DNA from: an uncultured Blastocatellia bacterium
GTDB taxonomy: Bacteria; Acidobacteriota; Blastocatellia; Chloracidobacteriales; Chloracidobacteriaceae
Assembly (NCBI GenBank): GCA_937934745.1
Contig: CALGZC010000016.1
Span: forward strand, 1 to 64,000
Length of the DNA: 64,000 nt
Direction: 5' to 3'
How positions within the stretch are numbered: position 1 is the first letter of the stretch; each line of letters starts with the position of its first letter. Below are positions 1 through 64,000 of this stretch, in pieces. The notes under the pieces are model-generated. The model ran no database searches. It saw nothing but the letters and a program-made list of their open reading frames with translations, and had not been told where the DNA came from. The translations under genes and the position numbers were made by a program.

Positions 1-217
1 GACAACGCCGACAAGGTCGGCGCCGATCACCATGCTGTCTTACGGGATAGGCATCTGGTGCGAGAAGGGCGGGACACGCCAATGGGCGCTCGTTGAGCGG
101 ATGGCCTGTGGAGCGAACCGCAGTGGGGAGCAGCGCCCGCGCCACAGCGACTCCGGGGTGGTGCAATGCCGCGTCTGCGCGCCGGAGGAATCCCCGGCCT
201 TCAGACTAGGGAGAATG
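1..217 (+). pseudogene. 3' remnant of IS200/IS605-family tnpB with its right end
   Basis: The window opens inside a reading frame beginning DNADKVGA, which resembles the segment just after the zinc ribbon of TnpB transposon nucleases (typically NADxxGAxNxL). The frame meets a TGA at 94-96 and stays recognisable beyond it. The same frame later reads GIPGLQTRENVK at about 184-219, like the C-terminal ends of IS605-group TnpB. The DNA there (gaatccccggccttcag then agggagaatgtcaa) has the layout of the conserved right end, although the hairpin is imperfect. In active elements this end is also the 3' part of the omega RNA. The copy is truncated by the window edge and carries a stop, so it is probably dead. 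The assignment rests on short motifs only. Confidence 0.45.
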
Positions 218-428
218 TCAAAGGCGCCTGCCGGTTCCTTACTTGCGAGAGACCTGCGCCGATGCAGGCGACAGACGGCCGAGACGCGTTTGGCACGGTG
301 ATACGGCAGGCTTCGCTTCGGCTGGGTCGGTAAGTGGCTCTTTCAGGCAAGAGACTGTACCGAACCGCAGACTTCACGTACACTGCATTTTTACATCCGC
401 ACAATCCCGTGTTTTTGGTCGTCCACAC

Positions 429-2708
429 ATGCCCGTGCCTGCCACGATTCAAATGTCGCGCGTGGAGTTCAAAAAACAAGTTCTGTTTGTCGCTTCACCG
501 GCATTAGACGGTGCTCAGATCGAGGCCTTACTCCAGCGCAGCCGGACGGTGCAGTTGACCATCGCTGCCGACGGAACCTCGTTGATTGCGCTCATGGCAG
601 AATATGAGTTTGATGTGGTTTTGTTGGCTTTGGAAGACGATCCGGTGACTTGGGGGCATCTGGCGTACATTCATCAGATGAATCCACACCTTCCAATCAT
701 TGGGTTTCTCCCGAATGACGACACTGCGCTGGCTGCCAAAGCGAAAGCTGAGGGGGTGGCGTTGATCCTCACGCCGCCGTTGACCAGCGACCGCCTGCGC
801 CGGGCCATCGCACGTGTTGAGCGTATGCCGGAGTCCGCAGAACTGGCTCTGATCCCGCAGTCCCTCCATGATATTGCGCTCAAACTGCACGCCGTGCTCG
901 ATCTGGACACGCTGGCCGAGACAGCCTTCCAAACCCTGTTCCGACTCACACCCTGTACCACGGGACGACTGCTCATTGTCAGCGAACAGGGGACGTTCGG
1001 CTATGAAAGTGGACTGTCCCCGGCCGGAGAGCCGGTGGTTCAGAAGCTGTCGCCTGAGGTCGTCGCGCTGGAATTGGCGGAGTTGCCGGAAGCGCCCGAT
1101 ACCCTGACGTACGTGGACAACCACGCGATCCACCTTCAGTTGCGACATAACACCCAGCGTATTGGCATCGCCATTTTGGGCTACCCACGTCGGATCAAGC
1201 TGACCAACGTGGAAATTGAAGGTATGGGGATTCTGTCGCGCCATCTTGCCTGTGCTTTTCACAATGCCCTCGAATATCGGTCCATCCAACGCAAGCGGGA
1301 GCAGGTTTTCCTCATTAATGAGGTTACGCGCCAAATGGCCCGCAGCCTCGACCTAGAGACGGTCATTGCGGACATTGTTGGGCACTTGCAACGCTATATG
1401 GAGTGTGAAGTGGTGGCGATTTACACACCGTATCTTACTGGGTCAGAAGGGCAAAACTTTCACATTGCCTCGCGGCTTTCTGACCATACCAGCGTACGCG
1501 CGACCAAAATCCAAAGTCCTTTGGGGCTGATCCGCGATGTCATGGAAGAGAAAAAGACCATCCTCTGCCGTGATCTGCGGCAGTTACCTGGGGGGCGCGG
1601 ACACTCGACGCGGTCCCTTTCCAAAATTGCAACGCCGATTTGGCTGGACGGCCAGATCGAAGGCGTTTTGGAGTTTGAAAGCGTGCGCCCCGGAGCCTTT
1701 GATCAGGACGACTGTGCCATTGCCGAGGATTTGGCATTGCAGGTGTCGGTTGCCATTCGGAACACACGGTTGTACCACAAAGCCCAGGCCGAACATGAGT
1801 ATTTGCAGACAGTTCTGGATGTCGCCATTGGCACGGCCATTATCTCTACGGATCCGATGGGGAATATCGTGACCTTCAGCCGTGGGGCGGAACAAATGTT
1901 TGGCTACGACGACAAGGAAGTGGTGGGGACGTCCATTGCTCCACTTTTCAAGGGGTCGAGCGCGGCCACGAGTATTGAAAAGTTCCTCGCAGGGTACCCG
2001 GTTCATTTTGGTGAGACGGATGTGGAAATCCGGCGGCGCAACGGCGAGACCTTGTACGCCAGCCTCTCCGTGCATCAGCTCCGGGCAAAGCGCGGCGAAG
2101 GCTTCTTGTTTGTCCTTATGGATGTCACCGAACGCCGCATGCAGCAGGAAAAGTTACTCAAACTGAGCATCACGGATGAACTCACCGGGTTGTACAACAA
2201 GCGCTACTACCAGGACATTCTGCCCCGTGAAATTGCCCGCGCCCAGCGACGCGATGCGACCTTTGCCCTGTGCTATTTCGATTTGGACGGATTCAAACGC
2301 TTCAACGACACGCGCGGCCACGTAGCCGGAGACGAGCTGCTGCGCTGGGTCGGCCAGCTTGTCCAGTCGGTCATCCGGCGGCAAGTTGATCTGCCCTTCC
2401 GCTATGGCGGCGATGAGTTTGTTCTGATTTTGCCGGAGACGCCGGCTGAGTCTGCGCGGCGGGTTGGGGAGCGGATTTGCCAGAGCGTTTTTGAACGCTT
2501 CAACGGCGAAGTCACGGTCAGCTTTGGCATTGTTGAATACGCCGGTGAGTCGGCCGAAGAACTCACCGTCCGTGCCGACAAGATGATGTACGCTGCCAAA
2601 CGTGCCGGTGGTAACCGGGTGACGACCTACACAAGCCGCGAATGGCATTTTCAAAGCGGCGGATGGCCCGCGGCTCCACCGCCGGTAAAACCAATGGCTT
2701 ACGAGTGA
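429..2708 (+). CDS. Diguanylate cyclase with pseudo-receiver, GAF, PAS and GGDEF domains
   Basis: A 759-residue protein predicted to make cyclic di-GMP. Domains in order: an N-terminal receiver-like domain (about 15-130), a GAF-like region (about 140-290), a second GAF domain (about 300-450), a PAS domain (about 465-580) and a GGDEF domain (about 590-745). The active site is canonical GGDEF at residues 660-664. An RxxD inhibitory site lies five residues upstream (RQVD then LPFRY), so product inhibition is likely. The receiver domain has Ala67 where the phospho-acceptor Asp is expected and lacks the usual KP(F/Y) lysine, so it is probably not phosphorylated. No membrane segment is seen, so it should be cytosolic. 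The start at 429 was chosen because the domain begins soon after it; the frame is open back to 243, and 453 is also possible. Its stop directly abuts the xseA stop. Confidence 0.9.
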   Translation: MPVPATIQMSRVEFKKQVLFVASPALDGAQIEALLQRSRTVQLTIAADGTSLIALMAEYEFDVVLLALEDDPVTWGHLAYIHQMNPHLPIIGFLPNDDTALAAKAKAEGVALILTPPLTSDRLRRAIARVERMPESAELALIPQSLHDIALKLHAVLDLDTLAETAFQTLFRLTPCTTGRLLIVSEQGTFGYESGLSPAGEPVVQKLSPEVVALELAELPEAPDTLTYVDNHAIHLQLRHNTQRIGIAILGYPRRIKLTNVEIEGMGILSRHLACAFHNALEYRSIQRKREQVFLINEVTRQMARSLDLETVIADIVGHLQRYMECEVVAIYTPYLTGSEGQNFHIASRLSDHTSVRATKIQSPLGLIRDVMEEKKTILCRDLRQLPGGRGHSTRSLSKIATPIWLDGQIEGVLEFESVRPGAFDQDDCAIAEDLALQVSVAIRNTRLYHKAQAEHEYLQTVLDVAIGTAIISTDPMGNIVTFSRGAEQMFGYDDKEVVGTSIAPLFKGSSAATSIEKFLAGYPVHFGETDVEIRRRNGETLYASLSVHQLRAKRGEGFLFVLMDVTERRMQQEKLLKLSITDELTGLYNKRYYQDILPREIARAQRRDATFALCYFDLDGFKRFNDTRGHVAGDELLRWVGQLVQSVIRRQVDLPFRYGGDEFVLILPETPAESARRVGERICQSVFERFNGEVTVSFGIVEYAGESAEELTVRADKMMYAAKRAGGNRVTTYTSREWHFQSGGWPAAPPPVKPMAYE

Positions 2709-4094
2709 CTACGAAGGCAGGTTGCCTTCAGCAAGTTTTGTCACCGTTTCCACACGCGCCTGAAGGATTCCGTCTGCCAGCCGGACGGAAAATCCTTGTG
2801 CCGGCTGAATGTCGGTTACGGAGCGAAGCAGCCGTCCGTCGGGATGCTGGAGCAGAGCATAGCCCCGTGCGAGGACGCGCAACGGAGACAATGTCTCCAG
2901 GCGGGCGGTTGCCTGGGCGAGGCGGTGTTGTTCCTGCGTTAGGCGCTGCCGGCAAGCAGCAACGAGCCTGTTTGCCAAGCCGGTTGTCATCTGATGGCAG
3001 GTCTGTAAACGTCTCTCCCAGGCATAGCGGCAAAGACGCTCAGTGACGCGCTCAAGTTGCCGCTCGGCTGTGCGGAAACGGTCCTGCATCAGGGACTGGA
3101 CGGCCAGCGCCAGCTCATCACACTGCTGCACGGCATCACGTAACCGTGCCTGCGTCGCATCAAAAGCCGGATGCCGAGCCAACTGCTCGACGGTATGCCG
3201 GGCCTGAAGCTGGCGAATACGCATGGCGCTTGTCAGCGCGGCCATGCACGCCCGAAGCCGTTCCAGGAGGTCGGCACGCCGGGCTGCCACAAGCTCGGCG
3301 GCGGCCGACGGTGTTGGGGCGCGGACGTCGGCGACAAAGTCCGCGATGGTGATGTCAATCTCGTGTCCGACGGCTGAAATGACCGGAATGGTGGATTCGG
3401 CAATGGCGCGCGCAACATCTTCGGTATTGAATGCCCAGAGGGATTCGGCACTGCCACCGCCGCGCCCAACAATCAGCACGTCCACCGGAAAATCGGGATC
3501 GGTGTGACAGCTAAACCACCGAATGCCGGCCGCGATTTCGGCGGCCGCTTCCACCCCTTCCACTTGTGCCGGATACAGCAACACACTCACGCTGTCATTC
3601 CGGCGGCGCAGAACCTGGAGAATATCTTGGATGGCCGCCCCGGTCGGGGACGTGACGATGCCGATCCGGCGCGGCAGCAGCGGCAGCGGCCGCTTCCGCT
3701 CCGGCGCAAACAGACCTTCGGCGGCCAACTTGGCCTTGAGTTGCTCAAATGCCAGTTGCTGTGCGCCGACCCCGAGGGGGGACATGGCCTCAACCGTGAG
3801 TTGGTACTCGCCTTTGGGGGCATATACCGTCACCCGCCCCTGGCACACCACATGCAGCCCGTTTTGCGGACGAAACCGAACTCGGTAGTTCGTCCCGCGC
3901 CAGCACACACAGCGAATCTGTGCCTGGGCATCCTTGAGCGTGAAGTACCAGTGCCCCGATGTATGGGCGACAAAGTTGGAGAGTTCCCCCTCGACGATGA
4001 CAGCGTCAAATTCACGTTCAAGTTGCCGACGGATCTGGGCCGTGAGTGCGGAAACGGTCAGGTGTGAACTCAGATCGGCGGTTTCCCTCGGCAT
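2709..4094 (-). CDS. xseA: Exodeoxyribonuclease VII large subunit
   Basis: A 461-residue catalytic subunit of exonuclease VII, which degrades single-stranded DNA from both ends into oligonucleotides. The N-terminal OB-fold domain (about 8-105) contains VIVEGELSNF and GHWYFTLKD, both typical of XseA. The central nuclease domain holds IGIVTSPTGAAIQD and VGRGGGSAESLWAFN, followed by the long helical region usual for the family. Length matches the family. The small subunit gene xseB is not next to it. Transcription is convergent with the GGDEF gene and there is no spacer at all between the stop codons. The upstream gene on the same strand ends 24 bases before the start, so the two may be cotranscribed. 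Confidence 0.95.
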   Translation of the reverse strand: MPRETADLSSHLTVSALTAQIRRQLEREFDAVIVEGELSNFVAHTSGHWYFTLKDAQAQIRCVCWRGTNYRVRFRPQNGLHVVCQGRVTVYAPKGEYQLTVEAMSPLGVGAQQLAFEQLKAKLAAEGLFAPERKRPLPLLPRRIGIVTSPTGAAIQDILQVLRRRNDSVSVLLYPAQVEGVEAAAEIAAGIRWFSCHTDPDFPVDVLIVGRGGGSAESLWAFNTEDVARAIAESTIPVISAVGHEIDITIADFVADVRAPTPSAAAELVAARRADLLERLRACMAALTSAMRIRQLQARHTVEQLARHPAFDATQARLRDAVQQCDELALAVQSLMQDRFRTAERQLERVTERLCRYAWERRLQTCHQMTTGLANRLVAACRQRLTQEQHRLAQATARLETLSPLRVLARGYALLQHPDGRLLRSVTDIQPAQGFSVRLADGILQARVETVTKLAEGNLPS

Positions 4095-4118
4095 CGGTGA
4101 TGGTCGTCAGGGTTGCGT

Positions 4119-5681
4119 TCAGTATGTGTTGTCGCCACGTAGGACGACGGGAATCGTCCGCAGCAGAATCTTGATGTCGAGCCACAGGGACCAGTTCTCG
4201 ATGTAGTAAATATCGAGTCGCACCATTTGCTCAAATGTCAGTCGGTTTCGCCCGGAAACCTGCCACAGGCCGGTGACGCCGCCCTTGACGTTAAAGCGCG
4301 TCCGGTGCCAGTCCTCGTACTCGGCAACTTCATAGGGAATGGGCGGGCGCGGGCCAACTAAGCTCATCTCACCCTTGAGGACGTTCCATAAATTCGGAAG
4401 TTCATCCAGGCTGTAGCGGCGAATCCACTTCCCGACTTTAGTCAGGCGTGGGTCGTTGAAGACTTTGCCGTAGATTGGCTTACCCCGTGTACTGCGATTG
4501 GCATGTGCCGGATATCGGATCGTCTCAACCATGAGGCGCCGGTGAATTTCGTCATCGGCATCGGCATACATTGAGCGAAACTTGAGCATTTGAAAGGTTC
4601 GTCCGTCCATTCCAACCCGCTCCTGGCGGTAGAGAATAGGACCTGGTGACTCACGGCGAATGGCGATGGCAATGGCCGCCAGAACCGGTGACAGGACGAT
4701 CAGCCCAATACTTGCCCCCACGACATCCAGCGCTCGTTTCAAAAACCGGTTGATGCCCGACAGCGGGTCACGGAAGAGCTGGATCATCGGCAACGACCCT
4801 AACTGCTCGATCTGTGTTTTTTCGGGAAGGCAGTTAAAGAGGCTCGGCACGACGCGAAAGTTGAGGTGATGCTTCCGTCCGGCGTTCATCATGGCATTGA
4901 AAATCCGGCGTGGATGTAGCTGGGCATCGGTGATGATCACTTCTTTGATGCCGAGTGCGCGGGCCAGCTCGGGGAGGTCGTCAAATGCGCCGATAATCGG
5001 CACATCTTCAATCGCATCGGGTACATCCGACGCCCGCTCATCGGTTGTCAGCACACCCAGCACCTTGTAGCCCAGACGGGGCGACTCGTTGATCTCCGCA
5101 ATGCAGACGCGCGCTTCCTCGCCGGTGCCGACCACAAAGGCTGGGATCAAATCGTGGCCTGCGCTGCGGACCCAGGACTGCGCTTGTCGCAGCAGCACAC
5201 GACTGGCAATGACCAATCCTAGGAAGATCACCCAGTCACAGATAAAAACGACCCGCGACAAGAACAGCGGCTGGTCAAGTAAACCGCGGTGAAAGAAAAA
5301 CAACGTGACAAAGCCGTAGATACAGCCTAATGAAACGCCCTTGAATGCTCCTAGGAGGTCGTCAGAGTAGCGAAATGCGCCCCGCAGGCGATACAAGTTG
5401 TAGTACCGTAGTGTGAGTAGCCGAACGAGGAGCAAGGTCGGGAGAAACGGCACGTAAGGCGTGAAAGCAGGCTCAACTTGCCAGAAAGCCGAGGCAATCC
5501 AAATCCCGGCAGCTAGCGAACCCGTCGCCGCGAGAGCATCAAACAGCACAAGCGCCGCGATGACAAATGGAGTAAACGACTGAAACTTTGTCTCCCGAAC
5601 TGAAGATAAGAGCGGATGAACGAAAGGAACAGTGGTCGGTGAAGAAGGCGACCCAAGCGGTGGGAGTGTTGTTTGTGTCAT
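4119..5681 (-). CDS. Undecaprenyl-phosphate sugar phosphotransferase, WcaJ/WbaP type
   Basis: A polyprenyl glycosylphosphotransferase that probably starts exopolysaccharide repeat-unit synthesis by moving a sugar-1-phosphate (often glucose or galactose) to undecaprenyl phosphate at the inner membrane. The N-terminal half has several hydrophobic helices. It is followed by a Rossmann-like CoA-binding-3 region (around FVVGTGEEARVCIAEIN). The C-terminal Bac_transf domain starts with a membrane helix (KRALDVVGASIGLIVLSP) and contains LYRQERVGMDGRTF, LKFRSM, YSLDELPNLWNVLKGEMS and LVGPRPP, all family hallmarks. About 520 residues, normal for the family. The start is uncertain: 5681, 5714 (both ATG) and 5735 (TTG) are in frame and none has a clear ribosome binding site. 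No other polysaccharide genes adjoin it. Confidence 0.9.
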   Translation of the reverse strand: MTQTTLPPLGSPSSPTTVPFVHPLLSSVRETKFQSFTPFVIAALVLFDALAATGSLAAGIWIASAFWQVEPAFTPYVPFLPTLLLVRLLTLRYYNLYRLRGAFRYSDDLLGAFKGVSLGCIYGFVTLFFFHRGLLDQPLFLSRVVFICDWVIFLGLVIASRVLLRQAQSWVRSAGHDLIPAFVVGTGEEARVCIAEINESPRLGYKVLGVLTTDERASDVPDAIEDVPIIGAFDDLPELARALGIKEVIITDAQLHPRRIFNAMMNAGRKHHLNFRVVPSLFNCLPEKTQIEQLGSLPMIQLFRDPLSGINRFLKRALDVVGASIGLIVLSPVLAAIAIAIRRESPGPILYRQERVGMDGRTFQMLKFRSMYADADDEIHRRLMVETIRYPAHANRSTRGKPIYGKVFNDPRLTKVGKWIRRYSLDELPNLWNVLKGEMSLVGPRPPIPYEVAEYEDWHRTRFNVKGGVTGLWQVSGRNRLTFEQMVRLDIYYIENWSLWLDIKILLRTIPVVLRGDNTY

Positions 5682-5881
5682 GTGCTGTATGTCAGAAACA
5701 ATGAGGCACGCCATCTCGGCAGAGAGTCGCCCCAAAAGGCAAGGGGCAGGCCAGCGCTGATTTCATTACTTACTCGCGATAATTTCAACCAAATTTCTCA
5801 AGATGGCTGCTTTCTTGTAGAGCGTACGTCATTTTTAGAAACAGCCGGTGTCGTTCGGTTGCTTGTTTGTTGCCTGGCTCC

Positions 5882-6640
5882 ATGCGCGTGTTTGCCCTTG
5901 GCGATCCTCATCTTTCTTTTGCCAAACCAAAGCCGATGCACATCTTTGGTGAACACTGGCGTGACCACGCCACGAAAATCGAACGGGCCTGGACGCGCAT
6001 TGGGACGCCGGAGGACCTCCTGATTTTGGCCGGCGATCTCTCCTGGGCAATGCGCTTAGAGGACGCCCAGCCCGACCTCGACTGGATTGCACGTCTCCCC
6101 GGACGCAAGCTCATCATCCGTGGCAACCATGATTACTGGTGGCATTCCCTGGCCAAAACGCGGGCAGCTGCCGATCCGTCCATCATTCCGCTGCAGGCCA
6201 CGCATGTTGTCATCGAACGGATTGCCTTTGTTGGGACGCGCGGCTGGCAGTGTCCGGGCGAGGAGCCGAGTACAGACCTGCTAGAGCGGCAGGAGGCCGC
6301 CCTGCGCTGCACGGCGGCGCGCCGCACCTATACGGCGCAAGATCGGAAAATCTATGAGCGTGAGGTCAGGCGGCTGCGGCTCGGCCTAGAAGCGGCCCGC
6401 CGACAACGGGCAGCGTTTGATCGGCTGGTTGTCATCCTCCACTATCCACCCATGAATGCCCGGCACGAACCAAGCGGGTTTACGCAACTGTTGGCCGAGT
6501 ATGAGGTTGACTGGTGTGTGTACGGCCATCTGCATGGGGAAGCGATTGCCACGGCATTTAACGGATGGCTAGGCCGCACTCGGCTACAGTTGGTCAGTGC
6601 CGACAGCCTTGATTTCACCCCCTTCCAGCTTGACTTATGA
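5882..6640 (+). CDS. Calcineurin-like metallophosphoesterase
   Basis: A 252-residue cytosolic phosphoesterase with a full set of two-metal motifs: GDPHLS at the N-terminus, ILAGDLSW, IIRGNHDYWWHS, VILHYPPMN and VYGHLHG. Histidines and aspartates at all metal positions are present, so it should be active. The GNHDYWW variant is typical of a broad family of uncharacterised bacterial phosphoesterases, and the substrate cannot be named. The chosen ATG puts the beta strand RVFALGDPH at the very N-terminus, as in relatives; an upstream TTG at 5867 is also in frame. The MFS gene starts inside its stop codon (4-base ATGA overlap), which implies translational coupling. Confidence 0.85.
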   Translation: MRVFALGDPHLSFAKPKPMHIFGEHWRDHATKIERAWTRIGTPEDLLILAGDLSWAMRLEDAQPDLDWIARLPGRKLIIRGNHDYWWHSLAKTRAAADPSIIPLQATHVVIERIAFVGTRGWQCPGEEPSTDLLERQEAALRCTAARRTYTAQDRKIYEREVRRLRLGLEAARRQRAAFDRLVVILHYPPMNARHEPSGFTQLLAEYEVDWCVYGHLHGEAIATAFNGWLGRTRLQLVSADSLDFTPFQLDL

Positions 6641-7824
6641 CTACGCGCAACCTGATTTCGCGTCCGATTTGGTTACTCGGTGTGGTCAGTCTCCTGACCG
6701 ATGCGGCCAGTGAAATGCTGTATCCGATTGCACCGCTCTACCTCACGGGTGTGCTAGGGGCATCGCTGCTCCTGGTTGGCTGTTTAGAGGGGGTTGCAGA
6801 CGGGATGAGCAGCCTGCTCAAGGGCTACTTTGGCGCACTTTCTGACCGCGTGGGGCGACGCGCACCGTTTGTTCGCGCGGGCTATACGTTGTCGGCCCTG
6901 TCGAAACCACTGCCGGGACTCTGGCCAGCCGCCACTGCCGTCGTTGTGGGGCGGCTGGCCGACCGCCTCGGCAAGGGCCTGCGCAGTGCGCCACGCGACG
7001 CGCTGTTGGCGAGCTATGCCCCCGTGGGCGCGCAGGGGCGCATCTTTGGTTTCCATCGGTCGATGGACACGGCCGGGGCGGTCCTCGGGCCGTTGGTGGC
7101 GCTGGCTTTTCTCGCCGCCCGGCCCGGGGACTACCAAACGCTTTTCCTTCTGGCTTTTTTCCCCGGCCTCCTGGCAGCACTCTGCGTCTGGTGGGTTCGG
7201 GACACGCCCTTTCAGCCTGCGCCAACGCATCGCTTTGCCCCATTGGCGGTGTTTGCCTACTGGAAGGCGTCGCCACCCGATTACCGCCGCTTGGTCATGG
7301 CGCTGACTGTGTTCGGTCTTGTCAACAGTAGTGATGCGTTTCTCATGCTCAAAGCCAAGCAGGCCGGATTTTCCGAAGTCGCCGCCATTGGGGGATACGT
7401 GCTCTACAATGCCGTTTACGCCCTGGCGGCCTACCCGGCCGGTGACTTGGCCGACCGGCTGGGCAAGCGAAGCGTGCTCTGCTGGGGGCTGGGTCTGTAT
7501 GCCGCAGTGTATGTTGGCTTTGCGCTCCTGACCCAAGTCTGGCAGGCCTGGGCCTGCTTTGCCCTGTATGGGCTGTACGCCGCTGCCACAGAAGGTGTCA
7601 GCAAGGCCTGGATTGCTGACTTGACCCCTCCTGAGCAGCGCGGTGCAGCGATTGGCTTACAAACGATGCTGGCCAGTTTCAGCGTTGTCATCGCGAGCGT
7701 GATGGCCGGGTTGCTGTGGGAGACGGTCCATCCAGTGGCGCCGTTCTGGGTTGCTGCTGCCGGCGCCCTGCTTGCATTACTTTGGCTGCGCACGACACCC
7801 AGTACACCCGGTGCGCTCCAATAG
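6637..7824 (+). CDS. MFS family transporter
   Basis: A 395-residue inner-membrane protein with about 12 hydrophobic helices. The loop between helices 2 and 3 carries GALSDRVGRRAPFVRAGY, the signature of the major facilitator superfamily, and a related GDLADRLGKRS occurs in the second half. The substrate cannot be told from sequence. The overall pattern resembles small-molecule efflux carriers. The gene overlaps the phosphoesterase stop by four bases, so the pair is translated together and may share a pathway. A strong inverted repeat follows 11 bases after the stop. Confidence 0.88.
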   Translation: MTTRNLISRPIWLLGVVSLLTDAASEMLYPIAPLYLTGVLGASLLLVGCLEGVADGMSSLLKGYFGALSDRVGRRAPFVRAGYTLSALSKPLPGLWPAATAVVVGRLADRLGKGLRSAPRDALLASYAPVGAQGRIFGFHRSMDTAGAVLGPLVALAFLAARPGDYQTLFLLAFFPGLLAALCVWWVRDTPFQPAPTHRFAPLAVFAYWKASPPDYRRLVMALTVFGLVNSSDAFLMLKAKQAGFSEVAAIGGYVLYNAVYALAAYPAGDLADRLGKRSVLCWGLGLYAAVYVGFALLTQVWQAWACFALYGLYAAATEGVSKAWIADLTPPEQRGAAIGLQTMLASFSVVIASVMAGLLWETVHPVAPFWVAAAGALLALLWLRTTPSTPGALQ

Positions 7825-7835
7825 GTCACACCTGC

Positions 7836-7863
7836 GCCGTAGGGCGGCGTACCGCCCTACGGC
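7836..7863. terminator. Perfect 12-bp inverted repeat, probable transcription end
   Basis: GCCGTAGGGCGG, a 4-base loop CGTA, then the exact complement CCGCCCTACGGC. It lies 11 bases past the MFS stop and would form a very stable hairpin in RNA. No T-run follows, so it is not a textbook intrinsic terminator. It could instead be a dispersed palindromic repeat. Confidence 0.5.
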
Positions 7864-8025
7864 GGTCATCTCTTCCCGTACCCGGCTTGGTGGGTCTGCA
7901 CCGTGCTTGTGAGGCCAGTGTGAACTATGCCAAAAGGGTCATTCGATCGGCTGACCCGCTAGAGGCAACGCCGGAAGGATTTTAGGCGACACACTCAAGA
8001 CAATCCAAGATTTGGAGGTAGCGAC

Positions 8026-9267
8026 GTGCATTCGATGTGGTTTTTGGGGTGCGGCTGCGGTCGTTGGCTCACCATCCTGTTCTGTCTGTTAGCTATTGGT
8101 TGGCCAACCGTCACACCGCTGCAGTCGGCGCTGGCGCAATCCGGTACAACGCGCAAAACCACGCCGCCACCGCCCGACAATGACAAGCCCAACCGGACGC
8201 TGCCCGACGAGAAGCCATCGGCCAAGCCGCGCGAAGCGCCTTCTGAGCAGCAGGACCCAAACCGTCCGCTGGGAACACCACGCCGTCGGCCGCCAACCAA
8301 AGAACCGATCACCGATGACGAAGGCAATGTCATTGTCCTCGCCACCAACGTCGTCAATCTGGAAGTCGTCGTGTATGACAAAAAAACCGGCCGGATTGTT
8401 ACCGATCTTAGACCGTCCAACTTCACCATTTTGGAAGACGGTGTCAAACAGGAGATCACCAACTTTCAAGTCGGCGACAGCGCCATCACATTGGTCATGG
8501 TCTTGGAATACAGCCGGGTCATCGGCCCGTTGGTGTTTGAAGTGCTGGAACCGGCAGCGCAGTTCATCGAGCGTTTTGTGCGACCGAACGACTACATTTC
8601 AATTGTTCCCTTCGACATTCGTCCCAAAGTACTCACCGACTTTACCAACGATCCGAACGTCCTGCGGTCTAGCATCGCGCTGCTTTACCGGAATTTCCCG
8701 GCTTTTACCGAAAGCAACCTCTTCGATGCGCTGAGGTTCGTCATCAAAGGCGGTCAGCTCGATGGCGAGGAGTACACCGGCTTAGAAGCCGTTCAGGGTA
8801 GGACAGCGATCCTACTCATTGCGTTGGGCATTGACACCTTCAGCCGCATCAACTACGACCAGGCGCGTAAAATCGTCGAAAACGCAGGCATTCCGATCTA
8901 TTGCATCGGGATCGGCAACCTCTTTTACAAGCTCAACGACCCACGCCTGTCACCGGAAGCCAACCTTACCTTTCTCCAGGCATTCAATACGCTACGCACC
9001 TTTGCCGACAGCTCCGGCGGACGCTACTTTCCGGTGACGTTTATCGGCGAGCTGCCAACCACCCTCCGCTCGATTGATGCGCTTCTGCGCAGCCAATACA
9101 GCATCGGTTATGAACCGACCAATCCGCGCCGCGAAGGCAAGCGCCGGAAGGTTGAGGTACTGGTGGATATAGATGGTGACGGCAAACCGGACAACAAGCA
9201 GTTGGAGCTTCAGTACCGCCGGAGCTATGTTGAGCCGGGGCGTGGTGATGGCAAGCGCAAGAAGTAA
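8026..9267 (+). CDS. Secreted VWFA-related protein (acidobacterial type)
   Basis: A 413-residue exported protein. The start is a GTG with a strong GGAGGT site seven bases upstream. Residues 1-38 form a signal peptide that ends near LQSALAQS. A Pro- and charge-rich stretch follows (about 40-100). Then comes the segment seen in acidobacterial VWFA-related proteins: VVNLEVVVYDKKTGRIVTDL, LRPSNFTILEDGVKQEI and a VWA-like domain to about 380. The metal site that usually reads DxSxS is EYSRV here (Glu161), so metal-dependent adhesion is doubtful. Residues SQYSIGYEPTNP match the end of the family's VWA domain. Its role in the cell envelope is unknown. The lolA-like gene begins inside its 3' end. Confidence 0.85.
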   Translation: MHSMWFLGCGCGRWLTILFCLLAIGWPTVTPLQSALAQSGTTRKTTPPPPDNDKPNRTLPDEKPSAKPREAPSEQQDPNRPLGTPRRRPPTKEPITDDEGNVIVLATNVVNLEVVVYDKKTGRIVTDLRPSNFTILEDGVKQEITNFQVGDSAITLVMVLEYSRVIGPLVFEVLEPAAQFIERFVRPNDYISIVPFDIRPKVLTDFTNDPNVLRSSIALLYRNFPAFTESNLFDALRFVIKGGQLDGEEYTGLEAVQGRTAILLIALGIDTFSRINYDQARKIVENAGIPIYCIGIGNLFYKLNDPRLSPEANLTFLQAFNTLRTFADSSGGRYFPVTFIGELPTTLRSIDALLRSQYSIGYEPTNPRREGKRRKVEVLVDIDGDGKPDNKQLELQYRRSYVEPGRGDGKRKK

Positions 9268-9961
9268 TCCGCCATCCCCGGCGCGGCGGTGGTTTCTACG
9301 TCAACTACTACTGGAACTGCTACTTGTTGGCGGCGGATTAGGTGTGGTGGAGCGGCCGCCGGTCTGGGGCCGGCCAAACCGCCTAGAAGCGCAGGCGGTT
9401 TTTGCCGGTCTCCTCCGACGCTATGGGCGGCTGACGACGCTTACGGCGGATTTCACCCAGATTCACCACGGCCGCCAAACGCTCCGCGAGCAAGGCACCC
9501 TCGCCCTCAAACGCAACGGGCGCATGCGCTGGGATTATGCGGCGCCCCAGGTCAAACAGTTCGTGTGCGACGGTCGGCAAACTTATTTTTACAGCGCTGC
9601 GCGGCGGCAATACACGGTTGAGCCGGTACGCGCCGGGCGTGACCCCCGGACACCGTTCTTGTTCCTGCTGGGTGACCGGCGCCTGGCACGGCTGTTCCGT
9701 CAGGTTGAGTTGGCAGCCGAGCCGCCGGTGCGAGCCGGTTATGTGGTGTTGCGCCTCACGCCGCGCGAGCGCCTGGTGTTGATTACGGCAGTCCTCGCAG
9801 AATGCCACCCAACAACGTTTGAGCTGGCGCGTATTTCGTTGTTGGGTGCCACCGGCGAACGAGACGATTTTATTTTCTCGAACATTGTTGAAAATCGCGC
9901 CTTACCCGAAACGTTTTTCGAGTTTACGCCACCGGCCGAAGCGCAGCGAATCGGCGACTAA
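9248..9961 (+). CDS. lolA: Outer-membrane lipoprotein carrier, LolA-like
   Basis: A 237-residue periplasmic protein. An N-terminal Arg-rich and hydrophobic stretch (RRWFLRQLLLELLLVGG) acts as an export signal. The mature part starts with a helix (VFAGLLRRYGRLTTLTADFTQ) and GTLALKRNGRMRWDY, which match the start of the LolA fold. KQFVCDGRQTYFY and LLGDRRLARLF also fit. LolA takes sorted lipoproteins across the periplasm to the outer membrane. The ATG at 9248 is chosen; two GTG codons just upstream are alternatives. It overlaps the VWA gene by 20 bases, so the two are likely cotranscribed. Confidence 0.82.
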   Translation: MASARSNPPSPARRWFLRQLLLELLLVGGGLGVVERPPVWGRPNRLEAQAVFAGLLRRYGRLTTLTADFTQIHHGRQTLREQGTLALKRNGRMRWDYAAPQVKQFVCDGRQTYFYSAARRQYTVEPVRAGRDPRTPFLFLLGDRRLARLFRQVELAAEPPVRAGYVVLRLTPRERLVLITAVLAECHPTTFELARISLLGATGERDDFIFSNIVENRALPETFFEFTPPAEAQRIGD

Positions 9962-9997
9962 GGTCACAAGCAGCAGGTAGCTGAAAAACCGTAGCGG

Positions 9998-10020
9998 GCG
10001 GTCGTCCGCGCGACGACCGC
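9998..10020. terminator. Inverted repeat between convergent genes
   Basis: GCGGTCGTC, a loop of CGCGC, then GACGACCGC: a 9-bp perfect stem in the 112-base gap between the lolA-like gene and ndk, whose 3' ends face each other. It could end transcription in both directions. There is no T-run on either side. Confidence 0.45.
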
Positions 10021-10073
10021 TCCGGTAGTGGCAGTACCGCGCTGCAGGTGGTCGTCTATCGCGCGTTGGCACC

Positions 10074-10493
10074 CTAGAGCAGCTCACTTGTGGCAAAGAA
10101 GAACGCCACTTCCGATACAGCGGTTTCCGGTGAATCCGAGCCATGGACGGCGTTTTCGCCGACATCCGTTCCAAAATCACCCCGAATCGTTCCTTTGGGG
10201 GCGTCCTTCGAGTTGGTTGGACCCATCAGGTCGCGCCAGGCACGAACGGCATCCTCCTTTTCCAGCGCCATGACGACCACCGGCCCGGAACACATAAAAT
10301 CCACCAGCTCGCCAAAAAATGGGCGCTCTCGGTGAACGGCGTAAAAGCTTTCAGCTTGTGAACGGGTCAGATGCATCAGGCGCATGCCGCGCAGCCGAAA
10401 GCCGGCATCGGCAATGCGCTGGATGATGTGACCCGTGTTGCCGGCGCGTACGGCATCAGGTTTGATAATAGCAAGGGTGGTTTCAAGCGACAT
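10074..10493 (-). CDS. ndk: Nucleoside diphosphate kinase
   Basis: A 139-residue enzyme that moves the terminal phosphate between nucleoside triphosphates and diphosphates. The sequence starts TLAIIKPDAV, contains GTIRGDFG, and has the active-site segment NAVHGSDS with the phosphorylated His117. Length is exactly that of bacterial Ndk. The ATG at 10493 is preferred because longer forms (to 10520) add residues not found in the family. It lies downstream of sucD on the same strand with a gap of 137 bases. The pairing makes sense because succinyl-CoA ligase can yield GTP or ATP, which Ndk interconverts. Confidence 0.96.
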   Translation of the reverse strand: MSLETTLAIIKPDAVRAGNTGHIIQRIADAGFRLRGMRLMHLTRSQAESFYAVHRERPFFGELVDFMCSGPVVVMALEKEDAVRAWRDLMGPTNSKDAPKGTIRGDFGTDVGENAVHGSDSPETAVSEVAFFFATSELL

Positions 10494-10630
10494 CGTGTGA
10501 TCGAACTCCGTGGAAAGCAAAATGAAACAGGCCGCAAAGGCAACGACGGAAACAATTTCTACGGGACAATTGCTGTGCTGACGGCGGCAACTACAGGTTG
10601 CTCCCCATGTGCCTGCCGGTGGCTGCCGGA

Positions 10631-11509
10631 CTACGCTCGATGCCCGATGACCTCGGCCACCGTAGCCCCGATCTCCGCGGGACTTTCGACAACGCGCATC
10701 CCGGCGGCGCGCATGGCTTCCATTTTTTCAGCCGCCGTGCCTTTGCCACCGGCGATAATCGCGCCGGCGTGACCCATGCGGCGTCCGGGCGGCGCCGTTC
10801 GTCCGGCGACAAACCCAATAACCGGCTTGGTCATGGACGTTTTGACGAAGGCGGCCGCCGTTTCTTCGTCCGTACCGCCGATTTCGCCGATCATCACCAC
10901 GGCATCTGTGTTGGGGTCGTCGTGAAAGAGCCGTAGGACATCAATAAACCGCAGTCCGATGATCGGGTCGCCCCCGATGCCAACGCAGGTAGATTGGCCC
11001 AACCCCAGTTGCGTGAGCTGGTGGACGGCTTCGTAGGTCAGCGTTCCGCTGCGAGATACGACGCCGATGCGCCCCGGACGGTGGATGTGCGCCGGCATGA
11101 TGCCGACCTTGCATTCGCCGGGCGTGATGACGCCTGGACAGTTTGGCCCGATCAACCGAGCCCCGCGTTTTTTGACAAAGTCAAAGGCCCGCATCATATC
11201 CACCGTCGGGATACCTTCTGTGATGCAGACAATCAGCGACACACCGGCTTCCGCCGCTTCCATAATAGCGTCTGCCCCAAAGGCAGGAGGGACGTAAATC
11301 ACGCTCACATTGGCACCGGTGGCGGCGACGGCCTGGGCCACGGTGTCGAAAACCGGAACACCCTCGTGGACAGTCCCGCCCTTGTTCGGTGTCACGCCGG
11401 CCACAATGTTGGTGCCATAGTCTTTCATCTGGCGCGCATGAAAGGTGCCTTCACGTCCGGTAATGCCCTGTACGACAAGACGAGTCGCTTTGTTGACGAG
11501 AATACTCAT
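10631..11509 (-). CDS. sucD: Succinyl-CoA ligase (ADP/GDP-forming) alpha subunit
   Basis: A 292-residue alpha subunit of the citric acid cycle enzyme that converts succinyl-CoA to succinate with substrate-level phosphorylation. The N-terminal CoA-binding Rossmann domain has [16 protein letters not shown] and GVTPNKGG. The ligase domain has [11 protein letters not shown], and the phosphorylated histidine is His247 in [11 protein letters not shown]. Length is normal. The beta subunit gene sucC usually lies directly upstream, but here the upstream gene is an MCE protein, so sucC must be elsewhere. Confidence 0.96.
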
Positions 11510-11569
11510 AAATTAAGGCGCTCGGCTCTCACGCACGCTCTGAACCGGGTGCGTGGAGCGGGAAAAGAC

Positions 11570-12712
11570 TCACAACCTGAGTCGGATGTATTTGAACGGT
11601 GCAAGCCGTATGTCATAGACAGTTTTCGTGAGTTCCGCAGCAAATTCCGCCAACTCGCGCCGGAGGCGTCCGTCGTGCAGGAACTTGCCGGCGCTCCCTT
11701 CCGCGCGTTCCAACTGTCCACGAAGAGCAATGACACCGTCGTGCATCGCCTGCCACTTGCGGCGCAAAGCAGCATTCCGGGTCATCCGGCCGAGTGTTCC
11801 GTGTTCGGCCGAACGCTGCAGCGTGCTGAATTTTTCTGTCAAACTGCGGTAGCGGTTTTGAAGCTGTGTCGCCCGTTCACGCCACGTTTGGTCGGCGATG
11901 AGCCGCCCCGGTGTGCCGGGTCCAGCTTCAAGATGAGCGCGAAGCCGGTCGGCAGCGTTCTGGAGCGCCGTCAATCGCGGCTGTAGCCGGCGGCGGTCAA
12001 CTGAAGCAAACCCCGGACCGGTTTTGAGTGACCGTTCCAGCAGCGTCAGCTCGGTTTGAAAGGCCGCGAGGTGATGATTGAGTTCGTGTCGCTTGAGCGT
12101 TGCGCCCAGCGTTCCTTCCCCACGCTCAATGCGCGCTTGAATCTTGAGGAGCGATTCGCGCATCGCGGTCAAGTTTTGGTTAATGTCGGTGCTGCGGAGC
12201 GCAACGGTGCGCGAATCCCCTTCTATGCGCCCGGCAATGAAGTCACCGTCTGCGACAGGAGGGGCAGCAGCGCTGCCGGGCAGAATGTCCACAATCCGAT
12301 CGGCTAGCGTTCCTTCGCGCTTGAGCACGGCCACGGCATCGCGGTGAATGAGTTGTGTCACGCCAAGGCCTAGCGACTGACGGTCAATGCCGAGTGTCAC
12401 CTGTACCTGGGGCGCGGTGCGGTCAACCTCCTTGGGCACATCCAGGAACATCAGGCGCTTGACCGCGCCGACCTTGACGCCAGACAGGCGCACTTCTGCA
12501 CCCGGTCGCAACCCGTCCACATCATAGAATGCAACATAGAGGATAAAGTGCTGACTGGACTGATAGGCTTGCCAAGCCATGATGGCTGCAATGGTGGCAA
12601 GCGCCAGAACGATCAGCCAGAACGTGCGCCATTTGGCCGGCTCGTATTGTTCGGCGCTGCGTGTGGGCGCAATTTCTACGGGCGTGGCTTTGACTGGTGG
12701 ACGGGAAGGCAT
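11570..12712 (-). CDS. MCE/MlaD family lipid-transport protein
   Basis: A 380-residue inner-membrane-anchored periplasmic protein. One transmembrane helix sits near the N-terminus (FWLIVLALATIAAIMAWQAY, about 30-50). The MCE domain follows (about 55-135) with YDVDGLRPGAEVRLSGVKVG and DRIVDILPG, typical of the substrate-binding subunit of lipid ABC systems such as Mla. The rest is helical, Arg- and Leu-rich and probably coiled. The matching permease (MlaE) and ATPase (MlaF) genes are not adjacent, so this is an orphan subunit in this window. Its start faces the tricorn protease gene across about 197 bases that must hold both promoters. Confidence 0.85.
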   Translation of the reverse strand: MPSRPPVKATPVEIAPTRSAEQYEPAKWRTFWLIVLALATIAAIMAWQAYQSSQHFILYVAFYDVDGLRPGAEVRLSGVKVGAVKRLMFLDVPKEVDRTAPQVQVTLGIDRQSLGLGVTQLIHRDAVAVLKREGTLADRIVDILPGSAAAPPVADGDFIAGRIEGDSRTVALRSTDINQNLTAMRESLLKIQARIERGEGTLGATLKRHELNHHLAAFQTELTLLERSLKTGPGFASVDRRRLQPRLTALQNAADRLRAHLEAGPGTPGRLIADQTWRERATQLQNRYRSLTEKFSTLQRSAEHGTLGRMTRNAALRRKWQAMHDGVIALRGQLERAEGSAGKFLHDGRLRRELAEFAAELTKTVYDIRLAPFKYIRLRL

Positions 12713-12909
12713 GCGGTGGGCACCGAAATGGGGTCAACCGTACGCCGTAGAGCATAGTGCGCCGGGCAACTGCAAGGCAACTACCGGCTTCATCACAAAA
12801 CTTTTCTGGAAAACACCGCACCAGACACAGTATAGCTGCGAGTAACGTTTTGAAATCAAATGGCGAACGGCAGGGCAGCCCCCCTACCCCGCGCATTCAC
12901 AAACTCTCT

Positions 12910-15900
12910 ATGCCACGTATGTTGTACACCCTGGTGATTTCAGCGCTTGCCGTGATCTTGACCGGCACGAGTCAGGCGCAGGAGAGCACACGCCCCTTAC
13001 TGGCTCGGACGCCAACGGCCAACCGTACCCACCTTGTGTTTGCTTTCGCTGGCGACCTGTGGCGTGTATCGCGGAGCGGTGGTGACGCCGTACAGCTCAC
13101 CAGTCATCCCGGCGTCGAGGCCGACCCCATCTTCTCGCCTGACGGCAGTCTCATTGCCTTCACCGGTCAGTATGACGGCAACACGGATGTCTATGTTGTT
13201 CCGGCGACAGGTGGTGTGCCCCGGCGTCTGACCTACCATCCTGATGTGGATCGAGCCGTGGGCTGGACCCCGGACGGCGCGCGCGTGTTGTTTGCCAGCG
13301 CTCGCCTGAGCGAGTCGGGGCGAACACAACGCCTGTTCACGGTGGATAAAGCCGGCGGGCCGGCCGAGCCGCTGCCGTTGCCGATGGCAGCCTACGGTAG
13401 TTTTTCACCGGACGGCACCGCCTTAGTTTATGAACCCGTCCCACGGGCTTTTGCCGCCTGGAAACGGTATCGCGGTGGACGGGCGTCATACCTATGGGTG
13501 GCGAAGCTGGCCGATTCAAGCGTGACGAAAATACCGCGGACCGATGCCAACGACTTCAACCCCATCTGGCTCGGTAAGACGATTTATTTTCTCTCCGACC
13601 GCAACGGTCCGGTCACGCTCTTTGCCTACGATCCGACAACCAACAGAGTGACCCAGGTCCTCAAAAACGATGGCCTCGACATTAAGTCTGCCTCGGCGGT
13701 TGTGGGCGGCGAGGAAGCCATCGTCTATGAGCAATTCGGTGGACTCTATGTGTTTGATGTCAAAACCGGTAAACCGACCCCGATCAGCATCACGCTCAAC
13801 GGTGACCTGCAGGGCGTCCGCCCGCGCTTTGAGAAGGTCAGCGCACGGATTACCAACGCCAGTGTGTCGCCGACCGGGGCGCGCGCTGTCTTTGAAGCGC
13901 GCGGTGACATCCTGACCGTCCCGGCGGAAAAAGGCACCATCCGTAACCTGACGGCGACGCCGGGTGTGGCCGAGCGCGATCCGGCCTGGTCGCCGGACGG
14001 TAATTGGGTTGCCTATTTTTCAGACGCCTCCGGGGAATATGCGCTGCACTTGCGGGAGCAGACCGGCGTTGGGGAACTCAAGATCATCAAGCTCGAACCG
14101 TCCTTCTACTATTCGCCCACGTGGTCGCCAAACAGTAAAAAGATCGCCTTTACCGATAAGCGACTCAACTTCTGGCTGGCTGACGTTGAAACGGGTGCGG
14201 TCGTCAAGTTCGACACGGCGCAGCGAACCGGCGGGGCTGGCTTCCGGTTGCGCGCGCCGGTCTGGTCGCCGGACAGTCAGTGGATTGCCTACACTAAGCC
14301 GATGCCTTCAGCCTACAGTGCGGCCTTTGTTTATGGCCTGGAAAGCCGGCAAGTGACACAGCTCACCGATGCGGCCAGCGATGTGACCGGCGCGGTTTTT
14401 GACCGCAACGGCAAGTATCTCTACTTGCTGTCGAGCACCAATATCGGCCCGGCGCTCAACGGCTTTGATATGTCGAGCTATGCGCACCGGAACGACACCG
14501 TCCGGTCGGTGCATGCTATTGTGCTGCGTAAAACTGATCCATCGCCGGCTGCACCGGAAAGTGACGATGAAAAGGTCGGTGAAGAGAAAAGCAACAGCCC
14601 GGGCGCGGGAGCCGGTGGCGGAGCAGGCGCGTCGGGCGACAAGTCGAAGGAACCACCGAAAGTCGTCATTGACTTCGACGGGCTCAGCCAGCGCATCGTA
14701 GCGCTGCCGATCCCGGCGCGCACTTTCGTTGGCTTCGACGTAGGCAAACCCAACGTACTGTACTTGTACGAGCTTGCATCCGGTGACCGTGACAGCTCCG
14801 GACTCATCATTCACAGGTTCAACGTTGAAAAGCGCAAGCTTGAAAAAATTCTGGAGGGTGTTTCTAACTTCCAACCGACAGCGAACGGTGAAAAGTGTCT
14901 GTATCGGCAGGGCACCAACTGGTTCATCACCTCGCTGACGGAAACCCTCAAACCGGGCGAGGGGAAGCTGCGGACCGATGAGATGGAAGTCAAAGTCGAG
15001 CCGCGCCTTGAGTGGGCGCAGATGTACCGTGAGGTCTGGCGGCTTGAACGCGACTTCTTCTACGACCCGACGCATCACGGGCTGGATTTGCAAGCAACGG
15101 CGCGGAAATACGAGCCGTATTTGAAGGCAGTGATGCATCGGGCGGATTTGAACTATCTGTTCGAGGAAATGCTCGGTGAACTCAGCGTCGGACACTTGTA
15201 CGTGCGCGGCGGAGACATACCCGAAGTCAAGCGCGTGCCGGGCGGCCTGCTCGGCGCCGACTATGCGGTTGAAAACGGTCGCTACCGCATTGCCAAGATT
15301 TATCCGGGCGAGAACTGGAATCCGCAGCTTCGCGCGCCGCTGACCCAGCCGGGCATCAACGTCAATGTCGGCGACTACATCCTGGCCGTCAACGGTGAAG
15401 AGGTCGTCGCAACGGAGGACATTCACCGCTACTTTGAAGGGACGGCCGATAAGCAAATTGTGTTGAAAGTCGGTCCGACGCCGGATGGCACCGGCGCCCG
15501 GACGGTCACAGTCGTCCCGGTAGCGAGCGAATCCGGCCTCCGCAATCTGGCGTGGATTGAAGACAACCGGCGCCGCGTGACCGAGCTGAGCGGCGGCAAG
15601 CTGGCCTACCTCTGGCTGCCGGACACGGCGGCGGGCGGCTACGCGAACTTCAACCGCTACTTCTTCTCGCAGCTCGACAAGCAGGGCGCGGTGGTGGACG
15701 AGCGGTTCAACGGCGGCGGCCAGGCGGCCGACTACATCATTGACTACCTGCGCAAGCCGCTGCTGAGCTACTGGGCAGTGCGCGACGGCGAGGACTTCCG
15801 CACGCCGTTCGGTACGCTACCCGGGCCGAAGGTCATGATCATCAACGAGTATGCCGGCTCAGGTGGCGATTTGATGCCGTGGATGTTCCGGCAGTTGGGC

Positions 15901-16209
15901 ATCGGGCTGCTGGTCGGCAAGCGCACGTGGGGCGGGCTGGTCGGTATCGGCGGCTATCCGGTCCTGATCGACGGCGGCACGGTCACGGCGCCGCACTTCG
16001 CGTTCTATTCGCCGGAGGGCAAGTGGGAAATCGAAAATCGGGGCGTCGCGCCGGACATCGAGGTTGAGCTTGATCCGCAGGCCTGGCGCGCCGGGCGCGA
16101 TACACAGCTTGAGCGCGCTGTGGCAGTGGTTATGGAATCCCTTACGAAGCATCCGCCGACCCCGAAGCCCAAGCGTCCGGCCTACCCGAACTACCACCGC
16201 CGAAAATAG
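12910..16209 (+). CDS. Tricorn-type S41 protease with beta-propeller and PDZ domains
   Basis: A 1099-residue exported protease. Residues 1-22 are a signal peptide ending GTSQAQ. The N-terminal half has repeated WD40-like (PD40) blades such as DPIFSPDGSLIAFTG, DPAWSPDGNWVAYFS and APVWSPDSQWIAYTK. A Gly/Ser-rich acidic insert lies at about 555-585. The core domain includes a candidate catalytic His (YDPTHHG, about 722-723), a PDZ domain (about 785-875), and the tail-specific protease domain with DERFNGGGQAADY and the nucleophile Ser984 in NEYAGSGGD. GKRTWGGLVG completes the signature. Tricorn homologues trim oligopeptides. An export signal suggests a periplasmic form here. The start at 12910 was chosen for its signal peptide; the frame is open from a GTG at 12757. 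Confidence 0.9.
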   Translation: MPRMLYTLVISALAVILTGTSQAQESTRPLLARTPTANRTHLVFAFAGDLWRVSRSGGDAVQLTSHPGVEADPIFSPDGSLIAFTGQYDGNTDVYVVPATGGVPRRLTYHPDVDRAVGWTPDGARVLFASARLSESGRTQRLFTVDKAGGPAEPLPLPMAAYGSFSPDGTALVYEPVPRAFAAWKRYRGGRASYLWVAKLADSSVTKIPRTDANDFNPIWLGKTIYFLSDRNGPVTLFAYDPTTNRVTQVLKNDGLDIKSASAVVGGEEAIVYEQFGGLYVFDVKTGKPTPISITLNGDLQGVRPRFEKVSARITNASVSPTGARAVFEARGDILTVPAEKGTIRNLTATPGVAERDPAWSPDGNWVAYFSDASGEYALHLREQTGVGELKIIKLEPSFYYSPTWSPNSKKIAFTDKRLNFWLADVETGAVVKFDTAQRTGGAGFRLRAPVWSPDSQWIAYTKPMPSAYSAAFVYGLESRQVTQLTDAASDVTGAVFDRNGKYLYLLSSTNIGPALNGFDMSSYAHRNDTVRSVHAIVLRKTDPSPAAPESDDEKVGEEKSNSPGAGAGGGAGASGDKSKEPPKVVIDFDGLSQRIVALPIPARTFVGFDVGKPNVLYLYELASGDRDSSGLIIHRFNVEKRKLEKILEGVSNFQPTANGEKCLYRQGTNWFITSLTETLKPGEGKLRTDEMEVKVEPRLEWAQMYREVWRLERDFFYDPTHHGLDLQATARKYEPYLKAVMHRADLNYLFEEMLGELSVGHLYVRGGDIPEVKRVPGGLLGADYAVENGRYRIAKIYPGENWNPQLRAPLTQPGINVNVGDYILAVNGEEVVATEDIHRYFEGTADKQIVLKVGPTPDGTGARTVTVVPVASESGLRNLAWIEDNRRRVTELSGGKLAYLWLPDTAAGGYANFNRYFFSQLDKQGAVVDERFNGGGQAADYIIDYLRKPLLSYWAVRDGEDFRTPFGTLPGPKVMIINEYAGSGGDLMPWMFRQLGIGLLVGKRTWGGLVGIGGYPVLIDGGTVTAPHFAFYSPEGKWEIENRGVAPDIEVELDPQAWRAGRDTQLERAVAVVMESLTKHPPTPKPKRPAYPNYHRRK

Positions 16210-16296
16210 CGCGCCGCAACCACGTCAGCGCCGTTGATCAAACCGGGTTTGAGTCTGGGGGTAATGCGTGACGTTCCCTGCCAGACGTTCACCGCC

Positions 16297-17601
16297 CTAC
16301 TTACGTCCGACGCCCAGGTAACGAAATCCGGCGCGGCGCGCCTGCGCCGGATCGCAAACGTTGCGGAGGTCGGCAATGGCCGGCGTCCGCATCACAGCAT
16401 GGAGGCGTTCGAGGTCAAGCCGCCGATAGAGATTCCACTCGGTAGCAATGATGAGGAGGTCACAACCGGTTGCCGTCTCGTATGGATCGTCGCAAAACGT
16501 TGTGTCGGGCAGCAGTGTTTGGGCTTCCGAGATGGCAACCGGGTCGCTAGCCCGTAACGTCACGCCCAGGGCCCGTACAGCATGGGCAATCGCCAACGCC
16601 GGGGATTCACGTAGGTCACTGGTTTCGGGCTTGAACGTCAAGCCCAACAGACCGGCGACTTTGGTGTGGTACGGTTCGCCTAAAAGCGTTTTGATCTTGT
16701 GCAGCATGGCGTCATGCATCGCAGCATTGACCGCGATGCCGGCTTCAACAATACGCAGTGTGTGACCATGGCTGCGTGCTAGATGCGCTAGTGCCTGCGT
16801 GTCTTTGGGAAAGCATGAACCGCCATAGCCCGGCCCCGGCGACAAAAATTTGTTGCCAATACGGCTGTCCAGCCCCATACCGCGTGCAACGTCGGTGACA
16901 TCGCAGCCGAGTCGGTCGCACAGCAGCGCGAGGTCGTTGATGAAGGAAATCTTCACGGCCAGAAAGGCGTTCGAGGCGTACTTGATGAGTTCCGAGGTCT
17001 CAACCGTCGTTGCCACCAGCGGCGTGCCGGTTTGCAGCAAGGGCGCATACAGGTCGCGTAAGATGGCATTCGCCTGTGGGTCCTCACAGCCGATGACAAT
17101 GCGCTCTGGATGCATGAAATCATTGATGGCATCGCCTTCACGGAGAAATTCAGGATTTGAGGCAACGCTGAAGCTGGCGCCGGCCGGGCAGCGCTCTTCC
17201 ATCACGCGCCGAATGGCCTGTCCCGTCCCGGTTGGGACGGTGCTCTTGGTGACAATGACTTTGTAGCCGTCAAGTGCTTCGGCAATTTGTGCGGCGACAG
17301 TTTCTACCTGGGATAAGTCGGGGCTGCCGTCGGGGTTGGGTGGTGTTCCGACGGCGATGAAGACGACCAGCGCCCGCTGAACGGCAGCTCTGAGGTCGGT
17401 CGTAAAGTGGATGCGCCCGGCGCGCCGGTTTTTCTCGATCAGCACGTCAAGACCCGGTTCGTAGATCGGGAGACGTCCCGATTCGAGCATGGCAATTTTG
17501 GCCTCGTCCTTGTCCACACAGGTGACATGGACGCCGAATTCTGCAAAACAGGCCCCCGTCACAAGACCGACGTAGCCCGTACCCACAATGGCGATGTGCA
17601 T
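16297..17601 (-). CDS. ugd: UDP-glucose 6-dehydrogenase
   Basis: A 434-residue enzyme that oxidises UDP-glucose to UDP-glucuronate with two NAD+. The N-terminal Rossmann motif is AIVGTGYVGLVTGACFAEFG. Further hallmarks are FIAVGTPPNPDG, KSTVPTGTG, NPEFLREGDAI and the catalytic Cys263 in GYGGSCFPKD. LTFKPETSDLRESPA marks the C-terminal domain. UDP-glucuronate feeds capsule, exopolysaccharide or pentose sugars. No polysaccharide cluster adjoins, but a KdsD-like sugar isomerase lies immediately upstream on the same strand. Transcription is convergent with the tricorn gene. Confidence 0.96.
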   Translation of the reverse strand: MHIAIVGTGYVGLVTGACFAEFGVHVTCVDKDEAKIAMLESGRLPIYEPGLDVLIEKNRRAGRIHFTTDLRAAVQRALVVFIAVGTPPNPDGSPDLSQVETVAAQIAEALDGYKVIVTKSTVPTGTGQAIRRVMEERCPAGASFSVASNPEFLREGDAINDFMHPERIVIGCEDPQANAILRDLYAPLLQTGTPLVATTVETSELIKYASNAFLAVKISFINDLALLCDRLGCDVTDVARGMGLDSRIGNKFLSPGPGYGGSCFPKDTQALAHLARSHGHTLRIVEAGIAVNAAMHDAMLHKIKTLLGEPYHTKVAGLLGLTFKPETSDLRESPALAIAHAVRALGVTLRASDPVAISEAQTLLPDTTFCDDPYETATGCDLLIIATEWNLYRRLDLERLHAVMRTPAIADLRNVCDPAQARRAGFRYLGVGRK

Positions 17602-17712
17602 GACAACAGTTGCAAACTGCCCTGGTCGCTCACGAAAGTTGTGTGGTCTGCCGTGTGGGACTCTGACAAAGCCGGGGATTAACTGTCAAACCGGTTCATA
17701 GGGCCGGCTGAT

Positions 17713-18735
17713 TTAGATCGCCGGCTCACCAACGCCTTGGTTGGTGCCGTCAGGCAGGGCCGGGGTGAGGACGCTCCACAGATCGTGCAGGTGGACGATG
17801 CCTTCAACATGGTTGTCGGCATCCACGATGACCAGAGATGTAATCCGGTAGTCTTCCAGGGCGCGCAAGGCAGCCACGGCTCGGTCCCCGGCCCGCGCCG
17901 TGCGTGGTTGCGGATGCCGCGAGTGGCGGCTCACAAGCGCCTCCTGAGCAGTCAGTTGCAGAAAGACCTCTGGCCGGTGCTCCATCAGGCGGCGCAGATC
18001 GCCGTCGGAAATCACGCCGAGCAACCGTCCTTCGGCGTCGACAACGGTTGTGATGCCGAACCCCTTGCGCGAGATTTCATGGATGATGTCGGGCATCCGC
18101 GTAGTCGGTGTCACACGCGGTACGTCGTTGCCGGTGTGCATGACATCACCGAGCTGGAGAAGCTCGCGTCCGAGCTTACCACCGGGATGCCGTGCGGCAA
18201 AATCCTCCGGTGCAAATCCACGCGCGGTGCCGACAGCAACGGCCAGGGCGTCGCCCAGCGCCATGGCTGCCGTCGTTGAGGCGGTCGGCGCCAGGTTGAG
18301 CGGACAGGCTTCGTTGTTCACCCAAGTCAACAACACTACCGCCGCTGCGCGTCCGAGCGTCGAGTCGCTGCGGCTCAGGACGGCCAGCAGCGGCAGTTCC
18401 AGACGCCGGAAGCTGGGCAAGAGGCGAACGATTTCATCAGTTTCGCCGCTGTGGGAAAACACGAGCAGCACATCCTCGGCCGTTACGCGCCCGATGTCGC
18501 CGTGGGCAGCTTCGGCCGGATGGAGAAAAAACGACGGCGTCCCCAGGCTAGCCAGCGTTGCCGAAGTCTTGCGCGCAACGAAACCACTTTTGCCCATGCC
18601 GAGCGTCACCACGCGCCCACGCGCAGCCAGGATGATCTCGACGGCGCGTTCAAACTGGCTGTCGAGCCGGTCAACCAGCCGCGCAACGGCTTCGGCTTCG
18701 ACCCGCAGCACTTGTCGTCCGCGTTCAATGTGCAT
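17713..18735 (-). CDS. kdsD: KdsD/KpsF-type arabinose-5-phosphate isomerase
   Basis: A 340-residue protein with an SIS sugar isomerase domain (about 30-165; VVTLGMGKSGFVARK, SLGTPSFFLHPAEAAHGD, LVFSHSGETDE) followed by two CBS domains (about 200-330; VMHTGNDVPRV, GVISDGDLRRLME, HLHDLWS). This is the layout of enzymes that convert ribulose-5-phosphate to arabinose-5-phosphate, the first step towards Kdo. The ATG at 18735 makes the N-terminus match family members and overlaps the upstream small gene by 11 bases; 18768 is an alternative. GutQ-like or regulatory roles cannot be excluded. Confidence 0.88.
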   Translation of the reverse strand: MHIERGRQVLRVEAEAVARLVDRLDSQFERAVEIILAARGRVVTLGMGKSGFVARKTSATLASLGTPSFFLHPAEAAHGDIGRVTAEDVLLVFSHSGETDEIVRLLPSFRRLELPLLAVLSRSDSTLGRAAAVVLLTWVNNEACPLNLAPTASTTAAMALGDALAVAVGTARGFAPEDFAARHPGGKLGRELLQLGDVMHTGNDVPRVTPTTRMPDIIHEISRKGFGITTVVDAEGRLLGVISDGDLRRLMEHRPEVFLQLTAQEALVSRHSRHPQPRTARAGDRAVAALRALEDYRITSLVIVDADNHVEGIVHLHDLWSVLTPALPDGTNQGVGEPAI

Positions 18736-19045
18736 CCCCGTTGCCCTGCCGTTTTTTTTCTGCGTCATGCCGCGCAAGAGTCTCCATAGCTTCAGCATGG
18801 GCGCTGCGTCCGCCGATCTTGCCGGCCAGCTCGCCGAGGTCGGCGTCAAGCCGATCCAGCTCGTCTGCCAATCGGTTCAGATCGGGAACAAAGTCGGTCA
18901 GTGCAGTTACACCGGTCACTGCCTCTGGCGCGGCGCGCAACAACTCAAGCGCTTCCAGGTCGGCGCGTTCCTCAGCAGTGAGCGTGCCCTTGTACTGTTT
19001 CAACAGCAGGGCGGTGTGTTGTGCCTGTTGTTCTGGGGTCAGCAT
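18725..19045 (-). CDS. Small hypothetical protein, helical
   Basis: A 106-residue protein with no recognised domain. The start is decided by a strong GAGGAGG site six bases upstream of the ATG at 19045; the longer open frame up to 19297 runs antiparallel over sbcC coding sequence in the wrong register and is not used. The protein is rich in Leu, Ala, Glu and Asp and should form helices with heptad-like spacing (LNRLADELDRLDADLGELAG). The C-terminus is Lys/Arg rich. It sits between sbcC and kdsD on the same strand and overlaps kdsD by 11 bases, so cotranscription is likely. No function can be assigned. Confidence 0.7.
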   Translation of the reverse strand: MLTPEQQAQHTALLLKQYKGTLTAEERADLEALELLRAAPEAVTGVTALTDFVPDLNRLADELDRLDADLGELAGKIGGRSAHAEAMETLARHDAEKKRQGNGDAH

Positions 19046-19088
19046 CGGTATCCTCCTCAACGGGCCGGCGGGGTGGAAGGTCGGTCGG

Positions 19089-22000
19089 CTAGCCGCCGAT
19101 GATAGAGACTTGGCTGACGCCGCGTCCATTGGGCGTGACGGCAATCCGGTAGCCAATGCGCTCGGCCAACTCTGGGATGTGGGAAATGATCCCGATCTGG
19201 CGTCCGGTCGCTTGCAGTTGGTCAAGCATGCCGAGCGCTTCCTCAAGCGATTGGGGGTCGAGCGTGCCGAAGCCCTCGTCAATGAAAAGTGATTCAACCG
19301 TAACTTTGTTGGCAGACATAGCCGACAGACCCAGCGCCAGCGCCAGGGAGACCAGAAATGTCTCGCCGCCCGATAGCGTTGTCACGGGGCGAATGGCGTC
19401 GCCCATGACGCGGTCAATGATCTGGATCTCCAGTTCCGCGCCATTGACCGGCGCCAGGCGATAACGCTGCCGCAGTTGCTGCAAATAGTGGTTGGCTTGC
19501 TCGAGCAGCGTGCGGAAGTAAAGACCTTGGACAAACAGCCGGAGCTTTTTTCCGTCCGCCGAGCCGATCACGTTGTCGAGGCTGGCCCAGACTGTGTATC
19601 GGGCGCGCTGCGCTTCAATCCTTTCAGCGAGTTCGGCCGAGCGGCGACGCAGGTCCTCATCCTGGCGGAGCCGCTCGTTCAGCGCGCCAAGCTCCCTGTC
19701 GCCGTTCGCAATGCGCGCATCCAGTTCGGCAAGCTTGGCTTCAATGTCGGCCTGGGGTAAGTTGGGCGGATTCGAGGCCAGATGGGCTTCAAGCTCCTGG
19801 CGCTTGCTTTCAAATGCGCCTTCGGCAGCAACCATCGCGTTATCCAGTTCCTGAAGGCGCGACCTCAAGCGCTCTCGCTCGGCGCCGGGGACGGCGAGCA
19901 GCTCGGCCAGGTCGTCTTCGCCGAATCCGGCGGCAGCCAGCGCCGCTTCCAGCGCTTTTCGAGCCTGCTCAGCTTCAGAAGCCCGCTTTTCGCAAAGGTC
20001 GGTCGCTGCTGTGAGCGCGGCTTCGACCGCTGTCTTGTCGCGTTCGACAACGTTCAGACGTTGACGCGCGTTATGTAAGTCTTCGCCTGCCTTCTGACGC
20101 GCGTCATTGAGCGCTTTGCGGACTGCTTCGGTCAGCTTGCCATCGAGCAGCGCGGCGCGCGCTTGGCGACGCTGCTCAAGCTCAGCGGCGACGGTAGAAA
20201 GTTCCCGTTGGGCTGCTTCGAGCCTGGCCTGGGCGGCTTCGAGCGCTGCCTGCCGGGCGGCGATGGCGCGTTCCAGTTCTGCTTTGCGCTTCAAAGCGTC
20301 CTGCTTGCGCTGCTCGGCAGCTTGCCAGTCGGCGAGCAACCGGCGCGCCTGTGCGAGAAAATTGCCGGCGTCGGCGTCCAGCGTCGCCTGCCAGTCAGGC
20401 TGCCAGGCGAAGATCGGCGCCAGCGCCTGGCGGGCGCGGTCGCATCTTGCCACCTGCGGCTCGCGCTGCGCTTGGCAAAGCCTGCGTTCATTTTCCAGAG
20501 CTTGACGCTTGGCTTCCAGGCGTTGCAGCGTTGCCTGCGCTTGCCGCGCTTGCTCTCCGAAGTGGTTGACTTCGCTCTGGGCTTGGTCGCGCGCCTCGCG
20601 CGCCGCTTCGTAAGCTTGTCCCGCTTGGTCAAGCGCGTCTTTCTTGGCGGTAAGCTGCGCGAAGGCGTTGTCCAGCGCCGCCTCGGCATCGGGCGCAAGC
20701 GGCGAGTTCGGGAAATCCGCCGGGCGCGAGGCTTCCCACTGCGACCAGTAGCTGCGCTGACGCGCCACGGCCTCATCCAAGCGGGCCCTAGCCGCCTGAG
20801 CGTTGGCTTCTTCAGCCGCGCATTGTCTTTGGATTTGCTGCATCGCCTCGTTCTGCTCGGCCAGCCTTTGTCGCGCCGCGTCCAGCTCAGCGCTGAGGCA
20901 GGCGACTGCTTCGCTTGGCGGGGCCGGCTTGTCGGCGTCGGGGTGCTCGGTTGAGCCGCACAGCGGACAGGGACGGCCGGGAAAAAGCAGCTCGGGGCGG
21001 CGCGCGGCTAGCTCTTCCATCGCCTGCGCCAAGCGCAGCTCTTGCTCGCGCGCCCGTTGCTCGGCTTCAAGCGAAACGCGCGCGCCGACCAGCTCTGCAA
21101 GCCGGCGCTCGAGTTCTGCAAGGGCGTCCTGAGCGGCGCGGCCGCTCGTTTCGGCGGCAGCGCGATCATGTTCAACGCGAATGGCCTCTTCGCGCAGACG
21201 CCGGAGGTCTTCCAACTGCCTCTGCCGTTCGGCGAGTTGACGCCGCGCTTCCTGCTGCGCGGCAGGCGATTGCGTTGCCTGAAGCGCAGTCAGCGCCTGC
21301 GCCGCTGAGGCCAGTTTCGCTTTGGCGGTTTCGAGCTGCGCGTTGGCAGTGTCCGCAGCTTGCCGCGCTTGCTCAAGGTTGTTTGTCTGCGCTTCTAGCG
21401 CAGCGCCAAGCTTCGCCTCTTCGTCGGACAACCGGCCAATTTCCCGTTTGGCCTCGGTGTACGCCTGGATTGCTTGCTCGCAGAGCGCCCATTGCGTCAC
21501 AAGCGTTTTTAGGCGTTCGTTTTCCGCGAGCCAACGGTCATCCTGCCTGAGCGCTTCGTCAATTTCGGCTTGCTCGCGCTCCGCCTGGGCAAGCGCTTCC
21601 CGCGCAGCGCGTTCCTGACGGGTAGCTTCATCAGAGCGACGCTCGGCTTCTGAACGGCGCCGGTCGGTTTCGGCAATTTGCACATCCAGCTTGCCGGCGC
21701 GGTCAATCTCGGGCTGCTTAGCTGCGCGCTCAGCCTCGACGGCGCGCAGCCGTTCCTCGGCTTGGCAGGCTTGGCTTTGCGCTGCGGCCAGCGTTTCTTT
21801 CACGTCTTCAAGCCGCGCAACGAGGTCAGTCTGCCGGCGGACCGCTTCTTCACGTTCCTGACGCGCCAAGCGAGCTTGATCGTAGGCGTGACGCAGCCCT
21901 TCCGCCCGCTCGAGTCGCGCCAAGCGGTCGGCGTCGGCATTGGCTTTATGCCGCGCCTGACGAGCTGCTTCATAGTTTCTTTCAAGCTCGGCAACGCCGG

Positions 22001-22853
22001 CCGCGAGCGCTGCGCGGCGCGCATGCCACTGCCGGTCGCGCTCGCGCGCTTGCCGCTCGGCATCCCAAGCTTGGCGCTGTCTTTCAAGGCGGTGCCGGCT
22101 GTGTTCCAGCTCCGCCCGCTCCGCTTCGGAGAGCGGCCGAAAGCCGCTGGCTTCGGCCTCCAGCGCGGCGAGCGTTGCCTTTTCTTCTCTCACCCGCTCG
22201 TGGGCGGCTTTTGAAATGGCGGCGTAAAGCTGCGTGTCGGTCAGCGCCTCTAGGATTTGCGCCCGTTCATCGGCTTTGGCGTTTAGGAATGCGGCAAAGT
22301 CGCCCTGCGCCAGCAAGACCGACCGGCAAAACTGCTCGTAGGTCAATCCGACCCGCTCGGCAATCAGCTTGAGTGTGGCTTCTTTACAATGCTCGGTCAT
22401 TGGCGTTTGACTTGGCAACGCAAAGAGCTCGACCTGTGCAGCTTGCAACTTGCCCGTCATTTTGCCGCGCGCCCGCTTGTTGCCCCGCGCCCGCCCGACG
22501 CTCCACCGCTTGACGCTCCACCGCGCCCGCCAGCGCCGGTTGTCGCAGCCGATGAAGTCCACCTCGGCAAAGGCTTCCGCCGCGCCGCGCTGCACGATGT
22601 GGCGCGGGTCGGTGACCGTCAGGGCGTCTTGTTCGGTAGAGTCGGCGACACGATAAGAGCCGCGCTTGCCTTTGATGCGCGGCAAGTGATCATACAGCGC
22701 CAGGCACATAGCATCGAGCAGCGCGCTTTTACCGGCGCCGGTCGGCCCCGTGATGGCGAATAAGCCGGCTTGATGCAGCGGGCCGCTTTCCAGCGACACA
22801 TCAAAGTTAGCCAGCGAGGCAAGGTTTTGGCCGCGGATGGCAAGAATCCTCAT
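19089..22853 (-). CDS. sbcC: Nuclease SbcCD subunit C (Rad50-like ATPase)
   Basis: A 1254-residue SMC-like ATPase that works with SbcD to cut DNA hairpins and process double-strand ends. The N-terminal Walker A is GPTGAGKSALLD (about 36-47). Two long coiled-coil arms rich in Ala, Glu, Arg and Gln flank a zinc hook CPLC with Cys629 and Cys632, exactly mid-protein. The C-terminal lobe has the signature TTLSGGETFLVSL (about 1155-1170) and Walker B LFIDEGFGTLD (about 1190-1200). Start at 22853 gives the usual MRILAIRGQNLASL; it overlaps the sbcD stop by four bases (ATGA), the common sbcDC arrangement. Confidence 0.97.
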   Translation of the reverse strand: MRILAIRGQNLASLANFDVSLESGPLHQAGLFAITGPTGAGKSALLDAMCLALYDHLPRIKGKRGSYRVADSTEQDALTVTDPRHIVQRGAAEAFAEVDFIGCDNRRWRARWSVKRWSVGRARGNKRARGKMTGKLQAAQVELFALPSQTPMTEHCKEATLKLIAERVGLTYEQFCRSVLLAQGDFAAFLNAKADERAQILEALTDTQLYAAISKAAHERVREEKATLAALEAEASGFRPLSEAERAELEHSRHRLERQRQAWDAERQARERDRQWHARRAALAAGVAELERNYEAARQARHKANADADRLARLERAEGLRHAYDQARLARQEREEAVRRQTDLVARLEDVKETLAAAQSQACQAEERLRAVEAERAAKQPEIDRAGKLDVQIAETDRRRSEAERRSDEATRQERAAREALAQAEREQAEIDEALRQDDRWLAENERLKTLVTQWALCEQAIQAYTEAKREIGRLSDEEAKLGAALEAQTNNLEQARQAADTANAQLETAKAKLASAAQALTALQATQSPAAQQEARRQLAERQRQLEDLRRLREEAIRVEHDRAAAETSGRAAQDALAELERRLAELVGARVSLEAEQRAREQELRLAQAMEELAARRPELLFPGRPCPLCGSTEHPDADKPAPPSEAVACLSAELDAARQRLAEQNEAMQQIQRQCAAEEANAQAARARLDEAVARQRSYWSQWEASRPADFPNSPLAPDAEAALDNAFAQLTAKKDALDQAGQAYEAAREARDQAQSEVNHFGEQARQAQATLQRLEAKRQALENERRLCQAQREPQVARCDRARQALAPIFAWQPDWQATLDADAGNFLAQARRLLADWQAAEQRKQDALKRKAELERAIAARQAALEAAQARLEAAQRELSTVAAELEQRRQARAALLDGKLTEAVRKALNDARQKAGEDLHNARQRLNVVERDKTAVEAALTAATDLCEKRASEAEQARKALEAALAAAGFGEDDLAELLAVPGAERERLRSRLQELDNAMVAAEGAFESKRQELEAHLASNPPNLPQADIEAKLAELDARIANGDRELGALNERLRQDEDLRRRSAELAERIEAQRARYTVWASLDNVIGSADGKKLRLFVQGLYFRTLLEQANHYLQQLRQRYRLAPVNGAELEIQIIDRVMGDAIRPVTTLSGGETFLVSLALALGLSAMSANKVTVESLFIDEGFGTLDPQSLEEALGMLDQLQATGRQIGIISHIPELAERIGYRIAVTPNGRGVSQVSIIGG

Positions 22854-24115
22854 TGCTCCTCCACAGATGATGGCAAACCTTCCGGCGGGACTTGCTGCTG
22901 CACCTGCTCCACCAGCGCATTGAAGGCATCGCATAACTCCGTCGGCGGCAGCTTGCCTGGGTACTGCGCCTGATAACACCGGCGAAAAATGTCGCTTGGC
23001 GGAATATCCAGCGCGTTTTGAACGGGCACGACGGCGAGCGGAGCGTCGCCGCGCTGGGGGTAAGCGGCTCGGATGGCGATAAGCTCCGCCCGCTTGCCTT
23101 CAAGCGCCTTGTCAATCTTGGCTTTCAAGGTTGGCTCCGGCCGGTCGAGCCGAACATGAACTTCCACCAGCGGCGGCAGGGGACTGTCCTGATCGGTCGG
23201 TTGAGGAAGGCGGCGCAGGGCCTCTAAGACCTCTTCAAGCGGTAGGGCATCGCTTTCAGGAATGCGCTGCAGGTCGCGCGCACGCGGGATAGGAAGCGGC
23301 CGGACTTCAGCGCGCTCGCCATCCAGGTCAACCAAGACGACTTGGGACTCGTAGCGGCGCTCGGTCATTGAGAGGGGCAGCGGCGAGCCGCTGTAGCGGA
23401 TGCGTTCGCGTCCGGCGACGGTCTGGGCCCGGTGTAGGTGCCCCAGTGCGACATAGGCCACGTCGTCAGGAAACACATCGGCCGGCAGGGCGTCGAGATT
23501 GCCGCGCTGGATGGCCCGCTCGGTATCGGAGACCGCGCCGCCGAGCATGAAAGCGTGACCCATGGCGACAAGCGCCTGCCCTGCCTGCCGCCTGCAGCGA
23601 GTGGCGTCAAAGCAAGCGCCGTAGAGCGCCCTGACGCCGGCGATGAAGTCTGCCGCCGCGCCGATGTCAAACGGGCGAATAAAAGGCATCGCAACGCACC
23701 AGGCGGCTATGTCACCGGCAGCGTCAGTCAGCGGAATCAGTAACCGGTCGAAATCAAGGCTTTTGTCATCCCGGCGCGGAACGCCCCCGACCACGTGTAT
23801 GTTGAGCGCGCCGAGCAGGCCGGCCGGAGCGTCAAGGCGTCCGGCCGAGTCGTGGTTGCCGCCGATGACGACAACCTTCAGCCTAGGCAGCCGAGCGCGA
23901 CACTGGGCGAGAAACTCGTAGTACAGGCGTTGCGCGGTCGCGGGCGGATTGGCGGCGTCGAAGATATCGCCCGCGATGAGCAGCGCGTCAACGCGCTCGC
24001 GTTCCAGCGCGTCAAGCAGCCAGTCTAGGAAGCGCCTGTGCTCGGCGTCGCGCGCGATGACGCCCAGCGTCGCGCCGAGGTGCCAGTCCGACGTATGCAA
24101 TAAGCGCAACTTCAC
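22850..24115 (-). CDS. sbcD: Nuclease SbcCD subunit D (Mre11-like)
   Basis: A 421-residue Mn-dependent nuclease, partner of SbcC. Phosphoesterase motifs are in order: LLHTSDWHLGATLG, LIAGDIFDAANPP, VVVIGGNHDSAGRL, MGHAFMLGG and YVALGHLHRAQ. All metal ligands are present. The C-terminal part (about 280-400) is the SbcC-binding region. The gene is translationally coupled to sbcC by a 4-base overlap. A response regulator gene starts upstream on the same strand with only 18 bases between them, so the three may form one transcript. Confidence 0.97.
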   Translation of the reverse strand: MKLRLLHTSDWHLGATLGVIARDAEHRRFLDWLLDALERERVDALLIAGDIFDAANPPATAQRLYYEFLAQCRARLPRLKVVVIGGNHDSAGRLDAPAGLLGALNIHVVGGVPRRDDKSLDFDRLLIPLTDAAGDIAAWCVAMPFIRPFDIGAAADFIAGVRALYGACFDATRCRRQAGQALVAMGHAFMLGGAVSDTERAIQRGNLDALPADVFPDDVAYVALGHLHRAQTVAGRERIRYSGSPLPLSMTERRYESQVVLVDLDGERAEVRPLPIPRARDLQRIPESDALPLEEVLEALRRLPQPTDQDSPLPPLVEVHVRLDRPEPTLKAKIDKALEGKRAELIAIRAAYPQRGDAPLAVVPVQNALDIPPSDIFRRCYQAQYPGKLPPTELCDAFNALVEQVQQQVPPEGLPSSVEEQ

Positions 24116-24133
24116 ATCCCACAGGTGGCATAC

Positions 24134-24862
24134 TTAGGTGGGCATGCTTGGGGCGTGCACATACTCGAACTTGTAGCCCTGTCCCCAAACCGTCTGCACA
24201 TAGATTGGCCGACTCGGTATCGGCTCGATCTTGGCCCGCAGCCGCGCGATGTGCGGGTCAACATTGCGCAGGTAGCCCTCTTCGTCCTGCAATTCCTCCA
24301 GCAACCGGTCGCGGGAGAAGACCTGTCCGGGGCGGCGCGCCATCGTGAGTAGAATGCGGAACTCCGTCGGCGTCAGGTCAATCGGCTTACCGTTGCGGAT
24401 GACACGGCGGCGAATGACATCAATCGAGAGATCGCCACGCACGAGAATTTCCTCAAACTCTGGAACAAAGGCGTGCCGCCGCAAGATCGCCTGCAAACGC
24501 GCGCCGAGTTCGAGGAGACTGAATGGCTTCGTCAAGTAGTCATCACAGCCGTAGGCAAATCCGCGCAGGCGGGTTTCCAGTTCGCCGTCCATTGAAAGGA
24601 ATAGGATCGGCGACTGGACGCCACACTCGCGGAGTTGGCGGCAAACCTGAAGGCCGTCCAGGTCCGGCATGACGACATCCAAGATAATGGCTTGTGGACG
24701 ATGTCGCGTGGCCAGCTCAATGGCTTCCCGCGCCGTCGCTGCTTCCATCACGGTGAAGTTTTCTCCACTCAGGTAAGCGCCTACTGTCAGACGAATTGTC
24801 GGATCGTCATCCACAATCAAAACGGTAGGCCGGTTGATTTCGGTCTTCATCGGATTGCTCAT
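24134..24862 (-). CDS. OmpR/PhoB-family response regulator
   Basis: A 242-residue two-component transcription factor. The receiver domain (about 12-125) has the acidic cluster VDDD, the phospho-acceptor Asp62 in ILDVVMPD, and the conserved lysine in YLTKPF. The switch Thr/Ser position is Ser in FLSMDGE. The C-terminal winged helix (about 140-235) reads LTPTEFRILLTMARRPGQVF, then VDPHIARLRAKIEP and VWGQGYKFE. No histidine kinase gene adjoins. The nearest is the NtrY-like kinase about 3 kb away on the other strand; pairing is only a possibility. Start ATG at 24862 or 24850. Confidence 0.93.
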   Translation of the reverse strand: MSNPMKTEINRPTVLIVDDDPTIRLTVGAYLSGENFTVMEAATAREAIELATRHRPQAIILDVVMPDLDGLQVCRQLRECGVQSPILFLSMDGELETRLRGFAYGCDDYLTKPFSLLELGARLQAILRRHAFVPEFEEILVRGDLSIDVIRRRVIRNGKPIDLTPTEFRILLTMARRPGQVFSRDRLLEELQDEEGYLRNVDPHIARLRAKIEPIPSRPIYVQTVWGQGYKFEYVHAPSMPT

Positions 24863-25035
24863 AGGTAGCTCGTCACTTTCTTTGTGAGAATAATGCGGTA
24901 AGAATCATAGGGCGTCTTGGATAGCTCAGGGTGCGGTCTCAGCCATTACGTCTAAAGCGTGCTGTGCAGCTTAGCACTTGTGATACAAAAGCAGGTGTCA
25001 TCATTCATCCTGCCCATTCCCGGAGGCCTTTCTGT

Positions 25036-26088
25036 ATGATCGGAGAAATTGAGCGTTTGCTTGGCAACGAGGCAGAAGCATTGCTGACCTATCGCGCCAA
25101 AGGTATTCCCGCCGAGCACCTACACTTGCCGGGGCCAGATTTTGTCGACCGTGTCTTTGCACCTTCTGATCGTTCCCCACAAGTCTTGCGCAGTTTGCAA
25201 CAGCTTTTCAACCACGGGCGGTTGGCCGGAACGGGCTACATGTCCATTCTGCCGGTTGACCAGGGAATTGAACACAGCGCCGGAGCTTCCTTTGCGCCCA
25301 ATCCGATCTACTTTGACGGTGAAAACATCATCAAGCTCGCCATTGAAGGTGGCTGCAATGCCGTGGCAACGACGTTTGGCATCCTCGGGTTTGCAGCGCG
25401 TAAATATGCCCACAAAATCCCCTTCATCGTCAAAATCAACCACAACGAGTTTCTCTCATATCCAAACAAATATGACCAGGTTATGTTCGGGCGTGTTGAA
25501 CAAGCCTGGAACTTAGGGGCGGTAGCCGTCGGCGCAACGATTTACTTCGGTTCGCCGGAATCTAGTCGTCAAATCCAAGAAGTCTCCGAAGCTTTTCAAG
25601 CGGCGCACGAACTGGGGATGGCCACCATTTTGTGGTGCTACACGCGCAATGCAGCCTTCAAAACTGCCGAGAAAGACTACCATGTAGCCGCCGACTTGAC
25701 CGGTCAGGCCAATCATTTAGGCGTTACACTGCAGGCCGACATCATTAAGCAGAAGCTGCCAGAAAACAACGGCGGTTATGAGGCGCTCAAGTTCGGCAAA
25801 ACGCACAAGAAGGTCTATACCGAGCTGGCAACCGATCACCCCATCGAATGGACGCGCTATCAGGTCGCCAACTGCTACATGGGCCGGGCGGGTTTGATCA
25901 ACAGCGGCGGTGCGTCGGGCGACAACGACTTTGCGGAAGCCGTCCGCACGGCCGTCATCAACAAGCGCGCCGGCGGCATGGGTCTCATCTCCGGGCGTAA
26001 AGCCTTCCAGCGGCCGATGGCAGAAGGCGTCAAGCTCTTGAACCTCATTCAGGACGTCTATCTTGCGCCGGAAGTGACCATTGCGTGA
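25036..26088 (+). CDS. fbaB: Class I fructose-bisphosphate aldolase (DhnA type)
   Basis: A 350-residue Schiff-base aldolase that splits fructose-1,6-bisphosphate, or forms it in gluconeogenesis. Segments [39 protein letters not shown] and [16 protein letters not shown] match the bacterial/archaeal DhnA aldolase family. A GGAGG site lies ten bases before the ATG at 25036. This fixes the start, although the frame is open to 24931. The glycosyltransferase gene starts within its stop codon (GTGA overlap). In an autotrophic or mixotrophic phototroph this enzyme could act in carbon assimilation (inference). Confidence 0.94.
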
Positions 26089-26876
26089 GCACGACGCCCT
26101 ATCTGAGTCTCATCATTCCGGCCTACAACGAAGCCGAGCGGATTGCACCGACGCTAGAAAGCGTCGGTGTCTATTTTCGCAACTTCCCGGGTGGGGTCGA
26201 GATCATCGTGGTGGATGATGGATCAACCGACGGCACGGCCGCCGTAGTTGCCGGCGCGCGGCCGACCCTGTCGGCGTGGGGAATCGCGCTGTGTGTGTTA
26301 GGCAATCCTGGTAATCAAGGCAAGGGGTCTAGTGTGCGTCGGGGCTTCCTGCAAGCGCGTGGTGATGTGGTTCTGTTTTCGGATGCCGATCTATCCACAC
26401 CGTTGACTGAGACGCCGAAACTCCTTGCCCCGCTTGAGCGCGGTGAATGTGAGGCGACGATTGGTTCGCGCGACTTGCCGGACTCACAAATCGGGGTTCA
26501 CCAGTCGCCGTGGCGGGAGTTCGCCGGCCGCAGTTTCAACCGCTTTGTTCGGTTGGTGACTGGCCTGCCCTACGCGGACACCCAGTGCGGCTTCAAGGCC
26601 TTCCGGCGTGAGGTCTTCGCCCCCATTTTCCGATTGCAACAGGTGATGGGCTTTGCCTTCGATGTGGAGATTCTCTATCTGGCCCGCAAAAGAGGCGTGC
26701 GTGTGCTGGAAGTGCCGGTGGTCTGGAATCACGCCGCAGGCTCAAAGGTGGGGCTGAACTGGCGCTCCATTAAGCCGTTTTGGGATGTGGCGACGCTGTC
26801 CTGGTACGACCGGCGGGGGCGTTACGCCGAACTGTCGGTGGCGCCGTTGCCGTCTTTTTCAAACCTCGTAAAGTGA
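26085..26876 (+). CDS. GT2 glycosyltransferase, dolichyl-phosphate glucosyltransferase-like
   Basis: A 263-residue family 2 glycosyltransferase. The N-terminus has [18 protein letters not shown], then [14 protein letters not shown] and the metal-binding [11 protein letters not shown]. The [12 protein letters not shown] segment and the C-terminal [14 protein letters not shown] fit the polyprenyl-phosphate glucosyl/mannosyltransferase group (ALG5-like), which loads a sugar on a lipid phosphate. There are no clear membrane helices. It starts with GTG and overlaps the aldolase by four bases. Its 3' end overlaps the convergent thiL gene by 55 bases. Confidence 0.88.
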
Positions 26877-27844
26877 TCGTAGCCGCCGGCCTGTAACGGG
26901 CGCAGCGCCCCGTGGTGACGGAGCATCACGGTTGTGGTTTCCGTAATGCGACCGATGCCGGTCAGAGGGATGCCTTCCTCTGCAAGTTGTTCCCGCACTT
27001 CAAAAACAGCTGGAAGTTGCTCCGGCGAAACCGTGAACAACAACTCGTAATCTTCGCCGCCGTCCAACGCGAGATGGCGCGCGCCGTTCGGTTCGCCGGC
27101 AATGGCGAAGGCAGCCGGTGCAATTGGCAATGCCTCGGCTTCCAAGATTGCCCCCACCCCGCTTGCCTCACACAGGCGGGCAAGGTCAAGCGAAAGGCCG
27201 TCGCTGAGGTCAATCATCGCGGTGGCTAGCTGACGCTCGGCCAGCCGTTGCCCCAGCTTGAGGCGTGGTTCAGGAAACAGAAAGCGCATTTGTGCCGTGG
27301 CGTCCGGCGGCGGCAGTTGGCGCTCAAGGGCCTGCAAGGCTGCGGCGGCTGCGCCGAGCCAGCCGCTCACAAAGATATGATCTCCCGGGTGCGCTCCGGC
27401 ACGTGTGACGACGCCATCCGTGGCAACATCGCCGATGAGCGTAACGTCAATGAACAGTCCCTGTGGCGAGGCCGTCGTGTCACCGCCGACGAGCGCCACC
27501 TGCGTCCGGTCGGCGAGCGCAAGAAGCCCGGCGACAATTCCTTCGGCCAGTGCTCGCGCGTCAGGCGGCACCGCCAGCGAGAGCAGACAAAAGCGCGGCG
27601 TCGCGCCCATGGCAGCGCAATCACTGAGATTGACTGCCAAGGCCTTGTGCCCCATCGCTTCCGCCGGCACGTAGCGCCGACGGAAGTGTATGTCCTCCAC
27701 CAGAGCATCACTCATCACCACCAGTTGGCGATTCGGCGGCGGAATGAGCACTGCTGCGTCGTCACCGATACCCAGCCGGATGTCAGGGCGTGCTGGCGTT
27801 ACGTGTCGCTGAAGCCAACGAAGCAAGTCACGTTCAGAACGCAT
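26822..27844 (-). CDS. thiL: Thiamine-phosphate kinase
   Basis: A 340-residue ATP-dependent kinase that makes thiamine diphosphate from thiamine monophosphate. PurM-like fold with LGIGDDAAVLIPP, DALVEDIHFRRRY, AVNLSDCAAMGATPRF, ALVGGDTTAS, DLSDGLSLDLARLCE and GGEDYELLFTV; all are ThiL hallmarks and the metal-binding Asp residues are present. Start ATG at 27844 fits the family; 27859 is also open. The last 55 bases are shared, in antisense, with the GT2 gene. It faces away from the histidine kinase gene. Confidence 0.95.
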   Translation of the reverse strand: MRSERDLLRWLQRHVTPARPDIRLGIGDDAAVLIPPPNRQLVVMSDALVEDIHFRRRYVPAEAMGHKALAVNLSDCAAMGATPRFCLLSLAVPPDARALAEGIVAGLLALADRTQVALVGGDTTASPQGLFIDVTLIGDVATDGVVTRAGAHPGDHIFVSGWLGAAAAALQALERQLPPPDATAQMRFLFPEPRLKLGQRLAERQLATAMIDLSDGLSLDLARLCEASGVGAILEAEALPIAPAAFAIAGEPNGARHLALDGGEDYELLFTVSPEQLPAVFEVREQLAEEGIPLTGIGRITETTTVMLRHHGALRPLQAGGYDHFTRFEKDGNGATDSSA

Positions 27845-27936
27845 AGCAGGTTGCAGCAAGATGCCGGAGTCGTGTCTGGATCACGACCTGACTATGCTAC
27901 AACAAAACATCCTGCGCCCAGCTTGAGGATGGGTAT

Positions 27937-30243
27937 ATGGCGGCTCAGCATCCGGTCGGTGTGGTCAACACGCAAGAAGCAACGCAGTCACTGCGCGCTT
28001 ACCGTCTGCGGCGTATTCGGACGTTGTCGCTCTTCGTCCTTGTAATTGTGCTTTGTGGAATGCTGGTCGTGCAATCGGCATTCAATGTGCTGCCGGTTTT
28101 ATCGCCGCGCAATGTCTCCGGGACGCTTTTTTTGTACGCGCTCTCGGCGTTGAACTTTTTGGCGCTCATTATTCTGCTGGCACTCCTGGTCCGCAACATT
28201 GTCAAACTTCAGCAAGAACGACGGCACCAGACGCTGGGCGCTTCATTTCAGACGCGCTTGGTGACAGCCTCACTCGTGGTATCGGCGCTACCGCTGCTGA
28301 TGTTGTTTTTCTTCGCTTACGGCTTGCTCAACCGCAGTCTTGATAAGTGGTTTAATCTTCCGGCAGAGTACTATCGTGAGGAGGCAGCCACCATTCAGCA
28401 GTTGGTACTGGCGCGTGAGATGCGTTCCCTATACGACGACGGACGGGTGATCGGCCGGTACCTGGTGGCGCACCTCCGGCCGGTCAGCTCGGCACCTTCT
28501 GCCAGGGCGGTTGCGCGGGTGCGTGGGTCAGCTCAGCAGATTATGGCCGAGGAAGCCCAGGCACTGGGTATTGAAGCAGCGCAGTGTCTGGACGGGCAGG
28601 GGCGCGTCCTGGCTGCGTTTGGCGACTGGTCGGCCCTGCCGCCTTCGTTCGTCGCCGAGTTGTGCCAACGCGCTGCGAGCGATCCGTTCCCGACAGCCCA
28701 CCTGGAGAGCGCGCACCACGTGGTTATCATTGCCGCTGTCCCACTTGACGGCGCCGATGGTGTGTTGCTCGTCGTTCGGACAATGCCGCCCGTCCTCAAC
28801 CAGAAAATTGCTGAGCTGACGCGCGTCGCCAACCAACGGGCCACGCTCATTGCCGAGTCGCGCACGATCAAGCTCAACTACTTGCTGATTCTGGGTTTCG
28901 TGACCCTGTTTCTGATGTTTGGGGCAATGTGGTTTGCCATCACGACGGCGCGCGTGGTTGTCGTGCCGCTTCGGGCGCTGGCCAAAGCCACGGAAGCTGT
29001 AGCGCGGGGCGATCTCGACTACGTGGTGCGTGTGGAGGCGCACGACGAGCTGGCCGTGCTGGTAGATTCATTCAATGCCATGGCGCAGCAGTTGCGCATT
29101 CATCGCGCCCAGTTGGACGAACGTCGCCGGTATATTGAAACCATCCTGGGCAGTTTGTGTACGGGTATTGTCTCGCTCGACCTGCAAGGGCAGGTAACAA
29201 CCGTCAACCCGGCAGCCTGCAATATGTTAGGGACGGACATCGCGGTCGGAAATGATTTCCTAAGCTACGTCCCGGACAGCAACCGAAGCGAGTTTGAGCG
29301 GCTGCTGCGGCGCGTCCGGCGGGTTCGGCAGGCTGGCTTGGAGACGGAAATCCGTCTCCCGGAGCGTCCGTCACTTCAGGTTGCCGTGACGGCGACCAAC
29401 CTTTTGGATCTGCGGGGACGGCCGACCGGCATTGTTGTGATGCTGGATGATATTTCGCCGATTATGCAGGCCCAGCGCAGCGCCGTGTGGAGCGAGGTCG
29501 CCCGGCGCATTGCCCATGAAATCAAAAACCCGTTGACGCCAATCCAGCTTTCCGCCGAGCGGATCGTACGCAATGTCGCACGGCAGGCCGGCCATCTACC
29601 GCACCTGCAAGCAATGGTTAGAGAGTGTGCCGCGAGCATTATCGGCGAGGTGGCAACGCTCCAGCGATTGGTAGACGAGTTTTCGCGGTTTGCAAAGCTA
29701 CCAGACGTGCATCTGGTGCCTGGCTCGTTGGATGAGGTTGTGGAACGGACGGTCATCCTCTATGCCGACCGGCTTGGGTCTGTCCGGCTGACGACCGACC
29801 TTGCCGGTAATTTACCGCCGGTACTGCTGGATGCGGAGCAAATCAAGCGCTGCCTGGTCAACCTCATTGACAATGCCCTGCACGCCATTGAAGCGGCGGG
29901 TGAAAGACCGGTACAGGGCGAAATCCGCATTAGAACGCGCTACCTGGCGGCCACAGAGACAGTACAGTTGTGCATTGTGGACACCGGTGTGGGCATTCCT
30001 CCCGAGGCCCGGAACCGGTTGTTTGAACCGTATTTCTCCACCCGTGAGCGGGGAACGGGTCTGGGCCTGGCCATCGTGGCGCACATTCTATCCGATCACC
30101 GGGCAACGATTCGCTATGAACCGAATCATCCCCGTGGTGCGACGTTTGTCATCGAGTTTCCGGTGGTTGAAGCTATGGTGCCGCAGATGCCCACGAAGGC
30201 TGAGTCGGCGTCCGCCACTGTTTCGACACCAACCACCGGCTGA
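27937..30243 (+). CDS. Sensor histidine kinase, NtrY-like
   Basis: A 768-residue membrane kinase. Hydrophobic helices lie at about 30-50, 65-90 and 105-130. A periplasmic or extracytoplasmic region (about 140-310) ends at a fourth helix (YLLILGFVTLFLMFGAMWF). A HAMP domain (about 330-385), a PAS domain (about 400-510), a HisKA domain with His527 in RRIAHEIKNPLTP, and an HATPase domain with NLIDNALHAIE, DTGVGIPPEA and GTGLGLAIV follow. The ordering and the sequence around the His match NtrY-type nitrogen or redox sensors. No response regulator gene follows, so its partner is unknown. Confidence 0.93.
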   Translation: MAAQHPVGVVNTQEATQSLRAYRLRRIRTLSLFVLVIVLCGMLVVQSAFNVLPVLSPRNVSGTLFLYALSALNFLALIILLALLVRNIVKLQQERRHQTLGASFQTRLVTASLVVSALPLLMLFFFAYGLLNRSLDKWFNLPAEYYREEAATIQQLVLAREMRSLYDDGRVIGRYLVAHLRPVSSAPSARAVARVRGSAQQIMAEEAQALGIEAAQCLDGQGRVLAAFGDWSALPPSFVAELCQRAASDPFPTAHLESAHHVVIIAAVPLDGADGVLLVVRTMPPVLNQKIAELTRVANQRATLIAESRTIKLNYLLILGFVTLFLMFGAMWFAITTARVVVVPLRALAKATEAVARGDLDYVVRVEAHDELAVLVDSFNAMAQQLRIHRAQLDERRRYIETILGSLCTGIVSLDLQGQVTTVNPAACNMLGTDIAVGNDFLSYVPDSNRSEFERLLRRVRRVRQAGLETEIRLPERPSLQVAVTATNLLDLRGRPTGIVVMLDDISPIMQAQRSAVWSEVARRIAHEIKNPLTPIQLSAERIVRNVARQAGHLPHLQAMVRECAASIIGEVATLQRLVDEFSRFAKLPDVHLVPGSLDEVVERTVILYADRLGSVRLTTDLAGNLPPVLLDAEQIKRCLVNLIDNALHAIEAAGERPVQGEIRIRTRYLAATETVQLCIVDTGVGIPPEARNRLFEPYFSTRERGTGLGLAIVAHILSDHRATIRYEPNHPRGATFVIEFPVVEAMVPQMPTKAESASATVSTPTTG

Positions 30244-30282
30244 AGGAAGCGCCGGCGCGAAACAAGGAGGTATCGCCACCCT

Positions 30283-30711
30283 ATGCCATCTTTTGTCAAC
30301 TTGATGTTGCGCTTTTGCTTGGCATGGATTCTGGTTGGTGACCTGGCTTGCCGGAAGGAAGAGCGCCCTGACGAAGCCGTTGTTGCCGCCAGTCAGTCAT
30401 CACGAGATAACGCAACGCGGGCGAGTATGTTGACCATTGCTCGGGTTCAGTCGGCGTTTCACGCTGCGCACGGACGCTATGCGACATTGGCAGAACTGGT
30501 GGACGCCGGTTTTCTGCCCAATGATCCGTCTGAGGCTCGCATGGCGCAGTTTTTCATCGAAGCCTCGGAAGACACGTTTGCCTGTTACAGTGTTCCCACC
30601 GACTATCCGGCTTCGGGACGAATGTCCTACTTCATTGATCAAACGGGTAAGCTTCGTGGCAGCGACCGGCGCGGCGGGCGCGCCTCGGCAACCGATCCGG
30701 TGCTGGAGTAA
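30283..30711 (+). CDS. Small exported pilin-like protein of unknown function
   Basis: A 142-residue protein. A GGAGG site lies 12 bases before the ATG. The N-terminus is hydrophobic (about 5-22) and ends at a Cys in GDLACRKEE; this is a poor lipobox, so either a lipoprotein or a simple signal peptide is possible. The mature part has a helix followed by AFHAAHGRYATLAELVDAGFL, a pattern seen in the globular heads of type II secretion pseudopilins and in acidobacterial proteins of unknown function. It lies 39 bases after the histidine kinase gene and may belong to the same transcript. Confidence 0.65.
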   Translation: MPSFVNLMLRFCLAWILVGDLACRKEERPDEAVVAASQSSRDNATRASMLTIARVQSAFHAAHGRYATLAELVDAGFLPNDPSEARMAQFFIEASEDTFACYSVPTDYPASGRMSYFIDQTGKLRGSDRRGGRASATDPVLE

Positions 30712-30747
30712 TCCCCCGCGGCAACCGGTCGTCGGCGCGCCGGTAAT

Positions 30748-32409
30748 GTGACCATGCTGCTTACTCTGACCATCTGGATACTGTTGGCCGTGTTGGCAAG
30801 CGTGATCGGTCAGGCTTGTCTGGCTCAGATCACGTTTTCCGACCCGGTGGAGCAGCTCACCGTCGGTCTCTGGGTGGGTGTTGGCGTTCTAACCAATCTT
30901 TGGTTGGTGGTCGCCCTGGGGACGGCCCTGACACCCTGGACTGCCGGAGTGGTAGCCGGTCTGGCCGTTGTGCTGGCGCTCCGTCTGTCGCCGCGGCCCA
31001 CAGCAGACCGGGCGGCGCTGCGGCATCTGCCGTACCCTGCCGGTTGGCTGCCGGTTGTTGTCGGTGGACTAACTGCGGTGGTCGCCGTCGGACCTGTGAC
31101 GCTTGTTGATACCGGTATCTACCATTACCCTGCGATGCGTTGGCTGGCAGAGTACGGGTTGGTGAAGGGGATCGCGCTCCTTGACGTGCAGCTTGGCTAT
31201 GCTTCAACGTGGTTTGCGCTCTTTGCGCCGTTTACCCACGCAGGGATGAAAACCCGTACGGCAGCACTGGGCAGCGGTTTTGCGCTGGCGTTGTGGCTGA
31301 TGGGGTCCGCTCTGGCCGGGGCGCGTATTGTGCGCCGTGCCGGGCAACTGCGCGACTGGTTCTTGGTGTGGGCGACCGTTCTCGGTATCGGGGCATTGAG
31401 CCGGGTTGAGGGCCTGTTGGTTTCGTCTTCACCTGATGTCCCAACGGCGGCGTTAATTGTGGCTGCTGCCTGGGTGCTGGTAGGTGAATCACAACGAGAC
31501 GAGCAACCGGCACGCCGTTGTTGGGCGGCGGCGGCGCTGGCTGCCGTTGCGGTAGGCGTGAAGCTGACGGCGCTCCCCCTGCTCCTCACCGTCGGGTGGC
31601 TGACTTGGCGGGCGAACGGCTTTCGTCGCCGCACAGCGCTGGGGCTGGTGGTGCTTTTCAGCGCCGCCCTGCTGCCTGTCACGCTGGCGCGGGTGATTAC
31701 CTCCGGCTGTCCGTTCTTTCCCTCCAAACTGCTGGCCCTCCCTGTCCCCTGGCGCTATGAGATGAATCCGTGGCAGTCCGCCGACGGTACGCCGCGCGCA
31801 TTGACCATCGCCATTCGAGACCAGGCGCGCTGGGACTGGGGGGCGCTGGCGTTGCCACGCTACAGCCACGGGCCGCTCAACGGCCTGCTTGACTGGCATT
31901 GGTTGCCGGGTTGGCCCGGGCGCGAACCCGTCGCAGCCGCACTGTTGGCCGGCAGCCTTGTGGCGACCGTCGTCTTATGGCTGACACACCGCCGGCGCGT
32001 TTCGGGTTGGGGCATGGTGTTGGGGGTAGGGTGGGTGGGATCGGCCTACGTGTTGTTGCAGGCGCCGACGCTGCGGTTCGGAGCAGGGTACTTTGTCCTA
32101 CCGCTGGCATTCGGACTTGCACAGTGTTCGGTCAAGTTGCCGTGCTGGTGTCCGCTACTACTCGGGCTTGGGTTGGCGGCGTTGCTACCCTGGCCGTCCG
32201 CCGTCCCATGGGTACGCCCACCACGTCTGACCTCGACGCCGGTCGTCTTAGAGCACCGCAACGGGATGACGCTTTATCGTCCGCGACCGCAGCCGGGTAT
32301 TTTCCTGCGCTGTGGCGATAGTCCACTCCCCTGCGGCTCGAACATCGATCCGACCGTCCGCCTGCGCGATCCGCGGCGAGGTGTTGCCGGCGGTTTTATC
32401 CGGGGCTGA
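30748..32409 (+). CDS. Polytopic membrane protein, LIC_10190-like
   Basis: A 553-residue inner-membrane protein with about 11-12 hydrophobic helices. The segment DTGIYHYPAMRWLAEYGLVKG followed by LGYASTWFALFAPF resembles the LIC_10190 family of membrane proteins, which look like GT-C glycosyltransferases (Asp in the first large loop). The C-terminus is a short soluble tail. Starts at GTG 30748 or ATG 30754. Function is not known. It could process lipid-linked sugars, but there is no direct evidence. The EamA transporter gene follows after 23 bases. Confidence 0.7.
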   Translation: MTMLLTLTIWILLAVLASVIGQACLAQITFSDPVEQLTVGLWVGVGVLTNLWLVVALGTALTPWTAGVVAGLAVVLALRLSPRPTADRAALRHLPYPAGWLPVVVGGLTAVVAVGPVTLVDTGIYHYPAMRWLAEYGLVKGIALLDVQLGYASTWFALFAPFTHAGMKTRTAALGSGFALALWLMGSALAGARIVRRAGQLRDWFLVWATVLGIGALSRVEGLLVSSSPDVPTAALIVAAAWVLVGESQRDEQPARRCWAAAALAAVAVGVKLTALPLLLTVGWLTWRANGFRRRTALGLVVLFSAALLPVTLARVITSGCPFFPSKLLALPVPWRYEMNPWQSADGTPRALTIAIRDQARWDWGALALPRYSHGPLNGLLDWHWLPGWPGREPVAAALLAGSLVATVVLWLTHRRRVSGWGMVLGVGWVGSAYVLLQAPTLRFGAGYFVLPLAFGLAQCSVKLPCWCPLLLGLGLAALLPWPSAVPWVRPPRLTSTPVVLEHRNGMTLYRPRPQPGIFLRCGDSPLPCGSNIDPTVRLRDPRRGVAGGFIRG

Positions 32410-32432
32410 GTGCTCCTGCTGAGGCAAACTTG

Positions 32433-33383
32433 ATGGGCTGTCGGTCTGTTCACCACCGGGCGCTGTTGGGGCTGGTGCTGGCCAATGCGATCTGGGGGAG
32501 TACGTTCGTTGTGGCGCAGGACATGACCAGTCCGGCACGGTGGGAGAGCCTTGCGCCGCTGCGCTACCTGATGGTGCGCTTTGGTGCCGCCGTCGGTCTG
32601 ATGTTGCTCATCTTTGGGCAGCATTTGTCGCGAGCGCCTTCCCGGACCGTGGGGGATGGGTTCTGGTTGGGGTTGGTGTTGGGCGTCGGATACATCCTCC
32701 AAGCGCAGGGCTTGGCCTGGAGCGGCAGCCCGTCCAAGGCTGCGTTCATAACCGGTTCAAGTGTGCTGCTGGTGCCACTGTTCGGGGCGTGCTTTGGTCG
32801 GCAACGTCCGACGGCGGCCAACCTGCTCGGCTTGGGTGTCGCTTTTGCCGGCTTCGTGCTGCTGTGTTTTCCAGACGAGCAGGGACGCGGTTGGCAGTGG
32901 AGCGACGCCGTTTCGCTCGGCTGTACTATCCCCTTCGCCGTCCACATCGTGCTGGTGGAACGCTATGCGGAACGGTCCGATGTGGACATCCTCAACCTCG
33001 TGCAACTGTGGGTGTCGGCACTGGTTGCGGCTGCCGTCTGGGTTGCCTTGGCAGGCTGGGCTGCACTCGACCTCCCTGTTCCGCCGGTCCTCGTGCCGGA
33101 GTTACTTCCATTGAGATTTTCTGCCCGTCAGGTTGTCGAGCTGCTGTATTTGGTTGCCTTCGGGACGATCCTCTGCTACCGGTTGCAGACTTGGGCGCAG
33201 CGGCATGTGTCGGCGACACAAACGGCGCTAACGTTGACGTTAGAACCGGTTTTTGCCTCCCTGATGGCGTTTTTGCTCGGCGTCGAACGCCTTGGACCGC
33301 GTGAACTCCTAGGTGGGGTCTTGACTATCGCCGGCGTAGTTGTTTCCGAAGTGCTGGACGCTAAGCAGGCCGAAAAAACTTGA
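32433..33383 (+). CDS. EamA/DMT family transporter
   Basis: A 316-residue inner-membrane protein with ten predicted helices in two related halves of the drug/metabolite transporter superfamily. The N-terminus LVLANAIWGSTFVVAQD is a typical EamA opening. The second half ends with SLMAFLLGVERLGPRELLGG, the usual EamA signature. The substrate is unknown; relatives export amino acids or metabolites. ATG at 32433 is used; a TTG at 32430 immediately precedes it. Confidence 0.9.
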   Translation: MGCRSVHHRALLGLVLANAIWGSTFVVAQDMTSPARWESLAPLRYLMVRFGAAVGLMLLIFGQHLSRAPSRTVGDGFWLGLVLGVGYILQAQGLAWSGSPSKAAFITGSSVLLVPLFGACFGRQRPTAANLLGLGVAFAGFVLLCFPDEQGRGWQWSDAVSLGCTIPFAVHIVLVERYAERSDVDILNLVQLWVSALVAAAVWVALAGWAALDLPVPPVLVPELLPLRFSARQVVELLYLVAFGTILCYRLQTWAQRHVSATQTALTLTLEPVFASLMAFLLGVERLGPRELLGGVLTIAGVVVSEVLDAKQAEKT

Positions 33384-33489
33384 CCTCGCCTGCTGAAATG
33401 ACCAGACTCGACCGCTTCCGCCCGTCTATGTGACGGCGCACATCTGGCAATACCAAACAGGTTACTAAGTAGAAAGGAGATCAACGACA

Positions 33490-33651
33490 ATGGCCAAAGC
33501 GGGCAAACGCATCAATATCAAGTTGCAGAGTTCGGCCAGTTCGCACTGCTATTACACAGAAAAAAACAAGCAGAACACAAATGAGCGTCTCGTTCTAAAA
33601 AAGTACGATCCTAAGGTGCGCCGGCACGTTGAGTACAAAGAAGCGAAGTAA
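33490..33651 (+). CDS. rpmG: Ribosomal protein bL33
   Basis: A 53-residue large-subunit ribosomal protein, found by direct reading because it is too short for a length-filtered search. It begins [17 protein letters not shown] and contains [20 protein letters not shown] and [12 protein letters not shown]. The four zinc-binding cysteines of the C+ form are missing (one Cys only), so this is the zinc-independent form. A near-consensus ribosome binding site AAAGGAGAT lies eight bases before the ATG. The usual neighbours secE and nusG are not here. Confidence 0.95.
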
Positions 33652-33729
33652 CGGCACGATTGCGGTGCAGTTGTGTGCCGCCGGGCGCAGGTTGCTTGGC
33701 TTGCGTCCTCGTCCCGGCGCAGTTAGGGG

Positions 33730-33758
33730 TTGACGCAGCGCATCACGAAAGCTACTGT
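33730..33758 (+). promoter_or_regulatory. Candidate sigma-70 promoter for the STAS gene
   Basis: TTGACG at 33730-33735, a 17-base spacer, then TACTGT at 33753-33758. The start codon of the STAS gene is 75 bases further on. Spacing is ideal and the -35 box matches five of six consensus bases; the -10 box is weaker. Confidence 0.35.
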
Positions 33759-33832
33759 AGACAAACACAGGGCAACCAAGCAAGCTTTGCACTCAGCCAA
33801 GCGGAGCCACCGCTTTAGCGGACCCGTCAGTC

Positions 33833-34474
33833 ATGAAATCTTCTGAAAATGAAAGCGAGCGCGGCGCAGGTCGCCCTCCGGCGCGGCGACCAACCCGGTA
33901 TCGTCTTGATAAAAAACCGAACGGTGTCTGTGTGTTGGAAGTTGTCGGACGCCTTGCACCCAGCACTGCCCAAGAAGAGTTGACAAAGCGTGTGGACGAT
34001 CTCATTGCGTCTGGGCACGTCAACTTTCTCATTGACTTGCGGGGTGTGAGCTACATCAGTAGTACCGGCGTCGGTTCGCTCATTGAGTGCTATCACCACG
34101 CCGAACGCGCCGGCGGTAAGCTGAAGTTGCTGAACCCGTCACAGGCCGTACGGCAAATTCTCACGGTGTCCAGGCTTGACAGCGTCTTTGATATGTGGAC
34201 GGACGAAGAAGATGCCCTGCGCAGCTTTGGCGTCTCCGGGGCCGGTGTGTCGCCTGCCGAAGACGATTCGCCAACGCTTGTGCCGGAAGCCGCCCAGCTG
34301 GGGACGCCAGCTCAGCCGTTGCCCACCCTGCCGGCGACCGAGTCCACGCGGGCAGCTATGCCAAGCCAAGGACCACCGCAAACGCCTCCGCCGCCGCAAG
34401 CGCGTATCGTCAAAGCAGCGGATGCCCCACCCCTGAAGAAGAGTCGTTCGCGCCGTGCAAAATCATCTTCCTAA
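33833..34474 (+). CDS. STAS-domain protein, anti-sigma-factor antagonist-like
   Basis: A 213-residue cytosolic protein. A basic Arg/Pro-rich N-terminus (about 1-25) is followed by a STAS domain (about 28-135) with VNFLIDLRGVSYISSTGVGSLI. In SpoIIAA-type antagonists the phosphorylated Ser falls at the position of Thr78 here, so control by phosphorylation is possible. The C-terminal 80 residues are Pro/Ala-rich, low in complexity, and end in a basic patch (KKSRSRRAKSSS). No anti-sigma kinase or phosphatase gene adjoins, so the partner is unknown. Confidence 0.85.
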   Translation: MKSSENESERGAGRPPARRPTRYRLDKKPNGVCVLEVVGRLAPSTAQEELTKRVDDLIASGHVNFLIDLRGVSYISSTGVGSLIECYHHAERAGGKLKLLNPSQAVRQILTVSRLDSVFDMWTDEEDALRSFGVSGAGVSPAEDDSPTLVPEAAQLGTPAQPLPTLPATESTRAAMPSQGPPQTPPPPQARIVKAADAPPLKKSRSRRAKSSS

Positions 34475-34485
34475 CGCCCATGGTG

Positions 34486-36441
34486 TCAGAGTGTGGGTGG
34501 AAGGCCGATGACGGTGCCAAAGTCAAGTGCGTCACGGGTGCGAAGGGCCGTGCGCAGGGCTTGCTGCGTCCGAACCGTTGCCGTCTCCAGGCCTTTGCCG
34601 TCGGCGAGGTTTTCAAGAAAAGTTGCAAAGCAGGCGCGCCGTCCGGGAGCGTTCGGCGCTAAGTCATCGCGTTCCAAGTACCGGTCGGTTGTTTGAACTG
34701 ACAGGCGCTCGCGGTCCTGTGCGGCACCAAATGTCGCCCCAATGTGTACGCTGGTGCCGTCAGACAACGCTAGTGTGAGGGCGAGTGCAGAGAACCCCGT
34801 GGTGCTGACTTCCTGGGCATACAACCGTTCCGGGACGGCGTCTGTCAACGCCATCGCCAGCCGGACGGCCTCCGCCAACCGCGAAACGGCGTCAGGCGAC
34901 TCAATTGGCTGGGTCTCTTGGAAGTCATAGCGGAGCCACATAGGGGCTGAGGGCGTTCGTAGTTGCTGCAAGTCAGCAAAGGCCGGCGTCGAAAGGCGCG
35001 TCCAGCCGACCATCAGCGGAGTATCGTGGGTGGCTGCCAGTCGAAAGAGTGCTTCGAGTTCATCCTCCTCTGAGGTTGGCAAGGCAGTGAGAAAAAGTGG
35101 CAAGCGACCGCGTAGCACGTCACTGGCAAAACGCAGGGCGTTGGCCGTGCGACCGAGTAACACAACGTCGGTTTTGCCGTCGGAGAGCAACGGCGCCACG
35201 TCATTTGCACCGTATTCGGCGCCGAGGTTTTTGACGAGGCGCTTGGCAATCTCCGGCGTGGTTGAGACCACACCTGTAAGCCGTGTCTGCTTTGTCGGGA
35301 TGAAGTCGCGTAGGCCGTCGTCATCCGTGTCGGCGATGACGGCCAGCCCAATTGTTCCGGCCAGTTTGGGGCGTGTTGTGCCGACGTCGAACCGGACCTG
35401 GGGGCCGGCTTCGATGTCCGACGGGTAAACCACGACGACTGCTCGATTTGATGGTGCATCGGGCCGGAAAGCGTCCTGGACGGCCGCTGCGACCGAGTCG
35501 AAATCGTAGCGTTCAATCGTAGGCAGGTTGTGAGGGTGCAGTGAGGGGGCAAGGCGTCCAAAGGCTGCCATTGCCGCAGTCGGCGACACGGCAGTCGCGA
35601 ACGGATCTCGCCCCCCGCCGCCGCCCATCCACGTAAATCGCACCTGCATTTCATGCGCCTGACAAGCCGCCCAAACGGATGCCGGAAGCTGCTGCAACGG
35701 GACGACCAGTCGGGCCTGGGGGAGGGCAACGTCGGGTAGCGAGGCAGCCAGCCGCTCAGCCGCGGCAGAGTCGGTCACAATGAGCACTGCCAGGCGCTCC
35801 GCCAGGGGTGGTTCTCCCGGTCGGTACAGCGTGTCCAGATCGTAAAGTGCCACCCCGGCCAGCCGGCAGAGACCGCGAACCAGGTCACCGATCAGGTTGC
35901 GCCCGCCGACGCCGACCGGCAGGCCCAATCGTAGTTCGGCCGCTTCAACTGCCCGCCAAGCGATACCACCCGGAAGCGAGAGCAGTGCCAGGTCGTCCGG
36001 CAGCGTCTCCGGCAAGGAGGCTAGGCGGGCAGTTGTGACAAAGGTCAACGGGGCCGGAAGGTCGGTGCTGTACCCTGCCCAAGCGACCCGCTGTCCGACC
36101 CGGAAGCCACTGCGGGGCGCAACGGCCGTAATCACGCCGACGCTGCCGTACTCCAGCGAATGCAGCGTTGGGTTTCGGCTCACAAGTGTCTCGTAGGCTT
36201 TCCTGACGCCGGATTGCCGAAAGGACGACCACAGGCGGCGCACAAGTCCAGGCTTGGCTGTCTCTGCCGGCACGAGCGCCGTCGAAGAAACGGGCGGCAC
36301 GGCTGTGGCCGGCAGGCGCGCCGATGCATACAGCAAACAGCCGCTGACTTGAATCACGGCGCCACCTGGCGCGAGACTCGGCGGTGACACCTCGGCATAG
36401 GTAAACGTTCCCGTGTGCGGATCCTGAACCGGTCGCTTCAT
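34486..36441 (-). CDS. Degenerate bi-domain oxidoreductase (alcohol dehydrogenase-like plus Gfo/Idh-like)
   Basis: A 651-residue protein that looks like a diverged member of the bi-domain oxidoreductases of polysaccharide clusters. The N-terminus (PVQDPHTGTFTYAEVSPPSL, then SLEYGSVGVITAV and FRVGQRVAWAG) follows the medium-chain dehydrogenase fold. From about residue 330 the sequence follows the Gfo/Idh order: TIGLAVIADTDDDG, VVSTTPEIAKRL, LLSDGKTDVVLLGRT, then LTALPTSEEDELEAL and PLMVGWTRLSTPAF. Catalytic features are lost. The glycine motif of the first Rossmann fold is altered (VGVGGRNLIGD), and the Lys of the EKP motif is Leu454 (ALP). It may be a non-catalytic scaffold. Its start overlaps the upstream small gene by four bases. 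Confidence 0.6.
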   Translation of the reverse strand: MKRPVQDPHTGTFTYAEVSPPSLAPGGAVIQVSGCLLYASARLPATAVPPVSSTALVPAETAKPGLVRRLWSSFRQSGVRKAYETLVSRNPTLHSLEYGSVGVITAVAPRSGFRVGQRVAWAGYSTDLPAPLTFVTTARLASLPETLPDDLALLSLPGGIAWRAVEAAELRLGLPVGVGGRNLIGDLVRGLCRLAGVALYDLDTLYRPGEPPLAERLAVLIVTDSAAAERLAASLPDVALPQARLVVPLQQLPASVWAACQAHEMQVRFTWMGGGGGRDPFATAVSPTAAMAAFGRLAPSLHPHNLPTIERYDFDSVAAAVQDAFRPDAPSNRAVVVVYPSDIEAGPQVRFDVGTTRPKLAGTIGLAVIADTDDDGLRDFIPTKQTRLTGVVSTTPEIAKRLVKNLGAEYGANDVAPLLSDGKTDVVLLGRTANALRFASDVLRGRLPLFLTALPTSEEDELEALFRLAATHDTPLMVGWTRLSTPAFADLQQLRTPSAPMWLRYDFQETQPIESPDAVSRLAEAVRLAMALTDAVPERLYAQEVSTTGFSALALTLALSDGTSVHIGATFGAAQDRERLSVQTTDRYLERDDLAPNAPGRRACFATFLENLADGKGLETATVRTQQALRTALRTRDALDFGTVIGLPPTL

Positions 36442-36968
36442 GGGTGATCCATTCCGGTGTCATCGGCTGAACTGTCGGTCAAATCGGCTATGTAAGCTTC
36501 GATCTGGCGAACAACAATGCTGGTGTACAGTCTGTGGCGCATCGGCGCATCAAGTGTCACCAGACAGGTCGGACACAGGCGGCCGGTTAGCGCTGTGAGC
36601 CGACGACCGCAGCCGGCACAGTGTTCTGAAAGAAAGCGGATGGTCTCATTGGCGGCAGCTTCCCACTGTGGATGCGCGTCAAAACGGGCCGGTTCTAGGG
36701 CGCTGAGTTCCCAAACGGTCAGCGCCAACACCCCAACTTCCTCCCAACCGACCGTGTAACTCACCGTCGGATCGAAGATAGAGCGCGCGCGCAGCGGTCG
36801 GTCGGTAACGTCGCTGAGGATGCGCAAAAGGGCCTGCCGGTACTTGTGAAGATGTTGTTTGGCAGCGTAGTGCTGGGTATCCACCGTTGCTAGGAACGTC
36901 AGGACGGCAGCCGTCTGAGGAGTTCGCTCTAGCGCAGCATAATGTCGTGGAAGGACAACAGAACGCAA
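36438..36968 (-). CDS. Hypothetical zinc-ribbon protein
   Basis: A 176-residue protein not recognised as a known family. Two CxxC pairs (CAGCGRR and, ten residues later, CPTC, about 116-134) should bind one zinc. The N-terminal half is probably helical (HYAAKQHLHKYRQALLRIL), with an acidic C-terminal tail. Only TTG (36968) or CTG starts are available in frame, and an in-frame stop lies shortly upstream, so the start is weakly supported. Its stop overlaps the start of the degenerate oxidoreductase gene (ATGA), so the two are translated together and may act together. Confidence 0.55.
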   Translation of the reverse strand: MRSVVLPRHYAALERTPQTAAVLTFLATVDTQHYAAKQHLHKYRQALLRILSDVTDRPLRARSIFDPTVSYTVGWEEVGVLALTVWELSALEPARFDAHPQWEAAANETIRFLSEHCAGCGRRLTALTGRLCPTCLVTLDAPMRHRLYTSIVVRQIEAYIADLTDSSADDTGMDHP

Positions 36969-37092
36969 GCGTTCCGTCGCGGGCAGCCCCGGGGCCCCAA
37001 AAAGCGCTCACATCATTCGGTTTTGATGAAAGGCATGTTATACACCCAGGCAGAACTGCATCTTTGTACCACGTCAAAGGAGTTTTTTCAGG

Positions 37093-38274
37093 ATGTCTGC
37101 TGCCGCGCCTGTTGCCGCCTCCACGCCTGGTTCTGCCCTCACCGTCCTGTCGGATGAAGAGCGTTTGTTTCGTGACAGCGTTGCCGACTTCGCCCGTGAG
37201 CGCATCCGTCCCCATGTCGCCCGCATGGACGAAGCGGGGAGCTTCGAGAAAGCCCTCCTTGACCAGTGCTTTGAACTCGGTTTGATGGGGATTGAAATTC
37301 CGGTCGAGTATCACGGCTCCGGCGGGTCGTTTTTTATGGCTGTTCTTGCCGTCGAGGAGCTTGGCAAGGTGGATGCTTCGGCATCGGTCATCGTGGATGT
37401 GCAAAATACGCTGGTCAACAATGCCCTGATGCGCTGGGGAACGCCGGAGCAGCAAAAACGGTACCTGCCGCAACTGGCGACGCACCTGGTAGCGTCGTAT
37501 GCCCTGTCGGAAGCCGGTTCGGGCAGCGACGCCTTTGCGCTTGCCTGTCGTGCCGTGGATCAGGGTGAGTACTGGGAACTGACGGGGCGCAAGCTCTGGA
37601 TTACCAATGCTGCCGAAGCTGGTCTGTTTATCGTGTTTGCAACCGTCAACCCAGAGGCGGGCTACAAGGGGATCACGGCCTTCCTTGTCGAACGTGATAT
37701 GCCGGGTTTCGCAGTCGGCAAAAAGGAAAACAAGCTCGGTATTCGTGCATCCTCAACTTGCGAGTTGATTCTGGAAGGTTGTCGTGTTCCGAAAGCCAAT
37801 GTGTTGGGCGAAGTGGGCAAGGGCTACAAAATTGCCATTGAGACGCTCAACGAAGGGCGGATCGGTATCGGTGCGCAAATGGTCGGCGTTGCGGCCGGGG
37901 CTTTGGAACATGGCATTCGCTACGCTAAGGAGCGGGTGCAGTTCGGAAAGCGGATTGCCGACTTCCAGGCCATTCAACACCAGATTGCCGAGCTGGCGAC
38001 GCATATCGAAGCCGCACGCCTTATGGTGTATAACGCGGCCCGGCTGCGTGATGCCGGACAGCCGTTTGTCAAGGAAGCGGCTATGACTAAGTGGTTTGCG
38101 TCACAGGTTGCCGAAAGCGTAACCTCGCAGGTGGTGGAAATTTTTGGCGGCTACGGTTTCACCAAGGAGTATCCGGTTGAAAAGTACTTCCGCGACTCAA
38201 AAATCGGCAAGATTTACGAAGGCACTTCGTTTATGCAGCTCAATACCATTGCGAAGCTCCTGCTGGCAGACTGA
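37093..38274 (+). CDS. Acyl-CoA dehydrogenase
   Basis: A 393-residue FAD enzyme that introduces the alpha-beta double bond in acyl-CoA, feeding electrons to ETF. Motifs: SYALSEAGSGSDAFAL (FAD binding), KLWITNAAEAGLFIVFA, RIGIGAQMVGVAAGALE, RVQFGKRIADFQAIQH and FGGYGFTKEYPVEKYFRDSK. The catalytic base is Glu376 in KIYEGTSFMQ, as in short- and medium-chain enzymes. Strong AAAGGAG site ten bases before the ATG. It stands alone in its orientation with no ETF or thiolase genes nearby. Confidence 0.95.
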   Translation: MSAAAPVAASTPGSALTVLSDEERLFRDSVADFARERIRPHVARMDEAGSFEKALLDQCFELGLMGIEIPVEYHGSGGSFFMAVLAVEELGKVDASASVIVDVQNTLVNNALMRWGTPEQQKRYLPQLATHLVASYALSEAGSGSDAFALACRAVDQGEYWELTGRKLWITNAAEAGLFIVFATVNPEAGYKGITAFLVERDMPGFAVGKKENKLGIRASSTCELILEGCRVPKANVLGEVGKGYKIAIETLNEGRIGIGAQMVGVAAGALEHGIRYAKERVQFGKRIADFQAIQHQIAELATHIEAARLMVYNAARLRDAGQPFVKEAAMTKWFASQVAESVTSQVVEIFGGYGFTKEYPVEKYFRDSKIGKIYEGTSFMQLNTIAKLLLAD

Positions 38275-38473
38275 GATCAGACTGACGGGTAGCCCAGGTG
38301 ATGCAGCAGCTCGGTCGCTGCCAGCTGCCGCCTTGTCAAACCAGGTGGGGCAGGGCAGTGGTGCAGCCCGGTAGGGCCGTCTGACAGTTGTCGGCGGTGA
38401 CCCTGTGTTGTCCGGGTTCACATCGACGCCGACGCCTGGCAATTTTTCGCTTTGCTTTTCTCCGAGGAGGAGT

Positions 38474-39427
38474 ATGGCGGCCGACAACAACCAGAATGAC
38501 CTGTTGATTGTCGGCGGCGGGCCGGCCGGCATCGCTGCTGCCTTGTGGGGAAAACGGTTGGGCTTGAATCCGCTGTTGCTGGAGGCGGCCGCGCAACTGG
38601 GCGGGCAGTTGCTGCGGAGCCATAACCGTTCTGTGGACTGTCCCGGTTTTTATGGTTTGGTTGGAGCCGACATTGCCGAGCGGCTGACGGTGCATCTGGT
38701 CCGTGAAGGCGTTCGCTTTGAAACCCAAGCCCCGGTAACGCAGATTGACTGTGCTACCAAGACGGTGGTCGTGCACGGTGCCGTCACGTATGCCGGGCGT
38801 GCGCTTGTGTTGGCGCTGGGTGTCCGCAAGCGGAAACTTGGCATTCCCGGCGAACAGGAATTCGCCGGCCGCGGCGTCAGCACATCTGCCACCCGTGACA
38901 AAGGCCAGTATGTCGGGCGGGAAGTCGTCGTTGTCGGCGGCGGCGACGGCGCTTTCGAGGAAGCACTGCTGTTAGACGAGGCGGGGGCGCACGTCACACT
39001 GGTCCATCGTTCGGCGAACTTCCGAGCGCGGCCGCTCTACCGTGACCGCGTGCTGGGCCATCCGCGCATCCGTGTCATAACCCATGCCCGTTTGACAACC
39101 ATTGAGGGGACAGGCTGGGTCGAGCGTGTCACAATCAAAGTGTCGCCCCCTGATGCGCCCCCACACCAGATGACTCTGCCCGTTGACGGCGTCTTCCCGG
39201 CGCTCGGCGTCATGGCCGATACAGAACTGGTTGCCGGGCAGGTGGCGCGCGATGCCGATGGGTACATCCTGACCGACCGCCATGGAGCTACTTCCTGTCC
39301 TGGCGTTTGGGCCTGCGGTGATACAACGCGCCCGCTGCTGTCCAGTCTTTCGACGGCGTTTGGCGATGGGGCAACAGTCGCCAAAGCCGCGTTCGATTGG
39401 CTCGAAGCCCAAGAACAATCACGGTAG
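38474..39427 (+). CDS. Thioredoxin reductase-like flavoprotein lacking the CxxC
   Basis: A 317-residue FAD/NAD(P)H oxidoreductase of thioredoxin reductase size and order. The FAD motif is LIVGGGPAGIAAALWGKRLG, the NAD(P)H motif is VVVVGGGDGAFEEALLL, and the C-terminal FAD motif is GVWACGDTTRPL. The redox disulfide CATC is replaced by SATR (residues 138-141). It cannot reduce thioredoxin by the normal route. Related CxxC-less proteins act as ferredoxin-NADP+ reductases in green sulfur bacteria and Bacillus, which is a reasonable guess in a phototroph. GAGGAGG site just upstream of the ATG at 38474; the frame is open from 38405. Confidence 0.85.
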   Translation: MAADNNQNDLLIVGGGPAGIAAALWGKRLGLNPLLLEAAAQLGGQLLRSHNRSVDCPGFYGLVGADIAERLTVHLVREGVRFETQAPVTQIDCATKTVVVHGAVTYAGRALVLALGVRKRKLGIPGEQEFAGRGVSTSATRDKGQYVGREVVVVGGGDGAFEEALLLDEAGAHVTLVHRSANFRARPLYRDRVLGHPRIRVITHARLTTIEGTGWVERVTIKVSPPDAPPHQMTLPVDGVFPALGVMADTELVAGQVARDADGYILTDRHGATSCPGVWACGDTTRPLLSSLSTAFGDGATVAKAAFDWLEAQEQSR

Positions 39428-39506
39428 TCGGTGTGAGGAAGCTTTGGCTATCGTAGCACCGATTCCCCACCTATCTCCCTATCTTGTAACCTTCTGGGGG
39501 TAGCGC

Positions 39507-40928
39507 ATGCTCTTGTATGAAATCAATGCGCGACTGAACGGACAGCGTTTTGCCGACATGACTGATAATCAGCTCAGTGCCTATGCGGCATTAGGCTTTG
39601 ACGCCTTGTGGTTGATGGGTGTTTGGGCCATTGGCCCAGCAGGTGTTGCGCTATCGAAGCGATACGCGCCGGATTTCGTCGGCTCGCCCTACGCCATCAG
39701 TGACTATCGTTTCAACCCGGAGCTTGGCGACGAAGAAACGTTTGCCGCCCTGCGCCGCCGCGCGCATCAGCACGGCCTGCGGTTGATACTCGATTTCATT
39801 CCGAACCACTTTGCGCACGATACCCCGCTGATTGGGACGCACCCGGAATACTTCATGCACAGCAACCCGGAATGGCGCGACGAGTACGCCGAGGATTACT
39901 ACTGGCATCCTTCGGGACGGCGACTGGCACACGGCAAAGACCCGCACTTTGCCGGTTGGAACGATACCGTCCAGCTCGACTACACGGTCGCTGCGACGCG
40001 CGCTTACATGCGCAATGTCCTGGTGCGTTTGGCGGCGCTGTGCGACGGTGTGCGGTGTGATATGGCCATGCTGGTGTTGCGCGAACAAATCCGCCGCCAG
40101 TGGTATCCCCGTTTACCCCGTGAGGTCTTTGACCGAGCCATGCCGGGGGAGTTTTGGGACGACGCCATTGCCGCTGCCAAGCGCGTCAATCCTGATTTCA
40201 TTCTCATTGCCGAAGCATACTGGGATACGGAAATGTATCTCATCTCGCTGGGCTTTGATTACGCTTACGATAAGCGATTGCTGGATTGCCTGGTGGCACC
40301 GGATGCACCCCGCGCCGTTGCAGAACGCCTGCGCTTGGTGTCGAAAGTCTTTCTCAACCACACGGTACGCTTTGTTGAAAATCACGACGAAGACCGGGCG
40401 GCCGCGCGGCTTGCACCGCTCGCCAACCGCCGGGCGGCCGCGCTAGTGTGTCTCTTGCCGGGCGTGCCGTTGATTCACCAGGGGCAAATGGAGGGGATGA
40501 CAGAGAAGATTCCTGTTCAGCGCGTCCGTCCACTGCACCCACATACGCCGGATACCGCGCTGCAGGCTTATTTTGCAGATTTGCTCCGCTTGGCGCGGCG
40601 CCCTCTCTTCCGCGCGGGAGACTACAGCTACGCCGAGTCAAACATCCCGCATGTGGTCAGCTTCTGGCGCACCGACGGCAAATACGTTGAGCTGGTGCTG
40701 ATTCCCGTTGGTCAAGAAGCGGTGGACGTACCTGCGTCTCCGCGTGTCACACCACCGCCCCCAGCCTATCGGGCTGACCCTCACGCGGCGCGGTTGCCCG
40801 GACGTGATGAGCCTTGGCTGCAGGTCACGCCGCAGCAGGATGGCTGGCAACTTCAGGCAGCACCGCTGGCAGCCGGCTTTGCCGCCGCCCCCTTTTTGCG
40901 GGTTGTTTTTGAAGTGCAGGGTAGCTGA
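39507..40928 (+). CDS. GH13 alpha-amylase-family enzyme
   Basis: A 473-residue alpha-glucan-active enzyme. TIM-barrel motifs are in order: LRLILDFIPNHFA (region I), DGVRCDMA with nucleophile Asp185 (II), LIAEAYW with acid/base Glu236 (III), and FVENHDED with Asp294 (IV). All catalytic residues are present. There is no signal peptide, so it acts in the cytosol, perhaps on glycogen or a maltooligosaccharide. Substrate cannot be set from sequence. The methyltransferase gene starts one base inside its stop (TGATG), so the pair is translated together. Confidence 0.9.
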   Translation: MLLYEINARLNGQRFADMTDNQLSAYAALGFDALWLMGVWAIGPAGVALSKRYAPDFVGSPYAISDYRFNPELGDEETFAALRRRAHQHGLRLILDFIPNHFAHDTPLIGTHPEYFMHSNPEWRDEYAEDYYWHPSGRRLAHGKDPHFAGWNDTVQLDYTVAATRAYMRNVLVRLAALCDGVRCDMAMLVLREQIRRQWYPRLPREVFDRAMPGEFWDDAIAAAKRVNPDFILIAEAYWDTEMYLISLGFDYAYDKRLLDCLVAPDAPRAVAERLRLVSKVFLNHTVRFVENHDEDRAAARLAPLANRRAAALVCLLPGVPLIHQGQMEGMTEKIPVQRVRPLHPHTPDTALQAYFADLLRLARRPLFRAGDYSYAESNIPHVVSFWRTDGKYVELVLIPVGQEAVDVPASPRVTPPPPAYRADPHAARLPGRDEPWLQVTPQQDGWQLQAAPLAAGFAAAPFLRVVFEVQGS

Positions 40929-41761
40929 TGATGGACATGCGGTTGGCGACGCTGGTGCCGCGACTGCGCTGCCCGGTCTGCGCCGGTGTGGGGATGGACT
41001 TTCACGGCCAAGGCCGCACCGGGACGCTGGTCTGCCGGCAGTGCAACGCCCAATTCCCGCTCCGCGACGGGCTGGCTGACTTGCTGCCGAACGGCACTCC
41101 ATCTCTGACGGTTGCCCAGTTGACCGGGCAATGGCAGGTGACGGCAGCGGTGTACGAACGTTGGTGGCGAACCCGCGCCCTGTCTTTGCTGTCGGGCGAA
41201 GACTTTCCGCCGGCGCGCGAAATCGGTTTGCTGCTAGAAGCGTTGGAACCGACGTTGACCGAGGACGGCTTGTGGCTCGACGCCGCTTGTTCAACGAGTT
41301 ACTACGGCCGGCCTATAGCCAAGCGCTTGCTCGAACTGGGACGGACAGGATCGCTTGTCGTCGGTATTGATCTCTCGTGGCGGATGCTAGAGGAGGCACG
41401 CGCTTACGCCGTTCGTGAGGGCGTCGCCGATGCCATGCTCTGGCTGCGCGCCGATATGCAGTGCCTTCCGTTGAGCGATGCATCGGTCTCCGGGATTGCT
41501 TGTGGTGGTTCGCTCAACGAGTACCGCGACGCACTGACCGTCTTGAGGGAAGAACGGCGCGTTTTGCGCCCTGACATTGGACGTTGCTTTGTGATGAACC
41601 AGCTGAACCCGCCGTTGGTGATACGCCTGGCCCTGTCGGCGCTGGGTGGGTTGACATTTTTTACGCGCCAGTCGCTGGACGAAATGTTTACTGCCGCCGG
41701 CTTGCGTAAGTTGACGGCGCAGGATTTCGGCTATCTTGCCATCACGGTGCTGACGGCTTAG
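40928..41761 (+). CDS. SAM-dependent methyltransferase with N-terminal zinc ribbon
   Basis: A 277-residue class I methyltransferase. The N-terminus is a Trm112-like zinc ribbon (RCPVCAG, about 15-20, and VCRQCNAQFPLRDG, about 35-50). The Rossmann part has an unusual motif I (LWLDAACSTSYYGRP) followed by VVGIDLSWRMLEEARAYA and RADMQCLPLSDASVSGI. The substrate is not known. Ribbon-fused relatives methylate small molecules, quinone precursors or rRNA. The start (ATG 40928 or the adjoining 40931) overlaps the GH13 stop. Confidence 0.85.
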   Translation: MMDMRLATLVPRLRCPVCAGVGMDFHGQGRTGTLVCRQCNAQFPLRDGLADLLPNGTPSLTVAQLTGQWQVTAAVYERWWRTRALSLLSGEDFPPAREIGLLLEALEPTLTEDGLWLDAACSTSYYGRPIAKRLLELGRTGSLVVGIDLSWRMLEEARAYAVREGVADAMLWLRADMQCLPLSDASVSGIACGGSLNEYRDALTVLREERRVLRPDIGRCFVMNQLNPPLVIRLALSALGGLTFFTRQSLDEMFTAAGLRKLTAQDFGYLAITVLTA

Positions 41762-41836
41762 CCGGCGTTTGCACCGTCGCCGCCGAGCCGATACTGAGTT
41801 CCTGCTGGGCCGGACTTGTGTCTATCAGGCGTCTGA

Positions 41837-42670
41837 TCAGGCCGTTTGTGCAGCCGATGAAACCGTCTTCTCCCGCCATCGGATCGGCCGAACCTCAGGG
41901 AGGAGACCGTATTGAGCCGCTAACTGCCAGTAGTGCGTCAGTCCGGCAATGTCTTCGGCATCCAACCCATAGTGGATGTTTTCCGTTAGATAAGTAGTCA
42001 GTTCGTCTGCCGGCAGACCGAGTGCTGGAGCGTACTGCGCTGCCAGCGCCGGCCGGGCGCGCAGACCCGCATCCCGCGCCGCAGTGAAATCCACCGCACG
42101 AACTTGAGGTTCGACCTCGGCGCGCACCGCCCAGACGGCAAAGACAAACGGTAAACCCGTCCATCGCCGCCATTCGGCGGCCAGGTCACGGACTTCCAGT
42201 CCTTGCCGATCAAAGGTGAGCGCCGGATCGCCGATGATCACGGCGGCATCATATTGGGCAAGCATCTGCGGTATGTTTGGCGGAGCCGGATGAAACGTCG
42301 CCGTCTGGCCGTACAACGCTGCGAAAAGGAGACGTGTGAGTGCTGCCGAAGTGCGCGAGGCCGTGTCAAGCGCGACCGTCCGAACAGCAGCCAGGGGTTT
42401 CTTAAGGACCAGAAGGACGCTGCGGACGGCGTGTTTGGCGCCAATGGCTACACCCGGCACCAGGAGAAGATTCGGAATGCGTTGGTACTCAACAGCAGGA
42501 ATGAGCGCCGCCGCTACATCGCCTTGCTGCAACAACGCCGCACATCGCGATGGCGCTGCATCTGTGATGAGTCGGCAGCGACCGCGCTGTTCGCCGACGA
42601 GAAAATCATGTATCAGTACGGCAGAGTTCAAATAATCGGAAGCCGCGATGCTGGGCAGAGCGTAGGCCAC
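41837..42670 (-). CDS. mqnA: Chorismate dehydratase, futalosine menaquinone pathway
   Basis: A 277-residue MqnA-type enzyme that removes water from chorismate to give 3-enolpyruvyl-benzoate, the first step of the futalosine route to menaquinone. The sequence has IAASDYLNSAVLIHDF, CAALLQQGDVAAALIPAVEYQRI, DTASRTSAALTRLL, AAVIIGDPAL and LPFVFAVWAVR, as in the MqnA/MqnD periplasmic-binding-like fold. GTG start seven bases after the def stop; the two form an operon. No other mqn genes are in the window. MqnD is the alternative, but length and motifs fit MqnA better. Confidence 0.88.
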   Translation of the reverse strand: MAYALPSIAASDYLNSAVLIHDFLVGEQRGRCRLITDAAPSRCAALLQQGDVAAALIPAVEYQRIPNLLLVPGVAIGAKHAVRSVLLVLKKPLAAVRTVALDTASRTSAALTRLLFAALYGQTATFHPAPPNIPQMLAQYDAAVIIGDPALTFDRQGLEVRDLAAEWRRWTGLPFVFAVWAVRAEVEPQVRAVDFTAARDAGLRARPALAAQYAPALGLPADELTTYLTENIHYGLDAEDIAGLTHYWQLAAQYGLLPEVRPIRWREKTVSSAAQTA

Positions 42671-42677
42671 GGTTGAG

Positions 42678-43181
42678 TTACCACTTTCCTTCGCGCTTGA
42701 GTTTCTGGATCTTGCGCCGAATCATCTCCCGCCGCAGCGGGCTCGCCTTGTCAATGAACAGGTTGCCTTCCAAATGGTCGTACTCGTGGAGGACACACCG
42801 GGCTTCGAGGTCGAGAAAGTCGCCTTCAAACCACTCTCCCCGGACGTTCTGAGCGCGGACCACGACGCGCGCCGCACGTTCGACCTCAAAGTAAATACCG
42901 GGGAAACTCAGACAGCCTTCATCCCCCGTCTGACGCCCCTCGGTGAGCAAGATCTCAGGGTTGATGAAGACAAACTGACGGTCGTGCGCTTTGCTGCAAT
43001 CCATGACAAACAGGCGCTTTGAAACACCAACCTGCGGGGCAGCCAGCCCGACGCCTGGCGCGTCATACATTGTTTCAAACATGTCCGCGACGAGTTGGGC
43101 CAGGGCTTCATCAAACGTTGTCACCGGAGCGGTTTTTTCGGTCAGGACTTTGGCTCCGTACTTGACGATTTCACGTTTCAT
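42678..43181 (-). CDS. def: Peptide deformylase
   Basis: A 167-residue metalloenzyme that removes the N-formyl group from new proteins. All three motifs are present: GVGLAAPQVG (43-52), EGCLSFPG with metal ligand Cys90, and HEYDHLEG with metal ligands His132 and His136 and catalytic Glu133. The usual HEIDH or HEFDH is HEYDH, a tolerated variant. It is followed directly by mqnA. fmt, its usual neighbour, is not present. Confidence 0.96.
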   Translation of the reverse strand: MKREIVKYGAKVLTEKTAPVTTFDEALAQLVADMFETMYDAPGVGLAAPQVGVSKRLFVMDCSKAHDRQFVFINPEILLTEGRQTGDEGCLSFPGIYFEVERAARVVVRAQNVRGEWFEGDFLDLEARCVLHEYDHLEGNLFIDKASPLRREMIRRKIQKLKREGKW

Positions 43182-43527
43182 GCGTTGTCATTCCACCTTT
43201 CAGCTTGACCGTATCCGTGCTTATCGGCAGTCAAGCGTTTGCCGACGCTGTAGTTTGGGTATGCAGTAGGATAGCACTGCTGCGCAATGCATCCCGGCGA
43301 ATTCGCCGGCTGTTGCCGTGGTGACGCCGTGCTGCTGCCCGGGCCGCTCGGTACGGAGGGCCCTTCTGGCCGTTCATTGTCTGTGCCCAGGTCGGATTCA
43401 GACCTAGAAGCTAACCAGAAGCTTTTGCCTGTGCCACCGATGAGTCTGGTGGTGTCGATGGACTCGCCCTTGGCACTTCTCGGCAAGGCTGTTAGACTGC
43501 GTGCGGCCTTGTATAGAACAAAGGGAC
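43182..43527. other. Non-coding stretch upstream of def and pspA
   Basis: About 345 bases between the divergent def and pspA genes. Reading both strands shows short frames only, without a recognisable protein, tRNA or repeat. It probably holds the def promoter on the minus strand. Confidence 0.5.
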
Positions 43528-43556
43528 TTGACCGCTCGATGTAAAGTCTTCATACA
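43528..43556 (+). promoter_or_regulatory. Candidate sigma-70 promoter for pspA
   Basis: TTGACC at 43528-43533, a 17-base spacer, and CATACA at 43551-43556, 63 bases before the chosen pspA start. The -35 box matches five of six consensus bases. The -10 box is a weaker match. Confidence 0.35.
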
Positions 43557-43619
43557 AGGCCCGTGTTAGCGTTTTCGGCGCGTTCGCTGACGACATCTCG
43601 GCGCGGAGGCATGCAGTCC

Positions 43620-44363
43620 ATGTGGGAAAGGTTGAAACGCCTGTTCCGTTCCATTTTCGGCGGTATGATTGATGCCGCCGAAGATCCGGAACTCATTCTT
43701 CAGCAAATCATCCGTGACATGCGCGACCAAGTTCCGAAGTTGAACGAAAACGTTGCGCAGGTCATGTCGAACGAAAAGCTCCTTGAGCGGGAAGTGGCTA
43801 CCCTGGAGCGTGAAATTACTGACCTCGACGGTAAGATCAAAGCCGCTATCAAGATGGGGCGCGACGATATTGCGACCACCTACATTGCCTCAATGCAGGA
43901 AAAGCAAAACTCACTGGCCCGCGCTAAGGAGCAGCTTGTGGTTGCAAAGAAAGCCTCTCAGCAGGCGATCCGCTTCCGCGATGAGTACCTGCTTAAGATG
44001 AAGCGGAAGCAGGACGAAGCAACGCAGCTGATCAGTGAAAGCAAACGCGCCCGCATGCAAGAGCAGTTGGCGGCAACCATGGCTTCTTTCCAGATCGGTG
44101 ATCCGGCCGGGTCGTTTGATGAAATGCGGGAGAAAATCAGTCGCCGGGCCGCTGCCGCCGAAGCCAAAATGGAGCTTGCCAACTCCGGCGTAGATTCCCA
44201 AATGGCCCAGATCGAACGTGAGGCCTTTAACATCCAGGCCCAAGAAGCACTTGTGGCCTATAAACGGCAGATGGGACTCATCCCTGATGAGCCGGCAGCG
44301 CTGGCGGAGTCTCCCGGCAGTGAACGAACCCTAGGGCCAGCGCAACGCAAGGCGCTTGAGTAA
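43620..44363 (+). CDS. pspA: PspA/IM30 (Vipp1) family membrane-stress protein
   Basis: A 247-residue ESCRT-III-like protein that coats and protects the inner membrane, and in phototrophs (Vipp1) supports photosynthetic membranes. The N-terminal amphipathic helix is MWERLKRLFRSIFGGM, followed by EDPELILQQIIRDMRDQVPKL and long coiled-coil helices (about 30-210). The start at 43620 is chosen because GGAGG at 43605-43609 is ten bases away; the in-frame ATG at 43611 would be too close. The pspF and pspBC partners are absent. Confidence 0.92.
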   Translation: MWERLKRLFRSIFGGMIDAAEDPELILQQIIRDMRDQVPKLNENVAQVMSNEKLLEREVATLEREITDLDGKIKAAIKMGRDDIATTYIASMQEKQNSLARAKEQLVVAKKASQQAIRFRDEYLLKMKRKQDEATQLISESKRARMQEQLAATMASFQIGDPAGSFDEMREKISRRAAAAEAKMELANSGVDSQMAQIEREAFNIQAQEALVAYKRQMGLIPDEPAALAESPGSERTLGPAQRKALE

Positions 44364-44424
44364 GGCAGGTGTTCAAAAAGTCAGGCTAACGAAGCGGGCA
44401 GGTTACTCTCCAAAGTGCCTGTCT

Positions 44425-45237
44425 TTACTGTGTAGGGGGACGATTTGTGGTGGGTGGCGGCCAGTGAAATGTGGCCACGACCGGGGCATGGTCAGACGGA
44501 CGTTGTTTGGCGCGTTCCGTTGCATCAATTGCCGTCTGAATGCAGGTATCGGCAAGCGGTTGCGTCGCCCAGATGTGGTCAATTCGCCACCCCCGGTTGC
44601 GGGCAAACCCGCCACTGCGGTAGTCCCACCAGCTGTATAACCCTGCTTCTGCCGGATGCTGTTCACGAACAACATCGCGCAACCCCCAGTGTCGCCAACG
44701 CTCGAGGAACGCATGCTCCCGCGAGTGAAACATGACGGTCTCCCGGTTGCGCTCCGGGTCGTACACGTCAATATCTGCCGGAGCAATGTTGTAATCACCG
44801 CAAACTAACAGTGGATGCTCCGGCCGCAACGTGGTGGTGAGAAACGTTGTGAAGCGCTCCAGAAATTCGAGCTTGTAAGCAAACTTGGGCGAGCTGACTG
44901 CTTCTCCGTTAGGAACGTACACCGAAATAATGTCCACCCCGTAGAAGGTTGCCATAAGGAAACGCCGCTGTGCGTCAGGTGGGTCGTCCGGCAGCCCGCG
45001 CCGAACGTTTGTGGGGTCGTCAAAGGACAGCAACGCCACCCCGTTGTAGCCTTTTTGACCGTGCACTGTAGCCACGTAGCCGAGACGCTCAAAAGCGTCA
45101 AACGGAAAGTCTTCGTCCGAAACCTTGGTTTCCTGAAGGCAAAGCACATCGGGTTCATGCCGTTCGAGCCAATCCAGGACGTGCGGCAGCCGAACGCGAA
45201 TGGAGTTAACGTTCCAGGTCGCAACCGTTAGCGTCAT
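44425..45237 (-). CDS. xth: Exodeoxyribonuclease III
   Basis: A 270-residue AP endonuclease and 3'-5' exonuclease of base excision repair. Motifs: VATWNVNSIRVRLPHV, LCLQETKVSDEDFP, GQKGYNGVALLS, CGDYNIAPADIDVYDP and the C-terminal RIDHIWATQPL with SDHAPVVATF. All catalytic residues (Asn, Glu, Asp, His) can be seen. Full length for the family. It is divergent from dnaX, with about 185 bases between the start codons. Confidence 0.96.
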   Translation of the reverse strand: MTLTVATWNVNSIRVRLPHVLDWLERHEPDVLCLQETKVSDEDFPFDAFERLGYVATVHGQKGYNGVALLSFDDPTNVRRGLPDDPPDAQRRFLMATFYGVDIISVYVPNGEAVSSPKFAYKLEFLERFTTFLTTTLRPEHPLLVCGDYNIAPADIDVYDPERNRETVMFHSREHAFLERWRHWGLRDVVREQHPAEAGLYSWWDYRSGGFARNRGWRIDHIWATQPLADTCIQTAIDATERAKQRPSDHAPVVATFHWPPPTTNRPPTQ

Positions 45238-45422
45238 CGTTCACAGAGTATGCAATCCCGGGGCAGTGGCGCAAACCGGTCTGTGGGTTGTTGCCCCTGG
45301 GTCGGCGTATGCCGTTATTGCTGGACGTGCGCCCCAACGCCGACTTGCTCACTGACGCACCGGAGCGGGTTGTTGTCAGGAAGACTTGCCGTCCGCAACG
45401 CACGTCGGTAGGCTTTCTTGCA

Positions 45423-47177
45423 ATGAGTTACCAGGTGATTGCCCGCAAGTGGCGACCTCAGCAATTTGAAGATGTCATCGGGCAGGAGCCGATTACCCGT
45501 GCTCTGGGAAATGCCCTGCGCACCCAGCGTCTGCATCACGCATATCTCTTTGCCGGTCCGCGTGGGGTCGGCAAAACGACCTGCGCCCGTCTGTTTGCCC
45601 GCGCTCTGAACTGTCGTCAAGGCCCGACCCCGACTCCGTGCGGGGTGTGTCCATCGTGTTTAGAAACGATGGCCGGAGAGTCGCTCGATGTACTTGAAAT
45701 TGACGCTGCATCCCATACCGGGGTGGATAACATCCGCGAGGTGATTATCGCAACGGTTGGTAACCGTCCGGCGCGAGATCGCTACAAAGTTTTCATCATT
45801 GACGAAGTCCACATGCTCTCGACCAGCGCTTTCAATGCGCTGCTGAAAACCCTCGAAGAGCCGCCGCCGCACGTCGTCTTTATCATGGCGACGACTGAGC
45901 TCCACAAGTTACCGGAGACGATCCTTTCGCGCTGCCAAGCGTATGAGTTTCGGACCATTGGCGTTGAGGCCATTGCCGACCGCCTACAACGGATTGCCGA
46001 AGCCGAAAACATACCTGTTTCACGTGCTGCGCTGGTGCAGATTGCTCAGGCCGGACGCGGCAGCTTGCGCGACGCCCAATCGGCGTTTGATCAAGTGCTC
46101 GTGTTCGCCGGACCCGGCGCAAGCATTGACGAACATACGGTCCGTGACGCGCTGGGTTTGATTGGTACGTCAATACTGGCAGAAGTTATGGATGCACTTG
46201 AGGCAGCCGATCCGGGGGCGATTGTGCGCCACATCGCGCGATTGACGCGCAGCGGTTATGATCTGCGGCAATTCTTGCGGGAATTGCTGACCTATATTCG
46301 GCACTTGTTGGTCGCCCAAGTTGTCGGCCTTGATCGCGAACTGTTGCCGTTGGCCGAGAGTGAGCTAAGCGTTGTCGAACGGCAGTGTCGGCAGTTGACG
46401 CTAACCGAGCTGACGCGCCTGTTCTCACTCGTGGCCAATCTCGAAGCACAGATTCGCGTGGTGGAAGACCCGCGTCCGCTCGTCGAGGTCGGCTTGATTC
46501 AACTCACCCAGCTCACGCGTCTCAGGCCATTGGAGGAAATTTTGGCGCGTCTTGACGCGCTTGCGGTTGGCTCTCCCTGTCCGGCTTCGAGTCGAAAGGC
46601 GACAGACACGCCGGTAACGCCACATCCGCCGGCGCTCGGCCTGGGCGGAGCATCTCCGCATCCGAGGCCGGTGCCAGTTGCGCGTCCTCCGCTGCGCCTT
46701 GCGCCGCCATCTGAGCCGCCACTGGTAGAAACACCGCTGCCGCAAGAGGATGGCCCTCTATCTGAGACACCGGCTAAGACCCCCGACCTTACCGATGCGG
46801 CTGCCCTATTCAAGCAGTTGAAGGAGGTTGCAGAAAAAGGACGCCGACTGCTGGGTGTCCATCTTGATTCGGTCAGGGTCGTCCGGTGGCAGGGCCAGGA
46901 CTTTGAGTTGGTTTTTGGACCCCGGGATGAAGCTGCGATGAAATACGTCGCAGAGCCACGGGAGAGCGTCTATCTGCGAGAAGAGCTACAAAAGCTCACC
47001 GGGAGAGCAGTCAATGTGGTGGTGCGCCTAGAACGTAGTGGTACACCGTCCCCGCTGTCCGAACAGGAAGCGCACGCTGCTGCACTCCGCGCCGAGGCGG
47101 AACGCGAGCCGGCCGTTCAAATCCTTCAAAAAACCTTTGGCGCCGAATTGATGGAAGTCAAATCACCGGACACGTGA
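45423..47177 (+). CDS. dnaX: DNA polymerase III subunit tau/gamma
   Basis: A 584-residue clamp-loader ATPase. It starts YQVIARKWRPQQFEDVIGQE, has Walker A GPRGVGKTTCARL (Lys51), a zinc module with CGVCPSCLE, Walker B FIIDEVHMLSTSAFNALLK and the sensor ATTELHKLPETILSRCQ. From about 395 to 480 it is Pro-rich, then a C-terminal domain like tau domain V. No clear slippery site for making the short gamma form was seen. The ATG at 45423 gives the family N-terminus; the frame is open from 45288. Confidence 0.96.
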   Translation: MSYQVIARKWRPQQFEDVIGQEPITRALGNALRTQRLHHAYLFAGPRGVGKTTCARLFARALNCRQGPTPTPCGVCPSCLETMAGESLDVLEIDAASHTGVDNIREVIIATVGNRPARDRYKVFIIDEVHMLSTSAFNALLKTLEEPPPHVVFIMATTELHKLPETILSRCQAYEFRTIGVEAIADRLQRIAEAENIPVSRAALVQIAQAGRGSLRDAQSAFDQVLVFAGPGASIDEHTVRDALGLIGTSILAEVMDALEAADPGAIVRHIARLTRSGYDLRQFLRELLTYIRHLLVAQVVGLDRELLPLAESELSVVERQCRQLTLTELTRLFSLVANLEAQIRVVEDPRPLVEVGLIQLTQLTRLRPLEEILARLDALAVGSPCPASSRKATDTPVTPHPPALGLGGASPHPRPVPVARPPLRLAPPSEPPLVETPLPQEDGPLSETPAKTPDLTDAAALFKQLKEVAEKGRRLLGVHLDSVRVVRWQGQDFELVFGPRDEAAMKYVAEPRESVYLREELQKLTGRAVNVVVRLERSGTPSPLSEQEAHAAALRAEAEREPAVQILQKTFGAELMEVKSPDT

Positions 47178-47275
47178 TGCGTTTGACTGCTGCCCTTTGC
47201 TGTGCAGCGTGGGGCTTTCAGGTGGGGCTTTCAGCAGGTGTACGCCCGGAGCAGCGCATGCTGACCGGAGTGCAT

Positions 47276-48004
47276 CTACCGTGTCTCCGCAAGTTGTTTC
47301 CGAACCCTCGAAAACACGGCGTCCAGCATCGCTTCTGTGAGTTTCCCGGTGAGCGTGTTTTGTTGGCTTGGGTGGTAGGTGCCGAAAAGGGTCATCTGGT
47401 TGGACAGGTCGTAACGTGCGCCATGCGCAAACTTAGGTTTTGGCTTCGGTATGGATACGCCTTGTTGACGCAGTGCTTTGAGCGTGTGCTCAAAGGCAAA
47501 CCCGCCCAGTGCAACGATCAGGCGGATTTGTGGCAGCAGACGCATTTCCTGGACGAGGAACGGTAGGCAGGCCGCCGCTTCCTCCTGTGACGGACGGTTG
47601 CCCGGCGGGGCGCAGCGAACAATGGCGCTGATGTAGCAGTTCGTGAGTACCAGACCGTCGTCGGCGTGGACGGAAGTGGGCTGGTTGGTAAAGCCGGCGC
47701 GATAGAGCGACCGAAACAGCCAGTCGCCGCTTCGGTCGCCGGTAAACAGCCGTCCGGTACGATTGCCGCCGTGGGCAGCCGGCGCTAAACCCACAATCAG
47801 AACCTGCGCCTGGGGATCGCCGAAACCGGTCACGGGCCTGCCCCAGTAGGTCTCAGCGGAAAAGCGACGTACTTTCTGACGGGCGACTTGTTCCCGCCAA
47901 GCCGTCAGGCGCGGACAGCGCCGGCAGGCGACGATAACTTGCCGGAGCTGTTCGAGTTGGGACGGCACAGCCGCCTGCGGGATGCTTAGACAGCCGTCAA
48001 CCAT
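47276..48004 (-). CDS. Uracil-DNA glycosylase, family 5 (UDGb)
   Basis: A 242-residue iron-sulfur uracil-DNA glycosylase. The active-site motif is LIVGLAPAAHGGNRTGRLFTG, the family 5 form in which the general base Asp/Asn of other families is Ala. Cysteines near the N-terminus (CRRCPRL) and mid-protein (TNCYISAIVRCAPPGN) fit the 4Fe-4S ligands. The C-terminal motif is GTYHPSQQNTLTG. This family, common in thermophiles, also acts on hypoxanthine and xanthine. It overlaps the ilvE 3' end by 19 bases and is last in the arginase-ilvE operon. Confidence 0.93.
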   Translation of the reverse strand: MVDGCLSIPQAAVPSQLEQLRQVIVACRRCPRLTAWREQVARQKVRRFSAETYWGRPVTGFGDPQAQVLIVGLAPAAHGGNRTGRLFTGDRSGDWLFRSLYRAGFTNQPTSVHADDGLVLTNCYISAIVRCAPPGNRPSQEEAAACLPFLVQEMRLLPQIRLIVALGGFAFEHTLKALRQQGVSIPKPKPKFAHGARYDLSNQMTLFGTYHPSQQNTLTGKLTEAMLDAVFSRVRKQLAETR

Positions 48005-48906
48005 TCATGTCGATCTTCGCGCTCGCCGTGGATGATGCCGAAGTAAGCATCCTGGAGTTGCTTCGTGATCGGGCCGCGCTTGCCCTCACCGATCTTGATT
48101 TTGTCAAGGGTGCGAACCGGCGTGATTTCACAGGCCGTCCCGGTCAAGAACATTTCGTCGGCAATGTAGAGTTCCTCACGCAGAATGCTCCGTTCCACAA
48201 CTGGGATCCCCAAATCTTCACACAAACACATCACCGCATCGCGGGTGATGCCGGGTAACACTGCCCGTCCGATGGGTGGCGTGATGACGGTTCCGTCCCG
48301 GACCATGAAGACGTTTTCGCCGCTGCCCTCGCTGACGTAGCCGGCGGCATCTAACGCAATCCCCTCGGCATAACCGTTGACGATTGCCTCCATCTTGATC
48401 AGCTGCGAGTTCATGTAGTTTGCCCCAGCCTTAGCCGTGGTCGGGAGCGTATTGGGCGACATCCGTGCCCACGAAGACGTGCACAGATCCACACCTGCTT
48501 CGAGCGCATCATCGCCGAGATACCGTCCCCAGGGAAAACAAATGATGTAGGTTTCCACCGGGGCCGGAAAGGGATTGACGCCAAATGCGCCGTAACCACG
48601 GAAAACAATTGGGCGAACATAGCAGTGTTGGAGTTTATTGACCCGTACGGTTTCGATACAGGCCGTGAAGATTTGTTCCATCGTAAAGGGGATCGTCATC
48701 CGGTAGATGTGGCAGGAGTCAAACAAACGGCGCACGTGCTCCCGCAGGCGGACAAGCCGCGGACCACGTGGAGTCTGATAGCAACGAATGCCTTCAAAGA
48801 CAGAAGAACCATAATGGACAACGTGCGACATCACGTGAATGCGCGCATCCTCCCACGGAAGCCATTTGCCGTTGTGCCAGATTTTTTCGGACGTTTCGAG
48901 TGCCAT
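47986..48906 (-). CDS. ilvE: Branched-chain amino acid aminotransferase
   Basis: A 306-residue PLP class IV aminotransferase, last step of valine, leucine and isoleucine synthesis. Motifs: IWHNGKWLPWEDARIHVM, HYGSSVFEGIRCY, TTAKAGANYMNSQL with the PLP lysine, GYVSEGSGENVFMV, GRAVLPGITRDAV and LTGTACEITPVRTLD. A GGAGG site eight bases before the ATG at 48906 settles the start, although the frame is open to 49146. It lies 85 bases after the arginase gene. Confidence 0.95.
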   Translation of the reverse strand: MALETSEKIWHNGKWLPWEDARIHVMSHVVHYGSSVFEGIRCYQTPRGPRLVRLREHVRRLFDSCHIYRMTIPFTMEQIFTACIETVRVNKLQHCYVRPIVFRGYGAFGVNPFPAPVETYIICFPWGRYLGDDALEAGVDLCTSSWARMSPNTLPTTAKAGANYMNSQLIKMEAIVNGYAEGIALDAAGYVSEGSGENVFMVRDGTVITPPIGRAVLPGITRDAVMCLCEDLGIPVVERSILREELYIADEMFLTGTACEITPVRTLDKIKIGEGKRGPITKQLQDAYFGIIHGEREDRHEWLTAV

Positions 48907-48991
48907 GGTCGGTTCCTCCATGGGAAGCAAGACCGAGCCGGCCATTGCATCGTCCGTGTCTGGAACCAGCTCGCCAAGCGCCCCGAAAAAC

Positions 48992-49930
48992 TTACAGGAT
49001 TTTTTTACCCAGCGCGGAAAGTAGTAACTCTGCACCGAGTTCGCCGGTTCGATTATATGTGTCGAGAACCGCGTTAATTTCGACCATCTCGACGGAGAGC
49101 ATCTTGCCCGAATCGTGGATCTTCTCCATTGCCAGGTGGCTTTCACGATACGTCCCGCCTCCTAGAACGGGCGTGCCGACGCCAGGCGCATAGTATGGAT
49201 CAACAAAGTCCATGTCGAATGTCGCGTGAAAGCCAATGGTATGGCGCGTCGCCAGGGCAATGGCTTCATCCATGACAGCGCTCATGCCACGTTCGTCGAG
49301 GTCACGCATCGTGTAGATCCGTAAGCCTAGCCGGCGGGCCAGTTGACGCTCCCCGTCGTCAATTTGACGCACCCCGATAATAACGCAGTCCTCTGGGTGC
49401 ACCTTTGGCGCAAAGCCGCCGATGTGCGTCAAAATGCGTGGGCCATAGCCAAGCAAGACTGCGAGCGGCATGCCGTGGATGTTGCCGGACGGTGACGATT
49501 CAGGTGTGTTGATGTCCGCATGCGCGTCAATCCAAATGATTCCGATGCGTTTGCCTTGCTGCCGGTAGTGGGCAGCAACGCCGGCAACGCTGCCGATCGC
49601 AATTGAGTGATCGCCACCGAGTACAATCGGAATCGCCCCGTCCGCCAGAATGGCTGCAACCTGGTCGGCGAGCATTTCACTCGCCCTGGCGACTTCTGAC
49701 AGATATTTGTGCCGGCTGTCGCCGGCGTCAGGACGGCGAGTCTCTGCCAGGGCCACCGGAATGTTGCCGATGTCTTCGACAAGGTAGCCTAGTTGGTTCA
49801 GCTTGGTGCTGAGACCGGCAATCCGTACAACTGACGGACCCATATCCACACCACGCCGATCTGCACCCAAGTCCATTGGCACGCCGATAATGGTAACTTT
49901 TCGCTGCGGAGCAACATGGTCGTTTTCCAT
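48992..49930 (-). CDS. rocF: Arginase
   Basis: A 312-residue Mn-dependent ureohydrolase that turns arginine into ornithine and urea. The N-terminus [18 protein letters not shown] is arginase-like rather than agmatinase-like. Metal motifs: [25 protein letters not shown] and [13 protein letters not shown]. The usual DVDxxDP is DMDFVDP, keeping all Asp ligands. GAGGAA seven bases before the ATG at 49930 supports the start. First gene of an operon with ilvE and udgB. Confidence 0.93.
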
Positions 49931-50002
49931 AGCAATTCCTCGGCAAACTTCCACCGCCAGGAACGAGAACAAACCGACGCAAGGCAAGAAAGAATGCTGT
50001 GT

Positions 50003-50479
50003 TTAGAAAGCTTTGACCTTGCGGAAGCGCCAACGGTGCAGCCAGCCGGCTAGGCGCGTCCTGAGACGGTGCCAAAAGGTGGTCAGGTCATAACGGACGC
50101 CGTTGCTTTCAATCCGCAGAACGCGTCCGACGACATTGGAGACCGGAACAGAGACATCCAGTCCTTCAGCAGCATCCCCACGGGTGACAACATACAGTGT
50201 GGCGTGACGTTGCTCAAAGCGCAGGATACGGTGAACGACTGCCGTTTGGCTGCTCGTGCAAAGGAGCACAATGTCCCCGACGCCCAGTTGGGCCGTTGAG
50301 ACCGGCTCAATGGTGAGCCAGTCACCATCAACAATCGTGGGGCGCATGGTGCTGCCGTTGGCCCGAAAACGATAAATGCCGTCACGCAGCAGTTCGGTGC
50401 GCGCTGTCCGCAAAATGTCAGGTGACTCAAGTGTGTGCTCTCGGATGAGAGAGGCTTTGGTTTTGCCGGTTGTCCGCAT
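50003..50479 (-). CDS. S24/S26 signal-peptidase-like protein with Thr at the nucleophile position
   Basis: A 158-residue protein with the beta fold of S24/S26 serine peptidases: FRANGSTMRPTIVDGDWLTI, LGVGDIVLL and AVVHRILRF, then LYVVTRGDA. In active enzymes the nucleophile is Ser before Met (GxSMxP); here it is Thr44 (GSTM). The general base position has His83 in HRI, as in Sec11-like enzymes. There is no membrane helix. It may be inactive, or use Thr or the adjacent Ser43. Relatives occur near peptide-modification genes, but none is seen here. Confidence 0.72.
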   Translation of the reverse strand: MRTTGKTKASLIREHTLESPDILRTARTELLRDGIYRFRANGSTMRPTIVDGDWLTIEPVSTAQLGVGDIVLLCTSSQTAVVHRILRFEQRHATLYVVTRGDAAEGLDVSVPVSNVVGRVLRIESNGVRYDLTTFWHRLRTRLAGWLHRWRFRKVKAF

Positions 50480-50539
50480 TACGTCCGCCCCACCGGGAAA
50501 TCAAACTGGATAGCAGGTTGGGTTCGGCTTGCTACCGCT

Positions 50540-50800
50540 TTATCTTAGTTTGAGTTGGAATGGGATTTCAATCTTGCTGACTAGTTGCCCAACAGTGCTC
50601 TCGGCATTGGACGCTGTCAAGGACTTCGGTGGGCAGTTGGAGCCGGGCCGCCGGCGTTGCCGCTTACGCCCTGGCGGCCGCAAGCGCATCACGTCAGGTA
50701 ACATCACGCCGCTCAAGCGTAGGTTTGTCAAGGAGCGGCAGCTCGCCAGTCACCACCACGCTGAGCATGACCACCTGATCGGGCGAGGTGGTGTGGGCAG
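50540..50800 (-). pseudogene. Remnant of a TonB C-terminal-like domain
   Basis: On the minus strand two neighbouring frames give pieces that fit together as the end of a TonB C-terminal domain: VVMLSVVVTGELPLLDKPTL in one frame and VSKIEIPFQLKLR with a stop in another. Frame changes separate them and there is no single open frame. TonB domains move energy to outer-membrane receptors. The match rests on pattern only, and the stretch could also be random sequence. Confidence 0.3.
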
Positions 50801-50823
50801 GCCTCTGTCAAAAGCAGCTTCCA

Positions 50824-51560
50824 TCAGGCTTCCACCGGCTGCCGTGCCTGGTCGGCCTCTGTTTCCGAATCAGGAACCGGAGCTGGGTTGCAACTGCTGG
50901 GGCGTTTTCTGGCCGAAGCTTCGAGCAGAAGCTGACCCACTTTGCGATGCAGGGGGCAGCATAGTCACTCAGCGCATGGCTGCGATCGGGATCAATCCCG
51001 GCACGGCCATAAGCCTCCGGCAAGCCTGGCAAGTCTTGGCTGCGCCGCAGCGCCCTGCGAATTGCTCGAAGGTGTTTGGCTGTTGGCCGGTGCGCAGGTA
51101 GGCCCCAACCAGAGCGCATTTGAGCTGGCCGGCCTCCGGGTTGAGTTGAGAGAACTCGCGCCAGGCCGTAATCGGTCTCGCTTCCTGTCTCGCTCTTCCT
51201 GTCCGTTCTCGTGCCCAGTTTGAGCCGCCATCCCATGGCCAGGGTTAGCATCGGCCTCCGCTCCCTGTTTGCGGTGTAGGTTGCCGAGTGCTAGAGCGTG
51301 CTTTGGGCAGTCGGACTTGAGACGGACAACTTGCTTGTACACAGGCTTGGATGCACGCCGCCTGTGGCAGTTGCTGGTGGCGCGTATCGTGCTCGGCGAC
51401 TCTGACACAGTGCGCTACGGCCTCGTCCACGCGATGGCCCCGCCGGGAGCGAATTACCGGGGACGGTGGCCAGCGTCGCCTTTGAGATAGGTCCGTTCGC
51501 TGGGTTCGGGCGACACGTTCATCGCTTTTGTTTTTTCGATCATCGCCGCCTCAAGTTGTC
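50824..51560 (-). pseudogene. Decayed TPR-repeat protein gene
   Basis: Across about 740 bases on the minus strand, pieces typical of tetratricopeptide repeats appear in order but in different frames: LEAAMIEKTKAMNVSPEPSE, then VDEAVAHCVRVAE, KPVYKQVVRLKSDCPKHALA with LGNLHRKQG, then REFSQLNPEAGQL with ALVGAYLRTGQ, and RALRRSQDLPGLPEAYGRAG. At least four frameshifts and several stops are needed to join them. It lies just downstream of a broken Ser/Thr kinase gene on the same strand; kinase and TPR genes often go together in acidobacteria. There is no intact gene in 50480-51653. Confidence 0.45.
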
Positions 51561-51653
51561 CCTGCCGGACACACGTTTGGGCTGCCTAAGAGGGCAGGAT
51601 TGGGTGGGCGGGAAAACGGCCCCATAGTTTCGGCGGCTTTGACTGGGCTACGG

Positions 51654-52499
51654 TTAGGCCTGGCACAGTAGTTTCAAAATGCGCACAACTTCCTCGGCAG
51701 TGGGACGTTCCACCGGCACTTTGTGTAGCATACGCCGGGTAATGTCTTCGAGAACGGGTGGAACATCAGGGGTGAACAAAGCCAGCGGTGGCGGGGAGGT
51801 TTGCAGATGGGCGGTGAGTACCGTTGAAACATTGCCGTCTGGTGCGGTAAAGGGCGGCCGACCGGCCAGGATTTCGTACATGACCACGCCTAGGCTATAG
51901 ATGTCGGCTTGTCCGTTGTAGGGCAGAAAACTCAACCGTTCGGGTGCTATGTATGTTGGTGTGCCGGCAATCAGGCCCCATGTCGCTTCGGGATGGGATC
52001 CGTCTTCGCCCATCAGTTTCGCAAGACCGAAGTCAAGTAGTTTGACGACCTCGCCGGTTGGTGGTCGGTGGAGGAAGATGTTGTCCGGCTTAATGTCGCG
52101 GTGCACGATATTGCTGGCGTGGGCCTTCGCCAGCACCGACGCCACCGGTAAGATAATCTCCAGGCACCGCTGAGTAGAAAGTTTACCCAGCGCCCTCAAT
52201 TCCTGCCTGAGCGTGACGCCGTGCAGGATTTCCATGACGAGGTAGGCAAAGCTGTTGGATGAGAGTCCGAAGTCAAGGATGTTGATGGCGTTGGGATGCT
52301 GGACGCGGCAGGCTGAAATCCCTTCGCGCTTGAAACGTTCGAGTTCTTCCTGAGTGATACGCCCGCTGCGCGGCTGCAAAATCTTGACGGCCACTGCCGT
52401 ATTCAGCGCAAGGTGTGTCGCTTCATAAACAACGCCATAGCCGCCGGCGCCGATCTTTCGTCCCAGGCGGTAGCGTCCGTCCAGTACAGTACCGGGCAA
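51654..52499 (-). CDS. Serine/threonine protein kinase domain, probably a fragment of a broken gene
   Basis: A 281-residue Hanks-type kinase domain with a complete set of motifs: glycine loop IGAGGYGVVYEA, catalytic Lys in TAVAVKIL, HRDIKPDNIFL, LLDFGLAKL, GTPTYIAPERLS and DIYSLGVVMYEILAGRPPF. It covers the whole kinase fold and has no membrane or PASTA region. The only in-frame start is a TTG at 52499 without a ribosome binding site. Upstream the same frame continues for 33 sense codons (helical, EKHQALIRAQEALLHSQ) to a TAG at 52599-52601. It was therefore probably fused to the stalk encoded just upstream. It may be expressed weakly or not at all. Confidence 0.75.
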   Translation of the reverse strand: MPGTVLDGRYRLGRKIGAGGYGVVYEATHLALNTAVAVKILQPRSGRITQEELERFKREGISACRVQHPNAINILDFGLSSNSFAYLVMEILHGVTLRQELRALGKLSTQRCLEIILPVASVLAKAHASNIVHRDIKPDNIFLHRPPTGEVVKLLDFGLAKLMGEDGSHPEATWGLIAGTPTYIAPERLSFLPYNGQADIYSLGVVMYEILAGRPPFTAPDGNVSTVLTAHLQTSPPPLALFTPDVPPVLEDITRRMLHKVPVERPTAEEVVRILKLLCQA

Positions 52500-52503
52500 G
52501 GCT

Positions 52504-52845
52504 TCAGCAAAGGCTGAAAACAGGGTCTGTACGCAGGCCTGTGAGTGTAGCAGTGCCTCCTGCGCACGGATCAGGGCCTGATGTTTCTCGGACAGTTCCT
52601 AGTTTTTGGCTTCTAGTTCGTGCTGAATGCGCAGAAGGCGACTTTTGCATCATATCGCTGATGCCTGTAATTTTGACAGCGTGTTTGAGCAGTGCCCGAT
52701 ACTTGCGGGTCAGTTCTACAAACTCACGTTGCCAATCTTCGGGCGTAGGCAACCCTTCTGCGGCAATTTGCTCGATGGTTGCTAGAACGTCGAATTCGGG
52801 TTCAAAAACCTCCTCGGCGGCAGTCTTGGGCCTGGATTTGCTCAT
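52504..52845 (-). pseudogene. N-terminal stalk of a frameshifted SiaC-linked kinase gene
   Basis: The ATG at 52845 opens a frame that starts MSKSRPKTAAEEVFEPEFDV and contains EDWQREFVELTRKYRALLKHAV and ITGISDMMQ. This resembles the helical stalk found before output domains in proteins encoded next to siaC. After MMQ the frame runs into unrelated sequence. Dropping one base from the A4 run (forward-strand T4 at 52643-52646) moves it into the kinase frame and gives a continuous coiled coil (SRLLRIQHELEAKN), which then meets the TAG at 52599-52601. One frameshift plus one stop split what was probably a gene of about 397 codons (51654-52845). Confidence 0.6.
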
Positions 52846-52854
52846 GCGAACCCA

Positions 52855-53235
52855 TCACGACGGGAGGACAACGAATCGGAAGGGCATCGAAAAGTCCTCG
52901 GCGAATTCCTCACCGTGTTCTTTCATATCATCGTCGTCTTCGCTGTAGTACCAGTTGATCGTGATCGTGCGTCCGAACTGCAGGGCCTGTTCGAACATTT
53001 CCAGAATGGTGATGATGCACTTTGAAGAACTGGTGTTGAAGTAATCGAGACGGAAATGAAACACAATTGGTGTCGAGGAAGTGGTCAGAAAACGGGACAG
53101 CCATTCCAGGACAGGTTGGTAGAAATGCACTGCGTTTTCAGGGTAGGAACTCCCCTCCATGAGAAGAACACCGGTCATTGCGTCAAAGGCGATGCGCGGG
53201 GTCGCCTTGGTTTTCTCAATCAACAGGCTTTCCAT
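52855..53235 (-). CDS. siaC: SiaC-family regulatory phosphoprotein (DUF1987)
   Basis: A 126-residue protein of the SiaC family. The hallmark YFNTSSSKCIITILEMFE is present, with Thr68 at the same number as the Thr phosphorylated in Pseudomonas aeruginosa SiaC. SiaC there is phosphorylated by SiaB and dephosphorylated by SiaA; unphosphorylated SiaC activates the diguanylate cyclase SiaD. ITINWYYSEDDDDMKEHGEEF near the C-terminus is also typical. It ends nine bases before the stalk/kinase locus, so the two formed an operon. No siaA, siaB or siaD gene is next to it. Confidence 0.88.
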   Translation of the reverse strand: MESLLIEKTKATPRIAFDAMTGVLLMEGSSYPENAVHFYQPVLEWLSRFLTTSSTPIVFHFRLDYFNTSSSKCIITILEMFEQALQFGRTITINWYYSEDDDDMKEHGEEFAEDFSMPFRFVVLPS

Positions 53236-53396
53236 TGGATCTGACTTTCCTCAGGCTTGCGAGCGGAGCGATGATCGGTGCAACTGCTGGTGCCGACCAG
53301 TCGGGTATAAGGCAGTTTGACTCAGCAAGTTGTGTGATGTAAAGGGCAGGCGAATCATAGAAAAAATCGCCGCCGACTGCAAAATTGATCGTAGGA

Positions 53397-54065
53397 CTAT
53401 GTGACCGGCCACCGTTGATAGAAGGTGGGCAGTTCAGGCAAGTGGAGGGTGTGACTCAGTTCTAAGACGCGCGCCTGACAGTCCGAACCCGATCCCTGTG
53501 GGGGCGGATGCAGCCGGGCATCACCGCGAACAACGGTTTTGAGGGCAACCAGGGCGCGTTGTGCGCCACGCCGGGCAAACCAGTGCACATACAAACGCAG
53601 GGCATTCCAGGCAATAAACACGTTCGGCCCGGGCAGGAGTCCCATCAGAAGGGTCACGGGGAGGCAGGCAATGTTGAGCCAGACGCCGCGTTCGTGGCTG
53701 ACAAGGCGTGTTTCAAGCCACTTAATCCATTCACTGCGCACAGCAGCGTCAGAGAGTTCCCCGTCGTGAATCAGTTCAACGGCATCAACCTGACCGATGA
53801 CGCGCAACAGGCTTTCACCGGGATGTGTCCATCGTTCTAGCCAGCGCCAGGCATGTTGCACACCACGCCAAAAACGGTTGGGCGGTTCGTGGATCAACCG
53901 CAGGGCTGCGTCATGGGTGCGGTGCGCCTGGTGAAGCACCTTGTTCCAAAAGCCGCGCGGCGGGGTGTCATCGTACGCCGTGAGCATTTCCGGTGGGGCG
54001 TAGAACACCCAACCGCGTCTTCGGCAGCGAATGACGTAGACACGAATGATGCGCGGATGTTTCAT
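53397..54065 (-). CDS. Mit_KHE1-like membrane protein
   Basis: A 222-residue protein. The N-terminal two thirds are soluble, rich in Trp, Arg and His. A hydrophobic segment at about 155-175 (LNIACLPVTLLMGLLPGPNV) followed by FIAWNALRLYVHWFARRGAQ resembles the core of the mitochondrial K+/H+ exchange-related family (Pfam Mit_KHE1), which occurs in bacteria with unknown role. It begins inside the kynU stop codon (4-base overlap) and so is translationally coupled to it. Ion transport is not shown by the sequence. Confidence 0.6.
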   Translation of the reverse strand: MKHPRIIRVYVIRCRRRGWVFYAPPEMLTAYDDTPPRGFWNKVLHQAHRTHDAALRLIHEPPNRFWRGVQHAWRWLERWTHPGESLLRVIGQVDAVELIHDGELSDAAVRSEWIKWLETRLVSHERGVWLNIACLPVTLLMGLLPGPNVFIAWNALRLYVHWFARRGAQRALVALKTVVRGDARLHPPPQGSGSDCQARVLELSHTLHLPELPTFYQRWPVT

Positions 54066-55381
54066 CGCCCGGTCGTTGCAAAAAAACGTTCGGTGACGTG
54101 GCGCCAGATGGCTGCAAAGCGCCAGACATCGTGGAAGCTGTTGTATAACGGCGCAACCGCAAGGCGCAGGATGTCCGGCTCACGAACATCAACGACAACG
54201 CCCGCAGCATGCAGAGAAGCTGCCAACTGCCGTGGTTCGGGGACGCGCCAGGACAGTTGCCCACCACGCGCTGCCGGATCACGTGGCGAAATCAGCGCCG
54301 GCCCCGTGTTACCGAGCAGGGTAAGCAAGTATTCGGTCAGGCGGATGGATTTTTCCCGAAGTCGCAACATTGAAGCCTGGTGGAAAAGCTCAAGCGATGG
54401 GCGCAGGGCGGCCATGGAAAAGATCGGCAAATTGCTAATCTGCCAGCCGGCAGCGCCGGGTGCGAGGTCATACGCATCGGGCATTTGAAAACGTGTCTCG
54501 ACGCGGTGACCCCACCAGCCGACAAAGCGCGGGACATCAAACCGCCGCGCATGGCGCGCATGAACAAAAAAACCGCCAACCGCACCGGGGCCGGCATTGA
54601 CATACTTGTAATGGCACCAGACGGCGCAGTCTACGTCCCAAGCATGCAGCGCCAGCGGGACGTTGCCGATGGCATGCGCTGCGTCAATACAGACAAGGCA
54701 GCCTTTGGCATGCGCCAGCTCAACAATCGGGGCAATGTCGAAGAACTGCCCGGTCGCATAGTTGACGGCGCCCAACAGTACCAGCGCAACTGCTTCACCG
54801 TTACGTTCCAGCTGCTCCAGTATGTCCTCCGTCCGCAGTAAGTCTTCGCCCTGTCGCGGACGGATTTCAACGACAGCTTCTGCGGGATGGAAGCCATGAA
54901 ACTGCGCCTGACTGATAGCCGCGTAGCGGTCAGATGGAAACGGACGCGCTTCCATGAAGATTTTGTAGCGTTCGCGGGTAGGGCGGTAAAACGATGCCAT
55001 CAACAGGTGCAGATTGACGGTCAAACTGTTGGCAATGGCAACTTCCTCCGGTTGTGCGCCGACAAGTTCGGCGACGAGCGGGCGCAGGTCGGCATCGTAG
55101 TCCGCCCAGGGCCGCGGTGGCGTAAAATGTCCGGCGACGCCGAGTGCAGCCCAGCGGTCGAGTTCTTCCAAGACGGCCTGGCGGGCAGTGTTTGGCGGCA
55201 GGCCGAGCGAATGACCACAAAAATACAACTGTGGTGTGCCCGTCGCCGGATGCACTGGGAAGTGAAACTGCTCACGGAAGCCGGCCAGTTCGTCGGCGCG
55301 GTCAAGGGCGTGGGCGAAGGTCTCGTCGGGATGAAAGTCAGAGAGCATAGGCGCGTGTCCACCGAGTTTCGAGACGGTCAT
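54062..55381 (-). CDS. kynU: Kynureninase
   Basis: A 439-residue PLP enzyme that splits kynurenine (or 3-hydroxykynurenine) into anthranilate (or 3-hydroxyanthranilate) and alanine. Motifs: YFCGHSLGLPPNTAR, IANSLTVNLHLLMASFYRP, CIDAAHAIGNVPLAL and the PLP lysine Lys259 in WCHYKYVNAGPGA. GYFVHARH-like GGFFVHARHARR and VGWWGHRVETRF also fit. Length is normal. No other kynurenine pathway genes are nearby. Start ATG 55381, or 55348. Divergent from prmC with about 44 bases between start codons. Confidence 0.95.
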   Translation of the reverse strand: MTVSKLGGHAPMLSDFHPDETFAHALDRADELAGFREQFHFPVHPATGTPQLYFCGHSLGLPPNTARQAVLEELDRWAALGVAGHFTPPRPWADYDADLRPLVAELVGAQPEEVAIANSLTVNLHLLMASFYRPTRERYKIFMEARPFPSDRYAAISQAQFHGFHPAEAVVEIRPRQGEDLLRTEDILEQLERNGEAVALVLLGAVNYATGQFFDIAPIVELAHAKGCLVCIDAAHAIGNVPLALHAWDVDCAVWCHYKYVNAGPGAVGGFFVHARHARRFDVPRFVGWWGHRVETRFQMPDAYDLAPGAAGWQISNLPIFSMAALRPSLELFHQASMLRLREKSIRLTEYLLTLLGNTGPALISPRDPAARGGQLSWRVPEPRQLAASLHAAGVVVDVREPDILRLAVAPLYNSFHDVWRFAAIWRHVTERFFATTGR

Positions 55382-55425
55382 CCTGCGGCCGGCATCCGGT
55401 CGCAGTGCCGCGTTGGTGTGGAGCT

Positions 55426-56322
55426 ATGTCAACGACATTAGGGGAACTCGTCAAGGAAGGGGCTCAAACGCTGGCAGCCGGCACAGTAGCCGAGCCGTAC
55501 CGAACGGCGCTGCACCTGATCCGGGCCGTGCTGAAGCTGGACGCCGCAACACTGGTGGCACACCCCGAACGGGTCGTGACGGCCAGTGACCTCAGACACG
55601 TGCGCCAGGCATTGGCGCGGCGCGCCGAAGGTATGCCGCTGCAGTATATCACCGGGACGCAGGATTTTTACGGACGCGACTTTGATGTAACGCCTGCCGT
55701 CCTGATTCCACGTCCGGAAACAGAACTTCTGGTGGACGTTGCGCTTGACCACTGCCGTCGGCTGTCGCAGTCCACTGTGCACATTCTGGACCTAGGAACC
55801 GGCTCCGGTTGTTTGGCAGTGACCTTGGCGGCTCTGTTACCGACCGTGCGTGTGGTCGCCGTTGACATCTCGCCGGCTGCCTTGGCAGTAGCTGTGGCCA
55901 ATGCGCGCCGCCACGGTGTCGCGGAACGGATCAGGTTGCTTGAAAGTGATTGGCTGGCGGCGCTGCCGCCCGGCACGCCCCGGTTTGACGTTGCCGTGGC
56001 CAACCCGCCGTACATTGCCGAAGCCGAGTTTTTGAGTTTACAGCGTGAAGTGCGGGACTATGAGCCGCGTGTCGCACTTGTGTCCGGTCCCTCCGGCCTG
56101 GAGGCGTATGCAAGGCTTTTCAACGATTTACCGAGGTTTCTTGCTGCCGACGGCATCTTTGCCTGCGAGGTAGGCTGGGGGCAGGCAGAACAAGTGTGCG
56201 CTTTAGGTGCAGCACACCACTGGCGCCTACAACGGGCGCTATCCGATCTGCAGGGCATCACACGTACACTGGTTTTTACCCATTGCCCCAATGCCGTCAG
56301 CCATCTGAAGCAGCCGCCTTAG
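55426..56322 (+). CDS. prmC: Peptide chain release factor N5-glutamine methyltransferase
   Basis: A 298-residue SAM enzyme that methylates the Gln of the GGQ motif in release factors. N-terminal helical domain, then PLQYITGTQDFYGRDFDV, VLIPRPETELLVD, LDLGTGSGCLAVTLA (motif I), VVAVDISPAALAVA and the catalytic NPPY at about 193-196 (VANPPYIAEAEF). The ATG at 55426 has GTGGAGC just upstream. The usual neighbour prfA is not here. Confidence 0.95.
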   Translation: MSTTLGELVKEGAQTLAAGTVAEPYRTALHLIRAVLKLDAATLVAHPERVVTASDLRHVRQALARRAEGMPLQYITGTQDFYGRDFDVTPAVLIPRPETELLVDVALDHCRRLSQSTVHILDLGTGSGCLAVTLAALLPTVRVVAVDISPAALAVAVANARRHGVAERIRLLESDWLAALPPGTPRFDVAVANPPYIAEAEFLSLQREVRDYEPRVALVSGPSGLEAYARLFNDLPRFLAADGIFACEVGWGQAEQVCALGAAHHWRLQRALSDLQGITRTLVFTHCPNAVSHLKQPP

Positions 56323-56664
56323 CCCCTATCCCACCACGCGGACAGAGTGCGTCGGTCAACCGACACGCACCGAGCTGTGACGGAAGCCGCACCATCGTTG
56401 CCCAGGTAAGGCAAGAAGCGGCCCTGCATAGCCTTGGCTGCCGGCTGGGCTGGTGCTATCCGGCTGTGTGCAGGAGGTATCGGGGTACAAGCGGCCAGAT
56501 GACTGCCTGTCAGCCGATGCGGAATGCCGCCACCCGGCCGAGACTTGGTGTTGTTTCCGAGTCTGACCGCCCTGAAGCAGCAGGGTCGCAGTGTTTGGTC
56601 TCCAGCGGTATCACTCTGTTGCACATCGGGTTGCAAGCAATCCTGCCGCACCTGGGTCTCTACC
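56323..56664. other. Gap between prmC and the photolyase gene, nothing recognised
   Basis: About 340 bases between the convergent 3' ends of prmC and the photolyase gene. Both strands contain short open frames, none with protein-like composition or a ribosome binding site. No repeat, tRNA or strong hairpin was noticed. Confidence 0.5.
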
Positions 56665-58179
56665 CTACAGGTCTTCAAGGCGCTCGAGAACCTTTGTCGC
56701 CCAGTTCAGGGTTGCCACCCGTTCGCCGGCCGGCATGCTGTCCCAAGCTGCGTAGATCGTCCGCATGCGCCAGTTTAGGAAGAGTTTAGATCGGTGGCGG
56801 TTGAGAAAATCCCAGTACAGGCTGTTGAACGGACAGGCGCCTTCGCCATGGCGCTGCTTTGGGTTGTAAGCGCAACCCGTGCAGTAGTCACTCATCCGGT
56901 TGATGTAGGCGGCGCTGGCAGCGTAGGGCTTGGTGGCAAGAAACCCGCCGTCAGCATAAAGCGACATACCCAACACATTCGGTGTGGTGACCCACGCATA
57001 GGCGTCCACGTAAGCCAACCAAAACCATTCATTGACCGCCTGCGGTCGGATGCCCGCCAGGAGGGCAAAATTCCCCAGCACCATGAGCCGTTGGATGTGG
57101 TGCGTGTGCCCGGTTTGGATGAGTTGTGTCACCGTCTCACGCAGGCAGCGCATGTTTGTTTGAGCATCCCAGTAGTAGTGTGGTAACGGCCGTTCGGCCC
57201 CGAAAAAGTTTGCTTCGGCCAGTTCGGGCATGCGCAGCCAGTACATCTGGTAGATGAACTCCCGCCAACCGATGAACTGTCGGATGACACCTTCCACAGA
57301 GTTGAGCCGCGCCCTGCCTTCGCGATAGCGACGCTCGGCCTGCTGCGCCGCGTCGAGGGGGTCGAGTAAGCCGACGTTGACGTAAGGCGACGCCAGAGAG
57401 TGGTATAGCGCCGGTTGTCCGGCAACCATCGCATCTTCATACGGCCCAAACAAATCCAGTCGGTGGTCAAGGAAATCACGGTAAAAGGCCTCGGCGTCGG
57501 CGCGCGTCACGGCCCAGTGAAACGGCTCAATGTTGCCATAGCCGTCAGGAAATGCACGTTTGACCCAGGTCATCACCTCGCGCGTCACGGGGTCGGGTCT
57601 GTAGCTTGGGAGACGGGGAAACTGATGACCGCGCGGCGGAACGGCGCGGTTATCGTGGTCATAGTTCCACGCCCCTCCCGTTGGCGTCCCGTCGGGCTCG
57701 ACGAGCAGCCCGGTCTGCCGGCGCATCTGGCGATAGAAGTGCTCCATCACAAGCGTTTTTTTACCGCGCGCCCGGTCGGCAAACTCCTGCCGGTCACTGA
57801 GAAACATCACCGTCGGCAAGACGTGTAGTGCCACCTGCTGCGCCGTTGCTGCGCGCCGGAGTTGGACTTCAACGCCGTACTCCGTCGGTTCCATCAGCCA
57901 GATGTGCAGTGGGCGATACTGGCGGACATGCGTTGCCAACCCTGTCTCAAAGTCGGGTTGTTCGGGCCGGTAGTCCACGTGCCATCCCATGGTGCGTAGT
58001 TCCGCAGCGTAGTGCCGCATGGCAGAAAAGAGAAAGACCAGCTTTTGTTTGTGGTAGCGGGTGCGGCGGGCATGCGCCTCCGACTCGATCAGGAGCACAA
58101 CGGCATTGTGCGGGGTGAGGCGTGCAAAAGCCGGATGGCGAAGCGTTAACTGGTCGCCCAGAATCCAGATGGTTTCCAT
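56665..58179 (-). CDS. Iron-sulfur bacterial cryptochrome/photolyase
   Basis: A 504-residue flavoprotein of the FeS-BCP (PhrB-like, photolyase-related) group, likely a light-driven repair enzyme for (6-4) photoproducts. It starts TIWILGDQLTLRHPAF, has RTRYHKQKLVFLFSAMRHYA, WNYDHDNR, RQFIGWREFIYQMYW and LGNFALLAGIRPQAVNEWFW, all family hallmarks. Near the C-terminus DYCTGCAYNP and GEGACPFNSLYWDF hold the Cys ligands of the 4Fe-4S cluster. The start at 58179 is set by homology; the frame is open far upstream through bchM in antisense. It is divergent from bchM, 123 bases apart. Confidence 0.93.
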   Translation of the reverse strand: METIWILGDQLTLRHPAFARLTPHNAVVLLIESEAHARRTRYHKQKLVFLFSAMRHYAAELRTMGWHVDYRPEQPDFETGLATHVRQYRPLHIWLMEPTEYGVEVQLRRAATAQQVALHVLPTVMFLSDRQEFADRARGKKTLVMEHFYRQMRRQTGLLVEPDGTPTGGAWNYDHDNRAVPPRGHQFPRLPSYRPDPVTREVMTWVKRAFPDGYGNIEPFHWAVTRADAEAFYRDFLDHRLDLFGPYEDAMVAGQPALYHSLASPYVNVGLLDPLDAAQQAERRYREGRARLNSVEGVIRQFIGWREFIYQMYWLRMPELAEANFFGAERPLPHYYWDAQTNMRCLRETVTQLIQTGHTHHIQRLMVLGNFALLAGIRPQAVNEWFWLAYVDAYAWVTTPNVLGMSLYADGGFLATKPYAASAAYINRMSDYCTGCAYNPKQRHGEGACPFNSLYWDFLNRHRSKLFLNWRMRTIYAAWDSMPAGERVATLNWATKVLERLEDL

Positions 58180-58302
58180 GCACCTAACCTGTTGCTTCAG
58201 CTCCCCCATCTGTTCGGTGGGGCTTGACTTTTCAGACCGGGGATCAGAGCTTGGAGGGGAGGTCTGTATTCTCAATCCATCAAATGTTGGAGCGCAAGCG
58301 GC

Positions 58303-59010
58303 ATGCCTTCTTCCTACGCCACAGCGCAAGATCGGATTCGTGACTACTTCGACACCGTCGGCTTTGAGAAATGGCAGCGCTTTGCGCGCGGTGAGGCGCA
58401 AAACCGCATTCAGGCCAGCATTGTTGCCGGCCGCGAACAGGCTATGGCGACCCTGCTTGCCTGGGGCGGCAATTGGCGTGGCCGCACCGTTCTCGATGCG
58501 GGTTGCGGCACCGGAGCTTTTGCCCGCCGCCTTGTCGCTGCCGGCGCCATTGTCACCGGTGTTGATATTTCTGCCCGTGAAATCGAAGCGGCGCGGGAGC
58601 ACGTCCCGGAGGCGGTGTTTCGGCAGGCGGATTTCTACGCCGTCGCGGAAACGTTCGATGTCATCGTGTGCTTGGATAGTTTGATTTACTACGCCGAAGA
58701 CGACCTGGTGCAACTGTTGCAGCATCTCGTCCGGCACACACGGGCTGCGCTGTATTTCACCTTTACGCCCAGGACCCTGTTCTTTGAAGTGATGCACGCC
58801 GTCGGCAAGCTGTTCCCCAAGGGGAACACCTCGCCGGCTATTGCCCGGATCAAAGCCAAGCGGCTGTATGCACGCATCGCCAAAGAAACGGATTGGCGTC
58901 CGGTGCGAACCACACACATCAGTTCAAGCTTTTACCAGACGACCTTGGTGGAGCTTCGTCCTGATGGGGACGTTTCTGCCCAAGCGGCGTCAGCTGTCGC
59001 GCGGCGCTGA
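58303..59010 (+). CDS. bchM: Magnesium-protoporphyrin IX O-methyltransferase
   Basis: A 235-residue SAM enzyme of bacteriochlorophyll synthesis that methylates the ring C propionate of Mg-protoporphyrin IX. The N-terminus (IRDYFDTVGFEKWQRFARG) and the motif I segment VLDAGCGTGAFARRLVAAGA are followed by VTGVDISAREIE, CLDSLIYYAEDDLV, FTFTPRTLFFEVMHAVGKLF and SSSFYQTTLVEL, all matching BchM. The window has no other bch gene. Downstream on the opposite strand lies the FAD oxidoreductase-hemA-ccsA operon, so tetrapyrrole genes cluster loosely. This gene is the main evidence for a chlorophototroph. Confidence 0.93.
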   Translation: MPSSYATAQDRIRDYFDTVGFEKWQRFARGEAQNRIQASIVAGREQAMATLLAWGGNWRGRTVLDAGCGTGAFARRLVAAGAIVTGVDISAREIEAAREHVPEAVFRQADFYAVAETFDVIVCLDSLIYYAEDDLVQLLQHLVRHTRAALYFTFTPRTLFFEVMHAVGKLFPKGNTSPAIARIKAKRLYARIAKETDWRPVRTTHISSSFYQTTLVELRPDGDVSAQAASAVARR

Positions 59011-59052
59011 CCTGCCTTCGTCACCACAAACTCCTTGCTTTGGTGAAGGGGC

Positions 59053-60258
59053 CTAACCACCGTCACCCGGCGTATCTAGCCGCTGTGCGTCGAACAGCGG
59101 AGGCGGTGTGCCGTCAATCAGCATCTGTGCGGCCTGTCGCCCCACCTCAAGGCTAAACCCCATCCCGTGACCGTGGCAGGCAATCGTGAACCATACTTGT
59201 TCGTAGCCGGGCAGTTGTCCCAGCAGCGGTAAGCCATCGTCGGTAAAGCCCATAGTGCCGGCCCACCGGTACGCAACCGGGACGGCGGTAAGTTCTGGAA
59301 AGTGGCGGTTTCTGAAGGCTTCAAGATGGGCCTGAACTGCTTCGGTCGGTGTTTCATCCGTCCCAACCTCCGTTTCGGCAAAGGCGCGGCGGCCGCCACC
59401 GAAGAGAAAGCGTCCGTCGGGCAACTGCCGGAAGTACTCGTAGCCCTCGTTTGCGTAAACAATCTTGTCCAGTAAACGGCGGCCGTAAGGGGCAGTAACA
59501 AAGATTTGGCCGCGTTTGGGAAACACCTTGTTGGCAAAGAAGCTTGCAAAGGTTGGTGCTTCACCGTTGAGCGCCAGCAACACACGTTCGGCGCGCAGGA
59601 TGCCGGTTGTGCCGTGCACGAGTAACGTGCCTCGGTCGGCTTCCAAGCCGGTGACGGGCCAGTGCTCAACAACAGTGGCACCGGAGGCGGTGGCCAGCGC
59701 ACGGACTAGCTTGATCGGATGTATGCCGGCGTCCTGGGGGTTGTGGATGGCAGCGTAGAAGCCACGTCCCAGTGGGTCATGGGGGATCCAGGTCAGGTCG
59801 AAGCCGTCTTCCTGCAGGAGCGCAACGGATTGCGCCAGCATCTCGGCTTCTCTGGCCGTTCCGGCCAAGGTGAGGCTGCCACAGGGCAGGTAGTCGCAGT
59901 CCACCGTCGGATGTCGGGCCAGGAAATCACGGATGCGACGGTGGCTGGCGACGGTCAGGGCGAAAATGTCACGGGAGGTCGTCCGACCGTACTTGGCAAC
60001 CGAAACTGCATAGTGATCGGCCGTTCCGGCGATGAGAAATCCGGCATTACGTCCGGTGGCCCCTCCACCGACCTGGCGTCGGTCAACGACGGCAACGCAC
60101 CAGCGTGGTTGCAATTCGGCAAGGGCGTAGGCTGCTGAAATCCCGGCGATGCCACCCCCGACGATGATGCAGTCAAATAAACGGTCAAGCATCCTCGCCG
60201 CCGTGGCGGCCGGTTGCCAATCGCCGGCCGTTGCCTGCCAAAACGAAGTTGAGGTCAT
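59053..60258 (-). CDS. FAD-dependent amino acid oxidase-like protein (DadA/GlyOx family)
   Basis: A 401-residue flavoprotein of the DAO superfamily. FAD motif: CIIVGGGIAGISAAYALAEL, then GGGATGRNAGFLIAG. The C-terminal part has FGGGRRAFAETEVG, RWAGTMGFTDDGLPLLG and ACHGHGMGFSLEVGRQ, as in glycine or D-amino acid oxidases and related dehydrogenases. The substrate is not clear. It starts 16 bases after hemA stops, in the same operon. Start at 60258 is used; the frame is open through the end of hemA, so 60414 is unlikely. Confidence 0.87.
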   Translation of the reverse strand: MTSTSFWQATAGDWQPAATAARMLDRLFDCIIVGGGIAGISAAYALAELQPRWCVAVVDRRQVGGGATGRNAGFLIAGTADHYAVSVAKYGRTTSRDIFALTVASHRRIRDFLARHPTVDCDYLPCGSLTLAGTAREAEMLAQSVALLQEDGFDLTWIPHDPLGRGFYAAIHNPQDAGIHPIKLVRALATASGATVVEHWPVTGLEADRGTLLVHGTTGILRAERVLLALNGEAPTFASFFANKVFPKRGQIFVTAPYGRRLLDKIVYANEGYEYFRQLPDGRFLFGGGRRAFAETEVGTDETPTEAVQAHLEAFRNRHFPELTAVPVAYRWAGTMGFTDDGLPLLGQLPGYEQVWFTIACHGHGMGFSLEVGRQAAQMLIDGTPPPLFDAQRLDTPGDGG

Positions 60259-60274
60259 CTCAAGCTGTGACTGC

Positions 60275-61609
60275 TTATTGATGCTGCCGCCGAATGCCGG
60301 CAGGCGCTTCTGTTGTCTCTGCCCTGAGCGGTTCGGTAGTGACGGTGTCCAGTACAAACGCACGCCGCAGGTCGACTTGTTCCGATCCCTGCTTGGCTGC
60401 CTCACGCAGACCAAGAATCAGTGGATGCAGCACTTTGTTGATGATGCCTGCCAACAAATAGTGCCGAATGGCAGTTTCTTGTTCGGGCGTCAACTCGCCA
60501 AGGCGTTTCCGGTGGCGCTCAAATTCCGCCTCGCAGATGTCGGTCAGGCGTTCACGAAGGGCCGCCACCGTCGGGCCGATGTCAGGCTGGTCTATGGTGG
60601 CGAGAAAAGCGACCGTTTCGGCCTCTACAATGGCTTCAGCCCGCTCGGCCTCGCGTTGTCGTTCGCGTTGGTTTGCGGCGATGACCTGCTGGAGATCATC
60701 CAAATCGAACACGAAGACATTGTCGAGGGCGCTGATGTCCGGCGCGATGGTCCGTGGCACGGACAGATCAAAAAACAGGAGTGGGCGGTAGCGACGGCGT
60801 TCAAGGGCTACCTGCGCCATTGAGCGGGTAATGTGATAGGTTGTCGCGCCGGTCGAGGCAGCAACAATATCCACTTCGTGCAGTCGCCGGGGCAGTTCAT
60901 CCAGCCCGAGTACGCGCCCACCGCCGTGGAAACAGTTCGCCAGGTTTTGGGCGTGGGCTAAGGTGCGGTTGGCAACGAAAAGCGACGTAACCCCGGCCTC
61001 AAAGAAACATTTGGCGGCCAGTTCGGCCATTTCCCCCGCCCCGATGAGCAACAAGACCTTGTCGGTGAGGTGATCGAACACCTTGCGCGCCAGCTCGACC
61101 GAAACCGAGCCAAGTGAAATCGTGTGCGCCCCGATGCCGGTTTCGGTGCGCACCCGTTTTGCGACGGTAAAGGCACGCTCAAACAGACGGTGTAAGTTGC
61201 GTCCGACAGTCCCTGCGGCTGTGGCCACGGCATAGGCACGCTTGACCTGGCCTAGAATTTGAGACTCGCCGACGATCATCGAGTCCAGGCTGGACGCCAC
61301 ACGCAGTACGTGCCGGACGGCGGCTCCGGCCTGGTACACGTACAGGTAATGGTGTATGTGTCCACGTGGCAGGTCATGAACATCGCACAAGAACAATGTG
61401 ACGGCTTCAACGGCTTCAGCAATGGGGCAGCGGGGAATGGCAATGACTTCAACTCGGTTGCAAGTTGAAAGAATAATAGCCTCACTCACACACCCTGCCG
61501 CCAGCAGTTGCTGGAGCGCTGTCACCAGCTTGGCCTCAGAAAAGGCTAACCGCTCGCGGACGGCGACCGGCGCGGTCGTGTGATTGAGTCCAACAAGGAG
61601 CAAGTTCAT
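60275..61609 (-). CDS. hemA: Glutamyl-tRNA reductase
   Basis: A 444-residue enzyme that reduces glutamyl-tRNA to glutamate-1-semialdehyde, the entry step of C5 tetrapyrrole synthesis for heme and bacteriochlorophyll. It starts LLLVGLNHTTAPVAVRE, with the catalytic Cys50 in LSTCNRVE. SLDSMIVGESQILGQVK, the NADPH site LLIGAGEMAELAAKCF and FDLSVPRTIAPD are seen, plus the C-terminal dimerisation helix. Second gene of an operon with a CcsA/HemX-like gene upstream and an FAD oxidoreductase downstream. Confidence 0.96.
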   Translation of the reverse strand: MNLLLVGLNHTTAPVAVRERLAFSEAKLVTALQQLLAAGCVSEAIILSTCNRVEVIAIPRCPIAEAVEAVTLFLCDVHDLPRGHIHHYLYVYQAGAAVRHVLRVASSLDSMIVGESQILGQVKRAYAVATAAGTVGRNLHRLFERAFTVAKRVRTETGIGAHTISLGSVSVELARKVFDHLTDKVLLLIGAGEMAELAAKCFFEAGVTSLFVANRTLAHAQNLANCFHGGGRVLGLDELPRRLHEVDIVAASTGATTYHITRSMAQVALERRRYRPLLFFDLSVPRTIAPDISALDNVFVFDLDDLQQVIAANQRERQREAERAEAIVEAETVAFLATIDQPDIGPTVAALRERLTDICEAEFERHRKRLGELTPEQETAIRHYLLAGIINKVLHPLILGLREAAKQGSEQVDLRRAFVLDTVTTEPLRAETTEAPAGIRRQHQ

Positions 61610-61716
61610 ATGGGCGGGACACCGGATTGCGGAAATACGGGGGCAGAAAACGCGCCGAGCAACTGCAAACGCTAAGACGTTTGTGTCCGCCAATCGCCAG
61701 GTCCATGATATAGGTT

Positions 61717-62541
61717 CTAGCTGATGGCGTGGAAGCCGTTAAACCAACCGATTCCAACCAGGCTCATGACAACAATCGCAAAGCCGATCACGCCCAACCA
61801 GGCCGCCCGCCGTCCGCGCCAGCCGGCAGTCAGACGGTAATGAACCACACAAAAGTATATCAACCACGTCGCCAGGGAAAGAAATTCCAGCGGATCGCCG
61901 TGCCAGTACACCCCGTTGAGCTGGCGTGACCCGATAATCCCCGTCAAGATGCCCAGTGTGAGCAACACAAAACCAACCACGAGCGCCTTGGCCCCGATGC
62001 TGTCACATGTGTCAAGTGAGGGGAGGCGAAACCAGAGCGACCCAAATTGTTTCCGCTTGAGTTGGCGTTCCTGAACAAGGTACAGCAGGGCCGTCACGAA
62101 CAACACGGCAAACGCCGCGTAAGCGAAGACAAACAGCACGGCGTGCAGGGTCAAAAGTGATGCCGTTCGGCCGTAAAACTTGAGGACGGCGGCTGTGTCG
62201 CCGGGCGTCGGCAACAGCCAGGCAACAAATGTGAACAAAAATACCATCGGCATGGCAAAAGCGGCCAGAGCTTGCGACCGGTACCAGACGTAGGCGCCGA
62301 GGAAATACGCCGCCATGGCCCATCCTAAAAAGGCGCAAACTTCCTGGTACGTGAGCAATGGGCAGCGGGATGTCTCCCATCCACGAACGACCATTGATGC
62401 TGTATGGACGCTGAACCCAATGACCATGAGCCACAACGCCAACCGAAACCAGTAGGGTGGGCGCGCCTGCCAGAGGGCGGCAATAGCGTAAATTGCGCCA
62501 AAGGCATAACATGCGATGGCAACGAGCAGCAGTGTGGTCAT
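61717..62541 (-). CDS. CcsA/HemX-like cytochrome c assembly protein
   Basis: A membrane protein of about 274 residues with eight predicted helices. TYQEVCAFLGWAMAAYFLGA, then LTLHAVLFVFAYAAFAVLF and GIIGSRQLNGVYWHGDPLEF, follow the CcsA/ResC/HemX family. The histidines on helix ends (for instance LLTLHAV, VHYRL) could hold heme. The WHGDP segment stands where the tryptophan-rich WWD motif lies in true heme exporters, so HemX-like is as good a label. HemX often precedes hemA, as here (107 bases). Start ATG 62541 (GGAG upstream) or 62589. Confidence 0.85.
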   Translation of the reverse strand: MTTLLLVAIACYAFGAIYAIAALWQARPPYWFRLALWLMVIGFSVHTASMVVRGWETSRCPLLTYQEVCAFLGWAMAAYFLGAYVWYRSQALAAFAMPMVFLFTFVAWLLPTPGDTAAVLKFYGRTASLLTLHAVLFVFAYAAFAVLFVTALLYLVQERQLKRKQFGSLWFRLPSLDTCDSIGAKALVVGFVLLTLGILTGIIGSRQLNGVYWHGDPLEFLSLATWLIYFCVVHYRLTAGWRGRRAAWLGVIGFAIVVMSLVGIGWFNGFHAIS

Positions 62542-62699
62542 AGGCAAAGCCAACTCCAAAGATGACGCACAATTCGTGGCCGTCGCCATGTTACGTCCCC
62601 CGAACCAGACGCTCAATCCAGGCTGCTAAACGTGACGCCTAGGGCGCTGAGTGCGCCCGGGCTTTTGAAGATTTTTTTGACGACTGAAGTGAAGGCGCA

Positions 62700-63608
62700 A
62701 TGAAAGAGAACTTCCAGGGCTGCTTGCTAGGTGCTGCGATTGGAGATGCGCTAGGGTTTCCGTTCAAGGGAATGGATGCCGCCGCCATTGCCGAGTACGG
62801 TCAGTATGAGTCACTGCGCGAGTTTCACCCCGTGCCATCCGTTCGCTTGGAGCCGGGCGAGCTGGCCGATGAGGGGCAGTTACTCCTGTTGACGCTGGAA
62901 AGTTTATGCACACAACGGAAACTGGATGTTCCAGACCTCATTCGCCGCCTTAAGGGCTGGTTTCGGAGCCATCCAAAGGACATGACGCCTCTGGTTCGTC
63001 ATGTCCTGGGTCGCCTGGATGCCGGCGAGGATGTGGTTGAAGCCGCCGAAGGCGCGTCCTTTGACCCGCAGTTTCAGCCGCCGGACGGCGGCCACCTCAC
63101 GCGCTGCATCCCGGTAGCACTGTACGATGCCCTGGATGCCGAACGCCGGCGGGAGGACCTAATCGCCGTGGCCCGGTTGACGCACCGCGATCCGGTCGCC
63201 GTGCAGTCTGCCGTGGCACTCGGTGAAGTGCTGGGACAGCTCATTCAAGGCAGACCTCCCTCACGCGAGGCTTGTTTGCCGACCGAAGCGCTGCCGCAAG
63301 TGCGGGAAGCACTGCAAGCCGTCACGGCAGTTGACCGGTTGGATCGGTCGGGAAGTGCGCTAGGGGCGGTCGGCGTTGGTCTGTGGGCACTGGAAACAGC
63401 TCCTAATTTTGAGGACGGCCTGGTGTCGGTTGTGGCGCTTGGCGGCGCAACGGATACGAATGCTGCGGTGGCGGGCGCCCTGTTGGGGGCGAAGTTTGCG
63501 CGCCCGGCCCTGCCCCAGCGCTGGGTTTATCGGCTTGAGGGTCATGCACGCTTTGAGGTGTTAGGAACGCGCTTGTTTGAGCTCACAGCCGGCGTCTCGG
63601 CCGGGTGA
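62700..63608 (+). CDS. ADP-ribosylglycohydrolase-like protein with altered metal sites
   Basis: A 302-residue protein of the DraG/ADP-ribosylglycohydrolase fold. The start FQGCLLGAAIGDALGFPF is typical. The first metal motif, normally TDDT, is ADEG here (residues 56-59). The second, normally GGDTDTN, is GGATDTN (248-254) with Ala250 in place of a metal-binding Asp. AAVAGALLGAK follows as expected. These changes suggest weak or no hydrolase activity, or a different ligand. The gene stands alone, divergent from the ccsA operon. Confidence 0.8.
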   Translation: MKENFQGCLLGAAIGDALGFPFKGMDAAAIAEYGQYESLREFHPVPSVRLEPGELADEGQLLLLTLESLCTQRKLDVPDLIRRLKGWFRSHPKDMTPLVRHVLGRLDAGEDVVEAAEGASFDPQFQPPDGGHLTRCIPVALYDALDAERRREDLIAVARLTHRDPVAVQSAVALGEVLGQLIQGRPPSREACLPTEALPQVREALQAVTAVDRLDRSGSALGAVGVGLWALETAPNFEDGLVSVVALGGATDTNAAVAGALLGAKFARPALPQRWVYRLEGHARFEVLGTRLFELTAGVSAG

Positions 63609-63891
63609 GCACCGTTTACAACGTCTCTTCCGGTTGCTCTGCCGCATAAACGCACCAACGCCGTGACACGAGAAAAACCGCCGGGCTTGAGTTCAAAGAC
63701 GCACGTCGGCTGCCTATGAGCAAACGGCATCACGTGCTCAAGACCGACGGTGTTGCTCTGCGACCGAAGCAGGCCCTAGTGCGAGAACGGATTTGTGAAA
63801 CCGGATTTGTGCCGTGCCTCAGGCCCGAGCGGGATGGTGCTGAGCACGAAAGCTGTCCGGTTTTGACCTCAACGACCAAAAAATGTTGCAG
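63609..63891. other. Intergenic stretch without recognisable genes
   Basis: About 280 bases after the ADP-ribosylglycohydrolase-like gene. A plus-strand open frame beginning at 63716 runs to the window end but has a poor protein-like composition and no ribosome binding site. Nothing else was recognised. Confidence 0.4.
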
Positions 63892-64000
63892 TTACACCGG
63901 CCTGGGGCGTCCTGACCTAGAGAGCCACTGGTCGTCCTCCGGTTCGTCTGGTGGTACAACGGTCGCTTGGTCATGCCACCAAGTCACCTGAACCGGGGTT
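63892..64000 (-). CDS. Possible C-terminal end of a gene cut by the window edge
   Basis: On the minus strand a frame is open from the window edge to a TAA at 63892-63894 and encodes 35 residues, with acidic, Pro-rich PPDEPEDDQWLSRSG near its end. Codon use is like the neighbouring genes. The piece is too short for any family call, and the whole could be chance. Confidence 0.25.
   Translation of the reverse strand, partial: TPVQVTWWHDQATVVPPDEPEDDQWLSRSGRPRPV

Follow-up and report, generated by a model that had tools for sequence, protein, structure and literature searches.

The closest described system is the SiaABCD threonine-phosphorylation pathway of Pseudomonas aeruginosa (PMC7647112, PMC8457831). 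Here SiaC stabilises the dimer of the SiaD stalk, and phosphorylation of SiaC at T68 prevents this stabilisation (PMC8457831). The contacts between SiaC and the stalk come from a crystal structure, with S82 of SiaD hydrogen-bonded to T68 of SiaC (PMC8457831). In STAS-like partner switches, phosphorylation determines which partner gets bound (PMC8457831, discussion). Proteins of the SiaC (DUF1987) family are widespread, but the sole output that has been worked out is a diguanylate cyclase. We searched the open-licence literature for any other SiaC output (histidine kinase or partner switch, adenylate cyclase, Acidobacteria) and found no paper, although a report that escaped us may exist. SiaC appears to have been known so far just for switching on a c-di-GMP-making enzyme.

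We analysed a stretch of 64,000 nucleotides from an uncultured Blastocatellia bacterium (the window), in which a siaC gene is followed by a stalk and a Ser/Thr kinase domain. Our main reading, to which we give a probability of roughly 0.7, is that the locus preserves the remains of a SiaC partner-switch branch that had a Hanks Ser/Thr kinase as its output, the stalk being a movable module.

The siaC gene (52855-53235, minus strand) is intact and encodes a protein of 126 aa. The product matched PF09345 with E=1.3e-45 (154 bits, against a curated cut-off of 24.5), while it scored below the cut-off of the stricter NCBIfam equivalog 'SiaC' (121 vs 150 bits). Its phosphosite loop reads Y65-F-N67-T68-S69, and N67, T68 and S69 are invariant in the SiaC alignment. 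In the SiaC tree, this paralogue, the partner of the stalk-kinase, grouped in a clade (support 97/93) with the SiaCs from intact stalk-kinase loci. The preliminary description had proposed a SiaC-family protein with a conserved Thr68, separated by nine bases from the stalk, and we could confirm both points: the ATG at 52845 opens the stalk frame. On the other side of siaC, the gene at 53397-54065 (minus strand) matches PF10173 (Mit_KHE1, mitochondrial K+/H+ exchange-related), and it also lies upstream of siaC in relatives.

When we examined the stalk-kinase gene, all of it on the same strand as siaC, we observed that it was broken. The 5' part (52650-52845, in the frame of the ATG) encodes an N-terminal helix and the docking stalk up to KITGISDMMQ, which corresponds to K77...S82-D83-x-x-Q86 of P. 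aeruginosa SiaD. A stalk profile matched at 52642-52833 (E=1.8e-21), and the frameshift ends the match at model column 65. This frame runs to KYRALLKHAVKITGISDMMQK, after which the coding sense switches to a second frame that reads RLLRIQHELEAKN, a stop and then ELSEKHQALIRAQEALLH, and continues into a complete Hanks kinase domain. The +1 frameshift lies inside the docking motif (52645-52656, about 52650), where the DNA alignment shows one base more than in five orthologues and leaves the exact base unfixed. The stop is an in-frame TAG (52599-52601) in the kinase frame, at a position that is CGN (Arg) in all five intact relatives of the alignment. The 3' part (51654-52598) covers, by alignment with the intact orthologues, the remaining coiled-coil stalk, a linker and the kinase domain. 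As had been claimed, this domain is complete and in the same orientation as siaC (PF00069 E=2.1e-49), with all its catalytic motifs present (GAGGYG, VAVK, HRDIKPDN, DFG and APE; GxGGYG, VK, HRDIKPDN, DFG and PPE/APE across the intact orthologues and the window). The suggestion that one repaired base would restore 51654-52845 had to be corrected, since there are two lesions, the extra base at about 52650 and the in-frame TAG at 52601. The window genome thus lacks a single open frame for the stalk-kinase, and a search of this genome with the stalk profile found no second stalk-kinase copy.

The next gene downstream is damaged as well. In relatives, the stalk-kinase gene is followed by one for a 741 aa protein with TPR repeats and a degenerate GGDEF domain. 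In the window only a decayed remnant of it was detected (50727-51550, minus strand), using tblastn with the protein of one relative (G005) as query: one piece with 30% identity over 164 aa including a stop, and two short pieces. Each of the five Chloracidobacterium genomes in which the kinase is intact (G001-G005) has the gene beside it, in two frames in G001. A TPR/degenerate-GGDEF protein was seen near the stalk-kinase in two genera (L048:3578-5803, minus strand, and L046:11859-14126). This neighbour, which accompanies the intact kinases of the genus and has decayed next to the broken one, may be an effector or a substrate of the kinase. The window stalk-kinase copy looks like a decaying pseudogene with an intact siaC beside it. 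The kinase branch was probably inactivated recently in this genome, because the nonsynonymous divergence of the kinase and the adjoining siaC is just mildly raised on the window lineage.

A search for homologues showed that the fusion itself is real. The proposal would have been in difficulty if no genome joined this stalk to a kinase in a single open frame; we found stalk and kinase as one open frame directly after siaC in eight related genomes of four genera (loci L004, L005 and L010-L015). Five are Chloracidobacterium genomes and three belong to other genera of the same family. The carriers include Chloracidobacterium sp. CP2_5A, an uncultured Chloracidobacterium, Blastocatellia bacterium SSF51 (G007) and a bin filed as Actinomycetota whose scaffold name contains 'Acidobacteria'. 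Among the relatives, the kinase domain is under purifying selection (dN/dS 0.03-0.09). The adjacency of siaC and the stalk-kinase exceeds chance, since the intact fusion adjoins siaC in all these eight genomes. In SSF51 and G009, the gene order is siaB, siaC, stalk-kinase and an FHA-GAF-PP2C (SpoIIE) phosphatase; this is a SiaABC-effector set in which the kinase occupies the place of the effector. G008 has a receiver-SpoIIE phosphatase gene upstream of siaC.

The kinase had been described as standing 'instead of' a diguanylate cyclase, and this wording does not hold. Another contig of the window genome (C31) carries siaC, siaD with a GGDEF domain, siaB and a stalk-histidine kinase in this order. 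Since one of the two SiaCs of this genome is still paired with a GGDEF SiaD, the kinase adds an output and does not replace the cyclase. The window stalk-kinase itself falls outside the SiaD equivalog, with a kinase domain in place of the C-terminal GGDEF. The third stalk protein of this genome is the docking stalk fused to a histidine kinase, right after siaC-siaD-siaB (L050:6960-7988, minus strand), and G001, G004 and G005 have three stalk proteins each. In the SiaC tree, the kinase-partner clade (97/93; Chloracidobacterium and G008) is separate from the GGDEF-partner clade (99/99).

SiaB was present in every genome that bears the stalk-kinase. The expectation that siaB would be encoded away from the window locus proved right, with its one copy on another contig, yet it is adjacent in two relatives (G007 and G009). 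Each Chloracidobacterium genome has one SiaB above the cut-off, at a locus other than that of the stalk-kinase, and therefore SiaB would have to serve both SiaC paralogues; one Chloracidobacterium genome (G006) yielded neither SiaC nor SiaB. The window genome encodes 12 SpoIIE phosphatases, and no SiaA could be distinguished among the many SpoIIE phosphatases of Chloracidobacterium. A weak second SiaB-like match was seen beside a SpoIIE phosphatase at G009:C105:15837-17152, away from the only SiaC of that genome.

We further evaluated whether the stalk is of the SiaD type, as had been claimed. A profile built from 16 stalks of kinase, GGDEF and histidine kinase proteins shows the invariant signature Y...K-x-T-x-x-[SG]-D-x-x-Q-x-x-L. 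Its best PDB match was P. aeruginosa SiaD (7e6g), in an alignment that covers both published SiaC-binding motifs (RIARISDGFQ and KVARISDRYQ), while phmmer of the PDB with one single kinase stalk gave nothing meaningful. The profile matched 13 of 396 genomes of the phylum. All 13 belong to the 15 genomes in which SiaC occurs, and the 381 genomes that lack SiaC gave no match (Fisher p=1.4e-22), a result that is partly due to the profile members and to the relatedness of the genomes. Five genomes outside the profile set (G077, G146, G235, G374 and G397) have their stalk genes adjoining siaC. Each of the eight intact kinase stalks retains the equivalents of the SiaD contact residues K77, I81, D83 and Q86, and Y65, N67, T68, S69, E110 and D114 are kept in the SiaCs that partner these kinases. 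These conserved contact residues address, indirectly, the stated refuting condition of a stalk with no predicted contact to SiaC. Where P. aeruginosa has the pair R103-D91, the family has D103 and R/K91, kinase stalks included, a charge swap that tracks phylogeny and so is no independent proof. The kinase stalks carry one docking motif, as compared to two in SiaD, and thus a 2:2 rather than a 2:4 assembly would be expected. This single motif, and a Gly where SiaD has S82, weigh against the docking reading. In an AlphaFold model of a SiaC-stalk read-through chain (from the G009 locus, with Gly in place of its stops; pTM 0.48), the SiaC fold was recovered (Foldseek matches to chains of 6k4f and 7e6g) and the stalk was predicted as one long helix, but the model does not define how the two dock. 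The stalk-kinase model, made from a shallow eight-sequence alignment, was poor, with a mean pLDDT of 56. Taken at the level of sequence, these comparisons support placing the kinase stalk with the SiaD docking stalk, in line with the preliminary description.

The same stalk was observed on other enzymes. It heads histidine kinases (L050, L044 and L090), hybrid histidine kinase-receivers (L047 and L095) and, adjoining siaC at L080 in G374, a class III nucleotide cyclase (PF00211 E=2.4e-23). A second such fusion in G310 (L098) was recognised by eye and has no Pfam match. The G374 fusion, which lies directly after siaC, is seen at L080 and L059. Outside Acidobacteriota, our comparison consisted of 19 plasmid matches. 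A plasmid of Azospirillum oryzae, an alphaproteobacterium, carries an annotated SpoIIE-siaB-siaC operon followed by a histidine kinase and a diguanylate cyclase (L065:5396-7107), both with KIAKISDR[LM]Q stalks, that is, two stalk outputs within one operon. The SiaC-stalk arrangement therefore extends beyond Acidobacteriota. Two further arrangements were seen: in G345, siaB-siaC precedes a gene for an EAL-type protein in which no stalk was evident by eye (L061:3192-6016), a possible SiaC link to c-di-GMP breakdown, and there are siaB-siaC pairs on Bacteroidota plasmids of Bernardetia (L066) and Persicobacter (L070), with no annotated stalk effector adjoining them. Counting GGDEF, Hanks Ser/Thr kinase, class III nucleotide cyclase and histidine kinase (some with a receiver), the stalk occurs with at least four kinds of catalytic domain. 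We lean, with somewhat less confidence than for the locus itself, to the broader view that SiaC is a general partner-switch adaptor and not a dedicated cyclase activator, whose portable stalk sits on all of these, so that a single SiaB/PP2C input may act at once, within one cell, on c-di-GMP synthesis, protein phosphorylation and two-component signalling.

The homology with SiaD (PMC8457831) leads us to predict docking of SiaC on the kinase stalk and dimerisation of the kinase. Unphosphorylated SiaC would bind the [IV]-[SG]-D-x-x-Q site of the stalk through its T68 loop and alpha2/alpha3 face, and would stabilise a parallel stalk dimer. The dimer would bring two kinase domains together for trans-autophosphorylation, switching the kinase on. 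Phosphorylation of T68 by SiaB, the SiaC kinase, would undock SiaC and switch the stalk-kinase off, and a SiaA-type PP2C phosphatase would reverse the phosphorylation. In Chloracidobacterium, two SiaC paralogues, one for the kinase and one for the cyclase, would have one SiaB in common. The binding of SiaC, its activating direction, activation through dimers, the phosphatase and any substrates of the kinase are putative.

Could the lesions of the window copy be assembly or sequencing errors in a gene that works? The kinase frame stays open over 314 codons (without an intact stalk) and retains its catalytic motifs. However, there are two separate lesions within about 60 bases, the stop differs by two bases from the CGG of the closest relatives, and the neighbouring TPR gene is scrambled over about 800 bases while the outer flanking genes are open, which makes errors highly improbable. 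A programmed frameshift at the stalk was also considered and rejected because of the additional TAG and the decayed neighbour gene. It is also quite improbable, if slightly less so than errors, that the adjacency is merely historical, with a generic coiled coil fused to a kinase, SiaD-like by resemblance and with no working relation to SiaC. Coiled coils readily resemble one another, and at E=0.12 the profile's best match in the PDB is weak taken alone; but the stalk matches nest completely within SiaC-bearing genomes, K-x-T-x-x-[SG]-D-x-x-Q is nearly invariant, unlike a plain heptad pattern, the adjacency is conserved in four genera, and the SiaC paralogues sort by partner.

The roles might also be reversed, with SiaC as the substrate and not the controller: the stalk would recruit SiaC, and the Hanks kinase would phosphorylate it at T68 or another site, giving a second Sia input or a feedback loop. 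Docking would indeed put SiaC close to an active kinase, the siaB gene of Chloracidobacterium lies elsewhere, and the FHA-PP2C protein adjoining the kinase in G007 and G009 would suit a Thr-phosphorylation loop. We nevertheless consider this unlikely, as the known SiaC kinase, SiaB, accompanies every stalk-kinase and is a neighbour in those same two genomes, the related stalk serves SiaD as an output element (PMC8457831), and a stalk shared with GGDEF, histidine kinase and nucleotide cyclase proteins fits control rather than substrate docking.

If SiaC does control the stalk-kinase, a phospho-Thr switch would govern another Ser/Thr kinase, a bacterial kinase relay via a non-enzymatic adaptor that is directly testable. 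The common stalk would allow enzymes under SiaC control to be recognised by a simple sequence signature, and would agree with the suggestion of the eLife authors that DUF1987 proteins modulate adjacent proteins. Beyond the broken copy of the window, the larger point is the portability of the SiaC-docking stalk.

Compared with SiaABCD of P. aeruginosa (PMC7647112, PMC8457831), the system described here is alike in the T68 phosphosite of SiaC, the SiaB-type kinase, the PP2C-type phosphatase (at some loci) and the N-terminal helical stalk with its docking motif on the effector. It differs in that the effector domain is a Hanks Ser/Thr kinase, the stalk has one docking motif instead of two, the S82 position is Gly in all intact kinase stalks, and siaB of Chloracidobacterium lies at another locus, common to two SiaC paralogues. 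The siaB-siaC-effector order of Azospirillum is that of G007 and G009, where the kinase is the effector. PknA/PknB-type Hanks kinases share the kinase domain family (the best PDB matches were PknA, E=2.3e-45, and then PknB), but in the stalk-kinase we saw no membrane anchor or PASTA domains, and it has a SiaD-type N-terminal stalk. PknB is known to be activated through dimers. In the STAS partner switches (SpoIIAA/RsbV; HsbA-HsbD, BgrV-BgrR), phosphorylation of a STAS-like protein likewise determines its partner, whereas in our case that partner would be a stalk carried by a Ser/Thr kinase.
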